A stretch of DNA of 63,868 nucleotides, from NCBI GenBank assembly GCA_902765395.1, contig CACWZP010000026.1:1-63868 (forward strand), in the 5' to 3' direction. Every line of letters starts with the position of its first letter. The first letter of the stretch is position 1. A model generated the notes under the pieces. That model was not told the DNA's origin. It saw nothing but the letters and a program-made list of their open reading frames with translations, and ran no database searches. The translations under genes were made by a program, and so were the position numbers. Positions 1-63,868 of the stretch are shown piece by piece. Source of the stretch: an uncultured Eubacteriales bacterium (GTDB lineage: Bacteria; Bacillota; Clostridia; Christensenellales; Aristaeellaceae).

Positions 1-65
1 GGGCTCGGTCGGGGCAGGCTCTGGAAGCCCACTGGGCTTCCATTCACTCCCTGCCCTTCGAGCCC
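1..65. repeat. three-tier hairpin at the window edge
   Basis: Bases 1-7 pair with 59-65, 12-18 with 50-56 and 23-30 with 34-41, giving about 22 base pairs separated by small internal loops (8-11 with 57-58, and 19-22 with 42-49). Either strand would fold. No open reading frame fits. It lies downstream of the tRNA array terminator in the minus-strand direction. It could be part of a small structured RNA cut by the window edge, or a repeat hairpin. I do not recognise a family. Confidence 0.5.
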
Positions 66-72
66 CTGATGC

Positions 73-98
73 AAAATGAAGCCGCCCTTCCGGGCGGC
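73..98 (-). terminator. terminator of the tRNA array
   Basis: A GCCGCCC/GGGCGGC stem (81-87 with 92-98) with a four-base loop is followed on the minus strand by a T-rich run, three bases past the CCA end of tRNA-Lys. This is a typical factor-independent terminator ending the tRNA transcript. Confidence 0.8.
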
Positions 99-100
99 TC

Positions 101-176
101 TGGTACACCATCAGGGGCTCGAACCCTGGACACCCTGATTAAGAGTCAGGTGCTCTACCAACTGAGCTAATGGTGC
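101..176 (-). tRNA. tRNA-Lys (anticodon CTT)
   Basis: Read on the minus strand the sequence folds as a cloverleaf: acceptor GCACCAT paired with ATGGTGT (one G-U), D arm, anticodon stem CCTGA/TCAGG around loop CTCTTAA, T loop TTCGAGC and an encoded CCA end. The anticodon CTT reads the Lys codon AAG. It is the last gene of a five-tRNA array. Confidence 0.95.
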
Positions 177-179
177 CTG

Positions 180-255
180 TGGAGCGGTAGACGAGACTCG
201 GACTCGCGACCTCCACCTTGGCAAGGTGGCGCTCTACCAACTGAGCTACTACCGC
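180..255 (-). tRNA. tRNA-Gly (anticodon GCC), copy 1
   Basis: Cloverleaf with acceptor GCGGTAG, anticodon stem CCACC/GGTGG around TTGCCAA, and an encoded CCA. The anticodon GCC reads GGC/GGT. The gene body is identical to the copy at 361-436. Confidence 0.95.
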
Positions 256-269
256 ACAATATAGAACTT

Positions 270-343
270 TGGAGCGGGTGATGGGAATCGAACCCACGTA
301 GCCAGCTTGGAAGGCTGGAACTCTACCATTGAGTTACACCCGC
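270..343 (-). tRNA. tRNA-Gly (anticodon TCC)
   Basis: Cloverleaf with acceptor GCGGGTG/CACCCGC, anticodon loop CTTCCAA and an encoded CCA. The anticodon TCC reads GGA and GGG. It lies between the two identical tRNA-Gly(GCC) genes. Confidence 0.95.
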
Positions 344-360
344 ACACTGCAATGGGTTGT

Positions 361-436
361 TGGAGCGGTAGACGAGACTCGGACTCGCGACCTCCACCTT
401 GGCAAGGTGGCGCTCTACCAACTGAGCTACTACCGC
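361..436 (-). tRNA. tRNA-Gly (anticodon GCC), copy 2
   Basis: Same cloverleaf and sequence as the copy at 180-255, with different flanks, so it is a genuine local duplication and not an assembly repeat. Anticodon GCC, CCA encoded. Confidence 0.95.
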
Positions 437-443
437 ATGATCT

Positions 444-528
444 TGGTGCGGGCGAAGGGACTTGAACCCATACGCCGTTTGGCACCAGAACCTAAATCTG
501 GCGCGTCTGCCAATTCCGCCACGCCCGC
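444..528 (-). tRNA. tRNA-Leu (anticodon TAG)
   Basis: Class II tRNA with a long variable arm; anticodon stem CCAGA/TCTGG around TTTAGGT gives anticodon TAG (Leu CTN codons). CCA is encoded. It is the first gene of the array after the promoter at 586-614. Confidence 0.95.
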
Positions 529-585
529 ACAATCGGGCTGCGCGCTCGCCATCGGGCAACGGAGACGCGACAACCAACATTGGAT

Positions 586-614
586 ATTATATCGCGAATC
601 GCGGCGTTTGTCAA
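586..614 (-). promoter_or_regulatory. sigma-A promoter of the tRNA array
   Basis: On the minus strand a perfect TTGACA (609-614) lies 17 bases from a perfect TATAAT (586-591), about 58 bases before tRNA-Leu. A consensus promoter is expected for stable RNA genes. Confidence 0.9.
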
Positions 615-623
615 TACACAAAA

Positions 624-1238
624 TCAGATTTTACCAAACGCTTCCCCATAAACCTCGTCGATCAGGGCGATGCTGTCGTCCGCGAAGGCCCTCACATAGG
701 GCACGTCGATGTACTTGACCGGCTCGTTCCGGGGGCATTCGCCCCGATAGGCCTTGAGGATGATGTCCCGCCAGGCGCTGAATTCATGGGCGGTGAGCAG
801 CGGATGGTCCGCGGGCGTGTCGGCCTTCTCCAGCATGTCCAGCACCTCCCCCAGCCGGGGAATGCCGCGCAGCAGGGCAAAGTCGGTGACGAAGGTGTCG
901 TTGTAGTACCGGGGGATGTCCAGCTTGCCCTCCGGCATAAGGCCCGGCAGCCGCCGCTTGTACCGGGGCACCCACTGGGCGTCGGTGAGCACGTGCACGC
1001 CGTAACCCACGTCGAACGGCGCGCGGCGGACGCGCCAGTAGTCCACCACGTCCTGCCGGTGCAGCTTGCCCCAGTTGTTCAGGTGGATCTCGTTCTTGTG
1101 GGACTTGTCGTTGCCGTCTCGCACGTGAATGGCGTCCGGCGACACCGCGCCATAGTAATACTCGGGGCTGTCCAGGTATTCGGGATGCCCCTTCGCCCAC
1201 ATGTCCGCCACCAGCAGGTGCACCATCGTCAACGCCAT
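624..1238 (-). CDS. zinc-dependent phospholipase C-like protein
   Basis: This 204-residue protein resembles the small zinc-dependent phospholipase C/nuclease-like family that is common and uncharacterised in Clostridia. Visible hallmarks are an early His (MVHLL), the YYYGAVSPDAI segment near residues 28-38 and a GVHVLTD (HxxxD) motif near residues 80-86, which in the family are candidate metal ligands. There is no signal peptide or membrane segment, so it is probably cytoplasmic. The ATG start is the first in frame; the upstream AAAGGA is somewhat distant. It stands alone between the tRNA promoter and the metK promoter. Substrate is unknown. Confidence 0.6.
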   Translation of the reverse strand: MALTMVHLLVADMWAKGHPEYLDSPEYYYGAVSPDAIHVRDGNDKSHKNEIHLNNWGKLHRQDVVDYWRVRRAPFDVGYGVHVLTDAQWVPRYKRRLPGLMPEGKLDIPRYYNDTFVTDFALLRGIPRLGEVLDMLEKADTPADHPLLTAHEFSAWRDIILKAYRGECPRNEPVKYIDVPYVRAFADDSIALIDEVYGEAFGKI

Positions 1239-1339
1239 AACAACGCCCCGTTCCTTTGTATTCCCCGTTCATTTTATATGTTGTCGCGTGATTTGTCAAA
1301 TATAGTTAGATAAATATAACTTCTTAACCTGAATATCCC

Positions 1340-1368
1340 TTGACGCGCCGCGCCGCAAGCGCTATAAT
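1340..1368 (+). promoter_or_regulatory. promoter of the metK leader
   Basis: TTGACG (1340-1345), 17-base spacer, TATAAT (1363-1368). Transcription would start about 15 bases upstream of the riboswitch P1 stem. Confidence 0.85.
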
Positions 1369-1387
1369 ACCCTTGACAACAGAAAAA

Positions 1388-1503
1388 TGCCTTATCCAGA
1401 GTGGCGGAGGGACAGGCCCGATGATGCCCGGCAACCGGTTCGCGCAGGCGGACGAGGTGCCAATTCCTGCGGGCGGCGGATGCCGCGCCGAAAGATGAGG
1501 CGA
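1388..1503 (+). promoter_or_regulatory. SAM-I (S-box) riboswitch
   Basis: The leader carries the conserved S-box features in order: P1 5' strand with TTATCCAGAG, the GGAGGGAC segment, GCCCGATGATGCCCGGCAACC, the GGTGCCAATTCCTGC block, and GAAAGATGAG closing P1. Known members bind S-adenosylmethionine and terminate transcription when SAM is high. Here it controls SAM synthetase itself, a feedback loop. Confidence 0.97.
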
Positions 1504-1518
1504 GATGGATTTTTTCAG

Positions 1519-1544
1519 CTCGCCATTGGGGCGGGTTTTTTTGT
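1519..1544 (+). terminator. SAM riboswitch expression-platform terminator
   Basis: CTCGCC (1519-1524) pairs with the following GGCGGG and is followed by seven T residues. It sits directly after the aptamer, as expected for a transcriptional OFF switch. About 120 bases of leader remain before metK. Confidence 0.85.
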
Positions 1545-1665
1545 TGATCGCCCCGCGCCCTCATATCGATGGCGCGCGGGTTTCGGGTGCGTCTTGGGCT
1601 TCGCCCTGCGCTTGCACCCTCAGTCCGCTTCGCGGACGCTCAGCTCAATCAAAGGAGAGATCAGT

Positions 1666-2814
1666 ATGAGACACTTTTTCACCTCTGAATCCGTGACCGA
1701 GGGCCATCCGGACAAGATCTGCGACCAGATCTCCGACGCCGTGCTGGACGCCATACTGGCCCAGGACCCCGAAGCCCACGTGGCCTGCGAGTGCGCCGCC
1801 ACCACCGGCATGGTGCTGGTGATGGGCGAGATCACCACCAGCGCCTATGTACCCATCGACAAGATCGCCCGGGACAAGATCGTTGAGATCGGCTATGACC
1901 GCGCCAAGTACGGCTTTGACGGCACCAGCTGCGCCGTGCTGGTGAGCGTGGACGAGCAGAGTCCGGACATCGCCCGAGGCGTGGTGCGCGAGGACGCCGA
2001 CCAGGGCGCCGGCGACCAGGGCATGATGTTCGGCTATGCCTGCGACGAGACCGAGGAGTACATGCCCCTGGCCATCTCCCTGGCCCACAGGCTGACCCGG
2101 CAGCTGGCCAAAGTGCGCAAGGACGGCACCCTGCCCTATCTGCGGCCCGACGGCAAGAGCCAGGTGACCATCGAATACGACGACGACCGGGCCGTGCGCA
2201 TCGACGCGGTGGTGCTGTCCACCCAGCACGCGCCGGACGTGGACCAGCAGACCATCTACGACGACCTGATGAAGCACGTGGTCAGGCCCATACTGCCCGC
2301 GAGCCTGCTGGACGAGGACACCAAGTACTTCGTCAACCCCACCGGCCGCTTCGTGATCGGCGGCCCCCAGGGCGACTCCGGCCTGACCGGGCGCAAGATC
2401 ATCGTGGACACCTACGGCGGCTACGCCCACCACGGCGGCGGCGCGTTCTCCGGCAAGGACCCCAGCAAGGTGGACCGCAGCGCGGCCTACGCCATGCGCC
2501 ATGTGGCCAAGAACCTGGTGGCCGCGGGCCTGGCCAGGAAGTGCGAGGTGGGCGTGGCCTACGCCATCGGCGTGGCAAAACCTGTGAGCGTGTTCGTGGA
2601 CAGCTGCGGCACCGGCAAGCTCAGCGACGACCGGCTGGCCCAGATCGTGAACGAGGTGTTCGACCTGCGGCCTGCCGCCATCATCCGCGACCTGGATCTC
2701 AAGCGGCCCATCTACGCCCAGACCGCCAGCTACGGCCACTTCGGCCGCCCCGACCTGGACCTGCCCTGGGAGCGGCTGGACAAGGTGGAGGCGCTGAAGG
2801 CGTATCTGAAGTAA
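1666..2814 (+). CDS. metK: S-adenosylmethionine synthetase
   Basis: A 382-residue enzyme that makes SAM from methionine and ATP, in the cytoplasm. It shows the family signatures GHPDK at residues 13-17, GAGDQG at 114-119 and a glycine-rich GGGAFSGKD loop in the central part; length is typical. The ATG follows AAAGGAGAG by nine bases. It is monocistronic, with a SAM-I riboswitch upstream and strong hairpins downstream. SAM-derived S-ribosylhomocysteine would be handled by LuxS encoded near 55.7 kb. Confidence 0.98.
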
Positions 2815-2820
2815 GTCAAA

Positions 2821-2940
2821 CCGCAGGGGCGGCGTCGCGCCATCCCTGCGGCTTTCACACCGGGGCGACCCCATGGGTCTGCAATCCGAAAACAAACCGG
2901 CGGTTCGCCATCCTCATGGCGCGAACCGCCGGTTTTTCAG
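2821..2940. terminator. metK terminator hairpins
   Basis: Two hairpins follow the metK stop: CCGCAGGG/CCCTGCGG (2821-2828 with 2844-2851) and a longer one (2894-2908 with 2921-2935) flanked by A-rich and T-rich sides. The second can terminate both metK and the converging DUF1292 gene. Confidence 0.8.
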
Positions 2941-2970
2941 CCTTTCACGGGAATCAGTGACCGAATCGGC

Positions 2971-3285
2971 TTATTCCTCGTCCTCGTCGTCCTCGTAGAC
3001 CTCGTCAATATCGTTGGTCTCGAAGATCTTGAGCAGGGTCTGGGCCAGCTTTTCGTCCACTTCCACGAACTCCTCCTGGTCCTCGCCCACGGGACGCACC
3101 TCCATGATGGACACCTCGATGGGTTCATCCTCGTCGCCGTCCTCGTCGTCCTCGTCTTCCACATATTCGGTCAACAGCGCGTACTCCTTGCCCTCATAGG
3201 CCAGGTAGTCCAGCACCTCCATGACCAGCTGATTGCCTTCTTCGTCCTCAAAAGTGACGAGATCCAGTTCCTCATCCATGTTCAT
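2971..3285 (-). CDS. DUF1292 family protein
   Basis: A 104-residue, strongly acidic protein. The N-terminal EELDLVTFEDEEGNQ and the following hydrophobic MEVLDYLAYEGKEYALL are characteristic of DUF1292 (YrzB-like) proteins of Firmicutes. Two Asp/Glu-rich stretches follow, one in the middle and one at the C terminus. Function is unknown; the family usually sits beside yrrL/yrrK in bacilli, which are not present here. The ATG at 3285 is chosen over the adjacent GTG because AAGGAGG lies five bases upstream. Confidence 0.85.
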   Translation of the reverse strand: MNMDEELDLVTFEDEEGNQLVMEVLDYLAYEGKEYALLTEYVEDEDDEDGDEDEPIEVSIMEVRPVGEDQEEFVEVDEKLAQTLLKIFETNDIDEVYEDDEDEE

Positions 3286-3326
3286 CACGGCCTCCTTCGC
3301 CTTAAACTGCGGCTTCCCGCGCTCCT

Positions 3327-3355
3327 ATTATAGCGTACTCGGCCGAAAAGCGCAA
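3327..3355 (-). promoter_or_regulatory. promoter of the DUF1292 gene
   Basis: TTGCGC (3350-3355), 17-base spacer, TATAAT (3327-3332) on the minus strand, about 40 bases before the start codon. Confidence 0.6.
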
Positions 3356-3387
3356 GGGGCGCGCGGTTTAATCTACGATTGCGCAGT

Positions 3388-4080
3388 TCATTCCGCAATG
3401 GCGTAGGTGATGTACACGGTGGCGCTCACCTGCTGTCGGGCGGGCAGCAGCTGGGTGGCCGCGCCCTTCCCGGCGTCCTCGCTGGCGGCGAAGGCGTTGG
3501 CGACGTCGAAGCCCATGTCGGCTTTGTCCCGGATCTCGACGATCTCGCCCAGCGTCACGCCCGCGGCCTCAGCCAGGGTCGCCGCCTTCTTCTGCGCACT
3601 CTGCACCGCCAGGGTCAGGGCCCGGTCGCCCGCCTCCGCGGTATCTTTGGCGCTGAACTCCACATAATCCAGGGTGTTGGCCCCGGCGGCAAAGGCCGCG
3701 TCGATGTAAGTGCCCACGGCGTTCACGTCGTCCACGGTGAACGTCAGGCTGTTGTAGGCGGTGTAGCTCATGATCCTCTCGATCTCGCCTGAATAGTCAT
3801 AGTTGGGATAGATGCCGATGCCGCCGGTGGCCATGGTGTCCCTGGCCAGCCCGGCCTCGCCCAGCGCGGCGATCACCGCGTCCATCCTGTCGTTCACGGT
3901 GCCCTGGGCCGTCATCACGTCCGGGCCGCTCTCGCGCACGCCCAGGCTGACGGTGGCGTGATCCGCGTCCACGGTGACCATGCCCACGCCCTCGACCGTC
4001 AGCGTGCGGCCCTCCGCCATCGCCGTCATGCCCAGCAGGGCCAGCGCCAGCGCCATCATCATCGCAAATACCTTTTTCAT
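3388..4080 (-). CDS. secreted SIMPL domain (DUF541) protein
   Basis: A 230-residue protein with a signal peptide (Lys-Lys, hydrophobic core, TAMA cleavage region near residue 22) followed by a SIMPL/DUF541 domain: GRTLTVEGVGMVTVDADHA is the typical first strand pair, and the C terminus repeats the pattern ending in VYITYAIAE. Family members are exported and form ring-like oligomers, with roles proposed in envelope or oxidative stress; none is assigned here. The start at 4080 is preferred over an upstream in-frame ATG because it begins the signal peptide and has GAAGG upstream. It is downstream of the sigma/anti-sigma pair on the same strand and could belong to its regulon. Confidence 0.85.
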   Translation of the reverse strand: MKKVFAMMMALALALLGMTAMAEGRTLTVEGVGMVTVDADHATVSLGVRESGPDVMTAQGTVNDRMDAVIAALGEAGLARDTMATGGIGIYPNYDYSGEIERIMSYTAYNSLTFTVDDVNAVGTYIDAAFAAGANTLDYVEFSAKDTAEAGDRALTLAVQSAQKKAATLAEAAGVTLGEIVEIRDKADMGFDVANAFAASEDAGKGAATQLLPARQQVSATVYITYAIAE

Positions 4081-4174
4081 GTTCGCAACCTTCTTTCGCT
4101 TTATCTCCGGGGCAAAGTTCAACCCCGCCGGTTATTCGACGGGGTTGGGATAAAAAAGTTCCAAGATTATAGTA

Positions 4175-5197
4175 CTATTCTCCCTCGGCGGGTTCCACCA
4201 CCAGCAACACCAGCACGGTGCCCTCGCCGGACACCCGGGGCGGTTCGGCGGGATTCCCGGCGTCGTCCAGCTTGGCCACCGCGGCCAGGAACTCGCCCGC
4301 GGAAGCGGCGTCCAGCTCCACATACACGTTGGCGCTGCCGCCCTCCACGCTCTGCACGTCCGCCGAGCCCTCGAATTCCTCGGCCAGATCGCCGATCACC
4401 TCGCAGGCGACCTCCACGCTCATGGCCTGGATGGCGTATTCGCAGGCCGGGGACTGCTGGGCCAGCGCGGCGCACATCGCCTGATCGCCCGCAGCGGCGT
4501 CCTCGAAGGCCGCGTCCTCTTCCTCGAATGCCTCCTCCGTCTCCATGGCCGGCTCCTCGGCCTCCATCTCCATGGCAGCCCCGGCGGCCTCCGCCACGGG
4601 CAGCGGTTCGCCGGTGGCCTCCGGCATCGCCACGGACTTGGGGGCGTCGTAACCCATCGCGAGCGCTTCGGATTCGCCGTCGGTCTCGATCACGGGGGCC
4701 TCGTCGGCTGTCTCCGCCGCGAAATCCACCGCGTTGGCCTCATAGGCGACCTCCGCCACGGCATCCGCCTCGTTCACAGCCTCCGCCGCGTACTCCACCT
4801 CGTTGGCTTCCGCCGCGACAGCCGCCTCCTGGACGACGGCCAGCTTTTCAGAGGTGCTGTTCTGCTTCGGGGCCAGAGACCCGTTCAGCGCCAGGCCCAC
4901 GCCTGCCAGCACCACCACCGCCGCGGCGGCGGAGCCGATCCAGCGGGTCCACTTTTTCTTCCTGTCCTGCTTCGCGGCCTCGCGCACCGCGCCGCGCCAC
5001 TTCGCCTGGACCGCCAGGGGCACGTCCACCTCCGGCAGCGCCTCCTCAAACAGGGCTTTCATTTCAAAGGCCGCGCGGATCTCCTCGGCGCATTCCGGGC
5101 ATTCCCGCCCGTGCGCCTCCAGTTCCCGCCGCTCATCCGCGGTCAGCTCGCCGTCCATCAGGCGATCCAGCATGCCGCTCACGTCCTTGCAGATCAT
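4175..5197 (-). CDS. zinc-finger anti-sigma factor
   Basis: A 340-residue membrane anti-sigma factor. Residues 1-40 hold a ZAS-type finger (Cys3, His29-x3-Cys33-x2-Cys36), followed by a basic stretch and one membrane segment at about residues 86-106. The remaining roughly 230 residues, expected outside the cell, are very rich in Ala and Glu and end in a small domain (DVQSVEGGSANVYVELD onwards). By family precedent the finger binds and inhibits the ECF sigma factor encoded just upstream, and the outer part senses an envelope signal. The gene follows the sigma gene by 53 bases. The long acidic extracellular region is unusual. Confidence 0.85.
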   Translation of the reverse strand: MICKDVSGMLDRLMDGELTADERRELEAHGRECPECAEEIRAAFEMKALFEEALPEVDVPLAVQAKWRGAVREAAKQDRKKKWTRWIGSAAAAVVVLAGVGLALNGSLAPKQNSTSEKLAVVQEAAVAAEANEVEYAAEAVNEADAVAEVAYEANAVDFAAETADEAPVIETDGESEALAMGYDAPKSVAMPEATGEPLPVAEAAGAAMEMEAEEPAMETEEAFEEEDAAFEDAAAGDQAMCAALAQQSPACEYAIQAMSVEVACEVIGDLAEEFEGSADVQSVEGGSANVYVELDAASAGEFLAAVAKLDDAGNPAEPPRVSGEGTVLVLLVVEPAEGE

Positions 5198-5250
5198 CGA
5201 AAGCCCCCCCTTCTCTCACAGATTTTCCATCCATTTTCGCTCGTCAGACT

Positions 5251-5823
5251 TTAGACGCCGTACCTGTCAAAAAGTTCCGACCGGGCCGATATTTTCTCGC
5301 GCAATTTCTCGCGCCCGCGACTGATGCGGGACTTGATGGTGCCCACGTTGGTGCCCAGGATCTCGGCGATCTCGTCGTAGGCGTAGCCCTGGATGTCCCG
5401 CAGCACCACGGCGGCGCGCATGTCCTCCGGCAGCTCCTGTATGAAGCCCTCCAGGCTTTGCCGGGCCTCCCGGCGCAGGGCGTGCCTCTCCGGGGTGTCG
5501 CCCTCGTCCGGCGGCGACCAGCCCGCCTCCACCAGCGTGTCCAGCGAGGTATTGGGCCGGTTCTTGCGCTTGCGCAGCTCGTCCAGGCAGGTGTTCATCG
5601 TGATGCGATACACCCAGGTGGAAAACGACGACTGCCCCTTGAAGCCGGAAATCGCGCGCCAAACGCGCAGCATCGCCTCCTGGAGACAGTCCTGGGCGTC
5701 CTCCGGGTTGCCGCACATGCGCAGGGCCACCGCGTACATCCGCCGCTCGTGCTGGCCCAGCAGCTCGTTGAACGCCGCCGCGTCGCCGCCGGATGCCCGC
5801 TGGATCAGCCTGCTCTCCTCCAC
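5251..5823 (-). CDS. ECF-type RNA polymerase sigma factor
   Basis: A 190-residue group 4 sigma factor. Region 2 is visible in DCLQEAMLRVWRAI and FSTWVYRITMNTCLDELR; region 4 in LPEDMRAAVVLRDIQGYAYDEIAEIL and the helix-turn-helix GTNVGTIKSRISRGREKLRE. The GTG at 5823 is chosen because GGGGAGG lies eight bases upstream; the in-frame GTG at 5832 abuts the ribosome site. Translation of the anti-sigma gene follows directly, so the pair is probably co-transcribed and autoregulated. Confidence 0.92.
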   Translation of the reverse strand: MEESRLIQRASGGDAAAFNELLGQHERRMYAVALRMCGNPEDAQDCLQEAMLRVWRAISGFKGQSSFSTWVYRITMNTCLDELRKRKNRPNTSLDTLVEAGWSPPDEGDTPERHALRREARQSLEGFIQELPEDMRAAVVLRDIQGYAYDEIAEILGTNVGTIKSRISRGREKLREKISARSELFDRYGV

Positions 5824-5854
5824 GCGCAACACCTCCCCCTCGTATTCTTCCCCT

Positions 5855-5882
5855 ATTATACACGAAAATCGCCCTTTTGCAA
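5855..5882 (-). promoter_or_regulatory. promoter of the sigma/anti-sigma operon
   Basis: TTGCAA (5877-5882), 16-base spacer, TATAAT (5855-5860) on the minus strand. This is a housekeeping-type promoter; an additional ECF promoter is not obvious. Confidence 0.55.
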
Positions 5883-5905
5883 AGTGAACAATCGCATTTC
5901 AGGAC

Positions 5906-5934
5906 TTGATTTTTGCGTCAAAATGCGATATACT
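5906..5934 (+). promoter_or_regulatory. promoter of tRNA-Leu(CAA)
   Basis: TTGATT (5906-5911), 17-base spacer, TATACT (5929-5934), 33 bases before the tRNA. Confidence 0.75.
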
Positions 5935-5967
5935 GATTATTGTTCGACGCAAACGCGCCCGATATGC

Positions 5968-6050
5968 GCCGGTGTGGCGGAATTGGCAGACGCACCGCAC
6001 TCAAAATGCGGCGGGAAACCATGCCGGTTCGAGTCCGGCCACCGGCACCA
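5968..6050 (+). tRNA. tRNA-Leu (anticodon CAA)
   Basis: Class II cloverleaf: acceptor GCCGGTG/CACCGGC, anticodon stem CCGCA/TGCGG around CTCAAAA (anticodon CAA, codon TTG), long variable arm, T loop TTCGAGT, encoded CCA. It stands alone, and its 3' end abuts a hairpin repeat and an R-M gene. Confidence 0.95.
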
Positions 6051-6052
6051 AA

Positions 6053-6110
6053 GGGGGGCTGTCTCATTTGAGACAGCCCCCCAATGAATTGCCCTTCGGG
6101 CATGAAGGGC
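6053..6110. repeat. GGGGCTGTCTCA hairpin repeat, copy 1
   Basis: A perfect inverted repeat of GGGGGGCTGTCTCA (6053-6082) is followed by AATGAATTGCCCTTCGGG. The same hairpin plus AATGAATTGC recurs at 30882, so this is a dispersed repeat family, which may also act as terminator for tRNA-Leu. Confidence 0.75.
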
Positions 6111-6116
6111 GCACGA

Positions 6117-8924
6117 TCATTGTTGGGTCAGCTCCTGATAGCGCTTCATCAGCAGCGCCACGCAGGCGGATTCGCTCTTGAAGGCGGCGTCGCCCGACGC
6201 GATGCCATAGGCCGCCATCACGGCCTTGTCGTTTTCCTGGTGGGCCTTGCGCAGCTCAGGCGGCATGGTCAGCTCGTCGTAGAGGTCGGCCAGCGAGGCG
6301 TCCGGATAGAGGGCGCGGGCGTCGAGGATGGCCTGGGCGGTCTGCTCGATTTTCGCCCGCTGGGCGTCCGTGGGCGTGGGCCAGGGGAAGTTGTTGTAAA
6401 CGATGTCCTTGCTGTAGCGATAATCGCTCTTCAGCCTTCCACAGACTGTGCGCATCCATGCCATATGAACATTGGATTCCAAGACGCCGAAATGATAGAG
6501 AGAGGCATCGGGAATCAGGAATACAAGATCGCTGCACAGTATTTCTGGCGTCATCATTCCCATAGGAACATATCGACGGCGTTCTGATGATACCTTGGGA
6601 ACAACGATATATTCGCCTTTCGGCATATTCTCCACATGGAATCTCGTGGGCTTTTCAGCCAGTTTCCGCGTTCCCGCGCTGGGGCTGGCCAAACGATAAT
6701 CGCGTACAGCCTGAATCCGTTTCATGCATTCGGGCATCTTGCGCAGTTCTGTCGGAGAACACTCGCCCAGCCACAGGCAATAGCGTGGGCGGCGGTTGAT
6801 GAATTCATCCGAACCATACCACAAACGGAAGTATGGTTTTGATGCAGGTTCTGCTTTGACAAACTCCTCCATTTCCTCTTGCTTAAACAGATAATGCCCG
6901 CCGTCTATCGGCTTGTTGCCAATTCCTATTTCCGGCACATCGCAAATTGGATGTTTGCGACTTTCAACGAAAACGTTCTCCGCTTCTATCAAATAGCCGT
7001 TGATGTGGCTTACAGTCTGCGCCTGGTCGCCGTCATAAAGCACCTTCGGCTTGTCAGACGGCGCGACGCTGAAACCGACGATCACGCAATGCACGTGTGC
7101 CTTGATAGCAGCTTCGCTGTCCCAGCGGAAGGTGCGGTGGGCGAAGTCAATGTGCACGCCGCCCTCCATTAAAGGCTTCCAGAGGTTGGCGACGGCCTCG
7201 CCCTGGGTGACGGAATTGGTAGACACCAGCGCGGCGCGGATTTGCGTGCCCTGCATCATGTCCGATGCCTTCTTATACCAGCAGGAGACATAATCGAGGT
7301 TGCCGACGTTCTGCCATTTCGCGCCGAAGATGGAAAGCACGTCGTCCTTCTGTGCCGCGCTCATCAATCGCGCCCCCACAAACGGCGGGTTCCCCATGAT
7401 GTAATTCAGCCGGGACTTGTCCACCACCTCGTTCCAGTCCAGCCGCAGGGCGTTGCCCTCCACGATGTTGGCCTGGGTTTTCAGCGGCAGGAAGTCCAGC
7501 GGCATATGGACGATGTCCTCCGTCTCCTTCATCATCTGGCTCTCCGCGATCCAAAGGGCCGTGCGGGCGACGGTGACGGCGAAATCGTTGATCTCGATGC
7601 CGTGGAACTGGGTGATGGAAACCTTGATGGGGTTGATGGCCGCGCCGATCACGATCTGCCCGCCGCGCATCTCCAGCAGCGCGCGGTTCTCCAGCCGCCG
7701 CAGGCTCAGGTAGCTCTCGGTGAGGAAGTTGCCGCTGCCCGCCGCCGGGTCCAGGAACATGAGCGAGGCCAGCTTGTCCTGGAACTGCTCCAGCCTGCCC
7801 TTGCGCGTCCTTTGCACGGGGTCGGCCAGGATCCCGGCCAGCTCCGCCTTCAAATCGTCCAGGAACAGCGGGTCGATCACCTTGTGGATGTTCTCGATGG
7901 AGGTGTAGTGCATGCCCCCGGCGCGGCGGGTCTGGGGGTTCAGGGTGGATTCAAACACCGCGCCGAAGATGGTGGGGCTGATTTCCGACCAGTCGAAGTC
8001 CTCGCTGGCGTCGCGGAGGATCAAGTGGTAGATCTCGTCGTTGATGGGCGGGATCTCGATATCCTCGTCGGCAAACAGGCCGCCGTTCACATAGGGAAAC
8101 GCCGCCAGCAGCGGGTCGTCCTCAGCCAGATAGGGGTCGCGCGCCTCGCTCTTCTGGTCCAGCACCCGGAACAGCGCGACCAGCGCCTTGCGCGTGTCCC
8201 GAGGGGGCCGCGCCGCGATATAGTCATGGAACATCAGGTGCTGACCGAAGATGCCCGCGTCCTCGGCATACAGGCAGAACACCAGCCTCACGCACAGCGC
8301 GTTCAGGCTCTTGAGGGTTTGGGGGGCGGTGGGGTCCTTGTACTGCTTCAGCAGCTCGTCGTAGAGCTTGCCAACCAACTCGCCCGCCTTGATGGAGATC
8401 TCCATCTCGCGCTTCAGGTTCTCCGAGCCGGAATTGACCAGGAAGTTCAGGCGGGAATACTCCTTCTCCAGGTCGTCCAGCATCACCACATAGGGCTCGG
8501 CGTTGGGGTTGTTCATGTCGTGGATGCGAAATTCCCGGAAGTTGCACACCACGATCCAGTGGGGGTTCATGTTGTGGGGCAGCAGGCCGGCGTAGCGCCG
8601 CGCTTGCTGGAAGGGCGTGAGCATGGAGCCGTCCGACTGCCGGGCGTGCCTGGACAGGTCAATATCGATGCCCTTCTGCTCGATCAGCACGGCGGTCTCA
8701 TGGATATAGGCGTCGATGAATATGGTGGAGCCGGTCTGGTCGTTCTTCACGCGGAACTCAAAGGACACGTCCTGCTCCGGCTGCTCCACCCCGTACACGG
8801 ATTGCAACAGCTGCCGCCAGAAATTCTGCGCGTCCTGCTTCTCGTCGCCGCGGCCCGTCCAGGTCTGCACAAAGGCCTTCGCGGCGGCCCGCCTTTCAAC
8901 GTCTGTCATCGGCCTGATATTCAT
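6117..8924 (-). CDS. MmeI-like single-chain restriction-modification enzyme (Type IIL)
   Basis: This 935-residue protein follows the MmeI plan. The N terminus has a nuclease motif (Asp71, then Glu82-Gln-Lys84, a PD-(D/E)xK pattern), then a helical connector, an N6-adenine methyltransferase core with DPAAGSGNF (392-400, SAM binding) and NPPF (512-515, catalytic), and a C-terminal target-recognition region. Such enzymes cut DNA a fixed distance from their site and methylate one strand with the same polypeptide. No separate R, M or S gene adjoins. The ATG at 8924 follows GGGAG by ten bases. It lies between tRNA-Leu and a MITE-like repeat, suggesting acquisition. Recognition sequence cannot be read from the protein by eye. 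Confidence 0.85.
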   Translation of the reverse strand: MNIRPMTDVERRAAAKAFVQTWTGRGDEKQDAQNFWRQLLQSVYGVEQPEQDVSFEFRVKNDQTGSTIFIDAYIHETAVLIEQKGIDIDLSRHARQSDGSMLTPFQQARRYAGLLPHNMNPHWIVVCNFREFRIHDMNNPNAEPYVVMLDDLEKEYSRLNFLVNSGSENLKREMEISIKAGELVGKLYDELLKQYKDPTAPQTLKSLNALCVRLVFCLYAEDAGIFGQHLMFHDYIAARPPRDTRKALVALFRVLDQKSEARDPYLAEDDPLLAAFPYVNGGLFADEDIEIPPINDEIYHLILRDASEDFDWSEISPTIFGAVFESTLNPQTRRAGGMHYTSIENIHKVIDPLFLDDLKAELAGILADPVQRTRKGRLEQFQDKLASLMFLDPAAGSGNFLTESYLSLRRLENRALLEMRGGQIVIGAAINPIKVSITQFHGIEINDFAVTVARTALWIAESQMMKETEDIVHMPLDFLPLKTQANIVEGNALRLDWNEVVDKSRLNYIMGNPPFVGARLMSAAQKDDVLSIFGAKWQNVGNLDYVSCWYKKASDMMQGTQIRAALVSTNSVTQGEAVANLWKPLMEGGVHIDFAHRTFRWDSEAAIKAHVHCVIVGFSVAPSDKPKVLYDGDQAQTVSHINGYLIEAENVFVESRKHPICDVPEIGIGNKPIDGGHYLFKQEEMEEFVKAEPASKPYFRLWYGSDEFINRRPRYCLWLGECSPTELRKMPECMKRIQAVRDYRLASPSAGTRKLAEKPTRFHVENMPKGEYIVVPKVSSERRRYVPMGMMTPEILCSDLVFLIPDASLYHFGVLESNVHMAWMRTVCGRLKSDYRYSKDIVYNNFPWPTPTDAQRAKIEQTAQAILDARALYPDASLADLYDELTMPPELRKAHQENDKAVMAAYGIASGDAAFKSESACVALLMKRYQELTQQ

Positions 8925-8964
8925 GGTGGTCACGCTCCCGGTATGGTGGTTTGATCTTTCCACC

Positions 8965-8993
8965 ATTATAACACAAGGGGCGTTCGAGGGCAA
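8965..8993 (-). promoter_or_regulatory. promoter of the MmeI-like gene
   Basis: TTGCCC (8988-8993), 17-base spacer, TATAAT (8965-8970) on the minus strand. Confidence 0.7.
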
Positions 8994-9046
8994 CAAAAAG
9001 CCCCGCCGGTCATCCCGGAGGGGGAATAAAGTGAAGCGGGCAAAAA

Positions 9047-9138
9047 AGATCCTTCGACTCCGCTGCCGCTCCGCTCAGGATGACACGCGTTGCATCCTTG
9101 TCATTCTGAGCGAAGGCAGAGCCGAAGTCGAAGAATCT
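9047..9138. mobile_element. MITE-like inverted repeat, family A, copy 1
   Basis: The left arm starts AGATCCTTCGACT and reads into GCTCAGGATGACA; the right arm is its near-complement TGTCATTCTGAGC to AGTCGAAGAATCT. No coding capacity. A second copy lies at 27291-27387. The compact imperfect palindrome is typical of non-autonomous miniature elements or REP-like repeats. Confidence 0.7.
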
Positions 9139-9189
9139 TTCCTTAAGCAAATGACATTGTTATTCGGACAGGGCGTCCATATGCCGGGA

Positions 9190-11028
9190 TCAATAGATGA
9201 CGATCACCAGCGTGCCGCGCTTGCAGTGGTTGAACAGCCACCTGGCGTCCGCCACCTTCAGGCGGATGCAGCCGTGGGAGGCCTTCTGGCCCAGGGCGTA
9301 CAGCGAGCCTTCGCGCAGGGTGCTGTCGCTCCTCTTGCTGAACAGCACCGAGTGGAACATGATGTCGCCCTCGATCTCGAAGCTGTACTTGGCCCAGCAG
9401 TTGAACTTCTCGAAGTGGTGCCAGGTATTCACCGGGAAGCCGTCCAGGAAGATGCCCCGGGGCGTGGAATTGCCCAGACCCGTGGAGCAGACGAAGGTCT
9501 GCACCAGCTCATAGTCCCCGGCATCGTTCAGCTGATAGACGTAGACCCGCTGGTCGTCGATGCTGACCTCCACGCGGTAGGGCAGCTGCTTGTGGATCGC
9601 GTCCGCGGAGAACAGCGCGGCGCGGGTGTCGGCGTCCACCTGGCCGGTGACGGGCAGGCCGTTCTCGGTCTGGAAGTCCCGGATGGCGTTGCGGGTGACA
9701 TCCCCGGCCACGCCGTCCACATAGGCCTTCGAGAGATAATACAGGGTATGCAGGCGGCGCTGGATGCGCTGCAGGCTGCCCTCGTCGTTGCCGGTCAGCG
9801 GCTCGGTCATCCAGCTGCCGGTGATGCAGGCCTGGGCCTCGATGCTCAGGTTCTCCGGATCCTCCAGCAGCGCGGCGTTGGCGTCATCGCGGGCTGCCAG
9901 GTAGTCGTGAAGCCGCTGCACCGCGGTGACCAGCGCGTCGCCGTACTTGCCGCCGGGCGTCTGGATCGTCATGCCGCCCTGAAAGAGCGCCTCTTCCACG
10001 GCGCGCACCGCCAGGCCCCTGTCGTCCCTGGAGATGGCGTGGGGCACGAAGCTCTCCGCCGCGGGCGCGTCCGCCGAGAACAGCGCGTCCACGGTGGCCT
10101 TGTCCACGGTCGAGCCCTCGCCCAGCCCGCTGGCCGAGCGGAAGGCGGAAGCCGCCGCGGCGGCGTAGTCGTCGAAGGTGTCGTCCGCCTCGGCATCCAT
10201 GTAGCCCAGGCCGTTCAGACGCCGCTCCAGCCGCAGCACCTCGCCGTCCTCGTCGCCGGGGGCGATGTCGCGGATGTAGCTGGAGTAGCTCGGGTCAAAC
10301 ATAAGCGCCTGGGTGGCCGGGGTGGCGATGCCGTTGGCGGCGATCTCCAGGCCCGCGTCCACGCCCTGCTCCAGCAGGTGGTTCTGGAAGCGCTTCACGG
10401 CGGCATACGTGGCGGGGCCGTAATTGCCGTCCGCCTTGCCGGACAGGAAGCCCAGCTGGATCAACCGCTGCTGCAGCGCCGTCACCTCGTCGCCCTTGCT
10501 GCCGCTGGACAGCTTCCCGGGCACCGCGCGGGCGTCGTCTGAAAACAGCGCCTGCCGGGTGGCCTCGTCCGCCTCGCCGGTGGATTCGAGCCCGGCCATC
10601 GTCTGGAACACCTTCAGCGCCGATTGGGAACGCTCGCCGAAGATGCCGTCGGCCTTGCCGGACAGGTAGCCCAGGTCGATCAGCCGCTGCTGCACCCGGC
10701 GGGCGTCGCCGGCGACGCTGGACTTCTCCCGAAGCGCCGCCAGGGTGGGCTCGTTCAGCTCCCCGGAGGCGATCAGGTTGTTCTTCGACTGGAACGCCCG
10801 AAGCGCCGCGGCGGTCCTGGGGCCGTAGGCGCCGTCGGCGGCGCCGTCCAGCAGGCCCAGGTCGATCAGCATCTGCTGCACCTCGCGCATGCGCTCGGCC
10901 TCGGCTGCGGGGATCTCATCACCGGTCAGGGGTTCGTCGGTCACGACGGGCATGTCCTCCGCCAGCGCCGCGCTTCCCAGCAGCGCCAGCGCGCAGGCCA
11001 GGCCCAGCGCTCTCATCCACTTTTTCAT
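9190..11028 (-). CDS. L,D-transpeptidase with multiple peptidoglycan-binding domains
   Basis: A 612-residue secreted protein: signal peptide (about residues 1-23), then about six PG_binding_1-like units (for example VQQMLIDLGLLDGAADGAYG, VQQRLIDLGYLSGKADGIFG), some degenerate, and a C-terminal YkuD domain with SHGCIRL, catalytic Cys at residue 587. YkuD enzymes cross-link peptidoglycan stem peptides through 3-3 bonds and are insensitive to most penicillins; the repeats anchor the enzyme to the wall. It is monocistronic. Six binding units is more than usual. Confidence 0.92.
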   Translation of the reverse strand: MKKWMRALGLACALALLGSAALAEDMPVVTDEPLTGDEIPAAEAERMREVQQMLIDLGLLDGAADGAYGPRTAAALRAFQSKNNLIASGELNEPTLAALREKSSVAGDARRVQQRLIDLGYLSGKADGIFGERSQSALKVFQTMAGLESTGEADEATRQALFSDDARAVPGKLSSGSKGDEVTALQQRLIQLGFLSGKADGNYGPATYAAVKRFQNHLLEQGVDAGLEIAANGIATPATQALMFDPSYSSYIRDIAPGDEDGEVLRLERRLNGLGYMDAEADDTFDDYAAAAASAFRSASGLGEGSTVDKATVDALFSADAPAAESFVPHAISRDDRGLAVRAVEEALFQGGMTIQTPGGKYGDALVTAVQRLHDYLAARDDANAALLEDPENLSIEAQACITGSWMTEPLTGNDEGSLQRIQRRLHTLYYLSKAYVDGVAGDVTRNAIRDFQTENGLPVTGQVDADTRAALFSADAIHKQLPYRVEVSIDDQRVYVYQLNDAGDYELVQTFVCSTGLGNSTPRGIFLDGFPVNTWHHFEKFNCWAKYSFEIEGDIMFHSVLFSKRSDSTLREGSLYALGQKASHGCIRLKVADARWLFNHCKRGTLVIVIY

Positions 11029-11066
11029 ATGTTATCCAACCTCAGTTGTCGCGAATTCGTCTTAAT

Positions 11067-11095
11067 ATAGTAGCCCTTCCGGGCCGCCGATTCAA
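11067..11095 (-). promoter_or_regulatory. possible promoter of the L,D-transpeptidase gene
   Basis: TTGAAT (11090-11095), 17-base spacer, TACTAT (11067-11072) on the minus strand, about 39 bases before the ATG. Weak matches. Confidence 0.35.
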
Positions 11096-11205
11096 GCCGT
11101 AAAATGTTATTTCTTCTTATACTGGGGCATTCTCTGCGCCTTTCGCGCATAATGTTTCAATTATGCCACAAACCCGCACACAAGTTAACAAAAAATTGAA
11201 TTATC

Positions 11206-11244
11206 ATGTCAACTGTAGACATCGCAGGTGGAATTTGATAAAAT
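11206..11244 (+). promoter_or_regulatory. promoter with overlapping palindromic operator
   Basis: A 17-base near-palindrome ATGTCAACTGTAGACAT (11206-11222; 14 of 17 positions symmetric) overlaps a -35 TAGACA (11216-11221) that is 17 bases from TAAAAT (11239-11244). The arrangement is that of a repressor site blocking the promoter of the DUF3048 gene. The regulator is unknown. Confidence 0.55.
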
Positions 11245-11300
11245 AACGAGTGATGGAGTTTAATGTAACTCCCATATGCATGAAAGGAGCTTCACTTTCC

Positions 11301-12293
11301 ATGAAGAAAATAGTATCTATCGTGCTGGTGCTGATGATGGCATTTGCCTGCGCCGCCATGGCGGAAGGCACCAGTCTCTCCCTGACCACCGGCCTGCCCA
11401 CGGACAAAGCCCAGGAGATCATGGTCGTCCAGATGGACAACGAACCCAAGGCCCGCCCCCAGATGGGCATCTCCTCCGCCGACATCGTCTATGAAGCAGA
11501 GCTGTACAACGGCGGCTACACCCGCTACACGGCCATCTTCAACGACGTGATCCCCGAGCTGGTGGAAGCCGTTCGCTCCGCCCGCATCGTGAACGCGGAC
11601 ATCTATTCCGAGTACATGGGCGCTTTCGTCCACTTCGGCGCCCGCGTTGACCCCGACAGCAACCTGTATGACTACTTCAACTCCAACGGCTTCACCGCCG
11701 AGCTGGACGGCAACAACCACAACCCCATCAAGACCTATCCCGGTGCCACCAGCCTGTTCTATCGCGACAGCAGCCGCGCCGCACCCAACAACGTGGTGGG
11801 CAAGCTGCAGAAGCTGCACGACATGGTGGACTGGTCCACTCTGACCTGCCGCTCCCCGCTGAAATTCAACGAGTATCCCACCATCCCCGCCGGCGAGCCC
11901 GTGAACAGCTTCCAGATCCAGTATCGCGAAGGCAGCTATGTTCCCTCCTATCAGTGGGACGCCGCCCAGGGCAAGTACCTGCGGTTCTACAACGGCAACC
12001 CCTACAAGGACGGCGCCACCGGCCAGCAGGTGACCTGCGACAACATCATCGTGCAGCACGTGCGCTATGAGTGGTTCGGCGGCAAGTCCGAGGCTCCCCA
12101 TGTGTTCCTGTACGAAGGCAATACCTGCGACTACTTCATCGGCGGCATGCACTTCACCGGCACCTGGGCCCGCGACAGCATCACCAACAACACCGTCTAC
12201 TACGACGACGCCGGCAACGAGGTTCGCTTCAATCCCGGCCACACCTTCATTCAGCTGCTGAAGACGGAAAAGTCCATCGACATCCTCGGCTGA
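11301..12293 (+). CDS. secreted DUF3048 (YerB-like) protein
   Basis: A 330-residue exported protein: signal peptide in residues 1-20 (KKIVSIVLVLMMAFACAAMA), then the DUF3048 N-terminal domain with VVQMDNEPKARPQMGISSADIVYEAE and VEAVRSARI, and a C-terminal domain with FNPGHTFIQLL. Bacillus YerB is a lipoprotein of unknown function; here no lipobox Cys in the usual position is evident, so it may be secreted free. The ATG at 11301 starts the signal peptide; GGAG lies 11 bases upstream. Promoter overlaps a palindromic operator candidate, and a strong terminator follows, so it is monocistronic. Confidence 0.85.
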   Translation: MKKIVSIVLVLMMAFACAAMAEGTSLSLTTGLPTDKAQEIMVVQMDNEPKARPQMGISSADIVYEAELYNGGYTRYTAIFNDVIPELVEAVRSARIVNADIYSEYMGAFVHFGARVDPDSNLYDYFNSNGFTAELDGNNHNPIKTYPGATSLFYRDSSRAAPNNVVGKLQKLHDMVDWSTLTCRSPLKFNEYPTIPAGEPVNSFQIQYREGSYVPSYQWDAAQGKYLRFYNGNPYKDGATGQQVTCDNIIVQHVRYEWFGGKSEAPHVFLYEGNTCDYFIGGMHFTGTWARDSITNNTVYYDDAGNEVRFNPGHTFIQLLKTEKSIDILG

Positions 12294-12302
12294 TTGAGAT
12301 CA

Positions 12303-12348
12303 AAAAAGCCCCCGGATTCGCCCTATGGCGAACCCGGGGGCTTTTTTT
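12303..12348. terminator. bidirectional terminator
   Basis: An A-run, a long GC-rich hairpin (AGCCCCCGG with CCGGGGGCT) and a seven-T run lie between the converging DUF3048 and dehydrogenase genes. Confidence 0.9.
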
Positions 12349-12358
12349 GCCCATCGCG

Positions 12359-13618
12359 TCAAATCTTCTCGCCGTGCGCCAGCAGATATGCCTCCGCCTC
12401 GGCGCTCCAAAGGCCGTCGTGGCGGTTGCATATCTCCGCCAATGCGGCAAACAGGGCATTCCCCTTCCCCAGTCGGGCGAAATCCTCGATGGCCGTCAGC
12501 GGCAGGCGCAGGTGGGTATAGATCAGCTTCTTGCCGCCGGGGATGTCCGGCAGGTTCAGCGTGGCCCGCGCCGCGGCGTCCAGGCCGCCGATGTGGGTAA
12601 TCATCCCGGCGGGGTTGATCCTGCCCGCGGCGATCAGCGCCTGGGCGTCCCGCATATCCTGGATGCTGCCGCCGGAGGTGCCCACCAGATGGTGGGCCGC
12701 GTAGTGCACGTCGTAGAAGTTGAACGCGGCGCTGAAGGCGCGGTCGGTGGGCCCGGCAAAAAAGTTCAGGCAGCCGTCCTGATCCAGCAGGGCGTCGGCC
12801 TGGCGGACCACCTCATCCTTCGGCGTGAACACGAACACGTCGTCAAAGCCCCGGCCGGCGATTCCCCGCAGCGTGCGAACCACATCCGCCTCATCGTCGG
12901 GGTTCACCCAAGCCAGCCGCACGCCCATGCGTCCGGCCTCTTCCTGGGCATGGATCCGCGCGGCGCGGTCCAGCCGCCGCCGGTCGATGTCCGTCACCAC
13001 CAGCAGCCCGGGCTGGCGCGGGCCGTGCAGCGCGTAGTCGATGGCGCCCAGGCCCATGGGGCCAGCGCCGCCGAGGATGGCCATGTTGCCGCCCGCGCGG
13101 ATGCCCATTTCGTGGCCATAGTCGCCGGGGCGGGTGTGGTACTGGGCCTTGAAGGCCCCGACGATGCAGCTCATGGGCTCGGACAGCGAGCCGTTGAAAA
13201 AGGCCTCGCCCCCGTATTTCAGCAGGCAGCCCTGCTCCATGATCTCCGGGAAGAGCACCGCGTACTGGCTCGCACCGCCGCAGAACTCAAAGGCGTATCC
13301 TGGGTTCATGCCGGTGCCGTGATAGTCCATGTTGGCCTGGAGGGTGAAGCGATCCCCCGGCGCGAACCGATCCTGCCAGCGCGCGCCCGCCCGCTCGATC
13401 ACGCCGCAGCACTCGTGGCCCACGATGGCGGGGTGCTCGGCCACGTTGGCGGGCACCCGCTTGTGGCGCGTGCCCTGGATGGCCGCCTTGTAGGTGGACA
13501 TGCAGATGGAGTCCGACACCACCCGGGCCAGGATCTCGTCCTCGCGGATGTCCGGCAGCTCGAAGGTGTCCAGCCGCAGGTCGTTCTGCCCGTGCAGCCG
13601 CACAGCCCTGTTGCGCAT
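12359..13618 (-). CDS. zinc-type dehydrogenase resembling L-sorbose 1-phosphate reductase
   Basis: A 419-residue medium-chain dehydrogenase. The N-terminal catalytic domain has IVGHECCGVIERAG (zinc-site GHE), and the cofactor domain has the glycine-rich NMAILGGAGPMGLGAIDYAL. The whole protein, including DGCLNFFAGPTDRAFSA and NFYDVHYAAHHLVGTSGG, resembles my recollection of SorE, which reduces L-sorbose 1-phosphate to glucitol 6-phosphate with NAD(P)H. No PTS or other sorbose gene is adjacent, so the substrate may differ (another sugar phosphate or polyol). Start at 13618 has GGGGGA eight bases upstream. Confidence 0.75.
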   Translation of the reverse strand: MRNRAVRLHGQNDLRLDTFELPDIREDEILARVVSDSICMSTYKAAIQGTRHKRVPANVAEHPAIVGHECCGVIERAGARWQDRFAPGDRFTLQANMDYHGTGMNPGYAFEFCGGASQYAVLFPEIMEQGCLLKYGGEAFFNGSLSEPMSCIVGAFKAQYHTRPGDYGHEMGIRAGGNMAILGGAGPMGLGAIDYALHGPRQPGLLVVTDIDRRRLDRAARIHAQEEAGRMGVRLAWVNPDDEADVVRTLRGIAGRGFDDVFVFTPKDEVVRQADALLDQDGCLNFFAGPTDRAFSAAFNFYDVHYAAHHLVGTSGGSIQDMRDAQALIAAGRINPAGMITHIGGLDAAARATLNLPDIPGGKKLIYTHLRLPLTAIEDFARLGKGNALFAALAEICNRHDGLWSAEAEAYLLAHGEKI

Positions 13619-13644
13619 TCCGATTCCCCCTTGAATCACCAAAA

Positions 13645-13676
13645 CCTCAACGGGGGCGCCATCACGGCACCCCCGC
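13645..13676 (-). terminator. terminator of the xpaC-telA-lemA-TPM cluster
   Basis: GGGGGTGCC/GGCGCCCCC hairpin (13652-13660 with 13666-13674) directly after the TPM stop in the minus direction, followed by a moderately T-rich stretch. Confidence 0.55.
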
Positions 13677-13694
13677 ATGCAAATCGGATCAGGA

Positions 13695-14729
13695 TCAATG
13701 CCTGCCGCGTCCGGCACCGCCGCCGCGGGACCCGCCGCCGCCGCTGCTTCCCCCGCCAAACCCGGAGGATCGGCTGCCGGAGCCGCCGAAGGACGAACGG
13801 GAGGACGAGCTGCCGCCAAAGGACGAACGGGAGGACGAGGAGGATCGGCTGGAGCCGGAGGAGAATCCGCCCGACCAGCCGGAACTGCGCGTGGGCGACG
13901 ACAGGAAGCCCGAACCGTGGTACACGGTGCGGGTCGGCCGATAGCCCACCCCGCCGACGATCCTGGGCGGAGGCGGAGGCGGAGGCATGACGCCCACGCG
14001 CCGACGCGCCCGGCGTCCCTTGCTCAGCAGCACGATCAGCACGACGAGCAGCACCACGAATATGATCGCGCCGAAGCCCACCTTCTCGTCGTCGGAATCG
14101 TCGTCCCAGTCATAGGTGTTGGCGTCCACGCGACGGGTGCCGTTATAGCCGCCGTAGTCCTGGGCCGCCTCGTTCTGGGCGACGTACTCCCTGTAGGCGG
14201 CCACGCCCTGGTCGACGGTCACGTCCACGCTGTAGGTGTCCGCGATGCGCTCGAACACGGCCTCGAAGAACTTCTTGACGCCCGCCTCGTAATTCTTGGC
14301 GGCAAAGTCGCTCTCCAGGTACTTGTCGTAATAGCTCTTGATGGTGCCCGCGGAGAAGCGGCTGTCCAGCCCGGAGCCGGGCAGGGCATAGTAATCGTCG
14401 TCCTCGATGGCCAGCAGCAGCAGGAAGCCGTTGTTCTTGGACACGTCGCCGATGCCCCACTTGTTGAACAGGTCATAGGCGTAATCGTCGATGGCATCCC
14501 GGCCGGTGGTGTCCACGGTGACCACCACGATCTGCGCGCCGCAGGCGTCATAGAGCAGCTTGTTGGAGAAGAAGATCTCCCCCTCCATGGCCTCGGACAG
14601 CACGTTGGCGTTGTCCAGGTAATAGAAATCCTTGCCCGGCGACACCGTCTTGGCCATGGCCGGAGCGCAGCAGAGCATCAACAACAGCGCCGCTGCCAGC
14701 GCGATGTGAAGCGCCTTTCTCAATCTCAT
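13695..14729 (-). CDS. TPM-domain (YgcG-like) membrane protein
   Basis: A 344-residue protein: signal peptide, TPM domain in roughly residues 40-190 (YYLDNANVLSEAMEG, GAQIVVVTVDTTGRDAIDDYA, NNGFLLLLAIEDDDYYALPG), a membrane segment (FGAIIFVVLLVVLIVLL), and a C-terminal low-complexity tail of Ser, Gly and Arg. TPM proteins accompany LemA in many bacteria and are thought to act in membrane protein quality control; the function is not proven. Its GGAGG ribosome site overlaps the lemA stop, so the two are translationally coupled. The ATG at 14729 is preferred to an upstream TTG. Confidence 0.88.
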   Translation of the reverse strand: MRLRKALHIALAAALLLMLCCAPAMAKTVSPGKDFYYLDNANVLSEAMEGEIFFSNKLLYDACGAQIVVVTVDTTGRDAIDDYAYDLFNKWGIGDVSKNNGFLLLLAIEDDDYYALPGSGLDSRFSAGTIKSYYDKYLESDFAAKNYEAGVKKFFEAVFERIADTYSVDVTVDQGVAAYREYVAQNEAAQDYGGYNGTRRVDANTYDWDDDSDDEKVGFGAIIFVVLLVVLIVLLSKGRRARRRVGVMPPPPPPPRIVGGVGYRPTRTVYHGSGFLSSPTRSSGWSGGFSSGSSRSSSSSRSSFGGSSSSRSSFGGSGSRSSGFGGGSSGGGGSRGGGAGRGRH

Positions 14730-14731
14730 GG

Positions 14732-15286
14732 TCAACCTCCAAAGGTATTCAGCGCGCTCTGTCCGGTGATGCCGGCGACCACGCCGCCCGGGAAGCCGGA
14801 GATCAGGCTGTTGTAGCCCGCCGCCAGCTTGGAATAATCGTCGTGGCGAATCATGTCGTCGTAGCCCCAGAAGTCGTCATAGGCCACCTTGAAGTTGGTG
14901 AAGTCGTCGCCCTTGGCCGCCTCGTACATGCTGTTGTACAGCTTGTCCACGGCGGTCTTCAGCGAGGAATAGGCCTCGTAGCGCTCGTTGGTGTCATCAG
15001 ACTTGGCCACGGTCTCCGCCAGGCTGTCCACGTTGTCGATGGTGGCGGAGGCGGACATGTGCAGCTGGGCCTCGGAGACCATCAGCTGCGCCGATTCCGC
15101 AGCGGAATCCAGGTAGGCATCCATGCTGTGGCGGGTGGACAGGCTGGCGTCCGTGCCGCGGTCGTACACCGTCAGCACCCTGTTCCGCTCCCGGGACAGG
15201 CCCATGCCGCCCAAACCGAAGATGCTCACCAGCACGCAAGCCGCCAGCACGATGAAGGCGATTGTGCGGTTTTCAGAGAACTTCAT
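14732..15286 (-). CDS. LemA family protein
   Basis: A 184-residue protein with an N-terminal membrane anchor (about residues 9-30) and a helical domain ending in YNSLISGFPGGVVAGITG, which matches the LemA C-terminal pattern. It is more divergent than typical LemA. LemA and TPM genes are a recurrent pair. The gene follows telA by about 87 bases that contain an inverted repeat, and its stop is two bases before the TPM start. Confidence 0.75.
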   Translation of the reverse strand: MKFSENRTIAFIVLAACVLVSIFGLGGMGLSRERNRVLTVYDRGTDASLSTRHSMDAYLDSAAESAQLMVSEAQLHMSASATIDNVDSLAETVAKSDDTNERYEAYSSLKTAVDKLYNSMYEAAKGDDFTNFKVAYDDFWGYDDMIRHDDYSKLAAGYNSLISGFPGGVVAGITGQSALNTFGG

Positions 15287-15314
15287 CTACAGCTCTCCTC
15301 CCTCTTGAGCGGGG

Positions 15315-15376
15315 GATCAGGGATCGGCACCCCTGGTCCCCCGTCCACTGTTTCAATGATTCCCGATCCCGGATCA
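15315..15376. repeat. GATCAGGGATCGG inverted repeat
   Basis: GATCAGGGATCGG (15315-15327) is nearly complementary to CCGATCCCGGATC (15363-15375), which overlaps the telA 3' end. It forms an intergenic stem in the operon mRNA and may tune expression. Confidence 0.5.
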
Positions 15377-16555
15377 GGTGCGAACCTCCAGGATCTTCGC
15401 ACGCAGCTCGCCCTCGATGGTGGCCAGCTCGGCCTCGGCGGCGCGGCGCTTCTCCTTGCCCTGCTGCTGGATCTCCAGCACCTCGTCCATGGTGTCGATG
15501 AGCAGCTTGTTGGTGTGCTTCAGGGTCTCGATATCCACCATGCCGCGCTCGGCTTCCTTGGCGGTCTCCACCGTGGCCATGTGCAGCTTCTCGGCGTTCT
15601 TGGTCAGCAGGTCGTTGGTCAGGTCGGTGACCGCGCGCTGCGCCTTCATGGCGTTCTCGGTGTGGGCCAGGCCCAGTGCCAGCACCATCTGGCTCTTCCA
15701 CAGCGGGATGGTGTTCACCAGGGAGGTCTGGATCTTCTCGGCCATGATCTGGTTGGAGGACTGAATCAGGCGAATCTGCGGGGCCATCTGGATGGAGATG
15801 TTGCGGGTCAGCTCCAGGTCATACAGCTTCTTCTCGAAGCGGTCGGCCTTGTCGGCCAGATCCTTGGCGAACTGCGCGTCCTCGGGCAGCCCGGAAGCGG
15901 CGGCCTTCTGGCGGGCCTGCTCCACCTCATTGGCGCGGAAGGACTCCAGACGCTTCTTGCCGGCCACGATGTACATGCTCAGCTCCTTGAAGTACACCAG
16001 GTTCTGGTCGTACAGCTTGTCCAGCATGGCGATGTCCTTGAGCAGCTGGATCTGGTGCTGTTCCAGGCCCTCGACGATCTTGTTGACGTTGATCTCGGTG
16101 TGGTCATACTTGGCCTTGAGGAGCTCCAGGTTGTTGATCTTCTTCTTGAACAGGCCAAGCAGGCCGCCCTTCTCCTCGCCGTCGGTGTCGAAGTTCTTCA
16201 GCTCCACCACCAGGTTGGCGATCATGTTGCCCACTTCGTCCAGATCCTTGGTCTGCACGTTCTTCAGAGCCGCGTCGGAGAACTGGGAGATGTTCTGCTG
16301 GGCGGCGGCGCCGTAGGAGAACACCAGGTTGCTGTCGCGAACGTCGATCTTCTCGGAGAAGTCGTCGATCATCTTCTGCTCCTCTTCAGAGAAGCTCTGC
16401 ATGTCCAGCGTAGCCTGCTGAACTTCCTTCTTTGCCTCGGTCTCTGCCTGCTCCAGGGCCTCGGTGGCCTGCACGGCAGCCGCGACCGCGCTGTCCAGTT
16501 CCTGCTTGTTTTCGCCGTCGAAGGGTTCCAGGGTCAGCTTGATTTCGTCAGACAT
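15374..16555 (-). CDS. telA: TelA-family (toxic anion resistance) protein
   Basis: A 393-residue, highly charged helical protein with long predicted coiled coils and the family-type segments VNKIVEGLEQHQIQLLKDIAMLDKLYDQN and QMAPQIRLIQSSNQIMAEKIQTSLVNTIPLWKSQ (quoted in part; near residues 160-180 and 255-290). Named for tellurite resistance, but in Firmicutes it is linked to cell-envelope antimicrobial tolerance together with XpaC. AGGAGG precedes the ATG. It lies downstream of xpaC with 158 bases between that contain an inverted repeat. Confidence 0.9.
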   Translation of the reverse strand: MSDEIKLTLEPFDGENKQELDSAVAAAVQATEALEQAETEAKKEVQQATLDMQSFSEEEQKMIDDFSEKIDVRDSNLVFSYGAAAQQNISQFSDAALKNVQTKDLDEVGNMIANLVVELKNFDTDGEEKGGLLGLFKKKINNLELLKAKYDHTEINVNKIVEGLEQHQIQLLKDIAMLDKLYDQNLVYFKELSMYIVAGKKRLESFRANEVEQARQKAAASGLPEDAQFAKDLADKADRFEKKLYDLELTRNISIQMAPQIRLIQSSNQIMAEKIQTSLVNTIPLWKSQMVLALGLAHTENAMKAQRAVTDLTNDLLTKNAEKLHMATVETAKEAERGMVDIETLKHTNKLLIDTMDEVLEIQQQGKEKRRAAEAELATIEGELRAKILEVRT

Positions 16556-16615
16556 GGTTCATTCCTCCTGCGCTATTGTCGTGTGGGGTTCGATTGCAAA
16601 GCAATTCAAATTGTA

Positions 16616-16708
16616 TAATGAGGAACCAGGAATCAGGAACAAGGAATCGGCATGGCCGGGGCTCCCCCGCCATCCATCATTCCTCATTTCTCACTCCTCA
16701 TTCCTAAT
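16616..16708. repeat. AATGAGGAA-type inverted repeat, copy 1
   Basis: A purine-rich arm (AATGAGGAACCAGGAATCAG) is followed about 60 bases later by pyrimidine-rich complements such as CATTCCTCATTTCTCACTCC. A related palindrome lies at 36583. It has no coding potential and sits inside the xpaC-telA junction. Confidence 0.55.
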
Positions 16709-16713
16709 TAACC

Positions 16714-17469
16714 TCAGTGCCCGCCCAGGGTCAGCTTGATGCCGTCCTTGGTGGCGGGGAGCTCGTCCTCCTGCTCGGCAGGCGCGCTCTGGGCGGCCGA
16801 CGCCGCGGCGGCGGCCGCGCCGGAGGTCTCGCGGATGGAGTTCATATCGGTCTTGATCAGGTTGTCGCCGGTGAGCATGGTCTGCATCACCTTGATCTCG
16901 GCGTCGATGTCCATCTCGTCGTCCTTGTACAGGTTGTCGGCGCACTTCTCAAAGGCGTTGGCCGCAAAGCCCAGGCTGCGCTCGATGGTGCCCATGGCGC
17001 TGGTGATGTTCTCGCCCTTGGTGTCGGCGTTCATCAGCACCTGATACTGCTCCATCAGCTTTTCGGAGGTGGGCAGGTAGTAGTTCATGAAGCGCCGCAC
17101 CAGCGCCACCTTCTTCGGGTCGCGGTTCAGCTCCCTGAAGATCTGGGTGCCGGCCTTGTACATGCGGTCCAGGTTGGCGGAGATCTCCGGATCCGGGATG
17201 GCCTCGTTGGCCTTGCGCAGATTCTCCAGCTTTTCGCGGGCGGCGGCGATCTCCCGGTCCACCGCAGCGTCGCCGGTGGTGATCTGCTGCTCCACCTCGC
17301 GGCCCGGGAACAGCTTGCTGCCCACGAAGTACGCCGCCACGGACAGCGCCGCCGTCACCAGCAGCCCCGGCAGCTTCATCAGGAATTTCGGCGCGATCAG
17401 CCCCATCAGCAGCCACAGCGCCGCGGCCAGGTAGATCGGTATGGCCGACTTGATGTGTACCTTCTTCAT
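16714..17469 (-). CDS. xpaC: XpaC-family membrane protein
   Basis: A 251-residue protein with two N-terminal membrane segments (about residues 8-50), then a helical cytoplasmic domain (LENLRKANEAIPDPEISANLD, PTSEKLMEQYQVLMNAD). This is the XpaC (5-bromo-4-chloroindolyl phosphate hydrolysis) family, which in other Firmicutes neighbours telA. The true function is unknown. Its ATG overlaps the stop of the exonuclease gene by four bases (ATGA). Confidence 0.85.
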   Translation of the reverse strand: MKKVHIKSAIPIYLAAALWLLMGLIAPKFLMKLPGLLVTAALSVAAYFVGSKLFPGREVEQQITTGDAAVDREIAAAREKLENLRKANEAIPDPEISANLDRMYKAGTQIFRELNRDPKKVALVRRFMNYYLPTSEKLMEQYQVLMNADTKGENITSAMGTIERSLGFAANAFEKCADNLYKDDEMDIDAEIKVMQTMLTGDNLIKTDMNSIRETSGAAAAAASAAQSAPAEQEDELPATKDGIKLTLGGH

Positions 17470-18248
17470 GCTTCACTGCCTCCTTCGTCCTCGGAAGAAC
17501 GGATGTCCAGCTCCACCGGGCAGTGGTCGCTGCCCATGATCTGGGGATGGATCTTCGAATCGATCATCGCGTCTTTCAGCTTTTCGGACACGATGAAGTA
17601 GTCGATGCGCCAGCCGGCGTTCCTGCTGCGCGCGCCGCCGATGTAGCTCCACCAGCTGTAGGCGCCAGTCACGTCCGGATAGAAGTGGCGGAAGGAATCG
17701 ATGAAGCCCGCGCCCAGCAGCTCGGTCATCTTGCCCCGCTCCTGGTCGGTGAACCCGGCGTTCATGTGGTTGGTCCTGGGGTTCTTCAGGTCGATCTCCT
17801 GGTGCGCCACGTTCAGATCGCCGGTGAGGATCACGGGCTTGACCGCGTCCAGCTTCACCAGGTAATCCCGGAAGGCGTCCTCCCACCGCATGCGGTAGTC
17901 CAGCCGCTTTAATTCGTTCTGGCTGTTGGGCGTATAACAGCAGACCAGGTAGAAATCCCTGAATTCGCAGGTGATGACCCGGCCCTCGTGGTCGTGCTCG
18001 TCCACGCCGATGTTCAGCGTGTGGCCCAGCATCGGCACCCGGGAGAACACCGCCGTGCCGGAATAGCCCTTCCGGTCGGCGTAGTTCAGCACCTGCTCGT
18101 AGCCCTCCAGCGCCACCTCGCACTGGCCCTTCTGCATCTTGATCTCCTGCAGGCAGATCACGTCCGCGTCCAGGCTGGCGATGCTCTCGTAAAAGCCCTT
18201 CTGGATCACGGCCCGCAGGCCGTTCACGTTCCAGGAAACGATTTTCAA
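17466..18248 (-). CDS. xth: exodeoxyribonuclease III / AP endonuclease
   Basis: A 260-residue metal-dependent DNA repair nuclease. Family motifs visible: MKIVSWNVNGLRAV at the N terminus, CLQEIKMQ, the LTGDLNVAHQEIDL block with the active Asp-Asn, GARSRNAGWRIDYFIVS and the C-terminal GSDHCPVE. It removes 3' blocks and cuts at abasic sites. It is the first gene of the run xth-xpaC-telA-lemA-TPM behind a promoter at 18309-18336. Confidence 0.97.
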   Translation of the reverse strand: MKIVSWNVNGLRAVIQKGFYESIASLDADVICLQEIKMQKGQCEVALEGYEQVLNYADRKGYSGTAVFSRVPMLGHTLNIGVDEHDHEGRVITCEFRDFYLVCCYTPNSQNELKRLDYRMRWEDAFRDYLVKLDAVKPVILTGDLNVAHQEIDLKNPRTNHMNAGFTDQERGKMTELLGAGFIDSFRHFYPDVTGAYSWWSYIGGARSRNAGWRIDYFIVSEKLKDAMIDSKIHPQIMGSDHCPVELDIRSSEDEGGSEA

Positions 18249-18277
18249 AATAATAACACCGTCCTGACCATCGCTGT

Positions 18278-18285
18278 GCTATAAT
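18278..18285 (+). promoter_or_regulatory. extended -10 of the inositol monophosphatase gene
   Basis: TGC directly before TATAAT (18280-18285) forms an extended -10; no good -35 is seen. Confidence 0.5.
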
Positions 18286-18308
18286 AACACAGGCATCCTA
18301 CTCTATCC

Positions 18309-18336
18309 ATTATAACATATTTTCTTCAAAATGCAA
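18309..18336 (-). promoter_or_regulatory. promoter of the xth-xpaC-telA-lemA-TPM run
   Basis: TTGCAT (18331-18336), 16-base spacer, TATAAT (18309-18314) on the minus strand. Confidence 0.65.
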
Positions 18337-18362
18337 TCATAATTTATCGGGAGATGAACAAT

Positions 18363-19130
18363 ATGACCCTTCGGGAAAAGGCGATGCTGGCGGAAAAGGC
18401 CGCCCGGGCCTCCGGCGCGATGCTGGAACACCACGGCGCGTTCAAGGTGAGGCGCAAGGCGGAGAACGACTTCGTGACGGAGATGGACTACAAGAGCGAG
18501 GCTCTGATCCGGGAAATGCTGCTGACGGCTTGCCCGGAGGACGCCTTCTTCGGCGAGGAGACGGGCGGCCCGGACCGCGCCCAGGGGCGCTGGATCGTGG
18601 ACCCCATCGACGGCACCACCAACTTCATGCGCGGGGAGCGGCTGTACACCATCTCCATCGCCTACGAGAAGCAGGGCCAGCTGTGCGTGGGCTGCGTCTA
18701 CTGCCCCGCCACGGACGAGCTGTTCCTGGGCGTGCGCGGCGAGGGCGCGACGCTGAACGGCCAGCCGATCCACGTGTCCCGGACGGAAGAGCTGCATGAC
18801 GCCGTGATCCACATGGGCTTTGGCCACAGGGTTCGCGGGAACATGGAGCGAACGCTTGATGTGTTTCCCCGGCTGATGCCCGCCATGGGCGACGTGCGCC
18901 GCACGGGCACCGCGGCCTACGACCTGTGCAACGTGGCCGACGGCCGCGCGGACGCCTTCGTGGAGCTGGGCCTTCAGATCTACGACCTGGCCGCGGGCTA
19001 CGTGATCCTCACCGAGGCCGGCGGCCGGTTTACCGGCTGGGACGAAGGCGACGACGGCGCGTCCACCGGCAACGTGCTGGCGACGAACGGCCTGCTGCAC
19101 GCAGCGATCCGGGACATCCTGAAGCGCTGA
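18363..19130 (+). CDS. suhB: inositol monophosphatase family protein
   Basis: A 255-residue Mg-dependent phosphatase. Metal-binding motifs are FFGEETGG (about 63-69) and WIVDPIDGTTNF (80-88 core DPIDGTTNF), and the C-terminal motif is YDLAAGYVILTEAGG, with Tyr in place of the usual Trp. Likely substrates are inositol phosphate, or AMP/NADP-type phosphates in the wider family. The ATG at 18363 is preferred because GGGAG lies nine bases upstream, while the ATG at 18354 abuts it. Confidence 0.9.
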   Translation: MTLREKAMLAEKAARASGAMLEHHGAFKVRRKAENDFVTEMDYKSEALIREMLLTACPEDAFFGEETGGPDRAQGRWIVDPIDGTTNFMRGERLYTISIAYEKQGQLCVGCVYCPATDELFLGVRGEGATLNGQPIHVSRTEELHDAVIHMGFGHRVRGNMERTLDVFPRLMPAMGDVRRTGTAAYDLCNVADGRADAFVELGLQIYDLAAGYVILTEAGGRFTGWDEGDDGASTGNVLATNGLLHAAIRDILKR

Positions 19131-19167
19131 CGCGGCGCGCACGCGCGATCTCCATTTCCCACACACA

Positions 19168-19236
19168 AAAACCGTCCCAGGAAACAGGCTTGCCGGGAAA
19201 GCGCTTCCCGTGCAGCTTGCGTCCTGGGACGGTCTT
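19168..19236. terminator. bidirectional terminator
   Basis: ACCGTCCCAGGA (19171-19182) pairs with TCCTGGGACGGT (19222-19233), with A-rich and T-rich flanks and a smaller inner hairpin, between the converging suhB and VOR operons. Confidence 0.8.
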
Positions 19237-19241
19237 TACTG

Positions 19242-19775
19242 TCAGCCCTTCCAGGCGTGGAAGGCCTGCTTGTTGATGTCCAGCAGGTGGGCCTTGCGGC
19301 CGGAGAAGGTCTTCTCCATGATCTTGTAGATCATCTCCACCGGCACCACCGGCGCCACGCTCACCAGCGCGCCCAGCATCACCACGTTGGCGGTGCGGGC
19401 GTTGCCCAGCTTCATGGCGATGTCGTTGGCGGGCACGTAGTACACGTTGATGTCGTCGCGGGTGGGCTTCTGGTCGATCAGCGAGCTGTTCACGAACAGG
19501 TTGCCGCCCGGCTTCACCAGGGATTCAAACTTCGTCAGCGAAGGCAGGTTCATCACCACCACGTCGTCCGCCTCGTAGATCAGCGGGCAGGAGACGGGCT
19601 TGTCCGGGCTGATGACCACGGTGCAGTTGGCGGTGCCGCCGCGCATCTCCGGGCCGTAGGAGGGCAGCCAGGTGGCGTTCATGTCGGCGTACATGGCCGC
19701 GTAGGTCAGCATCTGGCCCATGGTCAGAACGCCTTGTCCGCCGGAGCCGGCGAAAAACAGCTTGGTCGTCGCCAT
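19242..19775 (-). CDS. 2-oxoacid:ferredoxin oxidoreductase, gamma subunit
   Basis: A 177-residue protein of the pyruvate/2-oxoacid ferredoxin oxidoreductase catalytic (gamma) domain: FFAGSGGQGVLTMGQMLTYA at the N terminus and TWLPSYGPEMRGGTANCTVV are standard. It is the last gene of a four-gene operon in the order 4Fe-4S, alpha, beta, gamma. The complex oxidatively decarboxylates a 2-oxoacid to acyl-CoA while reducing ferredoxin, or runs in reverse. Confidence 0.93.
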   Translation of the reverse strand: MATTKLFFAGSGGQGVLTMGQMLTYAAMYADMNATWLPSYGPEMRGGTANCTVVISPDKPVSCPLIYEADDVVVMNLPSLTKFESLVKPGGNLFVNSSLIDQKPTRDDINVYYVPANDIAMKLGNARTANVVMLGALVSVAPVVPVEMIYKIMEKTFSGRKAHLLDINKQAFHAWKG

Positions 19776-19776
19776 G

Positions 19777-20526
19777 TCACTCCGCCTCCTTCCCGGTGTC
19801 CTTGTACACGCCCAGCGGGTAGTAGGCGCACACTTCCTCGCGCATGCGCTTCATGGCGTCGGGTGGGGTGAGGCCCCAGTTGGTGGGGCAAGTGGAAAGC
19901 AGCTCCACGAAGGTGAAGCCCTTGCCGGCGATCTGGTACTCAAAGGCCTTGCGCACGGCCTTCTTGGCGGCGCGGATGCGGGCCGGGGAGTCCAGGGACA
20001 CGCGCTCGATATAGGCCGGGCCGTCCAGCGTGGCCAGCAGCTCGCAGATGCGCAGCGGCATGCCCGCCTGCTCCACGGTGCGGCCGTCCACGCAGGTGGT
20101 GGAGCGCTGGCCCACCAGGGTGGTGGGGGCCATCTGGCCGCCGGTCATGCCGTAGATGCCGTTGTTGATGAAGAACACGGAGAACTTCTCCCCGCGGGCC
20201 GCGGCGTGGACGATCTCGCCCATGCCGATGGAGGCCAGGTCGCCGTCGCCCTGATAGGTGAACACGACCTTGTCGGGATGCACGCGGCGGATGCCGGAGG
20301 CCACCGCCGGGGCGCGGCCGTGGGCGGCCTCGCACATATCCACGTTCATGAACTGGTGCGCCACGACGGAGCAGCCGATGGGCGCCACGCCCAGGGTGTT
20401 GCCCAGCAGGCCCATCTCGTCCAGCGTCTCCATGATGATGCGGTGTGCGACGCCGTGGGTGCAGCCGGGACAATAGCTGGTGCTGACGGGCAGCATACCC
20501 TCTGTTACGGTAAATACAGGTTTCAT
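19777..20526 (-). CDS. 2-oxoacid:ferredoxin oxidoreductase, beta (TPP-binding) subunit
   Basis: A 249-residue thiamine-diphosphate subunit. CPGCTHGVAHRII (cluster/cofactor region), TYQGDGDLASIGMGEIVHAA (GDG...N-type TPP motif, with NNGIYGMTGGQMAPTT supplying the Asn-Asn) are clear. The start overlaps the stop of the alpha gene by four bases (ATGA), and one base separates it from gamma. Confidence 0.94.
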   Translation of the reverse strand: MKPVFTVTEGMLPVSTSYCPGCTHGVAHRIIMETLDEMGLLGNTLGVAPIGCSVVAHQFMNVDMCEAAHGRAPAVASGIRRVHPDKVVFTYQGDGDLASIGMGEIVHAAARGEKFSVFFINNGIYGMTGGQMAPTTLVGQRSTTCVDGRTVEQAGMPLRICELLATLDGPAYIERVSLDSPARIRAAKKAVRKAFEYQIAGKGFTFVELLSTCPTNWGLTPPDAMKRMREEVCAYYPLGVYKDTGKEAE

Positions 20527-21599
20527 CGCACTTCCTCCAGTATTTTCATCGTCTTTTCGACCACCTCAATGGACGTGGGCAACATGCCGCCCACGCGGTG
20601 GATCAGCCTCACGGGCACGCGGTCCTTCACGCCCAGGTTGATGTCCTGCAGCATCTGGCCCATGCTCAGCTCCACGGAGACGACCGCCTTGGTCCTGGGC
20701 GAGATCCTGTCGAACGCGCTGTAGGGATAGGGCCACAGGCTGATGGGCCGGATCAGGCCGGCCTTGATGCCACGGGCCTCCAGCAGCTCCATGGCCTCGC
20801 GGGCCAGGCGCGCCATCGTGCCGAAGGCAACAAACACCACCTCGGCGTCCTCCAGGCCCTCGCACTCCACGCGCTCCAGTTCCTTTTCCATGACGGCGTA
20901 CTTCTCAAACAGGTGCTCCACGTGCTCTTCCAGCACTTCCGGCTGCAGCCGCAGGCTCTTGACCACGCTGCGGGTGCCCTTCTTGCTGCCGGAGATGGCC
21001 CAGGGCTTGGCGGTGGAGATCTCCTCGCTGGTGAAGGCGTGCTTCTCCTCGGGCAGCATCACGGGCTCCATCATCTGGCCCATCAGGCCGTCCGCCAGCA
21101 CCATGACGGGATTGCGGTACCTGTCGGCGATGGACGGCGCCTCGTAGAGGATGTCCACGGCCTCCTGGATGGACGCCGGCGCGAACACGGGGATCCTGTA
21201 GTCGCCGTTGCCGCCGCCGCGGGTCACCTGGTTGTAATCCGCCTGGCCGGGCTGGATGGAGCCGATGCCCGGGCCGCCGCGGGACACGTTCAAAAGCGTC
21301 ACCGGCACCTCCGCGCCGCAGAGGAAGCTCATGCCCTCCTGCATCAGCGCGATGCCCGGGGACGAGGACGAGATGAAGCACTGGCCGCCGGCCGCGCCGC
21401 AGCCGTAGGCCATGTTGATGGCGCCCAGCTCGCTCTCCGCCTGCAGGAACCGGCCGCCCCGCTTGGGCAGCTCCCGGCTCATGAACTCGGGAATCTCGCT
21501 CTGGGGGGTGATGGGATAGCCAAAGTAGAAACGCACGCCGCCGCGGATGACCGCCTCGGCGAAGGCCTCGTTGCCCTTCATCAATACCTTCTCGCTCAT
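20523..21599 (-). CDS. vorB: 2-oxoacid:ferredoxin oxidoreductase, alpha subunit (VorB-like)
   Basis: A 358-residue alpha subunit: GYPITPQSEIPEFMSR, QAESELGAINMAYGCGAAG and TLLNVSRGGPGIGSIQPGQADYNQ (part) are the family landmarks. The sequence resembles Clostridial proteins named VorB (3-methyl-2-oxobutanoate:ferredoxin oxidoreductase) more than KorA, so branched-chain 2-oxoacids are the favoured substrates; 2-oxoglutarate is the alternative. Four-base ATGA overlaps on both sides show tight coupling within the complex operon. Confidence 0.88.
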   Translation of the reverse strand: MSEKVLMKGNEAFAEAVIRGGVRFYFGYPITPQSEIPEFMSRELPKRGGRFLQAESELGAINMAYGCGAAGGQCFISSSSPGIALMQEGMSFLCGAEVPVTLLNVSRGGPGIGSIQPGQADYNQVTRGGGNGDYRIPVFAPASIQEAVDILYEAPSIADRYRNPVMVLADGLMGQMMEPVMLPEEKHAFTSEEISTAKPWAISGSKKGTRSVVKSLRLQPEVLEEHVEHLFEKYAVMEKELERVECEGLEDAEVVFVAFGTMARLAREAMELLEARGIKAGLIRPISLWPYPYSAFDRISPRTKAVVSVELSMGQMLQDINLGVKDRVPVRLIHRVGGMLPTSIEVVEKTMKILEEVR

Positions 21600-21829
21600 G
21601 CTTCCCCCTCCTCCAGCTGGTAGATCTCGATCGCGCAGTCAGGACACACCGTGGCGCAGCTCGCGCAGCCGATGCAGCTGTCCTGATCCACGATCATCGC
21701 GGGACAGTAGCCCTTGGCGTTCACCGTGGTGTCCATGGCGATGATCTGCTTCGGGCAGAAGCTCTTGCACAGCTCGCAGCCCTTGCAGCGCTCCCGGTCA
21801 AAGACGACCTTGAACCTTCTGTTTGCCAT
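21596..21829 (-). CDS. 2-oxoacid:ferredoxin oxidoreductase, 4Fe-4S subunit
   Basis: A 77-residue ferredoxin-like subunit with two clusters: CKGCELCKSFCP and CIGCASCATVCP. It passes electrons from the TPP site to ferredoxin. The ATG at 21829 follows AGGAGG by nine bases. It is the first gene of the oxidoreductase operon, 61 bases after the P-loop gene. Confidence 0.93.
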   Translation of the reverse strand: MANRRFKVVFDRERCKGCELCKSFCPKQIIAMDTTVNAKGYCPAMIVDQDSCIGCASCATVCPDCAIEIYQLEEGEA

Positions 21830-21890
21830 TATTGTAAGCCTCCTTGTATGGCAGGTTTCCATATCATGTAGGATTCAACAGTGCCGCTCC

Positions 21891-22607
21891 TTATTTGTCG
21901 ATCCATGACGGCCTCATGTACATTCCCACCGGCAGCAGGTGTTCATATTTTCCCTCCACCTGCTCCGCGGGCACGATGGGCGCCGGGTAGGTGTCGCACC
22001 ACAATATCTTGCCGGTCCTTTCGCACAGGGCCCTGCACAGCGCGTGGCCCTTTGCCACGCAGGCGGCGTCGGTCTCCAGCAGCAGATGGCAGTTGTTGAT
22101 CACGCCGTCGATGGCCCGGCCGGTCTTTCTCTCGATGGCCCGAAGGTGCTCAAGCGCCCCCTCCAGGTCCCGGGTCTCGGGGCGGTTGGCGTTCACCACG
22201 ATCAAAAACAGCGCGTCCTCCGGGGAGAAATACTTGCCGAACTGGTTCAGCACCACCGCGCCGGAGTCGTTGCCGCCCACGTCCACGATCACCCGGCAGT
22301 CCGCGTCCTCCAGCGGCGCGCGGATGTTCGCGCCCAGGGCGGGCAGCTCGGCGGTGATCTCGTGCTCGTAGGCGCTGCCGTACACCTTCACGCCCACGCT
22401 CTCCAGCGTCTCCCTTCTCTCCCGGGAGCGGAAGTAGGGGTTGGCGATGTCCAGGTCCACCAGGGCCAGCCTGTGATACGGGCCGAAGCCGTGCTTCGCC
22501 AGGGACATGGCCAGGCTGACGCAGAACTCCGTCTTGCCGCCGCCGTAGTGGCCGGTGACCACCATCACGCGCCGGTCGGGTTCGCGGATGCCGTTGAAGG
22601 GCTCCAT
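21891..22607 (-). CDS. P-loop ATPase linked to the VOR operon
   Basis: A 238-residue SIMIBI-like ATPase. Walker A is GHYGGGKTE (19-27); ALVDLDIANPYFRSRE and VIVDVGGNDSG look like Walker B/switch segments. The protein resembles MinD/CobQ-type ATPases found beside 2-oxoacid oxidoreductase genes in Clostridia. It is upstream on the same strand and probably co-transcribed. A role in complex maturation or regulation is possible but unproven. Confidence 0.7.
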   Translation of the reverse strand: MEPFNGIREPDRRVMVVTGHYGGGKTEFCVSLAMSLAKHGFGPYHRLALVDLDIANPYFRSRERRETLESVGVKVYGSAYEHEITAELPALGANIRAPLEDADCRVIVDVGGNDSGAVVLNQFGKYFSPEDALFLIVVNANRPETRDLEGALEHLRAIERKTGRAIDGVINNCHLLLETDAACVAKGHALCRALCERTGKILWCDTYPAPIVPAEQVEGKYEHLLPVGMYMRPSWIDK

Positions 22608-22622
22608 GCGCCTCTCCTCCCC

Positions 22623-23678
22623 TCAGTCCAAATAGCCGGTCTCCCGAGGCTTGCCGTCCTGCTTCACCCGCAAAGTGGCCGGAAGGGCCGGGGCCGTGGC
22701 GTTGAAGCCGTCGCCGCCGGAGCGAAGATACACCGCGTCGGCATTCAGGCTCTTGAAATCGCAATCGAAGCGCACGTTTTGAGCGCCGTTTTCCGGCAGG
22801 TGGTTTCTGATCTCATAGCCATCCAGCGACCGCCAGCGTCCGAAGAGGGCGCGCCGGGCATAGTAGCCGCGCAGCTGACAGCCACGCATCGCGTTGCCTC
22901 CCAGCCAGTCCTCCAGGAAGAAGCAGTCCCAGGAGAAGCCCAGCTTCGGCGCGGGATACGCGATCGCCGCCAGCTTTTCCCAGCCGCCGTCCGCCGCCTT
23001 CACCCACTGCTCGTACACCGTCCGCCGACCCACGGTGCGGGCCTGTATGCGCATGGTGTACCACACGCCAATCCGCCACGGATAGTCCGTCAGCACATGC
23101 ACGCCGCTGCCCTCGCCGCCGAACGGCTCCACCACGGCGCCGCTTTTGGCGTACTCCACGGTGGGCCTGCCGCGATCGGTGTTCCACAGGGAGAGGATCG
23201 CTATGCCCTTGCCCCGGCAGAACTGAAAGCCCGCGTAGCCGGAGCCGGGGGCGATGCCCGCATAGCCGTCGGCGCTGCTGTACCAGTTGTGCAGGCAATA
23301 GTAGGTGTTGTCCGCCTGCTGAACGCACCGCCACTGGCCTTCCACCGCGTCATAGAGCGCGCCGTCCGGCCGGTACAGCGTGACCGACAGGTAGGGCGCG
23401 GAGCGGGGGTGAACGTCCGGCATCCACTGGGCCACGTAGACGATGGAGAGCTCGTTGCAGGGGGCGGTCGTCCACTCCCCCGCGCCTTCCAGCGGATGGT
23501 TTGCCGCGTCCCCGCCGCAGATTCAGCCGATGAAGCGCCAACCCGGGCGAACGGGAATCGCGGCGGGATGGCGAAAGCGGACCGCGCCGCTTGCGTCCGG
23601 CCTGGCCTCCAAGGGATTCACGTCCCCGGTGCCGCCGTTGAGCTGATAGTAGATCGTCAGGGGTCTCCGCCTCGCATC
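22623..23678 (-). pseudogene. DUF3472 / InlB B-repeat surface-protein remnant with internal stop
   Basis: The main reading frame from 23522 down encodes a DUF3472-like domain (GGYAGF-type segment, EYAKSGAVVEPFGGEGSG, WRIGVWYTMRIQA). Upstream in the same frame lies TIYYQLNGGTGDVNPLEARP and PGWRFIG, an InlB B-repeat (Flg_new) ending where the family has Trp, but the codon at 23523-23525 is TGA instead of TGG. A further in-frame TGA at 23679-23681 leaves no good start or signal peptide, so the 5' end is also missing. A GTG at 23435 could still start a 270-residue protein without a ribosome site. I read it as a decaying gene. Confidence 0.65.
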
Positions 23679-23825
23679 TCACGGACTTTTGTTTCTATAA
23701 ATCTATCAGCATTGCCGCCGCTTGTCAAGTCGGCCCGACGGGATTTATCCGAACGTTTTCCTGAAATTCCTACATAATATTCGCGCGTATAGCCGAACGC
23801 AATACAAATTTAACGCGCAAAAGCT

Positions 23826-23854
23826 TTGACATCTGCGCGCCGGAGTGATAGAAT
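23826..23854 (+). promoter_or_regulatory. promoter of the T-box leader
   Basis: TTGACA (23826-23831), 17-base spacer, TAGAAT (23849-23854): near-consensus. Confidence 0.85.
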
Positions 23855-23861
23855 AACCGCA

Positions 23862-24162
23862 ATCGAATATATCCCAAAGGCGATGACGAAGACGGCGGAG
23901 CCAATCGGTGCCCAGAGAGCCGGCCACCTGCTGAAAGGCCGGACACAGGTTGCTCACAAGCCCATCCCTTCCGAGCCGGAAGCCCGAACGACCTTCCATT
24001 ATGGAAGATTCAAGTAGACGCTTCCCGTGAAAGCTGCGTAAAGGCACAGGGCTTGATGGAGCCTGAAGGGGCACGGCAACGTGCAATTTGAGTGGTACCG
24101 CGGGTTGATTGCGACTCGTCTCAAAGAACGCGCAAGCGTTCGTGTGAGGCGGGCGTTTTTTT
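23862..24162 (+). promoter_or_regulatory. T-box riboswitch (probable isoleucine specifier)
   Basis: The leader contains a long Stem I with GCGATGACGAAGA, CCAGAGAGCCGG and GCTGAAAGGCCGG, the conserved T-box AGTGGTACCGCGG (24091-24103), and a terminator (CTCGTCTCA 24115-24123 with TGAGGCGGG 24145-24153, then seven Ts ending at 24162). T-boxes bind uncharged tRNA and antiterminate. The triplet ATC at 23964-23966, placed six bases before the GAG of the Stem I base strand, fits the specifier position and would select tRNA-Ile; this reading is tentative. Confidence 0.88.
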
Positions 24163-24235
24163 ATGCGACACTCCCCCAGGACTTTATCTTATATTCGATC
24201 ACCCCGGTACTATCGAAGCGAGGAGGAATTTCCCA

Positions 24236-25252
24236 ATGAACACAACCGACATGACCGGCATGCTGTATGAAGTCGGCACCCGTATCAAGGCCCTGCGGGA
24301 GATCGCGGGCTATTCCGTGGTCTACATGGCCGACCAGACCGGCCTGGACGTGGAGACCTACATCGAATACGAGGCCGGCCGGGCCGACCTGCCCTTCACG
24401 TTCATCCACAACTGCGCCCGCATCTTCGGCGTGGACATCACCGACCTGATCGAGGGCCGCAGCGCCAACCTGCGCTCCTACACCGTCACCCGCAAGGGCG
24501 AAGCCACCATCACCACCCGGCAGGAGGGCATCGAGATCTCCAGCCTGGCGCCCATGTTCTCCGGCAAGATCGCCGAGCCCTTCTGGGTCACCTACAGCTA
24601 CTCCGAGGAGCTGCAGAACCAGCCCATCCACACCCACGCCCACTCCGGCCAGGAATTCGACCTGATCCTCTCCGGCGAGCTGCTGGTGCGCATCGGCGAC
24701 CACGTGGAACACCTCCGGGAGGGCGACAGCATCTACTACGATTCCTCCACCCCCCACGGCGAAATCGCCACCGGCGGCAGGGACTGCACCTTCGTGGCCG
24801 TGGTGCTGCCCGGAGAGGAGACGGAAGAGGACAAGCTGGTGGACGCCGTCATGCCCGTGCGCCTGCCCAAGCAGAACATGATCTACGACCGGTTCGTGGA
24901 CCTGGACGAGGACGGCGAGGGCCACCTGCAGCACATCGCCTTCCCCAATTCCGACCACTTCAACTTCGCCTTTGACATCGTGGACCGCCTGGCCGAGCGC
25001 AAGCCGGACAAGCTGGCGATGCTGTATGTGGACCGCTACATGAACGAGCAGCGCTTCACCTTCGAGGACATCAGCCGCAAGTCCAACCGCGCCGCCAACT
25101 ACTTCAAAGCCCTGGGCATCAAAAAGGGCGACCGCGTGATGCTGGTGCTGCGGCGCAACTGGCAGTTCTGGGTGGTGATGATGGCGCTGCACAAGCTGGG
25201 CGCGGTGGCCATCCCCGCCACGAGACCGCCGGCGTCACCGCCATCTGCATGA
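24236..25252 (+). CDS. HTH-cupin-acyl-CoA synthetase, N-terminal part (frame broken)
   Basis: The 338 codons encode an XRE helix-turn-helix (about residues 10-60), a cupin domain (about 130-190, with HTHAHSGQEFDLILSGELLV and TPHGE), and the beginning of an AMP-forming acyl-CoA synthetase (ADE-fold ligase) reading to AVAIPAT. The frame then runs into a short unrelated tail and stops. The rest of the enzyme continues in another frame from about 25222. Start is certain: AGGAGG nine bases upstream of ATG. Expression is under the T-box leader. Fusing a sensor/regulator module to its enzyme is unusual. The break may be a real mutation or a sequence error. Confidence 0.8.
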   Translation: MNTTDMTGMLYEVGTRIKALREIAGYSVVYMADQTGLDVETYIEYEAGRADLPFTFIHNCARIFGVDITDLIEGRSANLRSYTVTRKGEATITTRQEGIEISSLAPMFSGKIAEPFWVTYSYSEELQNQPIHTHAHSGQEFDLILSGELLVRIGDHVEHLREGDSIYYDSSTPHGEIATGGRDCTFVAVVLPGEETEEDKLVDAVMPVRLPKQNMIYDRFVDLDEDGEGHLQHIAFPNSDHFNFAFDIVDRLAERKPDKLAMLYVDRYMNEQRFTFEDISRKSNRAANYFKALGIKKGDRVMLVLRRNWQFWVVMMALHKLGAVAIPATRPPASPPSA

Positions 25253-26469
25253 CCCATGACGGCGAAGGCGCGGCCCACGCCGAGGAGGCCTTCGAGACCT
25301 GCCCCTATGTGAAGACGCGCATCATGTGCGGCGGCAAGCGGGAGGGCTGGCGCGACTTCGACGAGGAGTACCTGCGCTATCGCTCCACCTTCAACCGCAC
25401 CGAGGACGCGCCCAGCGGCGACGACCCCATGGTGATGTTCTTCTCCTCCGGCACCACCGGCTATCCCAAGCTGGCCATGCACAGCCACAAGTATCCCCTG
25501 GGCCACTTCATCACCGCCCACTACTGGCACTGCGTAGAGCCGGACGGCCTGCACTTCACCATCTCCGACACCGGCTGGGGCAAGGCGCTGTGGGGCAAGC
25601 TGTACGGGCAATGGATGAACGAGTGCGCGGTGTTCGTGTACGACTTCGACCGCTTCAACGCCCACGACATCCTGCCGATGTTTGCCAAATACAACATCAC
25701 CACCTTCTGCGCGCCGCCCACCATGTACCGCTTCCTGATCCGCGAGGACATCTCCAAGTATGACCTCTCGAGCATCAAGTGCGCCTGCACCGCGGGCGAG
25801 GCGCTGAACCCCGAGGTGTTCAACCTGTTCAAGAAGACCACGGGCCTGTCCATCATGGAGGCCTTCGGCCAGACGGAGACCACGCTGGTGCTGGGCAACT
25901 TCGCCGGCACCACGCCGAAGATCGGCTCCATGGGCAAGCCCAGCCCGCTCTTCGACGTGGACCTGGTGGATCCCAACGGCAATCCGGTGAAGGCCGGCGA
26001 ACCGGGCGAGATCGTCATCCGCACGGACAAGGAGATCCCCGCGGGCCTGTTCCTGGGCTACTACGGCAACCAGGAAGCCACCGACACCGTGTGGCACGAC
26101 GGCCTGTACCACACCCGCGACATGGCATGGCGGGATGAGGACGGCTACTTCTGGTACGTCAGCCGCACCGACGACGTGATCAAGTCCTCCGGCTACCGCA
26201 TCGGGCCGTTCGAGATCGAGAGCGTCATCATGGAGCTGCCCTACGTGCTGGAGTGCGGTGTGTCCGCCGCGCCGGACGAGATCCGCGGCCAGGTGGTCAA
26301 GGCGTCCATCGTGCTCACCAAGGGCATCGAGGGCACCGAGGAGCTCAAGAAAGACATCCAGAACTACGTGAAGAAGCGCACCGCGCCCTACAAGTACCCC
26401 CGCATCGTGGTGTTCCGGGACGAGCTGCCCAAGACCATCAGCGGCAAGATCCAGAGGAACAAGCTGTAG
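25249..26469 (+). CDS. acyl-CoA synthetase, C-terminal part (frame broken)
   Basis: This 406-codon frame holds the rest of the AMP-binding enzyme: ATP-binding motif FFSSGTTGYPK (65-75), acyl-site and adenylate motifs (CTAGEALNPE, EAFGQTETT), the hinge-type WYVSRTDDVIKSSGYRIGPFE and the C-terminal ISGKIQRNKL with the catalytic Lys. In-frame codons start at about 25222 (ETAGVTAICMT). Compared with related enzymes, a dozen or so residues expected between AVAIPAT and ETAGV are missing, so the frame shift accompanies a small deletion. By family resemblance it activates a short- or branched-chain acid to its CoA ester. Confidence 0.8.
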   Translation: MTHDGEGAAHAEEAFETCPYVKTRIMCGGKREGWRDFDEEYLRYRSTFNRTEDAPSGDDPMVMFFSSGTTGYPKLAMHSHKYPLGHFITAHYWHCVEPDGLHFTISDTGWGKALWGKLYGQWMNECAVFVYDFDRFNAHDILPMFAKYNITTFCAPPTMYRFLIREDISKYDLSSIKCACTAGEALNPEVFNLFKKTTGLSIMEAFGQTETTLVLGNFAGTTPKIGSMGKPSPLFDVDLVDPNGNPVKAGEPGEIVIRTDKEIPAGLFLGYYGNQEATDTVWHDGLYHTRDMAWRDEDGYFWYVSRTDDVIKSSGYRIGPFEIESVIMELPYVLECGVSAAPDEIRGQVVKASIVLTKGIEGTEELKKDIQNYVKKRTAPYKYPRIVVFRDELPKTISGKIQRNKL

Positions 26470-26507
26470 TTGAGTGTGAGCGCGGCAATGTGCCGCCAGT
26501 CCAAAAG

Positions 26508-26640
26508 CCTCCCCACCGCAGTGGGGAGGTGCCCCGTCAGGGGAGGTGGGGCACTGGACAGGATACTCATACGCAACACGCTGCTTCGGGCGCCCTATCC
26601 CCCGCTGCGCGGGTACTTCCCCACTGCGGTGGGGAAGCAA
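26508..26640. repeat. CCTCCCCAC hairpin repeats
   Basis: CCTCCCCACCGCAGTGGGGAGG near 26510 and TTCCCCACTGCGGTGGGGAA near 26619 are two similar hairpins about 110 bases apart, with GC-rich sequence between. They fill the gap between the synthetase and the GNAT gene and may act as terminators. Confidence 0.6.
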
Positions 26641-26693
26641 TCAGCAGGCGCCTCAACGGCGCCTTTACTTCTATAATGGGAGGTGTCATCCCG

Positions 26694-27245
26694 ATGTTGT
26701 ACGAACCGCACCGTTTTACACTGAAGGACGGCCGCGAGGCTGTGCTGCGCTTGCCAGACCCGGAGCGCGACGCCGCGGCAATGGTGAAATACCTCACCGA
26801 CACCGCCGCGGAGACGGAGTTCGTGCTGCGCTACCCGGAGGAATGCGGCCGCTATACCGTGGAAAGTGAACGCTCGTTTTTGGAGGGCTTCAACGCCAAT
26901 CCAAACAGCCTGTTTCTCACCTGCTTCGTCGGCGAACAGCTGGCGGGCAACTGCGAATTGCAGTTCAACACGCAGATCAAGTACCGCCACAAGGCCTCCG
27001 TTGCCATCGCGCTGTACAGGAAATTCTGGGGCCAGGGCATCGGCTCGGCCATGTTCCGCGCCATGGAGGAGGTCGCCCGCCAGCGGGGCGTGATGTTCAT
27101 GGAGCTGGAGTACATCGGCGGCAACGAGCGCGGGCGCGGCCTGTATGAAAAGATGGGCTTCAAGGAGGTCGCCGAGCATCCCGACGCCGTGCTGCTGAAG
27201 GACGGCAGCACCCGAAGCCTGGTTTATATGATGAAGAGGCTGTGA
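26694..27245 (+). CDS. GNAT family N-acetyltransferase
   Basis: A 183-residue GNAT protein: the acetyl-CoA loop is seen in YRKFWGQGIGSAMFRAMEE (Q/R-x-x-G-x-G/A pattern) and the C-terminal GNERGRGLYEKMGFKEV. The N terminus (RFTLKDGREAVLRLPDPER) is typical of the RimI/RimJ-like side of the family. GGGAGG lies ten bases before the ATG at 26694. The acceptor substrate is unknown; neighbours give no hint. Confidence 0.85.
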   Translation: MLYEPHRFTLKDGREAVLRLPDPERDAAAMVKYLTDTAAETEFVLRYPEECGRYTVESERSFLEGFNANPNSLFLTCFVGEQLAGNCELQFNTQIKYRHKASVAIALYRKFWGQGIGSAMFRAMEEVARQRGVMFMELEYIGGNERGRGLYEKMGFKEVAEHPDAVLLKDGSTRSLVYMMKRL

Positions 27246-27290
27246 TCCAGGCGCTTTGCCTATCATCTTTTATTTGTTCCCAAACGCAGC

Positions 27291-27387
27291 AGATCCTTCG
27301 ACTGCGCCGCTGAAGCGGCTCCGCTCAGGATGACAGGGTTGTCTGAGATGTCATCCTGAGCGGAGCGCAGGCGGAGTCGAAGGGTCT
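27291..27387. mobile_element. MITE-like inverted repeat, family A, copy 2
   Basis: Starts AGATCCTTCGACT and GCTCAGGATGACA, and ends TGTCATCCTGAGC to AGTCGAAGGGTCT, the same terminal inverted arms as at 9047-9138 with a different centre. Non-coding. Confidence 0.75.
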
Positions 27388-27417
27388 GTTCATTTATTGA
27401 CCGGTGAGGATTGGAGG

Positions 27418-27819
27418 TCACATTTCCCGATTGTTCAGATCATTCTTGATCTGGGTGGTGGAGATCTCCGGCGTGCGGGGCAGGTAGACCACCTCCACGC
27501 CCTCCTCCTTCAGGAAATCGAATTTTCCCGTCCAGTCGTCCCCCATCACGAAGGTGTCCACCTGGTACAGGTGCACGTCGGTGCGCTTCTGGTCCCAGTT
27601 TTCCTCGGGGATCACCAGGTCCACATAGCGGATGGACTCCAGCAGCATCCTGCGCTCCTCATAGGAGAAATAGCACACCTTGTTCTTCTGCACGCGATTG
27701 AACTCGTCGGTGGACAGGGCCACGATCAGGTAATCCCCCAGCGCCCTGGCCCGGCGCAGCAAGTTGATGTGGCCGTAGTGCAGAAGGTCAAAGGTGCCGT
27801 AGGTGATGACGCGCTTCAT
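27418..27819 (-). CDS. tagD: glycerol-3-phosphate cytidylyltransferase-like protein
   Basis: A 133-residue nucleotidyltransferase with HYGH (14-17) and the C-terminal [11 protein letters not shown], the two cytidylyltransferase signatures, and typical TagD length. It makes CDP-glycerol from CTP and glycerol 3-phosphate for wall or lipid-linked polymers. No other teichoic acid gene is nearby. AGGAG precedes the ATG at 27819. Confidence 0.92.
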
Positions 27820-27899
27820 GTATTCTCCTCCAATGGCTTGATAAACATATGGGCGGGCGGCGCAACGCCGCCCCTACAGGGATTCCTGCTGCCTGTTAC

Positions 27900-29267
27900 C
27901 TACTCCTGCCCCACGGCCTCCTTGGCCCGGGCGGACAGGTCCATGAACCAGGTGTATTCGCCCTTCCATCCCAGCTTCACCGTGCCCAGCGAGCCGTTGC
28001 GCTGCTTGGCGATGATCAGTTCGGCGATGTTCTTGTCAGGGGTCTCGGGGTCGTAGTAGTCCTCGCGGTGGATGAACATGACCACGTCGGCGTCCTGCTC
28101 GATGGCGCCGGATTCGCGGATGTCCGAGAGCAGAGGCCGGTGGTTGGCGCGGCCCGTGGGGGCGCGGGACAGCTGCTGCAGCGCGATCACCGGCACGCCC
28201 AGCTCCAGCGCCAGGCCCTTCAGGGTGCGGGAGATCTGGGAGACCTCCTCCTGGCGGCTGCCGTTCTTGCCGGTGGCCGTCATCAGGGACAGGTAGTCGA
28301 TCATAATCAGATCCAGCCCGTGCTCCAGCTGGAGCCGGCGGGCCTTGGAGCGCACCTCGGGCACGGTGATGCCGGGGGTGCAGTCCACGTAGATCTTCGC
28401 CGGGCCGATGCTCACCAGCGCGTCCGCCAGCTTGCCCCAGTCGTCGTCGTCGATGGCCCCGCGGCGCACCTTCTGCATGTCCACGCGGGCCTCGGTGCAC
28501 ATCATGCGCATGGCCAGCTGCTCCGCCGGCATCTCCAGCGAGAACACGGCGGCCTTCTTTCCCGCACGGATGGCGGCGTTTTCCACGAAGTTCATGCCGA
28601 TGGAGGTCTTGCCCATGGCGGGGCGCCCCGCCACCAGCACCAGCTCGCCCGGGTGCAGGCCCGTCAGCAGGTCGTCCAGCTCGGTATAGCCCGTGGGCAC
28701 GCCCTCGATGCGGCCGTGGTTCTTCACCAGCTGCTCGATCTTCTCGAACGTGCTGATCAGCACCGGCTGGATGGGCTGCAGCTCCTCGCCGCCCTTGCGC
28801 ATGGTGATGTCGTAGATGGCCTTCTCCGCGCTCTCCAGGATCTCCGCGTTCTCCTTCTCCCCGGCATAGCTGTCCTGAATGATGCTCTCCGCCGCGGCGA
28901 TCAAGCGGCGCAGCGTGGCCTTCTGGTCCACGATCTTGATGTAGGCCTCCACGTTGGAGGAGGAAGGCACGTACTGGCTCAGCTCGATCAGGTAGGCCGT
29001 GCCGCCCACGGCATCCAAACGGCCCCGACGGGTCATTTCCTCGTCGAGGGTCACCAGGTCGATGGGCCGGGAATCGTCGGCCAGCGCCTGCATGGCGGCG
29101 AATATCTCCCGGTTGGCGGGGTCATAGAAGTCGTCCGGCCGCAGGCTCTCCACGGCGATCTGCGCCGCGTTGCGCGACCTGAGCATCGCGCCCAGCACGC
29201 TGCGCTCCGAAGCCGGATGGTTCGGGGGCGTGCGGACGCCGTCGGGCGAGGGTATGTACTGTTCCAT
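27900..29267 (-). CDS. dnaB: replicative DNA helicase
   Basis: A 455-residue DnaB/DnaC(Bacillus)-type hexameric helicase: N-terminal helical domain (PASERSVLGAMLRS), Walker A GRPAMGKT (214-221), Walker B region DLIMIDYLSLM, and the C-terminal QQLSRAPTGRANHRP and DIRESGAIEQDADVVMFIHR motifs. Length is normal with no intein. Its start is three bases past the rplI stop, so the operon DUF2232-rplI-dnaB is tight. Confidence 0.98.
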   Translation of the reverse strand: MEQYIPSPDGVRTPPNHPASERSVLGAMLRSRNAAQIAVESLRPDDFYDPANREIFAAMQALADDSRPIDLVTLDEEMTRRGRLDAVGGTAYLIELSQYVPSSSNVEAYIKIVDQKATLRRLIAAAESIIQDSYAGEKENAEILESAEKAIYDITMRKGGEELQPIQPVLISTFEKIEQLVKNHGRIEGVPTGYTELDDLLTGLHPGELVLVAGRPAMGKTSIGMNFVENAAIRAGKKAAVFSLEMPAEQLAMRMMCTEARVDMQKVRRGAIDDDDWGKLADALVSIGPAKIYVDCTPGITVPEVRSKARRLQLEHGLDLIMIDYLSLMTATGKNGSRQEEVSQISRTLKGLALELGVPVIALQQLSRAPTGRANHRPLLSDIRESGAIEQDADVVMFIHREDYYDPETPDKNIAELIIAKQRNGSLGTVKLGWKGEYTWFMDLSARAKEAVGQE

Positions 29268-29270
29268 GGA

Positions 29271-29723
29271 TTACTTCCCCTGAATCTTCACGTTGACGAT
29301 CATCCGGGTGGAAATGCCGGGATAGAGCTTGAGGGTGACGAAGGCCTGGCCCTCCTTTTTGATGGGCTCCTCCTGCTCCAGCTTGCGCTTGTCGATGTCG
29401 ATGCCGTGCTGGGTCTTCAGGGCGGTGGCGATCTGGTCGTTGGTCACGGAACCATACAGCTTGCCGTTCTCGCCGCCCTTCACCTCCAGCTGGATCACCT
29501 TGCCCTTCAGCTCCCGGGCCTTCTCCTCGGCCTGCTGCTTGCGCACCTCCTCGCGGTGCCGGTCCGCGCCGCGGGCCTTCTCCAGCGAGTTCACCGCCTC
29601 CGCCGTGGCCTCCTTGGCCAGCTTGCGGGGCAGCAGGTAGTTGCGGGCATAGCCGTCAGAGATCTCCAGGATCTGGTCCTTCTTGCCGGTTCCCTTGATG
29701 TCCTGTAGCAGGATAACCTTCAT
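29271..29723 (-). CDS. rplI: 50S ribosomal protein L9
   Basis: A 150-residue protein; MKVILLQDIKGTGKKDQILEI and DGYARNYLLPRKLA are the L9 N-terminal signature, followed by the long connecting helix and the C-terminal rRNA-binding domain. It lies between the DUF2232 gene and dnaB, as in other Firmicutes. Confidence 0.98.
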   Translation of the reverse strand: MKVILLQDIKGTGKKDQILEISDGYARNYLLPRKLAKEATAEAVNSLEKARGADRHREEVRKQQAEEKARELKGKVIQLEVKGGENGKLYGSVTNDQIATALKTQHGIDIDKRKLEQEEPIKKEGQAFVTLKLYPGISTRMIVNVKIQGK

Positions 29724-29735
29724 ATCGATAGCCTC

Positions 29736-30815
29736 CTATTCCTGTGGATCGTCCCGATCCGATGGTTCTGAATTGCCGCGCTTGATGGCCCCGTGGGAAC
29801 CGAACAGCGCCGACGCCCCGCCGATGATGGCCAGCATCGTGCCCACGTCCGGCAGCAGGAACGCCGCCACGCTGAACAGCGTGATGAGCACCCTGCGCCG
29901 GCCCAGCTCCCGCCCGCCGCGCAGCATCCGCCGGTCCAGCGCCGCCATGGCCTGGATGAAGAACGCCGCGCCAGCCAGGCTGCGCACCGCCGCGTAGACC
30001 GTGGCGCCGGCCCCATAGCCCGCGGCGTTCATCACGAAGCCCGCGAGCCAAAGCCCCAGCAGCCCCCAGGTCATCTGGGCGGGCATGAACCAGCCGCTCA
30101 TGCCCACGAAGCTGTCGTTCGTGGCCAGCCCCAGCCGCGCCATGGTCCAGTTGCCCCAAAGCACGCTGATCACGCCGGAGAGCATCGCCCCGGACAGCAG
30201 CGCCCCTGGCAGGGTCTGGGCGTAGGTGCGCTGCATCAGGTCCAGTATGCCGGAGAGCTGGCTGCGGTACAGCTCCACGGTGTACGCCTGCCTGCCCATG
30301 CCGCTCATGGCCAGCGTCTGGTTGATGGCCTCCACGAAGGGCTGCAGCGCCGCGTCCGGCATGCGGGTGATCTCCCCGCGGACCAGGTCGGTGAACCGGA
30401 CGATCATGTTGCCGCCGAAGCTGACGTAGGCGATCAGCATGGCCGCCACCAGCCCCAGGCCGTAGGCGATCACGCCCGTCCGCATCTGGTCGAAGAAAGG
30501 CTGCTTGCGCGCCATGCCCCGCATCACCGCCATCGCCGGCAGCACCGCCGCCACCAACAGCGCCAGGGCCATCGTCGTGCCCAGGAACCACATGGCCGAC
30601 GCCAGCGCCGCGCCGAACAGCACCGCCGGGGGCACCCAGCCCACCCGGGCCTTCATGCGCACCGCGAAGATGCCGCAGAGCATCAGCACCGGGGCCAGCA
30701 GCGCGATCTGGAACACCGCCACGATGGGCAGCGCCGCACCCACCGCCAGAGCCAGCAGGATGTTGCCGATCAGGCGGCCCTTTGACACCGAAACAACCTG
30801 TTTAAAATCCAAGTC
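29736..30815 (-). CDS. DUF2232 (YybS-like) membrane protein
   Basis: A 359-residue integral membrane protein with about eight hydrophobic segments; the family (YybS) precedes gdpP-rplI-dnaB in Bacillus. Here gdpP is absent and rplI follows after 12 bases. The TTG start at 30815 is chosen because GGAGG lies six bases upstream and the promoter's predicted transcript start (about 30838) excludes the earlier in-frame TTG. Function is unknown, possibly in envelope or sporulation processes. Confidence 0.85.
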   Translation of the reverse strand, partial: DLDFKQVVSVSKGRLIGNILLALAVGAALPIVAVFQIALLAPVLMLCGIFAVRMKARVGWVPPAVLFGAALASAMWFLGTTMALALLVAAVLPAMAVMRGMARKQPFFDQMRTGVIAYGLGLVAAMLIAYVSFGGNMIVRFTDLVRGEITRMPDAALQPFVEAINQTLAMSGMGRQAYTVELYRSQLSGILDLMQRTYAQTLPGALLSGAMLSGVISVLWGNWTMARLGLATNDSFVGMSGWFMPAQMTWGLLGLWLAGFVMNAAGYGAGATVYAAVRSLAGAAFFIQAMAALDRRMLRGGRELGRRRVLITLFSVAAFLLPDVGTMLAIIGGASALFGSHGAIKRGNSEPSDRDDPQE

Positions 30816-30844
30816 AAGCCTCCGAGTATATTCATTCAAGATAT

Positions 30845-30873
30845 ATTATAGCATGATCCACGGGGATTCGCAA
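30845..30873 (-). promoter_or_regulatory. promoter of DUF2232-rplI-dnaB
   Basis: TTGCGA (30868-30873), 17-base spacer, TATAAT (30845-30850) on the minus strand. Confidence 0.7.
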
Positions 30874-30881
30874 TACAAAAA

Positions 30882-31041
30882 GGGGCTGTCTCAAAACGTA
30901 TGTTTTGAGACAGCCCCAATGAATTGCGCCTTCGGCGCGTGGAAGAGGCGCAATTCAAATCATGCGCCGCCAGGTGCAAATCACGGCCGCAGGGCGGCCA
31001 AATCATGGCGCACAGCGCCAATTCATAATGAGGCAGCCCCA
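30882..31041. repeat. GGGGCTGTCTCA hairpin repeat, copy 2, with chained hairpins
   Basis: A perfect GGGGCTGTCTCAAAAC inverted repeat (30882-30917) is followed by AATGAATTGCGCC and a chain of short GC hairpins. Read on the minus strand these are separated by ATGATTTG or GTGATTTG spacers, ending in a partial outer copy (GAGGCAGCCCC). Related to the repeat at 6053. Confidence 0.7.
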
Positions 31042-31053
31042 CCCGTTGTTCGC

Positions 31054-32628
31054 TTACAGATACTCGTCCAGCATGTCGATGGCGTCGAAGTTGCCCTCGG
31101 CGATGGCCAGCTCCATCAGCTTGTCGATGCTGTCGCCGTCGGCGTTGCCCACGAACCGGGCCACCGTGTCCCACTGCGCCTGCTGGGCGTTGGCCACCAG
31201 CGCCTGGCCGATGAACTCCGGGCTGAGCAGCTCCACCAGCTGCTGCAGGTAGTCGTAATCCCCCGCGGCGATGGCCTCGTTCGCCAGGGCCTCGCGCTGC
31301 GCGTCGGTCATGCAGTGCTCGGCGATCTGCCTGGCCAGCACCCGGGCCTCGGCCTTGTAGGCGGCGATGGCGATCTCGTCGGCGCAGTTCTCCAGGGAGA
31401 TCTGCTCGGCATAGGTGGAAAGCCACTGCCAGTTCTCCTGCTGCGCGGCGGCGCGGGCGATCTTCTCCTGCAGCTCGTCCTCGAACTGCCACACGTGGTC
31501 GCCCAGCCAGCCCCAGTTGCCCGCCTCGATGGCGGCGTCGATGGTGCGGGTGTCGGCATAGCCGTTCAGGTGCTCCAGCACCCAGTCGTGCATGCCCTGG
31601 CCGTTGGCCTTCTGGGCGATGGAGCGCAGCAGCTCCTCGTCCCTGATCTCGGGGATGTGCTCGGCCAGCCAGTCCCACTTCTCGTCGGCCAGCGCCCGCT
31701 CGCAGGCGGCCTTGCGCAGCTCCTCCGCCCGGGCCTGGCGCGCCTTGGTGTTCTCCACCAGGTCGTTGAAGGTGCTGGCGACGCCGTTGACCACGTCGTT
31801 GCCCAGCTTGGTGGCCCTGCGGAAGGCGCTCTCCAGACCCGCGCCGATCTTCTGGCCCACGTCCTGCACGGCCTTGCCGAAGTCCTCGGTGTTGATGCCG
31901 CTGGACTCCGCGCTCTTCTTCACGTACTGCCCGCCCTTGGCGGCGGCCTTGGCCAGGCGATCCACCACTTCCCGCTTCAGGAAGGGGGCCACCTTGCGCA
32001 GCACGTCCCAGTTGACCTCCTGCTCGTTGTTCTGGATCAGCTTTTCGATGCACTCCTGGCTGGCGAAGGGGGCGAACCGGGCGATGTCCCCAGCGGTCAG
32101 GGCGTTCTTGTGCTCCAGGAGCAGCTCGTCCACGGCGCTCTTGCTCATGAAGGGCGCCATCTGCAGGAGCCGCTGCACGTCGAAATCGTCCTCGCCTTCC
32201 GGGCCTTCCGCCGACCCGGCGGCCTCGTCGGGCGCTTCTCCCGTCTCCGCGTCGGCTTCAGGGGCCTCGGCGTCCGCCGCGCCGTCGCCTTCCGCGGCAC
32301 CGGAAGCCTCCTTGGGCTTAAAGATGCCATTGACGATGTTGTTGACAAAGTTTCCTATATTCTGGATCGGCTCGTCAAAGGGGGACGCGGGCCTGGGGGG
32401 CTCCACGCGGTCCTCGGGCACCTCGTCGTTGAGCAGCTGCTCCATGGTGATGCCGAAGAGGCGCGTGAGGGCCATCAGCGTCTGCACATCCGGCAGCGCC
32501 GCGCCCGTCTCCCACTTGGAAACGGCCTGATGCGACACGTTCAACGCCGCCGCCAGCTGCTGCTGGGTCATGTTCTTGTTCTGCCTGAGCTTTGCGATGG
32601 TCTTTCCGACCGCGATGTTATCGATCAT
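31054..32628 (-). CDS. large HTH protein with APF and Trp-rich helical repeats
   Basis: A 524-residue protein. Residues 1-60 form an XRE helix-turn-helix (LAAALNVSHQAVSKWETGAALP). A disordered acidic Ala/Glu linker follows. Then come three units with hhxxAPFh (LLQMAPFMSK, IARFAPFASQ, LRKVAPFLKR), a central helical part, and about seven C-terminal units of roughly 28 residues sharing a W-x-W-L-like core (KWDWLAEHI, NWGWLGDHV, NWQWLSTYA, DYDYLQQLV). No membrane segment. It is probably a DNA-binding regulator with a solenoid sensor or scaffold. I do not recognise the repeat family. GGAGG is eight bases before the ATG at 32628. Confidence 0.75.
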   Translation of the reverse strand: MIDNIAVGKTIAKLRQNKNMTQQQLAAALNVSHQAVSKWETGAALPDVQTLMALTRLFGITMEQLLNDEVPEDRVEPPRPASPFDEPIQNIGNFVNNIVNGIFKPKEASGAAEGDGAADAEAPEADAETGEAPDEAAGSAEGPEGEDDFDVQRLLQMAPFMSKSAVDELLLEHKNALTAGDIARFAPFASQECIEKLIQNNEQEVNWDVLRKVAPFLKREVVDRLAKAAAKGGQYVKKSAESSGINTEDFGKAVQDVGQKIGAGLESAFRRATKLGNDVVNGVASTFNDLVENTKARQARAEELRKAACERALADEKWDWLAEHIPEIRDEELLRSIAQKANGQGMHDWVLEHLNGYADTRTIDAAIEAGNWGWLGDHVWQFEDELQEKIARAAAQQENWQWLSTYAEQISLENCADEIAIAAYKAEARVLARQIAEHCMTDAQREALANEAIAAGDYDYLQQLVELLSPEFIGQALVANAQQAQWDTVARFVGNADGDSIDKLMELAIAEGNFDAIDMLDEYL

Positions 32629-32766
32629 CTCTTCCGCCTCCATTCAAAGTCGGTAGTTTTATTCTGTCCGGGTTGCTCACCCATCTGCACTATAGCATAT
32701 TCAACCATCGTTTGCAAGCAACCAACAGTAGAATTTCATATATTCCGGGTTGCAACCGCTGTTTTG

Positions 32767-32793
32767 TTAGCACTCTTTTTGTTTGAGTGCCAA
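32767..32793 (+). promoter_or_regulatory. CIRCE element (HrcA operator)
   Basis: TTAGCACTC, nine bases, GAGTGCCAA: one mismatch in the right arm from the CIRCE consensus. HrcA binds this site to repress heat-shock genes. It lies upstream of the -35 of the htpG promoter and not between promoter and gene. Confidence 0.92.
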
Positions 32794-32800
32794 ATTTTAC

Positions 32801-32828
32801 TTGACATCCCCCGCTTTCAGATTATAAT
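32801..32828 (+). promoter_or_regulatory. htpG promoter
   Basis: TTGACA (32801-32806), 16-base spacer, TATAAT (32823-32828), seven bases downstream of the CIRCE element. Confidence 0.85.
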
Positions 32829-32876
32829 ATTCCTTGTGAACCCAGTATAAACCCCGTCCCAAAGGAGGAAAAACAT

Positions 32877-34739
32877 ATGTCAAAGGGAACCGTATCCATC
32901 AACGCCGAGAATATCATGCCCGTCATCAAGCAGTGGCTGTATTCCGATAAAGACATCTTCATGCGCGAACTGGTGTCCAACGGCTGCGATGCCATCCGCA
33001 AGTATCGCTGGCTGGTGAACAACGGCCAGGCCGAGGCGCAGGACGACGCGCCCGACCGCATCGACGTGATCACCGACCCGGAGAAGGGCACGCTCACCTT
33101 CGTCGACAACGGCATCGGCATGACCGAGGAGGAGGTCGTTAAGTACATCGCGCAGGTGGCCTTCTCGGGCGCGACCGACTTCATCACCAAGTACACCGAG
33201 GACAACAAGGGCGAGGGCGCCGGCATCATCGGCCACTTCGGCCTGGGCTTCTACAGCGCGTTCATGGTGTCGGACAAGGTGGTCATCGACTCCAGGAGCT
33301 ACACAGGCGCCCCCGCCGTGCGCTGGACGAGCGAGGACGGCATGGAGTACGAGATCGAGCCCTCCGACCGCACCGACCGCGGCACGGCCATCACGCTGTA
33401 CATCGACGAGGCGGACAAGGACTTCCTCAACCTGTGGACGCTGCGCTCCACGCTGGAAAAGCACTGCGCGTTCATGCCCGTGCCCATCTTCGTCAGCGAG
33501 GTGAAAAAGCCCGAGGAGCCCAAGGAGGGCGAGGAACCTGCGAAGGCGCCCGAGCCCCAGCAGATCAACGACACCCATCCCCTGTGGATGAAGCGGCCCA
33601 ACGAGTGCACCGACGAGGAGTACAAGGAGTTCTACCGCAAGGTGTTCAACGACTTCGAGGAGCCGCTGTTTTGGATCCACCTGAACGCGGAGTATCCCTT
33701 CAACCTGAAGGGCATCCTCTACTTCCCCCGCATCAAGAACGAGTTTACCGCCAGCGAGGGCGTCATCAAGCTGTACAACAACCAGGTGTTCGTGGCGGAC
33801 AACATCAAGGAGGTCATCCCGGAGTTCCTGCTGCTGCTGAAGGGCTGCGTGGACTGCCCCGACCTGCCACTGAACGTGTCCCGCTCGTTCCTGCAGAACG
33901 ACGGCTATGTGAAGAAGATGGCCGCCTACATCACCCGCAAGGTGGCCGACCGGCTGGTAAGCGAGTTCAACACCAGGCGCGAGGACTACCAGCGCTACTG
34001 GGACGACATCCATCCCTTCGTGAAGTACGGCTGCATGAAGGACGAGAAGTTCTATGAGCGCGTGAAGAGCGCGCTGATCTACAAGACCACCGCGGGCAAG
34101 TACGTGACGCTGGACGAGTACCTGAACGACAACTGCGAAGGCGACGGGGACAAGACCGTCTATTACGCCAGCGACGCCAAGCGCCAGGCCCAGATGATCC
34201 AGCTGTACAACGACCAGGGCAAGGACGTGATCCTGCTGGACACCCTGATCGACAACAACTTCATCAGCTTCCTGGAGTATACCGAGAAGGACGCGAAGGT
34301 CTCCTTCAAGCGGGTGGACGCCGCCGCCGACAGCCTCACCGAGGACGGCGAGGTGAGCGAGGACGCCCGGGCGAAGCTGGAGGGCCTGTTCAGGAAGGCC
34401 ATGGCCGACGAGCAGGTGGAGGTTCAGCTGAAGCCCTTTAAGGACGAGGGTCTGATCGCCATGATCACCGTGGACGAGCAGAACCGCAGGTTTACCGAGA
34501 TGTCCAGCCGCTGGGGCGGCCCCGACATGAAGCTGCCGGAGAAGCGCACCCTGGTGCTCAACGACAAGCACCCGCTGGTGAAGTGGCTGCAGGGCGCCGA
34601 GGAGAATGAAAAGACCGAGACCGTGTGCGCCCAGGTGGCCGACCTGGCCGAGATGGCCCGCCAGCCGCTGGTAGCCGACCGCATGGTGGAGTTCCTGAAG
34701 CGCAGCAACGCCCTTCTGACTCAGCTGGTGGCGGATTAA
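32877..34739 (+). CDS. htpG: molecular chaperone HtpG (Hsp90)
   Basis: A 620-residue Hsp90. The GHKL ATPase domain is visible: RELVSNGCDAIRKYR, VDNGIGMTEEEV, GHFGLGFYSAFMVSD. The middle domain (LPLNVSRSFLQNDGYVKKM) and a dimerisation tail follow; length is standard. It helps fold client proteins under stress in the cytoplasm. AAAGGAGG precedes the ATG. Control by CIRCE/HrcA is inferred from the upstream element. Confidence 0.97.
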   Translation: MSKGTVSINAENIMPVIKQWLYSDKDIFMRELVSNGCDAIRKYRWLVNNGQAEAQDDAPDRIDVITDPEKGTLTFVDNGIGMTEEEVVKYIAQVAFSGATDFITKYTEDNKGEGAGIIGHFGLGFYSAFMVSDKVVIDSRSYTGAPAVRWTSEDGMEYEIEPSDRTDRGTAITLYIDEADKDFLNLWTLRSTLEKHCAFMPVPIFVSEVKKPEEPKEGEEPAKAPEPQQINDTHPLWMKRPNECTDEEYKEFYRKVFNDFEEPLFWIHLNAEYPFNLKGILYFPRIKNEFTASEGVIKLYNNQVFVADNIKEVIPEFLLLLKGCVDCPDLPLNVSRSFLQNDGYVKKMAAYITRKVADRLVSEFNTRREDYQRYWDDIHPFVKYGCMKDEKFYERVKSALIYKTTAGKYVTLDEYLNDNCEGDGDKTVYYASDAKRQAQMIQLYNDQGKDVILLDTLIDNNFISFLEYTEKDAKVSFKRVDAAADSLTEDGEVSEDARAKLEGLFRKAMADEQVEVQLKPFKDEGLIAMITVDEQNRRFTEMSSRWGGPDMKLPEKRTLVLNDKHPLVKWLQGAEENEKTETVCAQVADLAEMARQPLVADRMVEFLKRSNALLTQLVAD

Positions 34740-34746
34740 GCCGAGC

Positions 34747-34781
34747 GAGCCTTCTCACACGGGAAGGCTCTTATTCTTCCC
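34747..34781 (+). terminator. htpG terminator
   Basis: GAGCCTTC/GAAGGCTC hairpin (34747-34754 with 34763-34770) followed by TTATTCTT. Confidence 0.75.
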
Positions 34782-34810
34782 TTTGTTTTCTATGTGTAAT
34801 TTGTTCGTGA

Positions 34811-34842
34811 CAATTCCCGGTCAAAGCCGGGAATTGCTTTTA
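34811..34842 (+). terminator. second terminator before maf
   Basis: CAATTCCCGG/CCGGGAATTG (34811-34820 with 34827-34836) followed by CTTTTATT. It lies just upstream of the maf promoter. Confidence 0.75.
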
Positions 34843-34857
34843 TTCTCAAAGGATCTG

Positions 34858-34866
34858 TGCTATAAT
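34858..34866 (+). promoter_or_regulatory. extended -10 promoter of maf
   Basis: TGC before TATAAT (34861-34866); no clear -35. A further TATAAT lies at 34877. Confidence 0.5.
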
Positions 34867-34912
34867 ATTGAATGGTATATAATGTAGTATTATGCGCTGA
34901 CGAGGTTGAAGC

Positions 34913-35488
34913 ATGACTGACAACACGCAAAAGCGGCTGATCCTGGCCTCGGGCTCGCCCCGGCGGCGAGAGCTGCTGTCCCGGATGGGCTATACCTTTG
35001 AGATCTGCGCGCCGGACGTGGACGAGCACGTCTCCGGCCACGCCTCGGACATTGTGTTCACGCTGGCCCAGCGCAAGGCCCATGCCGCGGCGGAACGCTT
35101 CGACGACGGCGTGATCGTCGCCTCGGACACGCTGGTGTCCCTGGACGGCGCGCCCCTGGGCAAGCCCGAGGACGCCGACGACGCCCGCCGGATGCTGGCG
35201 GCGCTGTCGGGCCGGGAACACGAGGTGTTCACCGGGGTGTGCGTCATCGACGCTTCCACCGGCATAAGCGAAACCCGCTCCGTGCGCACCGGCGTCACCT
35301 TCCGGGCGCTGACGGCGGAGGAGATCGACGCCTACATCGCCACCGGCGAGCCCATGGACAAGGCCGGGGCCTACGCCATCCAGGGCGGCGCGGGCGCGTT
35401 CGTGTCGGGGCTGGACGGCGAGCTGGAGAACGTGATCGGCTTCCCGGTGGTCGAAGTCCGGGAGATGCTCTCCCACTTCGGCCTGTGA
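34913..35488 (+). CDS. maf: Maf-family nucleoside triphosphate pyrophosphatase
   Basis: A 191-residue Maf protein: LILASGSPRRRELL at the N terminus, VIVASDTLVSLDG, LGKPEDADDARRML, FTGVCV and the GAYAIQGGAGAFV motif. The family hydrolyses dTTP/UTP or modified nucleotides. It lies directly upstream of mreB, as in many Firmicutes, with only 49 bases between. Confidence 0.95.
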   Translation: MTDNTQKRLILASGSPRRRELLSRMGYTFEICAPDVDEHVSGHASDIVFTLAQRKAHAAAERFDDGVIVASDTLVSLDGAPLGKPEDADDARRMLAALSGREHEVFTGVCVIDASTGISETRSVRTGVTFRALTAEEIDAYIATGEPMDKAGAYAIQGGAGAFVSGLDGELENVIGFPVVEVREMLSHFGL

Positions 35489-35537
35489 TCCAGCAAACTC
35501 AACTCTAAACTCTAAACTCTCAAACCGGAGGTTTGTC

Positions 35538-36578
35538 ATGGGCGTTTTTTCAACCGGCGGCGTGGGCATCGACCTGGGTTCCGCCAACGTGACGATCTGT
35601 CTTGAAAACGAGGGCATCGTGCTGCGGGAGCCCAGCTATGTGCTGACGCTGCGCGAGGACACCGACCAGATCCTGGCCGTGGGCCGGGACGCCCGGCTGA
35701 TGCTGGGTCGCACGCCCAAGGACGTGGCGCTGATCAGCCCCATCATGGACGGGGCCGTGGGCAACATCGAGCTGACCACGGCGTTGATCCAGCGGCTGGC
35801 GGAGAAGGCGCTGGGCAAGCGCAGGGCGCTGGAGAAGAACCGGCTGGTGGTCTCCATGAGCCAGGGCTGCACCCGCGTGGAGCAGAACGCCCTGGAGGAG
35901 GCCGTGCGCACCGCCGGGGCCCGGCGCAGCGCCATGGTGAGAAGCAGCGTGGCGGCGGCCGTTGGCGCGGGCGTGCCCATCGAGGAGCCCCGGGGCTCGC
36001 TGCTGGTGTGCATCGGCGGCTCCACCACCGAGATCACCATCGTCAGCATGAACGGCGTGGTGGCCGCGCGCACGCTGCGCAGGGGCTCCACCGGGCTGGA
36101 CGAGGCCATCGTGCGCTACATCCGCAAGGAGAAGGGCCTGATCATCGGCCAGCGCACGGCGGAGGATCTGAAGATCGACCTGGGCAGCGCCGTTCGCTCC
36201 CCGTCGCTGCTGCACCAGACGGTGATGCTGCGGGGCCGGGACGCCGCCAGCGGCAAGCCCAACACCGTGGAGATCACCGCCGCGGACGTGCACAACGCCA
36301 TCCAGCCCCCGCTGGAGGCGCTGGTGGAGGACATCCGCGACGCCTTCGAGAACATCCCGGCAGAGCTGGCCGAGGACATCCTGCCCCAGGGGCTGTACCT
36401 GTCCGGCGGCGGCGCGCTGCTGGAGGGCCTGGGCGAGCGCCTGGGCGAGCTGCTGGGCCTGCACGTGACCATCGACGAGGCGCCCCAGGATGACGTGGCC
36501 CTGGGCTGCTGCATGATCGCCGCCAGCGACCGGCTGATGACCCGCTTCGAGCAGAGCGGGTGCCTGATAGAAATCTAA
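35538..36578 (+). CDS. mreB: rod shape-determining protein MreB
   Basis: A 346-residue actin-like ATPase: phosphate-1 VGIDLGSANVTICLEN, connect and phosphate-2 segments (LLVCIGGSTTEITIVS), and adenosine motif LYLSGGGALLEGL. It polymerises under the membrane and positions the elongasome. GGAGG precedes the ATG by six bases. It heads the mreB-mreC-mreD-mrdA-rodA cluster. Confidence 0.96.
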   Translation: MGVFSTGGVGIDLGSANVTICLENEGIVLREPSYVLTLREDTDQILAVGRDARLMLGRTPKDVALISPIMDGAVGNIELTTALIQRLAEKALGKRRALEKNRLVVSMSQGCTRVEQNALEEAVRTAGARRSAMVRSSVAAAVGAGVPIEEPRGSLLVCIGGSTTEITIVSMNGVVAARTLRRGSTGLDEAIVRYIRKEKGLIIGQRTAEDLKIDLGSAVRSPSLLHQTVMLRGRDAASGKPNTVEITAADVHNAIQPPLEALVEDIRDAFENIPAELAEDILPQGLYLSGGGALLEGLGERLGELLGLHVTIDEAPQDDVALGCCMIAASDRLMTRFEQSGCLIEI

Positions 36579-36582
36579 TTGG

Positions 36583-36664
36583 GAATGAGAAATGAGGAAT
36601 GAGAATTACGCATGTCCTCTTCTCGCTGTCCATTCCTCATTCCTAATTCCCAATTCCTCATTCT
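36583..36664. repeat. AATGAGGAA-type inverted repeat, copy 2
   Basis: Purine-rich GGGAATGAGAAATGAGGAAT is followed by pyrimidine-rich CATTCCTCATTCCTAATTCC and a further partial copy. It forms an imperfect palindrome between mreB and mreC, related to 16616-16708. Confidence 0.6.
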
Positions 36665-36696
36665 TAAGACTACCTCCAAAGGGAGTTACCTGAACC

Positions 36697-37806
36697 ATGC
36701 CTAAGACCAAGACCCCCAAGAAGCCGCGCACACCGAAGGGCAAGCGCGTCGTCCGCCGCTCGGCACAGGAACAGCGCCGGGCGCGGCTGACGCGCCGCAG
36801 AGTGCTGTTCTCGGTGCTGGTGCTGCTGGTGGTTGCCGCCATCGTGTTCTTCCTGGTGCTGCGCAACTCCAGCGAGATCTCCATCGCCGAAAACGGCATC
36901 GGCTCGCTGTTCAGCCGGGTGCAGAGCGTGTTCACCGGCGCGGCCAGCAGCGTTCGCGAGTTCACCCAGCGCTGGCGGAACTACGACAAGCTGGAAGCGG
37001 ATTACGAGGCCCTGTCCATGGAGAACCAGCAGCTGAGCCTGCAGCTGCAGAGCGCCCAGGAGGCCATCCGCGAAAACGAGCGCCTGCAGAACGCCCTGGA
37101 CGCCAAGAGCCGCTACGAGGCCCTGGACCCGATCTTTGCCCGGGTGATCGCCCGGGAGCCGGGCCAGTGGTTTGAGACCTTTTCCATCAACCGCGGCAAG
37201 AACGACGGCGTGAACGCCGGCATGTCCGTGGTGAACGGCGACGGGCTGATCGGCCGCGTGTACGAGGCCGGCATGAACTACGCCAAGGTCATCTGCATCA
37301 TCGACAGCCGCAGCGCCGTGGCCTGCATGGTGCAGAGCACCCGCGACAACGGCATCATGCGCGGGCGCGTGGCCGCCGGCGACAGCGACGCCCAGTGCTT
37401 CGTGTATTACCTGCCCAACCTGAACAGCGTCATGCCTGGCGACGTGGTCATCACCTCCGGCACCGACTCGCTGTTCCCCAAGGGCCTGCACATCGGCACC
37501 GTCACCGCCGTGTCCATGGACGCCGGCAGCGAGGGCAGCTACGCGGTGGTCGCCCCTTCGGTGGATTTCAAGCACATCGAGGAGGTGTTCGTGCTGCGCG
37601 AGGTGATCGAGACGGACAGCGACGAGGCCCTGCCCGTGGTCGCCGGCGCCAGCCGCGCGCCCGGTGCCAGCGCCACCCCCGGCCCCAACGCCACGCCCAC
37701 GCCCTCCCCCACCCCGGAGGAGGAGACCTGGAGCTATCCCTCCGCCGACGCCACCGTGCAGATCTACGAGACGCTGCCGGAGGACGAGTGGGTAAGGGAA
37801 GATTGA
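36697..37806 (+). CDS. mreC: rod shape-determining protein MreC
   Basis: A 369-residue protein with a basic cytoplasmic start, one membrane segment (VLFSVLVLLVVAAIVFFLVL, about residues 47-66), a coiled coil (LEADYEALSMENQQLSLQLQ), and the beta-rich MreC domain (VIAREPGQWFETFSINRGKN, GVNAGMSVVNGDGLIGRVYE). The C-terminal Pro/Thr/Ala tail (PTPSPTPEEE) is an extension. It scaffolds elongation enzymes outside the membrane. The ATG has GGGAG 11 bases upstream. Confidence 0.95.
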   Translation: MPKTKTPKKPRTPKGKRVVRRSAQEQRRARLTRRRVLFSVLVLLVVAAIVFFLVLRNSSEISIAENGIGSLFSRVQSVFTGAASSVREFTQRWRNYDKLEADYEALSMENQQLSLQLQSAQEAIRENERLQNALDAKSRYEALDPIFARVIAREPGQWFETFSINRGKNDGVNAGMSVVNGDGLIGRVYEAGMNYAKVICIIDSRSAVACMVQSTRDNGIMRGRVAAGDSDAQCFVYYLPNLNSVMPGDVVITSGTDSLFPKGLHIGTVTAVSMDAGSEGSYAVVAPSVDFKHIEEVFVLREVIETDSDEALPVVAGASRAPGASATPGPNATPTPSPTPEEETWSYPSADATVQIYETLPEDEWVRED

Positions 37807-38171
37807 TGTGGACGGGGAACCTGCTTCCACCACCAACGGTGCCGCGCCTCAAATCTTCGATTTGAGCCGTCGGCAGTTCAGCCCTTGGCTGAACCGACAA
37901 ACCCGTTGGGTTTGTCGCCTTTACCACCCCTTTGACAGATTTTGCTTGTGTTTCCCGGCTGTTTTACAAATCAGGAAAGCAGTGATAAAACAGCCGAAAA
38001 ACACCGGCCGCAAAACCTGCAAGGAAGGAATTGTCACTCCGGGGAACCGTATACCCCGGCGTGAAAATTCCACCGAGCCCGCCGCGCATGTCGCCGGGCA
38101 CGATTAACCATCGGGGCGCTGCGCCCCCGATACCCCCGCAAAGAAAGTATTTTATTGCTTGGAGGATCACC
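37807..38171 (+). repeat. mreC-mreD junction with a chain of hairpins
   Basis: This 365-base gap carries no gene but at least five stem-loops in a row: CTCAAATC/GATTTGAG (37848-37866), GTTCAGCC/GGCTGAAC (37876-37894), CGACAAACCC/GGGTTTGTCG (37895-37917, abutting the previous), CGGCTGTTTTA/TAAAACAGCCG (37957-37996) and CCGGGG/CCCCGG (38039-38059), with further GC palindromes to about 38130. The first three have three-base loops. Confidence 0.75.
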
Positions 38172-38720
38172 TTGCTTAGACGTTTCGCCCCCGCACTCAT
38201 GGTGCTGGCATGCTTTATCCTGGACACCACCGTGCTGCCCATCGTCTATGACGGCGTATACGCCGTGCCCCTGACGGTGGTGGCCGTGCTGCTGATCGGG
38301 ATGCTGATGGGCCGCATGCGCGGACTGCTGTACGGCACGATTGGCGGCCTGCTGATCGACATCACCTCCGGCACGCTGGGCATCATGACGTTCTTCTTCA
38401 TGGCCGTGGGCTTCCTCATCGGCCTGATCCTCTACAACCCCGGCGAGCACCTGCGCACCGGCCGCCGCGTTGCGCGCCGCAAGCGCATCGAGCGGGGCGT
38501 GTGGGTGTTCGTGCTGTACAGCCTGGGCGAGATCGTGGTGCTGGTGATCCAGTACTTCAACACCGCCACGCTGCAAATGATGTACTTTGTGAATATCGCC
38601 GCGCGCGCGATGATCGTCACCACGCTGACCCTGCTGATGCGGCCGGTTGCCTACCGCCTGCTGCTGGGCGGCGATCGCGGGCGCGTTCCGGCCCGAGCCC
38701 GGGAGGTGAAATCCTTTTGA
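38172..38720 (+). CDS. mreD: rod shape-determining protein MreD
   Basis: A 182-residue membrane protein with five or six hydrophobic segments and the MreD features MVLACFILDTTVLPI and GLLYGTIGGLLIDI. The TTG at 38172 is chosen because GGAGG lies six bases upstream and the protein then begins at the first membrane segment; the in-frame ATG at 38031 would add a Pro-rich piece encoded by the repeat region. Its stop overlaps the mrdA start. Confidence 0.9.
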   Translation: MLRRFAPALMVLACFILDTTVLPIVYDGVYAVPLTVVAVLLIGMLMGRMRGLLYGTIGGLLIDITSGTLGIMTFFFMAVGFLIGLILYNPGEHLRTGRRVARRKRIERGVWVFVLYSLGEIVVLVIQYFNTATLQMMYFVNIAARAMIVTTLTLLMRPVAYRLLLGGDRGRVPARAREVKSF

Positions 38721-41182
38721 AGCCCTATTTCAAGCGAATGATGATACTCTCCGGCATACTCGTGTTCGTGTTTGCCGCGTTTTTCCTGCGACTGAACTGG
38801 ATGATCCGCTTCCGAGGTGAGACCTACACCGAGCGCGCCGAGACCCGCTCCGCCAAGACCATCACCCTCTACGGCATGCGCGGCACCATCTACGACACCA
38901 ACATGGTGCCCCTGGCCTACGACCGCCGCAGCTTCAACGTCACCTTCTACCGCGACCCGCTGAAGAACAGCGACGCCGACCGCCTGGCCTACACCCAGAC
39001 GCTGGTGGACGTGATCAAGCTGGTGGAGTCCAACGGCAAGAGCACCGTCAACGACTTCTGGCTGAAGAAGGGCGAGGACGGCGTGTGGCGCTTTGACAGC
39101 GGCTCCGACAGCGCCGCCGTGGAGCAGACCCGGGAAAACCAGTGGCGCAGCAACTTCTACGTCGCCAAGGTGGACGAAAGGGACCTGTACCGCACGCTGG
39201 TGCAGAAGTACCGGGTGCTGGACGTGCTGGGCGCCGACGCCGACGAGGAAATGATCGTCAAGGTGCTGGCCCTCTGGCAGGAGAGCCGCATGAACGCCTT
39301 CAAGCCCACCCCCGTCACCATCGCCTACGACGTGGGCTATGAGACGGTTTCGGAAATCGAGGTGCGCTCGCTGGACCTGCTGGGCGTGGACGTGGAGGAG
39401 AGCTCCAGCCGGGTCTATCCCCAGGGCGAGACGGCCTGCCACGTGGTGGGCTACACCAGCAAGATCTCCGCCACCCAGCTGGAGACCTACCAGAACCAGG
39501 GCTACCCCAACGACGCCTACATCGGCTCTGACGGCGTGGAGCGCTCGCTGGAGGACCAGCTTTCCCCCTATATCCAGTATCGCCAGGGCAGCCGGGCCGT
39601 GGAGGTGGACACCCGCGGCAAGGCCGTGCGCGAGCTTTCCTACTCCGCGCCCACCGACGGCAACTCCGTGGTGCTGACCATCGACGTGGACCTGCAGAAC
39701 TACATGGCCGGGCGGCTGCAAAACGCCATCAAGACCATCCACGCCATCCAGGAGGATTCCCTGCGCTGGGGCCACTGGCTGCGCGAGAACGAGGACATCC
39801 TGAAGGAGTATGCGGAGGAGGGCCGCGAGATCAAGCTGGCGGAGACCGGCGCCATGGTGGCCATGGACCCCTACACCGGCCGGGTGCTGGGCATGGTGAG
39901 CGAGCCCAGCTACGACCTGAGCATGTTCAACGACGGCCGGGTGGATCCCTCGCTGTGGGACGCCGTGCTGACGGGCAACAACCCGCTTCTGAACCGCGCC
40001 ATCGGCACCAAGGACGCCCCCGGCTCCATATTCAAGATGTGCACCAGCCTGGCCGGCCTGTCCGAGGGCGTGATCACCGTGGACGAGATCATCAACGACC
40101 GCGCCGAGGGCTTCACCGAGACCAACAGCGACCGGCCCGCCAAGTGCTGGACCAGCCACCCGGAGGAGCACCAGAATCAGAACCTGGAGCGGGCGCTGAA
40201 GAACAGCTGCAACATGTACTTCTACACCGTGGGCTACCGGCTGGGCATCGACCGGCTTTACCAGTGGGCCGCGGCGCTGGGCCTGACCAGCAAGACCAAC
40301 ATCGAGCTGCCCGGCGAGGCCACCAGCTTCGTGGGCAACCAGCACATGCTGTACGACCCGGAAAACAGCGTCACCTGGCAGAACACCGCCAAGCCGCTTC
40401 TGACCTACACCGCCATGAAGACCACGCTGGAGGAGATCATCGCCGAGCGCAAGATGAACGTGTCCAGCGAGGTGCTGGAGAAGGCGCTGAGCGACCTGAT
40501 GAAGATCGCCATCAGCTACAACACCAAGGAGCAGTGGTACCAGCCCATCCGCGAGATATTGCAGTATGACATCGGGCTGCCCAGGGAGTACATCTCCAGC
40601 CACTACATGGTCAACACCTTCGTTACCTACCTGGCCGACATCTACTGGACGCCCAACGAGACCATCATGTGCGCCGTCGGCCAGTCCATCACCCAGATCA
40701 CGCCCGTGGCCGCCGCGCGCTACGTCAGCGCCATCGTGAACGGCGGCACCGTGTACGACGCCCAGATCGTGGACAAGATCATCGCGCCGGACGGCTCCGT
40801 GGTGCTGGAAAAGCAGCCCGTGGTGGCCAACCAGATCGACGCCGACCCCACCTTCATCGCCGCCATCCACGCCGGCATGGAGGACGTTACCGACGAGGTG
40901 GCCGGCGGTACGGCATCCAAGTACTTCCGCGACAGCAAGTACAAGATCGCCGCCAAGACCGGCACCTCCCAGAGAACCGAGCTGGACGTGGAGAACAACA
41001 GCTGGATGGTGGCCTACGCCCCGGCGGACAGCCCGAAGATCGTGGTGGTCTGCTACGTGCAGAACGGCTATGCCGGCGCCTACTCTGCTTACGCCGTCAA
41101 GCCCGTGATCGAATACTACCTGGACTCCCTCCAGCACAGCGAGAGCTTCACCGTGCCCACCGAGTTCACGATGGCGGACTGA
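38717..41182 (+). CDS. mrdA: penicillin-binding protein 2 (elongation transpeptidase)
   Basis: An 821-residue class B PBP: N-terminal membrane anchor (about residues 8-30), pedestal domain (GMRGTIYDTNMVPLAYDRRS), and transpeptidase domain with S437-x-x-K440 (GSIFK), S497-C-N and K747-T-G. It cross-links peptidoglycan during cell elongation with RodA. The TTG start at 38717 overlaps the mreD TGA and has GGAGG ten bases upstream. At 821 residues it is longer than the roughly 630-720 usual for the family, through insertions in the pedestal and around the active-site domain. Confidence 0.94.
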   Translation: MKPYFKRMMILSGILVFVFAAFFLRLNWMIRFRGETYTERAETRSAKTITLYGMRGTIYDTNMVPLAYDRRSFNVTFYRDPLKNSDADRLAYTQTLVDVIKLVESNGKSTVNDFWLKKGEDGVWRFDSGSDSAAVEQTRENQWRSNFYVAKVDERDLYRTLVQKYRVLDVLGADADEEMIVKVLALWQESRMNAFKPTPVTIAYDVGYETVSEIEVRSLDLLGVDVEESSSRVYPQGETACHVVGYTSKISATQLETYQNQGYPNDAYIGSDGVERSLEDQLSPYIQYRQGSRAVEVDTRGKAVRELSYSAPTDGNSVVLTIDVDLQNYMAGRLQNAIKTIHAIQEDSLRWGHWLRENEDILKEYAEEGREIKLAETGAMVAMDPYTGRVLGMVSEPSYDLSMFNDGRVDPSLWDAVLTGNNPLLNRAIGTKDAPGSIFKMCTSLAGLSEGVITVDEIINDRAEGFTETNSDRPAKCWTSHPEEHQNQNLERALKNSCNMYFYTVGYRLGIDRLYQWAAALGLTSKTNIELPGEATSFVGNQHMLYDPENSVTWQNTAKPLLTYTAMKTTLEEIIAERKMNVSSEVLEKALSDLMKIAISYNTKEQWYQPIREILQYDIGLPREYISSHYMVNTFVTYLADIYWTPNETIMCAVGQSITQITPVAAARYVSAIVNGGTVYDAQIVDKIIAPDGSVVLEKQPVVANQIDADPTFIAAIHAGMEDVTDEVAGGTASKYFRDSKYKIAAKTGTSQRTELDVENNSWMVAYAPADSPKIVVVCYVQNGYAGAYSAYAVKPVIEYYLDSLQHSESFTVPTEFTMAD

Positions 41183-41205
41183 ATCAACAGAGTTGTGGGT
41201 TGAGC

Positions 41206-41258
41206 GTTCAGAGTTCATATAAAGGATGCAACTCCAGGCGATTCGCTGAACTCTGAAC
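41206..41258. repeat. GTTCAGAGTTCA inverted repeat
   Basis: GTTCAGAGTTCA (41206-41217) and its complement TGAACTCTGAAC (41247-41258) form a 12-base-pair stem in the mrdA-rodA junction. Similar AACTCTAAACTCTA words occur before mreB (about 35499) and after rodA (about 42707). Confidence 0.65.
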
Positions 41259-41295
41259 TCTCAAGTGTACAGAACAACAGCAGCAGGAAAAAAGT

Positions 41296-42543
41296 ATGCT
41301 ATCCAGAATCAAAGCATTTTTCAAGTACATCAAGGACAACCGGTTCGACAGGAGCCTGATGAAGTATTTCGACTGGCCCCTGTTTATCATCGTGCTGGTC
41401 ATCTCGCTGTTCGGCGTGGTGTGCATCTTCTCGGCCACCTCCTCCCAGGTGGTGGAGCAGCCCGCGAACGTGATCGAGATGCTCGAGACCCAGTCCATCA
41501 CCTATCCCCGACTGCAGCTGCTCTGGATCGGCGCGGGGCTGATCGCCATGTCGTTCATCATCTTCTTCCCCTACCAGCTCTACGAGCGCTACGCCAACAC
41601 CATCTACGCGGCGCAGATCGTGCTTCTGACGCTGACGCTGCTGCTGGCCCGCGCCGGCCGCGGCGGCATGACCGCCTTCTTCAACTGGGGCAGCGACCGC
41701 GGCTTCCAGCCGTCGGAGGTGTGCAAGATCGCCATCATCATCGCCCTGTCGAAGGCCTTCTGCGTGCGCACGAAGCCCATCATGACCATCCACGACATCA
41801 TCCCGCTGACCATCTACGTGGGCATCCCCATCGTGCTGGTCGTGGCCCAGCCGGACTTCGGCACGGCGCTGGTGTACGTGGCCGTGTTCAGCGTGATGGT
41901 GTTCGTGTCCGGCACCAACAGCAAGCTGATCTGGGGCGTGCTGGGCGTGATGGTGCTGCTGCTGATCCCGCTGTGGTACTTCATGAACAACTCCGGCTCG
42001 GACAACTTCCGCTTCACCCGCATACTGATGTGGCTGAACCCGGAGGCCTACCCGGACGAGGCGCGCCAGATCATCAACGGCCAGATCGCCATCGGCTCCG
42101 GCGGCGTGTTCGGCAAGGGCATCGTGAGCCCCGGCAGCTTCGCCTCCCTGGGCTACATCTCCGACGACCACACCGACTTCATCTTCGCCATCGTGTGCGA
42201 ATCCTTCGGCCTGGTGGGCGGCGCGGCGCTGGTGCTGGCCTACGTGCTGCTGATCGCGCGGCTGATCATATTGGCCGTGCGCACCGAAGACCCCTACGGC
42301 TCCTACCTGATCGTGGGCGTGATGGCCATGATCCTGTTCCACGTGGTGGAAAACATCGGCATGGTGATCGGCCTGCTGCCCGTCACCGGCATCCCATTGC
42401 CATTCGTCAGCTACGGCGGCAGCAACATGCTCACCTCCATGATGGGCATCGGACTGGTGCTGAACGTGGTCATGCGCTCCCGCCAGCACGAACAGCGACA
42501 GCATACCGCCACGGAGCGGGTGCTGTCGTTGAAGAGAGATTAG
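41296..42543 (+). CDS. rodA: RodA/FtsW-family glycosyltransferase
   Basis: A 415-residue SEDS protein with about ten membrane segments; hallmarks are VAQPDFGTALVY, GSGGVFGKGIVSPG, DDHTDFIFAIVCESFGLVGG and GLLPVTGIPLPFVSYGGSNM. SEDS proteins polymerise glycan strands from lipid II with a class B PBP partner, here the adjacent MrdA. The ribosome site (AGGAAAAAAGT) is weak, and an inverted repeat lies just upstream. Confidence 0.95.
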   Translation: MLSRIKAFFKYIKDNRFDRSLMKYFDWPLFIIVLVISLFGVVCIFSATSSQVVEQPANVIEMLETQSITYPRLQLLWIGAGLIAMSFIIFFPYQLYERYANTIYAAQIVLLTLTLLLARAGRGGMTAFFNWGSDRGFQPSEVCKIAIIIALSKAFCVRTKPIMTIHDIIPLTIYVGIPIVLVVAQPDFGTALVYVAVFSVMVFVSGTNSKLIWGVLGVMVLLLIPLWYFMNNSGSDNFRFTRILMWLNPEAYPDEARQIINGQIAIGSGGVFGKGIVSPGSFASLGYISDDHTDFIFAIVCESFGLVGGAALVLAYVLLIARLIILAVRTEDPYGSYLIVGVMAMILFHVVENIGMVIGLLPVTGIPLPFVSYGGSNMLTSMMGIGLVLNVVMRSRQHEQRQHTATERVLSLKRD

Positions 42544-42551
42544 CCGGAGAA

Positions 42552-42686
42552 CCGGATTGCCACGTCGCTTCACTCCTCGCATTGACCCAGTACCGGCCTC
42601 GATCTGCCATTTCTATAGAAAAATATGGTTCGAATCAGAAACAACGTCATTGCGAGGAAGCCCGCAGGGCTGACGTGGCAATCCGG
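42552..42686. mobile_element. MITE-like element with 15-bp perfect terminal inverted repeats
   Basis: CCGGATTGCCACGTC (42552-42566) is perfectly inverted as GACGTGGCAATCCGG (42672-42686); inside, TCCTCGCATTGAC and GTCATTGCGAGGAAGC extend the palindrome. The element is 135 bases, non-coding and sits between rodA and the spoIVFA-like gene. Confidence 0.75.
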
Positions 42687-42727
42687 CCATCTGGCTAACT
42701 ATTCCAAACTCTCAACTCTATTTTCTC

Positions 42728-42759
42728 CCCCTCCCGCATACGCTTGAGCGACGGGAGGG
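42728..42759. terminator. hairpin before the spoIVFA-like gene
   Basis: CCCTCCCGC and GCGACGGGAGGG form a stem followed by ATTTT, seven bases before the start codon; the right arm supplies the GGGAGGG ribosome site. It could terminate rodA or sequester the ribosome site. Confidence 0.55.
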
Positions 42760-42765
42760 ATTTTC

Positions 42766-43521
42766 ATGTCTGAAAACAGCACGCTGCAGATTCACACCCA
42801 GCTGCCACCGGACGCGGCGCAGGTGAGGCCGGCGGAGGTCGTACCGCGGAAGAAGCGGCGGAGGGGAGCGCCATCCGGCAGGGACGGGGCGGTTCACCCA
42901 ACCCGACCAGGCAAGCATCACGCCCCCGGCAGGCCCCCCATGGCGAAACCCCGGCGCAGGGCCACCTTCTCCGAGCGCCTGCTGCGCAACAGCGCCATCG
43001 CCTGCGCGGTGCTGCTGGGCGTGCTGGCGCTGGGCAACGTGCGCCAGCCCTGGGCGCAGAAGGCCAGCGAGGGCGTGCGCCGGGCGCTGACCATGCGCAT
43101 CGACCTGGATGATTCCCTGGGCGAGCTCACCTTCGTGCGCAGCCTGATGCCGGAGTCTGCGCTGGTGTTCATGAACGTGTCCGGCGGCAGCCAGCTGACC
43201 CGGCCCGTGGACGCGGCGGTGCGCCACAGCTGGACCGCCCTGCAGCCCTGGACGCTGTTCGACGGCGCGGGCGAGGACGTGAAGTGCGCCGCGGCGGGCA
43301 CGGTCACGGCGGTCAGCGCGCTGTCCAGCGGCGGCTTCGGCGTGCTGGTGGACCACGGCGAGGGGCTGGAGAGCGCCTACGCGAACCTGTCGGAGGTATC
43401 CGTCCGGCAGGGCGACAGCGTGAACCGGGGCGACCGCCTGGGCGCGTGCGGCGAGGGGCTGTATTTCGAGCTGCGGCAGGGCGGCGAGTCCATCGACCCG
43501 GCGGAAAGGCTGGCGCTGTAG
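42766..43521 (+). CDS. spoIVFA: degenerate M23 (SpoIVFA-like) membrane protein
   Basis: A 251-residue protein with a basic, Pro-rich cytoplasmic tail, one membrane segment (AIACAVLLGVLALG, about residues 75-90) and a C-terminal LytM-like fold (GVLVDHGEGLESAYANLSEV, VNRGDRLGACGEGLYFEL). The HLHFE metal site of active M23 peptidases is GLYFE here, so it is not expected to be catalytic. This, and its position one base before a SpoIVFB-like gene, match SpoIVFA, which regulates sigma-K processing on the forespore membrane. Sequence similarity alone is weak. Confidence 0.7.
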   Translation: MSENSTLQIHTQLPPDAAQVRPAEVVPRKKRRRGAPSGRDGAVHPTRPGKHHAPGRPPMAKPRRRATFSERLLRNSAIACAVLLGVLALGNVRQPWAQKASEGVRRALTMRIDLDDSLGELTFVRSLMPESALVFMNVSGGSQLTRPVDAAVRHSWTALQPWTLFDGAGEDVKCAAAGTVTAVSALSSGGFGVLVDHGEGLESAYANLSEVSVRQGDSVNRGDRLGACGEGLYFELRQGGESIDPAERLAL

Positions 43522-43522
43522 C

Positions 43523-44380
43523 GTGGCGCTGACCCTGGGCAGGACGAAGCTGCTGGCCCATCCGCTGGCGCTGCTGGTGCTCATCCTGGCGCTGGCACTG
43601 GGCGCGCGGGAGGAAGCGGCGGCGCTGATGATCGGCCTGACCGTCCACGAGGCCGGGCACCTGCTGGCGGCCCGGGCGCTGGGCGTGAGCGTGCGCCAGC
43701 TTCGGCTGATGCCCTTCGGCGGGGCCATCCAGCTGGAGAATCCCTATGCCATCCCGCCGGGAAAGCTGCTGGCGGTGGCGACGGCGGGGCCCGCGGGCAG
43801 CCTGCTGTGCCTGATCGCCTCGGCGGCGCTGGCCCACTGGCGCGCCCTCTCCCCCGGGCTCGCGCTGGCGCTGGCCCACGTGAACCTGGTGCTGATGCTG
43901 TTCAACCTGCTGCCGGCGCTGCCCCTGGACGGCGGGCGGATGCTCTATGCGCTGCTGTGCGACCGGATGGGCCGGGCGCGGGCGGTGGAGCTGGGCATCC
44001 TGCTGGGGCGGATCGCGGCGGCGCTGCTGATCGCCCTGGCCGGGGCCTCGGCGCTCATCGTGCGCCGGGTGAACCTGTCGCCGGTGTTCGCGGCGGTGTT
44101 CCTGCTCACCTCGGCGGGCGACGAGCGCCGCGCCCTGTCCGGGGCGAATTTGAAGGCGCTGGTGGGATCCCTCGCGCCGATATCGAAGCCCGTGCCCGCG
44201 CGGCTCGTCGCCGTGGACGAGGATTGCGACGCCCACACCGCCCTGCGCGCCGCCCGGGCCGACGCCCACACCCTCTACGCCGTGTACAGCGGCAGCCGCC
44301 TCATTCGCCTGACGGACGAGCGGCGGCTGCTGGAGGCGGTCATCCGGCGGGACGGGGACGCCCGGGTCCTGGACGCCTGA
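43523..44380 (+). CDS. spoIVFB: SpoIVFB-like site-2 protease (M50)
   Basis: A 285-residue intramembrane zinc protease: HEAGH at 42-46, LLPALPLDGGRM with Asp136, about six membrane segments, and a C-terminal CBS-like part (about 200-280). Length and layout match SpoIVFB, which releases active sigma-K from its pro-form in the mother cell. The GTG start is one base past the stop of the spoIVFA-like gene. It implies that this lineage sporulates or did so recently. Confidence 0.88.
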   Translation: MALTLGRTKLLAHPLALLVLILALALGAREEAAALMIGLTVHEAGHLLAARALGVSVRQLRLMPFGGAIQLENPYAIPPGKLLAVATAGPAGSLLCLIASAALAHWRALSPGLALALAHVNLVLMLFNLLPALPLDGGRMLYALLCDRMGRARAVELGILLGRIAAALLIALAGASALIVRRVNLSPVFAAVFLLTSAGDERRALSGANLKALVGSLAPISKPVPARLVAVDEDCDAHTALRAARADAHTLYAVYSGSRLIRLTDERRLLEAVIRRDGDARVLDA

Positions 44381-44386
44381 CGGCCG

Positions 44387-44740
44387 TCATCTCCATGTGC
44401 CGTACAGCCTGCCCCATCCCCCGCAGCGGGGCTCCGGCGGCGGCAACGGCCGACCGCCAGGCCGGCAGGGCCGCGGCCTGGGCGGACAGGGCCGGCAGCA
44501 ATCCCGATCCGGCTCCTTCCTGACGCACACCACCAGGTTGCCGCAGCCGTCCAGGCCCAGCAGCACCTCGGCGTACTCCCCCGGCCGGCAGGGGTTCTCT
44601 ATCGTCACGCGGCGCGGGCAGCGCAGCTCGGGCAGCCTCTCGCCGGGGCCTTCGCCGCCGAACACGGGCACCCGCAGGCACTCCCCGCCATCGCACCCGG
44701 GCCGCAGCGCCGGGTACAGCGGCATCGTCTCATAATACAT
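44387..44740 (-). CDS. Cys/Pro-rich hypothetical protein
   Basis: A 117-residue protein I do not recognise. It has nine or so cysteines, a central VTIENPCRPGEYAEVLLGLDGCGNLVVCV that looks like a beta-rich fold, and a C-terminal Cys/Pro/Arg tail (DRDCCRPCPPRPRPCRPGG). No signal peptide or membrane segment. Cys-rich small proteins beside sporulation genes are often coat components, but that is only context. It converges on the SpoIVFB-like gene with six bases between. Its own ribosome site is poor. Confidence 0.5.
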   Translation of the reverse strand: MYYETMPLYPALRPGCDGGECLRVPVFGGEGPGERLPELRCPRRVTIENPCRPGEYAEVLLGLDGCGNLVVCVRKEPDRDCCRPCPPRPRPCRPGGRPLPPPEPRCGGWGRLYGTWR

Positions 44741-44768
44741 CCTTCAACGCCTCACTTTCCCATCGTCG

Positions 44769-44784
44769 CCGGGCGCGCGCCCGG
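44769..44784. repeat. 16-bp perfect GC palindrome
   Basis: CCGGGCGCGCGCCCGG followed by TCTGTTTT lies between the divergent starts of the Cys-rich gene and the YitT gene. It could be a terminator or an operator. Confidence 0.5.
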
Positions 44785-44825
44785 TCTGTTTTATCACTAT
44801 GCCACTGGAAAGCGATGCGTTCCTG

Positions 44826-44854
44826 TTGAATTTGCGCCGGTTTTGTGATAAACT
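44826..44854 (+). promoter_or_regulatory. promoter of the YitT gene
   Basis: TTGAAT (44826-44831), 17-base spacer, TAAACT (44849-44854) with a TG one base before the -10. Confidence 0.6.
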
Positions 44855-44881
44855 GATTGAGCTGTCAATGGGAGGAAGAGT

Positions 44882-45724
44882 ATGAGCAAGACGCTGCGCA
44901 CGGAACTGAAAAACGATCTACTTATCGTGTTGGGCCTGCTGGTGGCCGCCGCGGCCTACCGGTTGTACCTGGTGCCCAACCAGGTGGTGGCCGGGGGCTT
45001 CACGGGCGTGGGCCAGCTGCTGAACCACCTGATGGGCGTGGGCGTGGGCACGGTGAACATACTGCTGAACGTGCCGCTGTTCCTGATCTCGATGAAGTCC
45101 ATGGGCATCAAGTTCGGCGTGCGTTCGCTGATCGCCATGGTGCTGCTGTCGCTGCTCATCGACCACATTCCCCTGCCCCCCGCCACGGACGACATGATGC
45201 TGGCGGCGGTCTACGGCGGCGCCATCAGCGGCATCGGCTTCGGCCTGATCCTGCGGGGCAGCGCCACCACCGGCGGCACGGACATGCTGGCCTCGCTTCT
45301 GCACCGGGTGGTGCCGGTGCTGAAGGTGAGCTACGCCATATTCTTCTTCGATGGCCTGGTGATCATCGCCAGCGCCTTCGCCTTCGAGCCCCAGGCCGCC
45401 ATGTACGGCCTGATCAGCACCTTCCTGTGCAACGTGCTGATCGACCTGGTGTTGGAGGGCCCCAACTCCGCCCACTCGTTCTTCATCATCTCCGACAAGA
45501 GCGAGGAGATCGCGGCCAAGATCCTGAAGGAGATGGATCGCGGCGTCACGGCGCTGGAGGCCACGGGCATGTACAGCCACAGTCACAAGCAGGTGCTGCT
45601 GTGCGTGGTCAACCGCTTCGAGACGCTGCGCCTGCGCCGCATCATATTCGAGGCGGACCCCCGCGCCTTCGTGATCTCCAACAAGACCAACGAGGTGCTG
45701 GGCGAGGGATTCAAGCCGGTTTAG
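44882..45724 (+). CDS. YitT family membrane protein
   Basis: A 280-residue protein with five or six membrane segments (YRLYLVPNQVVAGGFTGVGQ, YGGAISGIGFGLILRGSATTGGTD) and a C-terminal DUF2179 domain (FFIISDKSEEIAAKILKEM, LLCVVNRFETLRLRRII). The YitT/YvjA family is thought to transport a small anion or metabolite; none is assigned. GGGAGG precedes the ATG. A terminator hairpin (45739-45770) follows. Confidence 0.9.
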   Translation: MSKTLRTELKNDLLIVLGLLVAAAAYRLYLVPNQVVAGGFTGVGQLLNHLMGVGVGTVNILLNVPLFLISMKSMGIKFGVRSLIAMVLLSLLIDHIPLPPATDDMMLAAVYGGAISGIGFGLILRGSATTGGTDMLASLLHRVVPVLKVSYAIFFFDGLVIIASAFAFEPQAAMYGLISTFLCNVLIDLVLEGPNSAHSFFIISDKSEEIAAKILKEMDRGVTALEATGMYSHSHKQVLLCVVNRFETLRLRRIIFEADPRAFVISNKTNEVLGEGFKPV

Positions 45725-45738
45725 ACAACGCTGCTGAT

Positions 45739-45772
45739 GGACCGGGACGGCATCCGCCGCCCCGGTCTTGCT
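45739..45772 (+). terminator. YitT terminator
   Basis: GACCGGGACGG pairs with CCGCCCCGGTC and is followed by TTGCTTTG. Confidence 0.65.
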
Positions 45773-45829
45773 TTGCCAAAATTATACTATTGGTATAAAA
45801 TATAATATCCTATCAGTATTGACGGTGGC

Positions 45830-45858
45830 TTCACATTTGCCGGCAGCCATGCTACAAT
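45830..45858 (+). promoter_or_regulatory. promoter of the HTH-TPR gene
   Basis: TTCACA (45830-45835), 17-base spacer, TACAAT (45853-45858) with an extended TG. Confidence 0.6.
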
Positions 45859-45889
45859 GATTTCACAAACCGCGAAGGGAGGCGGCGAC

Positions 45890-46969
45890 ATGAACATCAA
45901 GCTCGCCGAGAACATCCGATCCTCAAGGAAGGCCCGAGGGCTCACCCAGGAGCAGCTGGCGGAGGTGCTGGGCGTCACCGTAGGAGCGGTGCACAAGTGG
46001 GAGACGCGGCTGTCCGTGCCGGAGCTTCCGCTGATCGTGGAGATGGCGGACTTCTTCGACACCTCCGTGGACGCACTGCTGGGCTACGAGCTGAAGGACA
46101 ACCGCCTGGACGAGACCGTTGGCCGCATCTGGCGCTGCCACAGCGAAAAGAACCGGGAAGGCCTCAATGAAGTGGAAAAGGCGCTGAAGAAGTATCCCAA
46201 CGCCTTCCCCGTCGCCTACGCGGGCGCGACGCTCTATCACGGCATCGGCATGGAGGCGAAGGACGCCACGCTGCTGCGCCGCGCGCTGGAGCTTTATGAA
46301 AAGGCGCGCCAGCTGCTGCCCCAGAACCGGGACACCGGCATCAGCGAGCAGACCCTCTGCGGTTCCATCTCCCAGGTGTACTTTGCCCTGGGCGAGAAGG
46401 AAAAGGCCATCGAGCTGGCCAAGGCGCACAATGCCGGTCGCCTCTACAGCGCGATGATCGGGGAGGTGCTGGCCGTGGAGATGGGCCAAACGGACGAGGC
46501 GGTTCCCTACCTGTCCCAGGGATTTACGATGACCTTCAACAACATTATCTACACCGTGATCGGCTATGCGGCCGTCTATCGCGCGCGCCGCGACACGGTA
46601 AACGGCACGGCCGTGCTGCAATGGGGTATCCTGTCCCTGCGCGCCCTCAAGGCATCCGACCGGCCGGATTTCATCGACAAGCTCTGCGCGTTCTTCCATG
46701 CCTTTCTCGCCGGCTTCCAGTTGGCCGCGGGAGACGATGCCGCCGCCCGGGATTCCCTGGCCACAGCCGTCGCCCTGGCCCGCGCCTTCGATGCCGCACC
46801 GGACTGTAGCTGCCGGAACCTGTTGTTTATCGCTGACTGGCACCGGGACGACGCTTACTACGATGCCCTTGGCGCAACGGCTATGGAAGCGGTTGAGAAC
46901 GCGCTGAGCGACATGAACAACGAAAAACTGAACGCCATCTGGAAGGAGTTGGATTTAAATGACGCATAG
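45890..46969 (+). CDS. HTH-TPR regulator
   Basis: A 359-residue protein with an XRE helix-turn-helix in residues 1-65 (RGLTQEQLAEVLGVTVGAVHKWETRLSVPE), followed by a helical repeat domain of TPR-like units (ALELYEKARQLLPQN, SQVYFALGEKEKAIELA). The plan resembles peptide-sensing RRNPP regulators, though such TPR tails also bind other ligands. The last codons overlap a 65-codon gene by 11 bases. GGGAGG lies seven bases before the ATG. Confidence 0.82.
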   Translation: MNIKLAENIRSSRKARGLTQEQLAEVLGVTVGAVHKWETRLSVPELPLIVEMADFFDTSVDALLGYELKDNRLDETVGRIWRCHSEKNREGLNEVEKALKKYPNAFPVAYAGATLYHGIGMEAKDATLLRRALELYEKARQLLPQNRDTGISEQTLCGSISQVYFALGEKEKAIELAKAHNAGRLYSAMIGEVLAVEMGQTDEAVPYLSQGFTMTFNNIIYTVIGYAAVYRARRDTVNGTAVLQWGILSLRALKASDRPDFIDKLCAFFHAFLAGFQLAAGDDAAARDSLATAVALARAFDAAPDCSCRNLLFIADWHRDDAYYDALGATAMEAVENALSDMNNEKLNAIWKELDLNDA

Positions 46970-47156
46970 CAATTTCAGAAGGCCCGGCGCGTCCAAGCGC
47001 AGCGATGTCGAGCAGCTCTTTGCCTCCCGGGGCCACTGCGACGGCTTCCCAGCGTTCTACCGCAACCTGCGCCTGGACGAGCCCAGGGGCATCGAGGATC
47101 TCGTCTGTGCCCACCAGCTGTACCTGTATCTGGTTGACCTGAAGAACCTGAAGTGA
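46959..47156 (+). CDS. small protein coupled to the HTH-TPR regulator
   Basis: A 65-residue basic protein with no recognised family. It starts inside the last codons of the regulator, with GGAAGGAG about ten bases before its ATG, so it is very likely translated from the same mRNA. It has no signal peptide or membrane segment. The C-terminal half (FYRNLRLDEPRGIEDLVCAH) looks like a compact helical domain. It may be a partner or modulator of the regulator. A secreted pheromone precursor is less likely because no export signal is seen. Confidence 0.6.
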   Translation: MTHSNFRRPGASKRSDVEQLFASRGHCDGFPAFYRNLRLDEPRGIEDLVCAHQLYLYLVDLKNLK

Positions 47157-47160
47157 TGAA

Positions 47161-47187
47161 GGGGGCTGTCGCACAGCGGCAGCCCCT
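47161..47187. terminator. hairpin between converging genes
   Basis: GGGGCTG and CAGCCCC form a stem after the small gene's stop; the T-run is poor. Confidence 0.45.
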
Positions 47188-47192
47188 GCTGC

Positions 47193-47456
47193 CTACACCG
47201 GCCGCACCCGAAGCCTTCCCCCGTCGTACTCCGCCCGATAGACCCCGATCAGGTTGCCGGGATTCTCGATCAGCAGCGCCCGGCGCACGTCCTGCAGCCG
47301 CTCCATCGGAAAGCGCACCGACAATCCGCAGCCCATGGAGATGTCCCGCGGGGTGGTGACCACCTGGGCAGGCACGCCCTGGCGCCTCAGCGCCGCCTCG
47401 AATCGAAGCACCTGCTGGCGCGAGCGAAACGCCGCCACGCCGTATACGTCCCGCAT
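47193..47456 (-). CDS. DUF3343 protein (putative Se/S carrier)
   Basis: An 87-residue protein with the DUF3343 pattern: AAFRSRQQVLRFEAALRRQG, then VVTTPRDISMGCGLSVRF, where the Cys in SMGCGL is the conserved residue. The family has been proposed as a selenium or sulfur carrier because it co-occurs with YedE/YedF and cysteine desulfurases. It is divergent from a cysteine-desulfurase-like gene 100 bases away. AGAGGAGG precedes the ATG. Confidence 0.8.
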   Translation of the reverse strand: MRDVYGVAAFRSRQQVLRFEAALRRQGVPAQVVTTPRDISMGCGLSVRFPMERLQDVRRALLIENPGNLIGVYRAEYDGGRLRVRPV

Positions 47457-47556
47457 GACAAATCCCTCCTCTCAATCCATTCACGCGCCGCGGCTCATAA
47501 AAGCGCCGCGGCGCATGTATTCTATAGTACGCACCGGCGCGAAGGAGGGTTCGACC

Positions 47557-48702
47557 ATGCCGATCTATTTTGACAACGCCGCCACCAGCCACCCCAAGCC
47601 CCCGGCGGTCCTGGAGGCGGTGCGGCGCGCCATGACGGACTTCAACGCCAACCCGGGGCGCTCGGTCCACCCCGCCGCGCTTCAGGCCGCCCGCGCCGTG
47701 CTGGACGGGCGCGAAAAGCTGGCGGCGCTGCTGCACGCGCCGGACGCGCTGCGCGTCGTCCACTGCTTCAACTGCACCGACGCGCTGAACCTGGCCATCA
47801 AGGGCAGCCTGCGCGCCGGTGACCACGTGATCGCCAGCCAGCTGGAGCACAACTCGGTGCTCAGGCCGCTGGCCGCGCTGGCCGCCCGGGGGCGAATATC
47901 GCTGACGCTGGTCCCGCCCCGGCCGGACGGCTTCGTCGACCCGGCGGACGTGCGCGCCGCGCTCACGGACAGGACCGCGCTGATCGTCTGCACCCACGCC
48001 TCCAACGTCACCGGGGCCATCCAGCCCGTGGCGGCCATCGGTCAGGTGGCAAAAGCGGCGGGCGTGAGGTATCTGATCGACGGCGCGCAGGCGCTGGGCG
48101 CCATGCCGGTGGACGTGGGCGCGCTCGACTGCGATCTGTACGCCTTTCCCGGGCACAAGTCGCTGCTGGGGCCCCAGGGCACCGGCGGGCTGTGGATCCG
48201 TGCGGGCGTGGCGCTCGCTCCCCTGCGGGAGGGCGGCACCGGCTCCAGCTCGGATAAGCTCGTCCAGCCGGAGGAGCTGCCGGAGCGCTACGAGTCCGGC
48301 ACGGTGAACCTGCCCGGCATCGCGGGGCTGGCTGCGGGCTGCACTTACGTCTCCGGGCGGCTGTCACAGATCATGGCCCACGAGCGGGAATTGAGCCAGG
48401 CGCTTTGGGAGGGGCTTGCCGCCATGGAGGGCGTGACCCTCTACAGCCCCCGCCGGGAGGCCGAGCGGGCGGGCATCGTCTGCTTCAACCTGGGCGATCT
48501 GTCCTCCTCCGAGGCGGCGGACGCCCTTTCCCGGCGGGGCATCGCCGTGCGCGGCGGGCTGCACTGCGCCCCGGGCGCCCATCGGTTCCTGGGCACGCTG
48601 CGGCGCGGCGCGGTGAGGCTGAGCGTTGGCCACGCCAACACCTTTGGCGAGGCGGAGGCATTTTTGAAAGTCGTGTCCGAAATCATGCGCGGCGGCGCAT
48701 AA
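47557..48702 (+). CDS. cysteine desulfurase family PLP enzyme
   Basis: A 381-residue aminotransferase class V protein. YFDNAATSHPKP at the N terminus, SQLEHNSVLRPL, and FPGHKSLLGPQGTGGL with the PLP Lys201 are diagnostic. Cys337 in RGGLHCAPGAH is in the position of the sulfur-accepting Cys. It belongs to the desulfurase-like branch often found in Clostridia beside DUF3343, so it may supply sulfur or selenium from (seleno)cysteine. GAAGGAGG precedes the ATG at 47557; upstream in-frame ATGs lie in the DUF3343 gene. Confidence 0.85.
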   Translation: MPIYFDNAATSHPKPPAVLEAVRRAMTDFNANPGRSVHPAALQAARAVLDGREKLAALLHAPDALRVVHCFNCTDALNLAIKGSLRAGDHVIASQLEHNSVLRPLAALAARGRISLTLVPPRPDGFVDPADVRAALTDRTALIVCTHASNVTGAIQPVAAIGQVAKAAGVRYLIDGAQALGAMPVDVGALDCDLYAFPGHKSLLGPQGTGGLWIRAGVALAPLREGGTGSSSDKLVQPEELPERYESGTVNLPGIAGLAAGCTYVSGRLSQIMAHERELSQALWEGLAAMEGVTLYSPRREAERAGIVCFNLGDLSSSEAADALSRRGIAVRGGLHCAPGAHRFLGTLRRGAVRLSVGHANTFGEAEAFLKVVSEIMRGGA

Positions 48703-48747
48703 TCGTGCCGAGGCCCGCGCATACTGGGCTCAAAGGAGGTCCTATGC

Positions 48748-48918
48748 ATGCCCATGATCGAATGCCGGAACTGCCACCGCATGGCCGATTCCCGCTCCTT
48801 CCGCGCCTGCAGCGACTGCGGCGCGCCGCTGTGCGACGACTGCGCCAACGAATACTCCGGCCTCTGCCCGGACTGCGACCGCCTGGAGCCGGGCTGGGTG
48901 TTCCACGACCTGTATTGA
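48748..48918 (+). CDS. small zinc-ribbon protein
   Basis: A 56-residue protein with four CxxC pairs: CRNC, CSDC, CDDC and CPDC, with the order ECRNCHRM, RACSDCGAPLCDDCANE, LCPDCDR. This is enough for two zinc sites, as in B-box or ribbon proteins. The reading frame starts at ATG 48748, eight bases after AAAGGAGG, and ends at TGA 48916-48918. It follows the desulfurase-like gene by 45 bases and may be its partner, for example as a sulfur or metal acceptor. No characterised relative is recognised. Confidence 0.75.
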   Translation: MPMIECRNCHRMADSRSFRACSDCGAPLCDDCANEYSGLCPDCDRLEPGWVFHDLY

Positions 48919-49032
48919 ACGGTTTCGGGCGAAGCCCTGCGGCCTCCGCCTGACCGCGCGGTCCATTGGCCTGAAGAGGCGATTGCCCGCCTGGGGCGGT
49001 CTCTCCGCCGATCGTGCACAATTCCAAATGAC

Positions 49033-49064
49033 GCCGCCGGGGCGATCCTCCGACGGCTTTTTTT
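49033..49064 (+). terminator. terminator of the desulfurase/zinc-ribbon operon
   Basis: GCCGCCGGGG pairs imperfectly with CCTCCGACGGC, followed by seven Ts (49058-49064). Confidence 0.7.
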
Positions 49065-49085
49065 CCATAAAAACAATAACATCTA

Positions 49086-49113
49086 TTGAAATTGTGAAAA
49101 TTTATGGTAAAAT
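49086..49113 (+). promoter_or_regulatory. promoter of the peptidoglycan-binding protein gene
   Basis: TTGAAA (49086-49091), 16-base spacer, TAAAAT (49108-49113), in an AT-rich stretch. Confidence 0.65.
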
Positions 49114-49161
49114 AGATTATGAAAGCGGTATTTCCGCATCGAAAAAGAGGAGGTAATCCCC

Positions 49162-50268
49162 ATGAAGAAACTCACCACATTGCTTCTGTGCCTCGCGCTG
49201 GTGTGCGCGCTGGCCGTGCCCGCCCTGGCGGACATGCAGAAGGGCTCCAAGGGTGACGACGTCAAGGAGCTCCAGCAGCGCCTGATTGACCTGGGCTACC
49301 TGACCGGCAGTGCCGACGGCGACTTCGGCGGCAAGACCGAGACCGCCCTGAAGGCCTTCCAGGCGGCCAACGGCTTGGAGGAGACCGGCATCGCCACTGA
49401 CGCCGACACCGCCGCGCTCTATGCCGACACCGCCATCGACAGCCAGGGCAACCCTGCCGCCCCCGCGGCCGAGGAACCCGCCGCTGAAGAGCCCGCCGCC
49501 GAAGAGCCCGCCGCCGAAGAGCCCGCCGCTGAAGAGCCCGCCGCCGAGGAAACCCCCGCTGAGGGCGAAGCCGAGGCGACCGAGGCCGAGCCCGCCGAGG
49601 AGCCCGCTCCCGCGACGCCGTTCCGCACCACGGCCCGCGACAAGCTGACCATCTGGGGCGAAACCTTCATGGCCTGCCCCACCACCTATGAAGGCGGCAA
49701 CGACTACGTCTATGCCTTTGCCCGCGTGGAGAACACCAGCGACAAAGAGGTGACCATCACCAACCCGCTGTTCGAGATCTACGATGCCAACGACGACCTG
49801 ATCAAGTCCGAGGAGTACCTGACCTGCGAACCCAGCGTGCTGCAGCCCGGCGAGTACGCCTACCTGTGCAAGAGCATGTATCTGGATGACGGCATAAAGG
49901 CTGCCGACGTGGCCGACCATGTGATGGACGTGAACATCAAGAACGATTCCTATTGCACCTACACCCGCTATCCCGTGACGGTGGAGTACGTCGAGAAGGA
50001 TCCCAACAACGGCGATCGCCCCATGATTTACGCCACCATCACCAACGACACCGAGGAGACCGTGTACAACATGCGCATCATCGCGGCGCTGACGAACGAC
50101 ATCGGCGAAGTGGTCTATGTCACCAACAACTCCACCAACCTGGGCCTGGTGCCCGGCGCTGCCGTGGTGTTCCCGCTCTATGTCGACAACATCGTCCTCA
50201 ACTACATGGAGACCAACGGGATCACGGCCACCGGCTGCGACGCCATCGCCTATACCCAGAACTACTGA
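49162..50268 (+). CDS. secreted peptidoglycan-binding protein with Pro-Ala-Glu repeats
   Basis: A 368-residue exported protein: signal peptide (about 1-23), one PG_binding_1 domain (VKELQQRLIDLGYLTGSADG), a low-complexity linker of PAAEE repeats, and a C-terminal beta-sandwich (YVYAFARVENTSDKEVTITN, MIYATITNDTEETVYNMRI) similar in style to FxLYD-type domains. It probably sits in the wall. The linker is encoded by 15-base tandem repeats. GAGGAGG precedes the ATG. A strong terminator follows. Confidence 0.85.
   Translation: MKKLTTLLLCLALVCALAVPALADMQKGSKGDDVKELQQRLIDLGYLTGSADGDFGGKTETALKAFQAANGLEETGIATDADTAALYADTAIDSQGNPAAPAAEEPAAEEPAAEEPAAEEPAAEEPAAEETPAEGEAEATEAEPAEEPAPATPFRTTARDKLTIWGETFMACPTTYEGGNDYVYAFARVENTSDKEVTITNPLFEIYDANDDLIKSEEYLTCEPSVLQPGEYAYLCKSMYLDDGIKAADVADHVMDVNIKNDSYCTYTRYPVTVEYVEKDPNNGDRPMIYATITNDTEETVYNMRIIAALTNDIGEVVYVTNNSTNLGLVPGAAVVFPLYVDNIVLNYMETNGITATGCDAIAYTQNY
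49477..49555 (+). repeat. 15-bp coding tandem repeats
   Basis: Five or so copies of a 15-base unit (GCCCGCCGCCGAAGA with C/T variants) encode the PAAEE repeats. Such tracts can change copy number by slippage in steps that keep the frame. Confidence 0.75.
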
Positions 50269-50285
50269 TAACATCGGTTCACATC

Positions 50286-50324
50286 AAAAGCCTCCGGGGT
50301 TCATCCCCGGAGGCTTCTTTTTTC
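50286..50324. terminator. bidirectional terminator
   Basis: AAGCCTCCGGGG/CCCCGGAGGCTT hairpin with an A-rich left side and a T-run on the right, between converging genes. Confidence 0.88.
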
Positions 50325-50330
50325 ACATCG

Positions 50331-51989
50331 TCAGTCGATGCCGCTCATCCTGCGGTACAGGCTGCGGGCATAGCCGTCGGTCATGCCGCTGATGAAGTCG
50401 GTGGCGATCAGTATGCTCTGGTAGACCAGATCCGGCGCGTGGTCCCGGATGGCCTTTTCCCTGCCCTCCTGGCCCGCCGCGTCCACGGCCTTCCAGATAT
50501 CGTCCGTGGCCTTGCGGAAGTCCGCCAGATGGTTGGGCGAGATCAGGTCCTTCAGCTTCTTCTGCTGGGCTGTCATCTTCGCCTCGGTGCCCCAGGCGAT
50601 CATCGCCGGAACGAACTTGTCCAGCAGGAAGCTCAATATCGTCTGGGCCGAGACCTCCGGCTCCACGATGACCCGCGAGCCGTAGACAAAGCGCTTCATC
50701 GCCTGCTTGAGCACCACCACGGTCAGTTCGTGGAAGGTGCCGTCGAACAGGTCGCCGGGATATTCGCCCCGCATGATTTTCCCATAGCTGTGGTAAAACC
50801 GAAAGCTGGCGACGTACATCAGCCAGCGCCGCACCTCCACCACCCACTCGCTCATGGCCCGGGTCTTGTCGTCCTCCCTGGCGTCCAGCTCCGACAGGTA
50901 ATTGACCAGCTTCTGCGTGTAGAAGATGGGCGGCATCTGCCCGAATTTGTCCTTGGGGATGGGCTTCTCCTGCCAGTCTTCCGCCCTCGCGCGCTCCGCC
51001 AGCGCCGCCGGGTCCCCCGCCAGCGCCTTCAACTCCTTCACGTTGGTGACGCCATTGCAGTAGGCCAAAGCCAGGCTCCCGGCCGTCTGCTCCAGGAACG
51101 CCGCCAGCTCGCCCACGCTGATGACGCCGGACTTCACCGCGTCCTCCAGGTCGGCGGTGCGATAGGCGATATCGTCCGCCGCCTCCACCAGGTAGGCCAG
51201 CGGGTGGCGCGCCGCGGCGCCTTCTCCGTCCACCGTGCCCAGAGCGTCCACCAGCTGCCGGAATGGCTCCTTCTCCGCCTGGTAGCAGCCGGGCTTGTGC
51301 CGACAGGCCGGGGCGGCGTCGCTGCCGTCCGTCTGGTCGGAAAAGGTGGGATACTTTATCATGGCGCTGACGGTGGCCTGGTGCAGGTTGATCTCCGAAT
51401 TGTACCGGGCCTTGCACAGTATGCGCAGCGCCTGGGCGTTGCCCTCGAATTTCTCAAGGTCCTTGACGTAAGTCTGCTTCCGGGCGAACAGCTCCCGCAG
51501 GCTCTTCCCCGTGGCCGGATCGGACAGCGTATCCAGGTTCTCCTTGAACCACTGGCCGATGATGTCCTCGCCGGCGTGGCCGAAGGGCGGGTTGCCCAAA
51601 TCGTGCAGCAGCCCCGCGCAGGCGAGGATCGCCGGGATGCTCACGGAGCGCTCGGCCAGCAGGTCGCCCGCCTCAGGGGCGTCCTTCTCGTCCTCGTCCA
51701 GGGGCCGACGGGAATACTTCGACTTGTCCGAGCTCTGGAAGCACATGATGCCCAGCTGCTTGGCGATGGTGGATACCTCCATCGAGTGGGTCAGCCGCGT
51801 GCGCACAAAGTCGCTCTTGGCCAGGGGGAACACCTGGGTCTTGTCCTGCAGCCGCCGATACGCCGCCCAGGAAACCAGCTTCAGATAGTCCTGTTCAAAG
51901 GGATTGACGGGGATGCTGGTCAGCATCTCATCCTCCTGCTCTGTCGTCCCGCCCATCAGCTCCTGCGACAACAGCTTTTTCCATTCCAT
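50331..51989 (-). CDS. dgt: dGTP triphosphohydrolase-like HD protein
   Basis: A 552-residue HD-domain phosphohydrolase. The N-terminal YRRLQDKTQVFPL and RTRLTHSMEVSTIA, and the metal-binding HDLGNPPFGHAGED, are the dGTPase signature; LAYLVEAADDIAYRTADLED supplies the second Asp motif. It converts dGTP (or other dNTPs) to deoxynucleoside and triphosphate, balancing pools or limiting phage. The ATG at 51989 has AAAGGAG ten bases upstream. Confidence 0.9.
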   Translation of the reverse strand: MEWKKLLSQELMGGTTEQEDEMLTSIPVNPFEQDYLKLVSWAAYRRLQDKTQVFPLAKSDFVRTRLTHSMEVSTIAKQLGIMCFQSSDKSKYSRRPLDEDEKDAPEAGDLLAERSVSIPAILACAGLLHDLGNPPFGHAGEDIIGQWFKENLDTLSDPATGKSLRELFARKQTYVKDLEKFEGNAQALRILCKARYNSEINLHQATVSAMIKYPTFSDQTDGSDAAPACRHKPGCYQAEKEPFRQLVDALGTVDGEGAAARHPLAYLVEAADDIAYRTADLEDAVKSGVISVGELAAFLEQTAGSLALAYCNGVTNVKELKALAGDPAALAERARAEDWQEKPIPKDKFGQMPPIFYTQKLVNYLSELDAREDDKTRAMSEWVVEVRRWLMYVASFRFYHSYGKIMRGEYPGDLFDGTFHELTVVVLKQAMKRFVYGSRVIVEPEVSAQTILSFLLDKFVPAMIAWGTEAKMTAQQKKLKDLISPNHLADFRKATDDIWKAVDAAGQEGREKAIRDHAPDLVYQSILIATDFISGMTDGYARSLYRRMSGID

Positions 51990-52036
51990 ACGCCTCTGTC
52001 TCCTTTGCAACGCCGGACTGCCCGGCAACTTGTATT

Positions 52037-52089
52037 ATTATAGCACACACGCAGCACGGTTTACAAGGCCGACGGTTCCGTGCTATAAT
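52037..52089. promoter_or_regulatory. divergent promoters sharing one -35 region
   Basis: The bases TTTACAA at 52060-52066 serve as -35 in both directions: plus TTACAA-N17-TATAAT (52084-52089) for ogt, and minus TTGTAA-N18-TATAAT (52037-52042) for the dGTPase gene. The two promoters may compete for polymerase. Confidence 0.6.
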
Positions 52090-52110
52090 ACAAACAAAGG
52101 AGGCCTTGCC

Positions 52111-52629
52111 ATGCTCTACACCAGCCGCTGCCCGTCCCCGCTGGGCGAGATCCTGCTCGCCGCGGACGACCAAGGCCTCACCGGCCTCTGGTTTGTCGAG
52201 AACCAGCGCCACCTGGGCCTGGGCCTTTCGCCGGACGCCGAGGAGCGTCTCTCCCCCTTCTTTGACGAGGCCCGCCGATGGCTGGAGATCTACTTCTCCG
52301 GCCACGATCCCGGCTTCACCCCGACGCTGCACCTCACCGGGCCGGACTTCCGCGTCCGGGTAGGCGAGATCCTGCTGGCCATCCCATTTGGCCAGACCGC
52401 GACCTACGGCGGGATCGCCGCGCAGATCGCCGCGGAGCGGGGCCTTGCGCGCATGTCCGCCCGGGCCGTGGGCGGCGCGGTGGCGAAGAACCCCATCTCG
52501 CTGATCGTCCCCTGCCACCGGGTGGCGGGCGCAAACGGCAGCCTCACCGGCTACGGCGGCGGCATCGACCGCAAGATCGCGCTGCTGAAGCTGGAGGGCG
52601 CCTGGAAGGATGGGTTCCGCACGCCGTGA
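52111..52629 (+). CDS. ogt: methylated-DNA--protein-cysteine methyltransferase
   Basis: A 172-residue suicide repair protein that removes O6-alkyl groups from guanine. The active-site motif PCHRV is at 134-138 (Cys135), preceded by the DNA-binding helix region (ARAVGGAVAKNP). The N-terminal domain is of Ogt type. AAAGGAGG precedes the ATG. Confidence 0.96.
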   Translation: MLYTSRCPSPLGEILLAADDQGLTGLWFVENQRHLGLGLSPDAEERLSPFFDEARRWLEIYFSGHDPGFTPTLHLTGPDFRVRVGEILLAIPFGQTATYGGIAAQIAAERGLARMSARAVGGAVAKNPISLIVPCHRVAGANGSLTGYGGGIDRKIALLKLEGAWKDGFRTP

Positions 52630-52634
52630 GCCCA

Positions 52635-52665
52635 TGAAAAAAGCCGATCCTGACCAACTCAGGAT
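52635..52665. terminator. bidirectional terminator
   Basis: AAAGCCGATCCTGA/TCAGGATCGGCTTT hairpin between the converging ogt and transporter genes. Confidence 0.88.
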
Positions 52666-52683
52666 CGGCTTTCGCATGCCGTT

Positions 52684-54021
52684 TTACCGCCACTGGAAAT
52701 GCACCATGCCATAGATGTAGATGAACAGTATGGCGGCGGGCACGATCCACTGGAACAGCGGCTTCATCCACTGCTTCACCTTCATGCCCTTGCCGGCGTT
52801 GGCTTCGGCGATGAAGTTGTCCCATCCCCAGCCAAACTTGTTGCAGCAGAACAGCGCGAACACCAGGCTGCCCAGGGGCAGTATGTTGGTGGAGACGATG
52901 AAGTCCCAGAAGTCCAGCCAGGCGCTGCCCTCGGCAAAGGGCTGGAAGTGGAAGGCGCTGTAGCCCAGGGCCGTGGTCAGGGCCAGCAGGAAGATGCCGA
53001 CGCCGCAGATCAGGCTGCCCTTGGGGCGGCTCCAGCCGGTCAGCTCGCGCACCATGGCGAGGATGTTCTCGCACACCGCCAGCACCGTGGACATGGCCGC
53101 GAACACCATGAACAGGAAGAACAGCGTGCCCCACCAGCGGCCGCCGGCCATGTTGACAAACACCGTGGCCATGGTGTCAAACAGCAGGCTCGGGCCGGCG
53201 TTGACCTCCAGGCCATAGGAGAAGCAGGCCGGGAACATGATGAGACCCGCGATCAGCGCCACGATGGTGTCCAGCACGATGACGTTCACGGCCTCGCCCA
53301 TCAGCGAGCGCTCCTTGCCGATGTAGCTGCCGAAGATGGCCATGCTGCCCATGCCGATGGACAGCGTGAAGAACGCCTGGTTCATCGCGCCGACGATCAC
53401 TTCGCCGTTGATCTTCTTCAAATCGGGCACCAGATAGAAGGACAGACCCTTCTTCGCGCCGGACAGGGTCAAGCTATGGCCCGCCAGCACCAGCAGCAGC
53501 ACCAGCAGCGCCACCATCATGAACTTGGTCACGCGCTCCAGGCCGCCCTGCAGGCCGAAGCTGAGGATCAGGAAGGCCAGCAGCACAGTGACGGCCAGGA
53601 AGATCACGTTCACCTGGGGATTGGTGATCATCGGCACGAAGCCCAGATCGTTGATCCGGCCCGTGGCGAAGCGGTAGAAGTAGTACAGGATCCAGCCGGT
53701 CACCACCGTGTAGAAGGCCATCAGCGCGATGTTGCCCAGCAGGGACACCCAGCCCATGAAGCCCCACTTGCCCTTGGGCTTCTCCAGCTTCTGGAACAGG
53801 TGCACCGGGCTGGTCTGCGCCGCGCGACCCGCGGCGAACTCCATCACCATCACGGGCATGCCCAGCAGCAGCAGGCACAGTATGTACACCACGACGAAAC
53901 CGCCGCCGCCAAACTGGCCGCACATCCATGGGAACTTCCACACGTTGCCGCAGCCGATGGCACAGCCCGCCGAAAGCATGATGAAGCCAAGCCGGCTTCC
54001 GAGTTTTTCTCTGTTTTGCAT
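52684..54021 (-). CDS. neurotransmitter:sodium symporter family transporter
   Basis: A 445-residue NSS/SNF transporter with about eleven membrane segments. LGFIMLSAGCAIGCGNVWKFP is the first segment with the Na/substrate site, and NQAFFTLSIGMGSMAIFGSY is the sixth-segment site. Bacterial relatives carry hydrophobic or aromatic amino acids such as Trp and Tyr with Na+. The gene lies downstream of trpB but has its own promoter, so tryptophan or a related amino acid is a reasonable guess. Start at 54021 is the ATG after GTG-ATA-CAC. Confidence 0.92.
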   Translation of the reverse strand: MQNREKLGSRLGFIMLSAGCAIGCGNVWKFPWMCGQFGGGGFVVVYILCLLLLGMPVMVMEFAAGRAAQTSPVHLFQKLEKPKGKWGFMGWVSLLGNIALMAFYTVVTGWILYYFYRFATGRINDLGFVPMITNPQVNVIFLAVTVLLAFLILSFGLQGGLERVTKFMMVALLVLLLVLAGHSLTLSGAKKGLSFYLVPDLKKINGEVIVGAMNQAFFTLSIGMGSMAIFGSYIGKERSLMGEAVNVIVLDTIVALIAGLIMFPACFSYGLEVNAGPSLLFDTMATVFVNMAGGRWWGTLFFLFMVFAAMSTVLAVCENILAMVRELTGWSRPKGSLICGVGIFLLALTTALGYSAFHFQPFAEGSAWLDFWDFIVSTNILPLGSLVFALFCCNKFGWGWDNFIAEANAGKGMKVKQWMKPLFQWIVPAAILFIYIYGMVHFQWR

Positions 54022-54062
54022 GTGTATCACCCAACTTCCATCGTATTAACAGAGCAAAGTCT

Positions 54063-54092
54063 ATTGTACGCCAAAGCGCGTTAATTCTTCAA
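54063..54092 (-). promoter_or_regulatory. promoter of the NSS transporter gene
   Basis: TTGAAG (54087-54092), 18-base spacer, TACAAT (54063-54068) on the minus strand. Confidence 0.55.
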
Positions 54093-54119
54093 GCGATTTC
54101 CGCGGCGCCGCCGCGAAGA

Positions 54120-55379
54120 TCACTTTCCGGTACGCTTTTCTTCCATGCGCTTCAAGAACTCCGGCCCGTAGCCGTACTTTTCCACCACGAAATCCAGGTC
54201 CTTGTCCCCGCGGCCGGAGAGGTTGACCAGTATGGAGCCGGTCTGGCCGGTGCGGGCCACCTTGATGGCGTAGGCCAGCGCGTGGGAGCTCTCGATGGCG
54301 GGGATGATGCCCTCGTGCCGGGAGAGCAGGAACAGCGCCTCGATGGCCTCCTCGTCGTCGATGGTGGTGTAGCACACGCGGTTCATGTCGTGCAGCAGCG
54401 CGTGCTCCGGGCCCGCGGCGGGATAGTCCAGGCCGCTGGCGTTGGAGTACACCGGCGCGGGATCGCCGTTCTCGTCCGCCAGCATGATGCTGTTGAAGCC
54501 GTGCATCACGCCCTCCCTGCCGTAGGTGATGGACGCCGCGTGGTCGCCCAGCTTCGGGCCGCGGCCCAGGGGCTCCACGCCCACCAGCTCCACGGGGTCG
54601 GCCAGGAACGGCGTGAACATGCCGATGGAGTTGGAGCCGCCGCCCACGCAGGCCGCCACCTGGTCCGGCAGGTGGCCCGTCATTGCCTTGAACTGCTCCC
54701 GGGCTTCCTCGCCGATGCAGAACTGGAAGTCGCGCACCATCAGCGGGAACGGGTGCGGGCCGGCGGCGGTGCCGATGCAGTAGACCGCGTCCTTGTATTC
54801 CTTGGCGTAGGCCATGAACGCTGCGTCCACGGCCTCCTTCAGCGTCTTCAGGCCGAAGCTGACGGGCACCACGTTCGCGCCCAGCAGCTTCATGCGGGTG
54901 ACGTTGGGGGCCTGCTTGGCGATGTCCACCTCGCCCATGTAGATGTCGCACTCCATGCCGAAGTAGGCCGCGGCAGTGGCCAGCGCCACGCCGTGCTGGC
55001 CTGCGCCGGTCTCGGCGATCAGCTTCTTCTTGCCCATGAACTTTGCGAGCAGGCCCTCGCCCATGCAGTGGTTCAGCTTGTGGGCGCCGGTGTGGTTCAG
55101 GTCCTCGCGCTTCAGATAGATCTGGGTGCGTCCCAGCAGGTTGGACAGGTTCTGGCAGTGGTACACGGGCGTCGGGCGGCCCTGGAAGTCCCGCCGGATG
55201 CGCCGCAGCTCGGCGATGAACTGGGCCGACTGGGCGATGGTGTTGTAGGCCTCGGCGTACTCGTTGAAGGCCTTGATGAGCTCCGGGTCGTCCAGGTAAT
55301 TGCCGCCGTACTTCCCGAAATAGCCGTCGATCGAAGGATACTCCTTCAGGTAGTTGTCGAAATCCCTGTACTGGTTCAC
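54120..55379 (-). CDS. trpB: tryptophan synthase beta chain
   Basis: A 419-residue PLP enzyme. [15 protein letters not shown] carries the PLP Lys101, with [25 protein letters not shown] and SGRGDKD as further signatures. It condenses indole with serine. No trpA or other trp gene is near, so it may salvage indole or act alone. It is followed on the same strand by an NSS transporter. The leader between promoter and start is about 85 bases. Confidence 0.95.
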
Positions 55380-55468
55380 TTGTATAGCCCCTTTCCTGCC
55401 GTGCGGCCCGCGCTGTCCGGCGAGGGCTCAAGCCCCCGGCCGGCGCTGATATTCTGTAGTGTGAACCT

Positions 55469-55497
55469 ATTATATCACATGCCGGCTTTCAGGGCAA
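55469..55497 (-). promoter_or_regulatory. trpB promoter
   Basis: TTGCCC (55492-55497), 17-base spacer, TATAAT (55469-55474) on the minus strand. Confidence 0.7.
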
Positions 55498-55559
55498 CAC
55501 CGCTCGGCGCGTCGGCACCGGCACGCCGCCTGAGCTGTCGAAAATGTCCCCGCCGCCTG

Positions 55560-55588
55560 TTGCCAGCGGGCATCCGGTGTGGTACAAT
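55560..55588 (+). promoter_or_regulatory. luxS promoter
   Basis: TTGCCA (55560-55565), 17-base spacer, TACAAT (55583-55588). Confidence 0.7.
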
Positions 55589-55689
55589 CAATAGGGTGGG
55601 CGAAGCGATCTGCGGCCCATCCGTTATCCGAGTATTGAACGCAGCCCAGAAAGGCAATGCTGCCCATTGCCGCGAAAGGAGATCAACCC

Positions 55690-56214
55690 ATGGACCTGAT
55701 ACCCAGCTTTTCCGTCGACCATACGGCCATCGTCCCCGGCATATTCACCAGCCGGGTGGACACCGTCGAAAACGGCACCCTCACCACCTACGACGTTCGC
55801 CTGACCCACCCGAACCGGGAGCCCGCCGTCGACGTGGCGGCCATGCACACCCTGGAGCACATCGTGGCCACATACCTGCGCAACGACCCCGACTGGAAGG
55901 ACGAGGTCATCTACTGGGGCCCCATGGGATGCCTGACGGGCTTCTATCTCATCCTCAAGGGCAGCCGTCCCCCGCGCGAGATCTTCGACCTGATCCTGCG
56001 GGCGTTCCGCTCTGTGGAACAGGCCGAGAGCGTCCCCGGCGCGTCGCCGAAGAACTGCGGCCACTACCTCATGCACAACCTCGGCATGGCCAAATGGTAT
56101 GCCGCGCGATTCGCGGACTACCTGGCCGCCAACGCCGACCGCCCCGAAACGTTTGAATACCCCCGGACAGAGCGCCTGGTGACCGAGGACGGCCAGCATT
56201 TCTACGATTCGTAA
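55690..56214 (+). CDS. luxS: S-ribosylhomocysteine lyase
   Basis: A 174-residue metalloenzyme that splits S-ribosylhomocysteine to homocysteine and the AI-2 precursor DPD. The metal site HTLEH (53-57) and Cys123 in CGHYLMHN are present, as is GPMGCLTGFY. The ATG at 55690 has AAAGGAG nine bases upstream. It completes the activated methyl cycle with MetK; no pfs gene adjoins. Confidence 0.96.
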   Translation: MDLIPSFSVDHTAIVPGIFTSRVDTVENGTLTTYDVRLTHPNREPAVDVAAMHTLEHIVATYLRNDPDWKDEVIYWGPMGCLTGFYLILKGSRPPREIFDLILRAFRSVEQAESVPGASPKNCGHYLMHNLGMAKWYAARFADYLAANADRPETFEYPRTERLVTEDGQHFYDS

Positions 56215-56251
56215 CCCGCTCGTGCGCCAAGGTCCTGAACAGGAAAGACCC

Positions 56252-56282
56252 GTGAGATCCATCCGATCTCACGGGTCTTCGC
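56252..56282 (+). terminator. luxS terminator
   Basis: AGACCCGTGAGATC/GATCTCACGGGTCT hairpin followed by TCGCTG; a strong stem with a poor T-run. Confidence 0.65.
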
Positions 56283-56292
56283 TGCATAAGAA

Positions 56293-56328
56293 AAATCTGC
56301 GAGATTCATTCAAACCTCACAGATTTTG
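56293..56328 (-). terminator. original terminator of the tRNA-Pro gene
   Basis: On the minus strand, AAAATCTGTGAGG and CTCGCAGATTTT form a stem followed by TTC directly after the CCA end of the tRNA-Pro fragment. It marks the left side as the original chromosome flank. Confidence 0.6.
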
Positions 56329-56373
56329 TGGTCGAGGTGACAGGATTTGAACCTGCGACCTTTTGGTCCCGAA
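56329..56373 (-). pseudogene. 3' half of tRNA-Pro (CGG): probable attachment site
   Basis: The minus strand reads from the anticodon loop TTCGGGA through CCAAA, variable loop, T arm GCAGG-TTCAAAT-CCTGT, acceptor CACCTCG, A and CCA. The 5' half (acceptor CGAGGTG, D arm, anticodon 5' stem) is absent; the sequence diverges exactly at the anticodon loop. This is what a displaced tRNA 3' end looks like after integration of a tyrosine-recombinase element. Confidence 0.8.
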
Positions 56374-56402
56374 AAATGGAAGGGTAGGTACCAAATTGTG
56401 TT

Positions 56403-56418
56403 TATCCGATACTATCCG
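56403..56418. repeat. TATCCG pair, left of the integrase gene
   Basis: TATCCG at 56403-56408 and 56413-56418, ten bases apart, 30 bases from the tRNA fragment. The same spacing recurs on the other side of the integrase gene, suggesting arm-type recombinase sites. Confidence 0.55.
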
Positions 56419-56593
56419 GCCAATCGACATTCGTAATCTACATTGTATTATAGCCGATGTCGGCGCACTTAGCAAACGTATTCTGCAGTATATATCTCTT
56501 TTTCCCTGATCCACTCCCCCATCCTCCAGGGCTGTCCACGAGTTTTCTGTCCATTTTTCTTCCCTCGTATTTCTCCCCCTATGGCTTTTCCAC

Positions 56594-57295
56594 TTGGCGT
56601 GTGTTATACTGGTTCCATCGACAGCTCATCGGAGGGATGCCCGCCGTCCGTTGACGGATGACGAGACGCAGCGCATCCTGGAAGTCATCAACAACCACCC
56701 GGAAGGGCTCTTTCTGGCAGTTCTCTATTACCTCGGACTCCGCCGGGGCGAGGCGCTGGGGCTCAAGTGGCGGGACTTTGATTTCAACGAGGATCAGGTA
56801 CACATCCAGCGCGACCTGGACTACGCCGGCTCAGTCGCCCATGACGGCAGCCTGAAGACAGAAGCCGCTGACCGATACGTCCCCATCCCACCGGAGCTCA
56901 AGGAGAAGCTGCTGGCAAACAAGGGTGGTGCAGACGAGTACGTATTTCACACGAAGAAAGGCAATCCCATCCCCCACTCCAGCTTCAAGCGGATGTGGTA
57001 CCGTCTGATGCTGGCAGCAGGCTGTGTGGAGTGGCGTAAAATCAAGGAAAGCACCAGCCGCCCAGATGATATCCTGAAGCAGATCAAGGTCACCCTGACG
57101 CCGCATTACTTCCGGCACAACTACGTGACCATGCTCTACGAAAGCGGCGTCGACCCGCTGATCGCCATGAAGATCGTCGGTCATACCGACTACCAGACCA
57201 CCGCCAACATCTACACCCACATCAAGGAAGAGATGCTCAAGAAGGCCACCGTCGACCTGGAGGGCGTGTTCAAGAAAAGGGCTGGGATGGAATAA
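56594..57295 (+). CDS. 5'-truncated tyrosine recombinase (integrase)
   Basis: The 233 codons cover only the catalytic half of a phage/ICE integrase: GLRRGEALGLKW with the first Arg, LTPHYFRHNYVTML (HxxR), VGHTDYQTTANIYTHI with His and the nucleophile Tyr. The N-terminal arm-binding and core-binding domains are missing and no proper ribosome site or start is seen (a TTG is first in frame). The catalytic residues are intact, but the protein is probably not functional for integration. It lies 220 bases from the tRNA-Pro fragment. Confidence 0.85.
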   Translation: MACVILVPSTAHRRDARRPLTDDETQRILEVINNHPEGLFLAVLYYLGLRRGEALGLKWRDFDFNEDQVHIQRDLDYAGSVAHDGSLKTEAADRYVPIPPELKEKLLANKGGADEYVFHTKKGNPIPHSSFKRMWYRLMLAAGCVEWRKIKESTSRPDDILKQIKVTLTPHYFRHNYVTMLYESGVDPLIAMKIVGHTDYQTTANIYTHIKEEMLKKATVDLEGVFKKRAGME

Positions 57296-57866
57296 TTACA
57301 CCCAGCCACAAAAAAGCAGCACCGCGACAAAGGTTCGCTGTGCTGCATTTCTGTTGACCTCCCCTATCCGCTTCTATCCGTATTTGTCTGATAATCCCGG
57401 ATAGTACGTTATTGACTGCTATCCGATTTTTTCCAGATAGCAATCTTGAAATGAATCACATTTTTGGCTTTAGGATATTTGACATACCAAAAACTCTTCA
57501 TTCGACTTTGCATCAAGACTCCATCCAGTTGATAATCATGCGTCTCAAATCGGGTTCGAATCCCGTCGGAAGCGGTGGCTTCGGGGAGTATTTTACAGAG
57601 CAATCGTGCAATTGTGCACCTTCGGTGCATTTTGAAGGCCGGCTTGTGCCCGTTTCCTTCTTGCCGTGTTTCGTTCTTTTTTCAGTTGCGCGGCTCCGAT
57701 ATGGCAATGTACATCACTCTTGATGTTTTGTCCACCTAGTTTCTGCATTATGCAACGGAGCTTTGCGCTCGGAAATATACATCATCGCCACGCATTGCAA
57801 CTTCCACAGGATGTGTATGGCAACCAAAGCGCGCCCGACCCTCAAGAGAAAGCCCGGGCGCATGGG
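57296..57866. other. degenerate non-coding stretch after the integrase
   Basis: No credible gene. Contents in order: a hairpin AGCAGCACCGCG/CGCTGTGCTGC (about 57314-57348) that may terminate the integrase gene; TATCCG words at 57365, 57375, 57420 and an inverted CGGATA at 57398; a tRNA T-arm-like palindrome CGGGTTCGAATCCCG (57551-57565); a small GTGCACC/GGTGCAT hairpin near 57620; then AT-richer sequence to the next gene. It looks like the decayed end of an element. Confidence 0.55.
57365..57425. repeat. TATCCG cluster, right of the integrase gene
   Basis: TATCCG at 57365-57370 and 57375-57380 (again ten bases apart), CGGATA at 57398-57403 and TATCCG at 57420-57425. Together with 56403-56418 they flank the integrase gene. 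Confidence 0.55.
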
Positions 57867-58787
57867 TCAGCTGGGACGGTTGGAGATCTTCGCCAGAGGG
57901 CGATTCCTGAGGCGTTCCTGGTCGTGGTCGATCTCCTTTTTCAGCGCTTTCATGTCCGCTGAGGCAGTATTCTCATCATACAACAGGTTGAGCAGCGCTT
58001 CCTGCTTTTCGATCAGGTCGTTTTTGATCAACCCTGTGGGCTCAAGCGCACTGGACAGCTGTTCGCGGCGCTGTTCCGCCTCCCGGCGCAGGCGCTCTGT
58101 CTCGGCGCGGATCGCTTCCATGCGGGCGTTGATACGCTCGGTGCGGTAGATCACTTCGGGATAGGCGTCTGCAAAGCGGCGATAGAATACGTTTTTGTCA
58201 CTGAGCAGCAGCTTGATCTCCCGGTTGATCTCCTCGGTATTGTCTGCCGCACTCTGTTCGACCCCGGTCTTGACCAGCTTGAGGACGAAGTGTGTGAGGA
58301 CATAGTCGGCGGCAAAGACCGCCAACAGGCCGACCACCAGTCCCTCGCGAACGGGGAGAGGAAGCCGGTCGAGCACACGGTACAGTATGGGGTTGAAAAA
58401 ACGGATGATCGCCACGCCCGCCAGACCGAAGAGGATCAGATTGCCGATCCACACGCGACCGTGGAGGTTCATCGGCTTTTGGCTGTAATCCCACCAGCGG
58501 GCATGAAAGCGTTTTTCCATAAAGTAGCTGGTGAAGTATTCGACCACCCCGCAGAGCACAAACGAAAGGGCAAATGTCGTGCCATACCCCTGTTCAACCG
58601 GCGCGATGCCGCCTACGATGAGCGTGATGAGCGCTGCGCCACTCCCGTAGATGGGGCAGATAGGCCCGGTGAAGAAGCCTCGATTGATAAAGCGGTGATA
58701 CTGAATGTATTTCAGGCTCACCTCGACACACCAGCCGAGGAAAGAATAGACGAAAAACAACAGGACGAAATCGATTACGGAATTCAT
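57867..58787 (-). CDS. CmpB-like putative ABC transporter permease
   Basis: A 306-residue protein with five or six N-terminal membrane segments; FFVYSFLGWCVEVSLKYI and INRGFFTGPICPIYGSGAAL are typical of the ABC_trans_CmpB (DUF1113) family, which has no proven function. The C-terminal third is a charged coiled coil (about residues 205-300). GAGGAGG lies seven bases before the ATG at 58787. It is the last gene of the TetR operon. Confidence 0.85.
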   Translation of the reverse strand: MNSVIDFVLLFFVYSFLGWCVEVSLKYIQYHRFINRGFFTGPICPIYGSGAALITLIVGGIAPVEQGYGTTFALSFVLCGVVEYFTSYFMEKRFHARWWDYSQKPMNLHGRVWIGNLILFGLAGVAIIRFFNPILYRVLDRLPLPVREGLVVGLLAVFAADYVLTHFVLKLVKTGVEQSAADNTEEINREIKLLLSDKNVFYRRFADAYPEVIYRTERINARMEAIRAETERLRREAEQRREQLSSALEPTGLIKNDLIEKQEALLNLLYDENTASADMKALKKEIDHDQERLRNRPLAKISNRPS

Positions 58788-58869
58788 AAACGCGCCTCCT
58801 CGACGGCAAAGACCGTCTGCAGAAATCATCGGTAAAGAAGCTCCCGGTTTGTCGGCCTTCTCCTGCCGC

Positions 58870-59620
58870 TCATGCGCGCGATGCGGAACGGTTCTGGGAG
58901 CGCCTCAGCTTCTGGCAGTACTGTGTGCAGAGCTTTTCCGTGCAGTTGGCGCACGTCAGCGCGAGATTCGTGCTCTCCCAAAAGCGTTCCGGATAAACCA
59001 TGACGCACACCTCCCACAACACCCAGGCGGCAAAGGCGAGGATCAAAAGGGAAGTGGTGTAAAAGCCCGGCGTCAAAATAAAGGGAGAAAACATCATCAG
59101 GTGATCCCAGTTGAAGATCCAGCAGGTGGTGCAGCACTTGTTGCGCATGATGAGGCGGAAGGGACACCAGATTAGGACGCAGATCAGGTCGCAGACAAAG
59201 AAGAACACCGAGACCAGGAATATCTCGTCGCGCCCAAGGATGCCCGTAAAGAACAGGACCGCCAGGGCCGCGAGAATGCCGACCCAGATCAAAAAAGGCC
59301 TTGTAGGCCGCCTTGGTGGTCACGACGATGTGCTCCTTCAGCGCTTTATAGTTGATGCCATCGACAAGGGGACGAAAACGGTGCCGGTACATCTTCAGCG
59401 ACCCAAGAGCGATATTCTTCTGCACAGGCACCAGTTGGCCGATCATATCAATGACCCATACGATCCACAGCATGTGCAGCGGCGAAAGGCCAGAGAAAAA
59501 CGCCCAGCCCTGCAGCACCGAAAAAGCGCTCCTCCGCCAGATGTATAGATAAAGCACGATCGCCGCGAGGATCACGCGTCCGACGAGACGCGCAAAATAG
59601 GACCTGCGAATTTTGGACAT
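58870..59620 (-). pseudogene. Cys-rich membrane protein gene with a one-base frameshift
   Basis: The first part (SKIRRSYFARLVGRVILAA to YKALKEHIVVTTKAAYKAF) and the second (IWVGILAALAVLFFTGILGR to CTEKLCTQYCQKLR) join into one roughly 250-residue membrane protein if one base is removed from the A6 run at 59291-59296 (T6 on the coding strand). The second part has the Cys motifs NKCCTTCWIFNWDHLMMF and CANCTEKLCTQYC, suggesting a metal site. I recall similar intact proteins beside CmpB-like genes in Clostridia. Sequencing error, true mutation or slippage are all possible. AGGAAAGG precedes the ATG at 59620. Confidence 0.7.
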
Positions 59621-59637
59621 AGCCGCCGCCTTTCCTG

Positions 59638-60165
59638 TCAGATAGACAGGACGAAACTCATGATGTAGTTGACGATCTCCTCCGACGTTTCCTGCATTCC
59701 CCCGTCCATCCAGACCCGGATAACGTTGCTGATCGCGCCCGCCCGCGCGGTGATCCGATATTTGTCCTCAATCCCCGCCGTTGACCGCTGGCTTTCCAGT
59801 TCCCGGATCCGGCTGTTCATCAAGGTAAACAGTATGGGGATATTGTCGGGCCTGCTGGTTGCCAGTCGGCGGTGCTGTTCGCAGAACTGGTAGATATAGC
59901 GAAACAACAGGTCCCGCCAGGCCCGCTCGTCGTTCGTGGATAGAACCGGCAAGGCGGTTTGCCCAAAATCGGCGACGGCTTTGTCGATGGTGCTGTCCAA
60001 TATATCGCTTGTGGAAGCATAGTTCCGGTAAAAGGAAGCGCGCGCGACGCCCGCCCGCGTGATGATATCCGTCACTGTGATCTCCGGATAAGGCTTTTCC
60101 AGCATCAGTTCCATGAACGCCGAGGCGATGAGCTCCGCGGCGGAGTATTGGCTTTTTTCCCGCAT
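59638..60165 (-). CDS. TetR family regulator
   Basis: A 175-residue repressor: helix-turn-helix in residues 8-55 (SAFMELMLEKPYPEITVTDI, ITRAGVARASFYRNYAS) and an all-helical ligand domain. It heads an operon with two membrane protein genes, and a 10+10 palindrome lies between its promoter and start, so it should repress itself and the operon. AGGAGAG lies ten bases before the ATG. The ligand is unknown; a lipophilic or drug-like compound is usual for this arrangement. Confidence 0.92.
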   Translation of the reverse strand: MREKSQYSAAELIASAFMELMLEKPYPEITVTDIITRAGVARASFYRNYASTSDILDSTIDKAVADFGQTALPVLSTNDERAWRDLLFRYIYQFCEQHRRLATSRPDNIPILFTLMNSRIRELESQRSTAGIEDKYRITARAGAISNVIRVWMDGGMQETSEEIVNYIMSFVLSI

Positions 60166-60240
60166 GAGACAATTTCTCTCCTGTTTGTATCATCCCGGTC
60201 AGAACTCTTGAATCTCTGACGATCCATAGCTATAATGTTG

Positions 60241-60268
60241 CAAATATGATACATATATATCATATTTG
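60241..60268 (-). promoter_or_regulatory. TetR operator candidate
   Basis: CAAATATGAT (60241-60250), eight bases, ATCATATTTG (60259-60268): a perfect inverted repeat just downstream of the -10, where bound repressor would block transcription. Confidence 0.8.
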
Positions 60269-60273
60269 GCGGC

Positions 60274-60302
60274 ATTATATCATACAATCGATTCCTTGTC
60301 AA
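60274..60302 (-). promoter_or_regulatory. promoter of the TetR operon
   Basis: TTGACA (60297-60302), 17-base spacer, TATAAT (60274-60279) on the minus strand: a full consensus promoter, which fits a strongly repressed operon. Confidence 0.88.
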
Positions 60303-60359
60303 AGGGCGATTGGGCAATTGCCACCGAGCGAAAACATGCTTCAATCGCTTTGCTGGCTA

Positions 60360-61190
60360 TCAACACATGGGGTACAGTATAAATTCTATCATTACACGCC
60401 TTACACGCATTACACGGATTACACGCAGTACACGATGAACCCGAGGGAAATCTCGGGAAATCGAATCCCGGCATGGCAAACCCGAAAGATTCACAAACGA
60501 ACCCGGCCCATGATACAGGCCCAACCGTGTATTCCTGCGGAATACGGGGGATAAGGGCGGCATAGGGCCGGGTTTTGCATAAAGAAAAGCGAACCCATCA
60601 TTTCTGAATTCCTTCCGATCGGCATCGATCTCAACGATTGTCCCATCCTCAGTCCTGGCGAAGTGCCTGAGGAAGTCCCATGCGTATCGCGCATTGCAGC
60701 TGTGGGGAAGCCCCTGTTCATACAGCTGGGCAAGCTCGTATCCGGCATCGATGACGCCGGTTGCGGATTTGCTTTCCGACGCGGCAATGGAGGTGAAATA
60801 CTCAGCTGCTTTCTTGTAATCCTGCTCTACGCCAAGCCCCTGCTTGTAGAGAAGGCCAAGGTAGTAGCCGCTGGTCAGGTCCCCGGCACTGACGCCCTTT
60901 TCATACCAGAACGCCGCCTGCGCGTAATCCTGTTCCACGCCCAGGCCATGCTCGTACAAAAGACCCACATACCTCGCCGCCTTTTTGTTCCCGGCCTCGT
61001 CCGCAGCCAGGAAGCGCTGCATCGCCGCGTCGTAGTCCTGCGCGACACCGTCGCCGTTCATGAGTGCGATGCCCTCGTTCAGCAGGTTCATGGAGCCGTT
61101 GTCCCTGCCGCCCTTGTGTTCACCCTCGGCCATACCCGCAGTGGCGCAGATCAACAGCGCCAGTATGATCATCAATACGTGCTTCATCAT
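60360..61190 (-). CDS. secreted Sel1-repeat protein with unusual tail
   Basis: A 276-residue protein with a signal peptide (about 1-21) and Sel1-like repeats: LNEGIALMNGDGVAQDYDAAM, YVGLLYEHGLGVEQDYAQAA, YLGLLYKQGLGVEQDYKKAA. A fourth unit begins (ELAQLYEQG) but turns into unrelated sequence, and the C terminus is a run of Arg-Val-x triplets encoded by 9-base tandem repeats, so the 3' end looks rearranged. Sel1 repeats mediate protein contacts. The ATG overlaps the upstream esterase stop (ATGATGA), indicating coupling. Confidence 0.75.
   Translation of the reverse strand: MMKHVLMIILALLICATAGMAEGEHKGGRDNGSMNLLNEGIALMNGDGVAQDYDAAMQRFLAADEAGNKKAARYVGLLYEHGLGVEQDYAQAAFWYEKGVSAGDLTSGYYLGLLYKQGLGVEQDYKKAAEYFTSIAASESKSATGVIDAGYELAQLYEQGLPHSCNARYAWDFLRHFARTEDGTIVEIDADRKEFRNDGFAFLYAKPGPMPPLSPVFRRNTRLGLYHGPGSFVNLSGLPCRDSISRDFPRVHRVLRVIRVMRVRRVMIEFILYPMC
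60390..60434. repeat. 9-bp tandem repeat (five units)
   Basis: CATTACACG, CCTTACACG, CATTACACG, GATTACACG, CAGTACACG run without gaps. They form the 3' end of the Sel1 gene on the minus strand (Arg-Val-x triplets). Confidence 0.85.
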
Positions 61191-62155
61191 GCCTTCACCT
61201 GCTCAAACAGCCAGTCTCGCACAGCCTCCAGCTTATAGGCGTAGTTGAAGGAAGCCATGTGCTCCATGCCGGCCTGGCCCTCTTTGAACACGGTGCCGGT
61301 CTCAAAGCGGATCATGTTGGCGTCCAGTCCCTCTTGAAGCAGCGCTTCCACCGCAGCATTCTGAGCCTCCGCACCGTCCTGGGCGCTCCAAGTTCCGTAG
61401 CTGTAGGCGACGCCGTCCACGTCGAACATGGCCATGACCTCGTCCTGTCCGCCAGAGGCCTTTTCGTCGCCGCCCGCCGTCACGTAGAAGAACTTCTGGT
61501 TCTCCATGCCGGACAGCACTGAAATATCCCACTGACCGGAGACGTACAGGCTGGCCGCGAACAGGTCGGGATATTTGCTGTTCAGGTACAGCGAGGACAT
61601 GCAGCCCATGGACTGACCCGTGGTGTACAGGCGGTTTTCATCGATAGAGTATTCGCCCGACAGCTGCGCGATCAGCTTCACCGTCGCGTCGATCTGGGGA
61701 TCGGCCTCCCAGTTGTCCGTGGTGACCGTGCCGGTAAACGCGGGCACCAGTACGAATGAGGCGTGCTTAGCCTGCTCCTCGTCGGTGACCCACACCGTTG
61801 CGCCGTAGTATTGCTCGACGATCTCCGCAGCGCTCTTGCCCGCGCCGGTGGAATCCGGGATGAACATGACCAGCGGGTAGGACTGGGAGGCGTCGTAATC
61901 CTCCGGGACGTACAGGCTGTATTCGAAGGTGATGCCCGTCTCCTCGTCAGTAAAGGTGAACTGCTGGAACTTCGATGCGTTTTGATCCAGCACCGCCTGG
62001 ATCACCTCGTCATTCTGCATCATGCCGCCGCCCATCCTGCCACCGGGACCACCCATGCCTCCGCCGCGAGGGCTGCCGCCTATGCCGCGCTCCGCCAGCG
62101 CACCAATCGAAAACACCATCATCAAACAAATCATCATCGCAACAATCCTCTTCAT
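61187..62155 (-). CDS. secreted alpha/beta hydrolase (esterase-like)
   Basis: A 322-residue exported enzyme: signal peptide (about 1-21), a Gly/Met-rich spacer (residues 24-46), then an alpha/beta hydrolase domain with FEYSLYVPEDYD, a nucleophile elbow GQSMG (180-184, Ser182) and a C-terminal HMASFNYAYKL with the probable catalytic His. It resembles the polyhydroxybutyrate-depolymerase/feruloyl-esterase-like group, so an ester polymer or acylated glycan is plausible. AAAGGAGAG precedes the ATG at 62155. Confidence 0.82.
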   Translation of the reverse strand: MKRIVAMMICLMMVFSIGALAERGIGGSPRGGGMGGPGGRMGGGMMQNDEVIQAVLDQNASKFQQFTFTDEETGITFEYSLYVPEDYDASQSYPLVMFIPDSTGAGKSAAEIVEQYYGATVWVTDEEQAKHASFVLVPAFTGTVTTDNWEADPQIDATVKLIAQLSGEYSIDENRLYTTGQSMGCMSSLYLNSKYPDLFAASLYVSGQWDISVLSGMENQKFFYVTAGGDEKASGGQDEVMAMFDVDGVAYSYGTWSAQDGAEAQNAAVEALLQEGLDANMIRFETGTVFKEGQAGMEHMASFNYAYKLEAVRDWLFEQVKA

Positions 62156-62177
62156 GGAAATCTCTCCTTTCATAGCA

Positions 62178-62238
62178 GAGAGGCGCAAGCCCATTTATCT
62201 GGACTTACGCCTCTCAGCTGCTCGATGATTCCATTATA
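62178..62238 (-). promoter_or_regulatory. leader hairpin and -10 of the esterase operon
   Basis: TATAAT at 62233-62238 (minus) would give a leader of about 70 bases that contains the stem GAGAGGCGTAAGTCC with GGGCTTGCGCCTCTC (62178-62216), ending about 10 bases before the ribosome site. No T-run follows, so it is not a plain terminator. Confidence 0.5.
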
Positions 62239-62332
62239 CCCGAAAACCTTAAGCAAAGCTTGAAGGATTCGAGAATTCTGCGTTCATTCCTGTACGAGGA
62301 TGCCTGGTTGGAAGACGCCCTGTCAAAACAGC

Positions 62333-62689
62333 TTACTGCTCGATCGTCGCGTCGGCAGCCGTGTACTCTTCCAGGGAATTCGCCCTGACCTGGATGCAGA
62401 TGTAGCTGATCGCGGAATCCGCCGCCGCGGAGAACTGCCGGCGGGTCTCCGGCGCGATGCGCAGCCAGTCGCCCGCGTTCAGCGCCACGGTTTCGCCGTC
62501 CAGAACGGCCTGGCCCCTGCCGGAGAGGATCATATAGATCTCCTCGTTCTTGTGATGGTAGTGGACAAAGGGAACGCCCGCGCCGGCCGGCAGGTTGTTG
62601 ACGCTGATCTCCGCGCCCGTCAGGCCCAGCAGGTCGTGAAGCTCCGTGCGCGCGTCCTGGCCAACGCTGATCTTGGTATAATTCTTCAT
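62333..62689 (-). CDS. cupin domain protein
   Basis: A 118-residue single-domain cupin. Motif 1 is HYHHKNEEIYMILSGRGQAV with His-x-His-His and Glu, and motif 2 is LNAGDWLRIAPETRRQF, lacking the last metal His. Role unknown; it may bind a small molecule. The ATG at 62689 has GGAGGGC eight bases upstream; the ATG at 62695 is too close. It has its own consensus promoter and lies downstream of an Rrf2 gene. Confidence 0.85.
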   Translation of the reverse strand: MKNYTKISVGQDARTELHDLLGLTGAEISVNNLPAGAGVPFVHYHHKNEEIYMILSGRGQAVLDGETVALNAGDWLRIAPETRRQFSAAADSAISYICIQVRANSLEEYTAADATIEQ

Positions 62690-62734
62690 TTTCATGCCCT
62701 CCAGTATCGTTGTAATCTTCTTTGATACATCCAT

Positions 62735-62763
62735 ATTATAGAAGGCATGTGTCGTAATGTCAA
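62735..62763 (-). promoter_or_regulatory. promoter of the cupin gene
   Basis: TTGACA (62758-62763), 17-base spacer, TATAAT (62735-62740) on the minus strand. GTAA...TTAC half-sites around the -35 (62753-62775) could be bound by the adjacent Rrf2 regulator. Confidence 0.8.
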
Positions 62764-62779
62764 GCGTTACAACGATATT

Positions 62780-63214
62780 TTACAATTCCAGCAGCCGGTT
62801 CGCGTCCTCCATGATTTCACTGAGCGTCATGGCGCGCATTTTTGCCTCCATGGCGGTCTGGATCTCCTGCAGGCGGCTGTCCATGATGGCGTGGATGTTT
62901 CGCCCCACGGGGCAGAGCTGGTTCGGGTTCTCATGAAAGTGGAACAGAACGCCGTTGTCCACGCTCTCCACGGCGTTGTAGACATCCAGCAGGGTGATCT
63001 CATCCAGCGGCCTGGCAATATCCGCGCCGCCGCTGCCGCGCTTCACTTCGACGATGCCCGCCTTTTTCAACTGCTGCAGCAGCCTGCGGATCACCACGGG
63101 ATTGACGTTGACGCTCGACGCGATGAACTCACTGGTGACCTTGTGCGTATCCTTAAAGGCCTCAATGCATATGATCATATGCACCGCGATGGTGAATCTG
63201 CTGGAAATCTGCAT
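62780..63214 (-). CDS. Rrf2 family regulator
   Basis: A 144-residue winged-helix protein: SSRFTIAVHMIICIEAF, VNPVVIRRLLQQLKKAGIVEVKRGSGG (helix-turn-helix and wing) and ARPLDEITLLDVYNAVES are the Rrf2 pattern. The three-Cys iron-sulfur motif of IscR/NsrR is absent (only one Cys in the relevant region), so it belongs to the cluster-free YwnA-like group. It precedes the cupin gene on the same strand and probably controls it. Confidence 0.9.
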   Translation of the reverse strand: MQISSRFTIAVHMIICIEAFKDTHKVTSEFIASSVNVNPVVIRRLLQQLKKAGIVEVKRGSGGADIARPLDEITLLDVYNAVESVDNGVLFHFHENPNQLCPVGRNIHAIMDSRLQEIQTAMEAKMRAMTLSEIMEDANRLLEL

Positions 63215-63250
63215 TTCGACCCTCCCCTGAATGTCGATACAGGAATTGTA

Positions 63251-63604
63251 TCACAACGGCCGCGGGCTGTCCAGACTGGCAAATGTGACCTTTTCCATCG
63301 GCCACCCCTTTGCCAGCTCATCCACCAGCTTGTCCAGTTTGCGCAGTTTCTTCATGCGCGGGTCAGCGATGGTCTCCACCTGAATGCCGCACACCTTGCC
63401 GGTGATGAATTCGGCTCGGGGATTCCATTCCGGCGCGCCGTCGATGAACGCGCCGTAGCTGACGTTGCTGATGGCTTCAACGGTCGGGTAGCCCGTCAGC
63501 CATGTGATAATTCTGTCCACCTCATCCTTTGTTCGGCCCTTGCGCTCGGCCTTCTGCACCAGACAGGCATACACCTTTGAAAACGGCATGTCAAATACGT
63601 TCAT
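63251..63604 (-). CDS. DUF2200 family protein
   Basis: A 117-residue protein with the DUF2200 pattern: FDMPFSKVYACLVQKAERKG, EVDRIITWLTGY and IDGAPEWNPRAEFITGKVCG. Cytoplasmic, function unknown. The ATG overlaps the stop of the DUF1801 gene by four bases, so they are coupled. Confidence 0.88.
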   Translation of the reverse strand: MNVFDMPFSKVYACLVQKAERKGRTKDEVDRIITWLTGYPTVEAISNVSYGAFIDGAPEWNPRAEFITGKVCGIQVETIADPRMKKLRKLDKLVDELAKGWPMEKVTFASLDSPRPL

Positions 63605-63868
63605 TTTCGATACTCCTCATAGCACCACCGGGCGATTTCCCGGATCAGCGTCTCAGGCAGCGCACGATTCCAAGGAATGCGGATGGTGCCCTTGCTCACA
63701 TCGAAATCCTTGAGCGCTTCCGCGAACACCCTGGTCGCCTCGTCGCCCGGGTACAGGCCCAGATGCTTCTTCGACGCGGCGAAGTGGATGATGTTCCTGC
63801 CCTTCCAGTAGGTAGGCATGGACCAGGACATGCGCTCCTGCGCCTCCGGCAAGGTAGCTCGGAGGATG
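63601..63868 (-). CDS. DUF1801 family protein (5' end cut by window)
   Basis: At least 88 codons are visible; the frame continues through the window edge. MSWSMPTYWKGRNIIHFAASKKHLGLYP is characteristic of DUF1801/YdhG-like proteins (annotated elsewhere as iron chaperone-like), quoted here from the middle of the protein. The C terminus (REIARWCYEEYRK) is complete and overlaps the DUF2200 start. Confidence 0.85.
   Translation of the reverse strand, partial: ILRATLPEAQERMSWSMPTYWKGRNIIHFAASKKHLGLYPGDEATRVFAEALKDFDVSKGTIRIPWNRALPETLIREIARWCYEEYRK

Follow-up and report, generated by a model that had tools for sequence, protein, structure and literature searches.

Our goal was to understand whether a divergent gene cluster, from an uncultured Eubacteriales bacterium of the gut, could turn branched short-chain acids into branched-chain amino acids under T-box control. 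It has long been recognised that rumen microbes require such acids as amino acid precursors, and supplying branched acids has practical importance in feeding ruminants. The stretch of DNA analysed, hereafter the window, is 63,868 nucleotides in length. A preliminary description, made from the sequence, noted a VOR-type oxidoreductase operon and, divergent from it, a T-box leader ahead of an HTH-cupin-acyl-CoA synthetase fusion. The features are listed below.

19242..19775, - strand: VOR gamma subunit (TIGR02175, 89.5 bits, cut-off 81.1)
19777..20526, - strand: VOR beta subunit, thiamine diphosphate binding (TPP_enzyme_C; TIGR02177, 104.3 bits, cut-off of 261.9 not reached)
20523..21599, - strand: VOR alpha subunit, VorB of NF005507 (470.4 bits, cut-off 399)
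21596..21862, - strand: VOR delta subunit, two-cluster ferredoxin (Fer4 domains; TIGR02179, 40.9 bits, cut-off of 60.05 not reached)
21891..22607, - strand: P-loop NTPase, first gene of the vor operon; relatives too have it next to vor
23874..24126, + strand: T-box leader RNA, Stem I to antiterminator (RF00230, 60.5 bits, E 2.2e-12)
23964..23966, + strand: specifier codon ATC (Ile), located with a position rule calibrated against named genes of the same genome; unchanged across an alignment of 19 leaders
24093..24102, + strand: T-box motif UGGUACCGCG, with UGGU bulge (from the sequence)
24111..24156, + strand: intrinsic terminator hairpin, then U run (fold -26.9 kcal/mol, z -3.39)
24236..25252, + strand: first part of the fusion (Pfam HTH_31/HTH_3, Cupin_2, AMP-binding)
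25249..26469, + strand: second part, acyl-CoA synthetase, in another frame (AMP-binding, AMP-binding_C)
25579..25581, + strand: codon of Gly in TGW-G-K (from the translation), the residue separating Ile-type from Val-type enzymes

A T-box leader, an interrupted synthetase gene and a divergent VOR operon

The four subunits of the VOR (2-oxoisovalerate ferredoxin oxidoreductase family) are encoded in one operon (ORFs 19242-21862), divergent from the T-box-fusion unit, as the preliminary description had it. The alpha and gamma models score above their cut-offs; beta and delta match 2-oxoacid oxidoreductase models at scores below theirs. For the window copy of the P-loop NTPase, a search of NCBIfam/Pfam-type profiles gave no family match. 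Its homologue in one related locus, L050, is weakly ParA/NUBPL.

The leader matches RF00230 across all 219 model positions (1-219), with an E-value of 2.2e-12 in a 1.2 kb stretch and 1.4e-12 genome-wide. Note that its score lies below the gathering level of 93 bits; it is missed by Rfam at that threshold and was found at a lower one. Three relatives do reach the gathering level (L037, L038 and L144, at 102.2, 95.7 and 98.1 bits). With a full-length model match, the motif UGGNACCGCG and a terminator, the leader is a T-box, as first described. The UGGU bulge is as expected for a tRNA with A as discriminator base.

The claimed fusion was also recovered, with HTH, Cupin_2, AMP-binding and AMP-binding_C domains, though split over two ORFs that sit in different frames. 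A close copy is found in 25 congeners: the frame stays open over at least 758 aa in 22 of them (in G026/L041 it changes close to the C-terminus), and in three it runs off a contig end. In the window's genome, the interruption may leave the pathway inactive, or it may simply reflect an error in assembly. The nearest solved structure to the fusion is 3ETC, of MacsMa (625 bits), and this is also the best structure for the second part (495 bits). The best NCBIfam match of the second part is MbcS, at 349.8 bits. Intact relatives score 462 and 449.3 bits, and none of these reaches the equivalog cut-off of 850 (NF047394).

An isoleucine specifier and its conservation

T-box specifiers match the amino acid served by the gene product, according to PMC2494555. 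We read the specifier as the three bases ahead of one base plus the lower stem. Applied to T-boxes of the same genome with clearly named genes, the rule gives ATC for ileS, GTC for valS, CTC for leuS, ATG for metG, TTC for pheS, ACC for thrS, GCC for alaS and AAC for asnB. The hisS-aspS leader gives GAC, fitting the second gene. Specifiers of ileS, thrS, alaS and asnB were read by eye, the others by automatic rule; L089, L091 (ileS) and L092 are among the leaders read by eye. The specifier loop has a longer 3' side than the Rfam consensus, and so we also weighed GCC (Ala), CCC (Pro) and CAT (His). These were rejected: the bases before ATC, including that immediately adjacent, vary in relatives, ATC is kept in those of Ile type, and the position rule fits the named genes. 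Hence ATC, together with the UGGU bulge, names one amino acid. The proposed specifier was right; it does not name an unrelated amino acid, which would have refuted the isoleucine interpretation.

Next, consider relatives of the fusion. A covariance-model scan placed a T-box ahead of all 31 homologues examined. In a wider set of 156 full-length fusions, at least 132 have the T-box motif ahead of them, a lower bound because L061_6165 fails the motif search yet shows Stem I with ATC. Specifiers in this set are Ile in 85 cases and Val in 47 (GTA, GTC or GTG, varying at the third base). For seven leaders whose lower stems are unusual, reading by eye gave ATC each time. All 133 motif matches in relatives contain UGGU; one match, L109_6015, was dropped as it lies within coding sequence. 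No T-box motif of their own could be read for the other 24 fusions, to which five loci titled Ruminococcus or Bacillota belong. Ile and Val specifiers correspond to two well-supported protein clades, except for deeper Ile rows and L178. In the protein tree, L061_6165 was entered as Ile, and L049 is marked as without a T-box, though it has one. Typing by best BLAST match failed on distant rows, and trees were used instead.

The expected association with vor was also found; homologues tied to neither T-boxes nor vor would have counted against the interpretation. VorA is encoded in the fetched stretch at 54 of 119 loci and not at the other 65, many stretches being short or cut. Where a locus has two fusions, the Ile type precedes the Val type without exception (37/37), and VorA is in the same stretch in 33. 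As VorB exceeds its cut-off in 102 of 150 related genomes, finding it somewhere in a genome is of little diagnostic value. IlvE-like genes occur in 18 of the 119 loci, and ilvE is found together with vor in L050, L102, L105 and L140. In L050, the fusions are followed by ilvE, the P-loop gene and vorDABG. The system is one arm of a set, not noted in the preliminary description, in which other acyl-CoA synthetases have Val-, Leu- and perhaps Tyr-specific T-boxes; all 17 leaders of a third arm read as Leu. The Leu arm also has a LeuA-like protein that lacks HxH.

One enzyme residue follows the RNA codon

We grouped the proteins by specifier alone. Of 755 alignment columns, one is fully disjoint, the variable position of TGW-x-K. 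It is Gly in 84/84 Ile-specifier proteins and Ala in 45/45 Val-specifier proteins, but the tree requires only two codon-residue switches, so this perfect cross-table does not amount to 132 independent cases. The position is four residues from Trp259 of MacsMa, which is critical for substrate binding. Note that, for the acyl pocket, we relied on the numbering of Trp259 and Trp414/Trp416 only. The second switch is inside the Ile clade, in a lineage-specific duplicate found in two genomes: L182 and L183 have GTA and Ala, versus ATC and Gly in L184 and L185. Going by pocket residue and specifier only, Ile-type fusions would select 2-methylbutyrate and Val-type fusions isobutyrate.

Could codon and residue be linked by shared descent only? 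Leader and enzyme would then have travelled together in one operon lineage, with Gly or Ala a clade marker of no bearing on substrate. The sets compared are related and may overlap, and the small number of changes on the tree suits this idea. Conversely, the second change, within the Ile clade, is of codon and residue together, and the single disjoint column falls four residues from a Trp critical for substrate binding. We regard descent alone as a rather improbable explanation.

A predicted salvage route and its relation to known systems

We think it likely that the locus serves to salvage branched short acids under T-box control, converting them to Ile and Val through reductive carboxylation. 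The Ile-specific T-box would read uncharged tRNA-Ile, allowing transcription to run into the HTH-cupin-acyl-CoA synthetase. This enzyme would convert environmental 2-methylbutyrate to 2-methylbutyryl-CoA, from which the neighbouring VOR would make 3-methyl-2-oxopentanoate by reductive carboxylation. A branched-chain transaminase would then yield isoleucine. Paralogues with Val T-boxes would do the same for isobutyrate, giving valine. Computation established the T-box and its specifier, their association with synthetase and VOR, and the codon-residue link; which acids are used, which way VOR runs and what the system does physiologically are inferred. The Ile specifier, the association of T-box and vor, and the likeness to 3ETC (whose preference for 2-methylbutyrate is taken from PMC10455477) all support the isoleucine salvage first suggested. 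In the window, synthetase and VOR are the only genes of the route found. Conversely, L050 holds the full set: two synthetases, IlvE (TIGR01123, 398.9 bits, cut-off 250) and VorB (566 bits). Furthermore, ilvC is absent from 46 of 55 fusion-bearing genomes versus 59 of 95 others (p 0.006), a contrast confounded by kinship and based on a hand-made list that omits G062 and G078 (weak matches in long frames). The window's own genome has ilvC.

The same genes could serve other ends. In Staphylococcus aureus, MbcS provides the branched acyl-CoAs that prime synthesis of branched-chain fatty acids for the membrane (PMC10026030), and MbcS is the best NCBIfam match here. A shortage of Ile or Val is also a shortage of primers, so the T-boxes would make sense without amino acid synthesis, and 65 of 119 loci lack VorA in the fetched stretch. 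However, VorA accompanies 33 of 37 two-fusion loci, ilvE lies with vor in four loci, and most fusion genomes lack ilvC. Primer supply as the sole function is therefore unlikely, while a double role, in primers and amino acid synthesis, may be compatible with these observations. VOR is reversible, and elsewhere genes of this kind take part in amino acid fermentation; the cluster might instead be catabolic. IlvE and VOR would oxidise branched-chain amino acids and the synthetase would release or recycle the acids. Yet a T-box switches its gene on at amino acid scarcity, the wrong sign for breakdown; AMP-forming synthetases consume ATP, and specifier-matched paralogues fit supply. We consider catabolism very unlikely.

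Returning to salvage, we lean towards a wider regulon in gut Clostridia. Here Ile, Val and Leu (perhaps also Tyr) T-boxes would each switch their own acid-activating enzyme, and shared 2-oxoacid oxidoreductases would finish the conversion. Codon and a single pocket residue would have switched together at least twice, and the RNA codon would predict the enzyme's substrate. This provides candidate genes, a per-gene substrate prediction and one residue to mutate; because codon and residue change together in relatives, the predicted pathway is directly testable. The sign of T-box regulation also tells synthesis from breakdown. For ruminant feeding, it would be useful to know which organisms use branched acids and how this is controlled.

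Branched acids are used for amino acid synthesis by ruminal bacteria. In parallel, rumen methanogens use them to make Ile and Leu (PMC10658910); in the passages covered, that paper names no dedicated T-box-controlled synthetases. Similarly, our literature search, of partial coverage, found no named, regulated activating enzymes for branched-acid use in rumen microbes. Nor did it find a paper linking T-boxes to acyl-CoA synthetases for branched acids, although with few subscription papers covered this is weak evidence of absence.

The leaders share with known T-boxes (RF00230) a Stem I with AGAGA loop, a specifier, a UGGN motif and a competing terminator. They differ on the 5' side of the specifier loop, where the window leader and Ile-type relatives have ACGG or similar and the consensus is AGUA. 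Known T-boxes control tRNA ligases, biosynthesis genes and transporters; here, the gene in question encodes an HTH-cupin fusion to an acyl-CoA synthetase, which would act at the entry step of salvage. Hence, acyl-CoA synthetases are added to T-box targets. MacsMa, the Methanosarcina acetivorans medium-chain acyl-CoA synthetase, shares GW-G-K with the fusions, and also the Trp in the WGK that comes next, by numbering Trp259. It is, however, archaeal, its 580-residue chain has no room for an HTH-cupin part, and we know of no T-box for it. MbcS is related and likewise AMP-forming; according to PMC10026030, it activates both 2-methylbutyrate and isobutyrate. In contrast to the two specialised paralogues predicted here, that single enzyme takes both acids, and it feeds fatty acid synthesis.

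The window leader and its specifier codon

The preliminary description placed a T-box leader ahead of a gene joining HTH, cupin and acyl-CoA synthetase parts (the fusion), divergent from a VOR-type 2-oxoacid ferredoxin oxidoreductase (vor) operon. Both assignments stand. The covariance model matches the leader over its full length, and the gene that follows encodes HTH, Cupin_2, AMP-binding and AMP-binding_C domains. The divergent genes encode four oxidoreductase subunits, of which alpha exceeds the VorB cut-off, and are preceded by P-loop NTPase and DUF3472 genes. Features of the window are:

23874-24126, + strand, full-length T-box (cmscan, 60.5 bits, E 2.2e-12)
21891-22607, P-loop NTPase gene, seen in relatives too
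1389-1501, SAM riboswitch (80.8 bits)
101-528, minus strand, cluster of five tRNA genes (Lys, three Gly, Leu)

A terminator hairpin and U run lie downstream of the T-box. The fusion gene is broken into two ORFs, in different frames. A genome-wide RF00230 search found 16 T-boxes with an E of 0.001 or less, four over the cut-off; the window T-box (E 1.4e-12) is the only one on its contig.

Specifiers were read as the three bases ahead of one base and the lower stem, by eye in some leaders. The T-box database paper gives a nearly identical rule (PMC7778990). For named genes of the window's own genome, the rule returns ATC for ileS, GTC for valS, CTC for leuS, ATG for metG, TTC for pheS, ACC for thrS, GCC for alaS and AAC for asnB. 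GAC precedes hisS-aspS, matching the second gene of the pair, and TGG precedes genes for a TrpX-like transporter (216 bits, under cut-off) and a TrpB-like enzyme. Two TAC T-boxes, both read by eye, precede a sodium/solute symporter gene and a MocR/aminotransferase-like gene. The symporter, MocR/aminotransferase-like, TrpX-like and TrpB-like targets are at L089 2594-4473, L092 3010-4332, L096 2467-4068 and L098 6322-8011.

In the window, the specifier loop carries ACAAGCCCATCC on its 3' side, ahead of lower stem CTTC, and the rule gives ATC, for isoleucine. ATC is invariant in an alignment of the window leader with those of 18 congeners (19 leaders). It is also constant in more distant relatives with an isoleucine specifier (Ile-type), where preceding bases vary. 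Position, invariance and constancy all bear out the earlier reading of this codon. On its 5' side, where the consensus is AGUA, the specifier loop is ACGG or similar in Ile-type leaders (window 23880-23967 and relatives), and AGGG or similar in leaders with a valine specifier (Val-type). By eye, a short additional helix (GGC/GCC, GGTC/GACC) looks possible next to the specifier in some Ile-type leaders.

Fusions, T-boxes and vor genes in relatives

The proposed ties of the fusion to T-boxes and to vor genes both extend to homologues. The HTH-cupin part has matches in 123 of 150 genomes searched, a count that includes short-frame proteins without the synthetase. All 31 fusion loci scanned by covariance model (18 and 13) have a T-box. 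We also kept 80 relatives, of at least 592, from a named-contig scan; the records of many mention gut samples of goat, sheep, yak, buffalo, deer or cattle in their titles. Across L039-L078 and L102-L181, two sets that may contain the same species twice and whose rows are related, 119 of 120 loci have a fusion reaching its N-terminus. There are 159 fusions altogether, 156 exceeding 600 amino acids, and the T-box motif is upstream of at least 132 of these 156. One of 133 matches was removed, since it falls within coding sequence. Note that 132 is a lower bound; L061_6165 lacks the exact motif yet has a Stem I with ATC. Eight motif-less fusions (in L058, L062, L109, L126, L127, L130, L137 and L141) are second of a pair and start 9 to 101 bases after the first, leaving no room for a leader. 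In five loci titled Ruminococcus or Bacillota (L174, L175, L177, L179 and L180), no motif was found within 460 bases upstream and VorA is absent from the stretch.

Of the 119 loci, 54 have VorA within the same stretch; among the 37 loci with two fusions, 33 do. Since VorB is over cut-off in 102 of 150 related genomes, adjacency rather than presence is the evidence. The vor genes are divergent in the window and eleven congener loci. All genes of the L050 operon share one strand, in this order: a LeuA-like gene, a TIM-barrel-synthetase gene, a fusion behind an Ile T-box, a second behind a Val T-box, IlvE (TIGR01123, 398.9 bits), a P-loop gene with a weak ParA/NUBPL match, VorD, VorA (566 bits), VorB and VorG. 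IlvE-like genes are found in 18 of 119 loci; the P-loop NTPase is in 55 of 119, mostly heading the vor operon.

Direction of the proposed pathway and further T-box arms

A T-box switches its gene on when the cognate tRNA is uncharged. Hence, the synthetase should supply the amino acid that its T-box names. No report linking T-boxes to acyl-CoA synthetases for branched acids was found in a literature search lacking most subscription journals. The main rival is that these synthetases provide primers for branched-chain fatty acids, the role of the related S. aureus enzyme MbcS (PMC10026030). The distribution of ilvC bears on salvage into isoleucine and valine. The gene is over cut-off in 45 of 150 genomes, including the window's own. 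It is missing from 46 of 55 fusion-bearing genomes and from 59 of the 95 others (Fisher p 0.006); outside the genus, the figures are 25 of 29 and 57 of 93 (p 0.013). The contrast is confounded by kinship and uses a fusion-genome list compiled by hand.

Other arms are apparent. In the window's own genome, a CTC (Leu) T-box stands ahead of two genes, one LeuA-like and the other for a synthetase joined to a xylose-isomerase-like (AP_endonuc_2) barrel (L085, C9, 3391-7716). The same gene pair is found in L050 (2962-7018), L115, L119, L121-L123, L156, L181 and others. The T-box motif lies upstream of 17 of the 30 LeuA-like matches from L085 and related loci, and all 17 leaders read CTC or CTG (Leu); no motif was found ahead of the gene in L050. 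All 20 aligned LeuA-like sequences depart from HxH at the metal site of isopropylmalate synthase; the L061 protein retains the LeuA_dimer domain. Also in the window's own genome, a TAC (Tyr) T-box precedes two AMP-binding genes (L086, C2, 3571-6886), the first for an acyl-CoA synthetase and the second PaaK-like (phenylacetate-CoA ligase) by look and by its AMP-binding_C_2 domain. This is possibly a tyrosine arm starting from 4-hydroxyphenylacetate.

Specifier class and the synthetase

The 132 leaders, 125 read by script and seven by eye (all ATC), fall into two SPECIFICITIES: 85 have ATC and 47 have valine codons (41 GTA, 5 GTC, 1 GTG). Such third-base variation is how a true specifier should behave. 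In a tree of 50 fusions, Val-type proteins group in a single clade (100/100; 15 Val and three without leader) and Ile-type proteins another (100/98; 27 Ile and two labelled leaderless, one wrongly), with one Ile row basal. In all 37 two-fusion loci (11 and 26), the Ile-type fusion precedes the Val-type, by 9 to 2237 bases. No Val-type paralogue was found in the window's genome.

We grouped proteins of at least 700 amino acids by leader codon alone (84 Ile, 45 Val, outlier L178 excluded). Only one of 755 alignment columns, in TGW-x-K, is disjoint throughout, with Gly in all 84 Ile-type proteins and Ala in all 45 Val-type ones. The five motif-less Ruminococcus or Bacillota fusions have the Ile-type Gly. 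Locus L178 (T-box 76.4 bits) has GTA and Ala, yet FastTree places it inside the Ile clade next to L131, which has ATC and Gly. Both genomes have both copies, about 68% identical (GTA/Ala, L182 and L183; ATC/Gly, L184 and L185). Thus, codon and residue changed jointly twice, once in the large Val clade and once in the L178 lineage; these are two events, not 132.

The nearest solved enzyme is MacsMa of Methanosarcina acetivorans (3ETC, 625 bits). Its preferred acyl substrate is 2-methylbutyrate, and Trp259 is critical for substrate binding (PMC10455477). Numbered via Gly459-Tyr460-Lys461 of that source, we infer that the disjoint column is Gly255, four residues ahead of Trp259. Replacement of Gly by Ala would fit a smaller pocket, for isobutyrate rather than 2-methylbutyrate.
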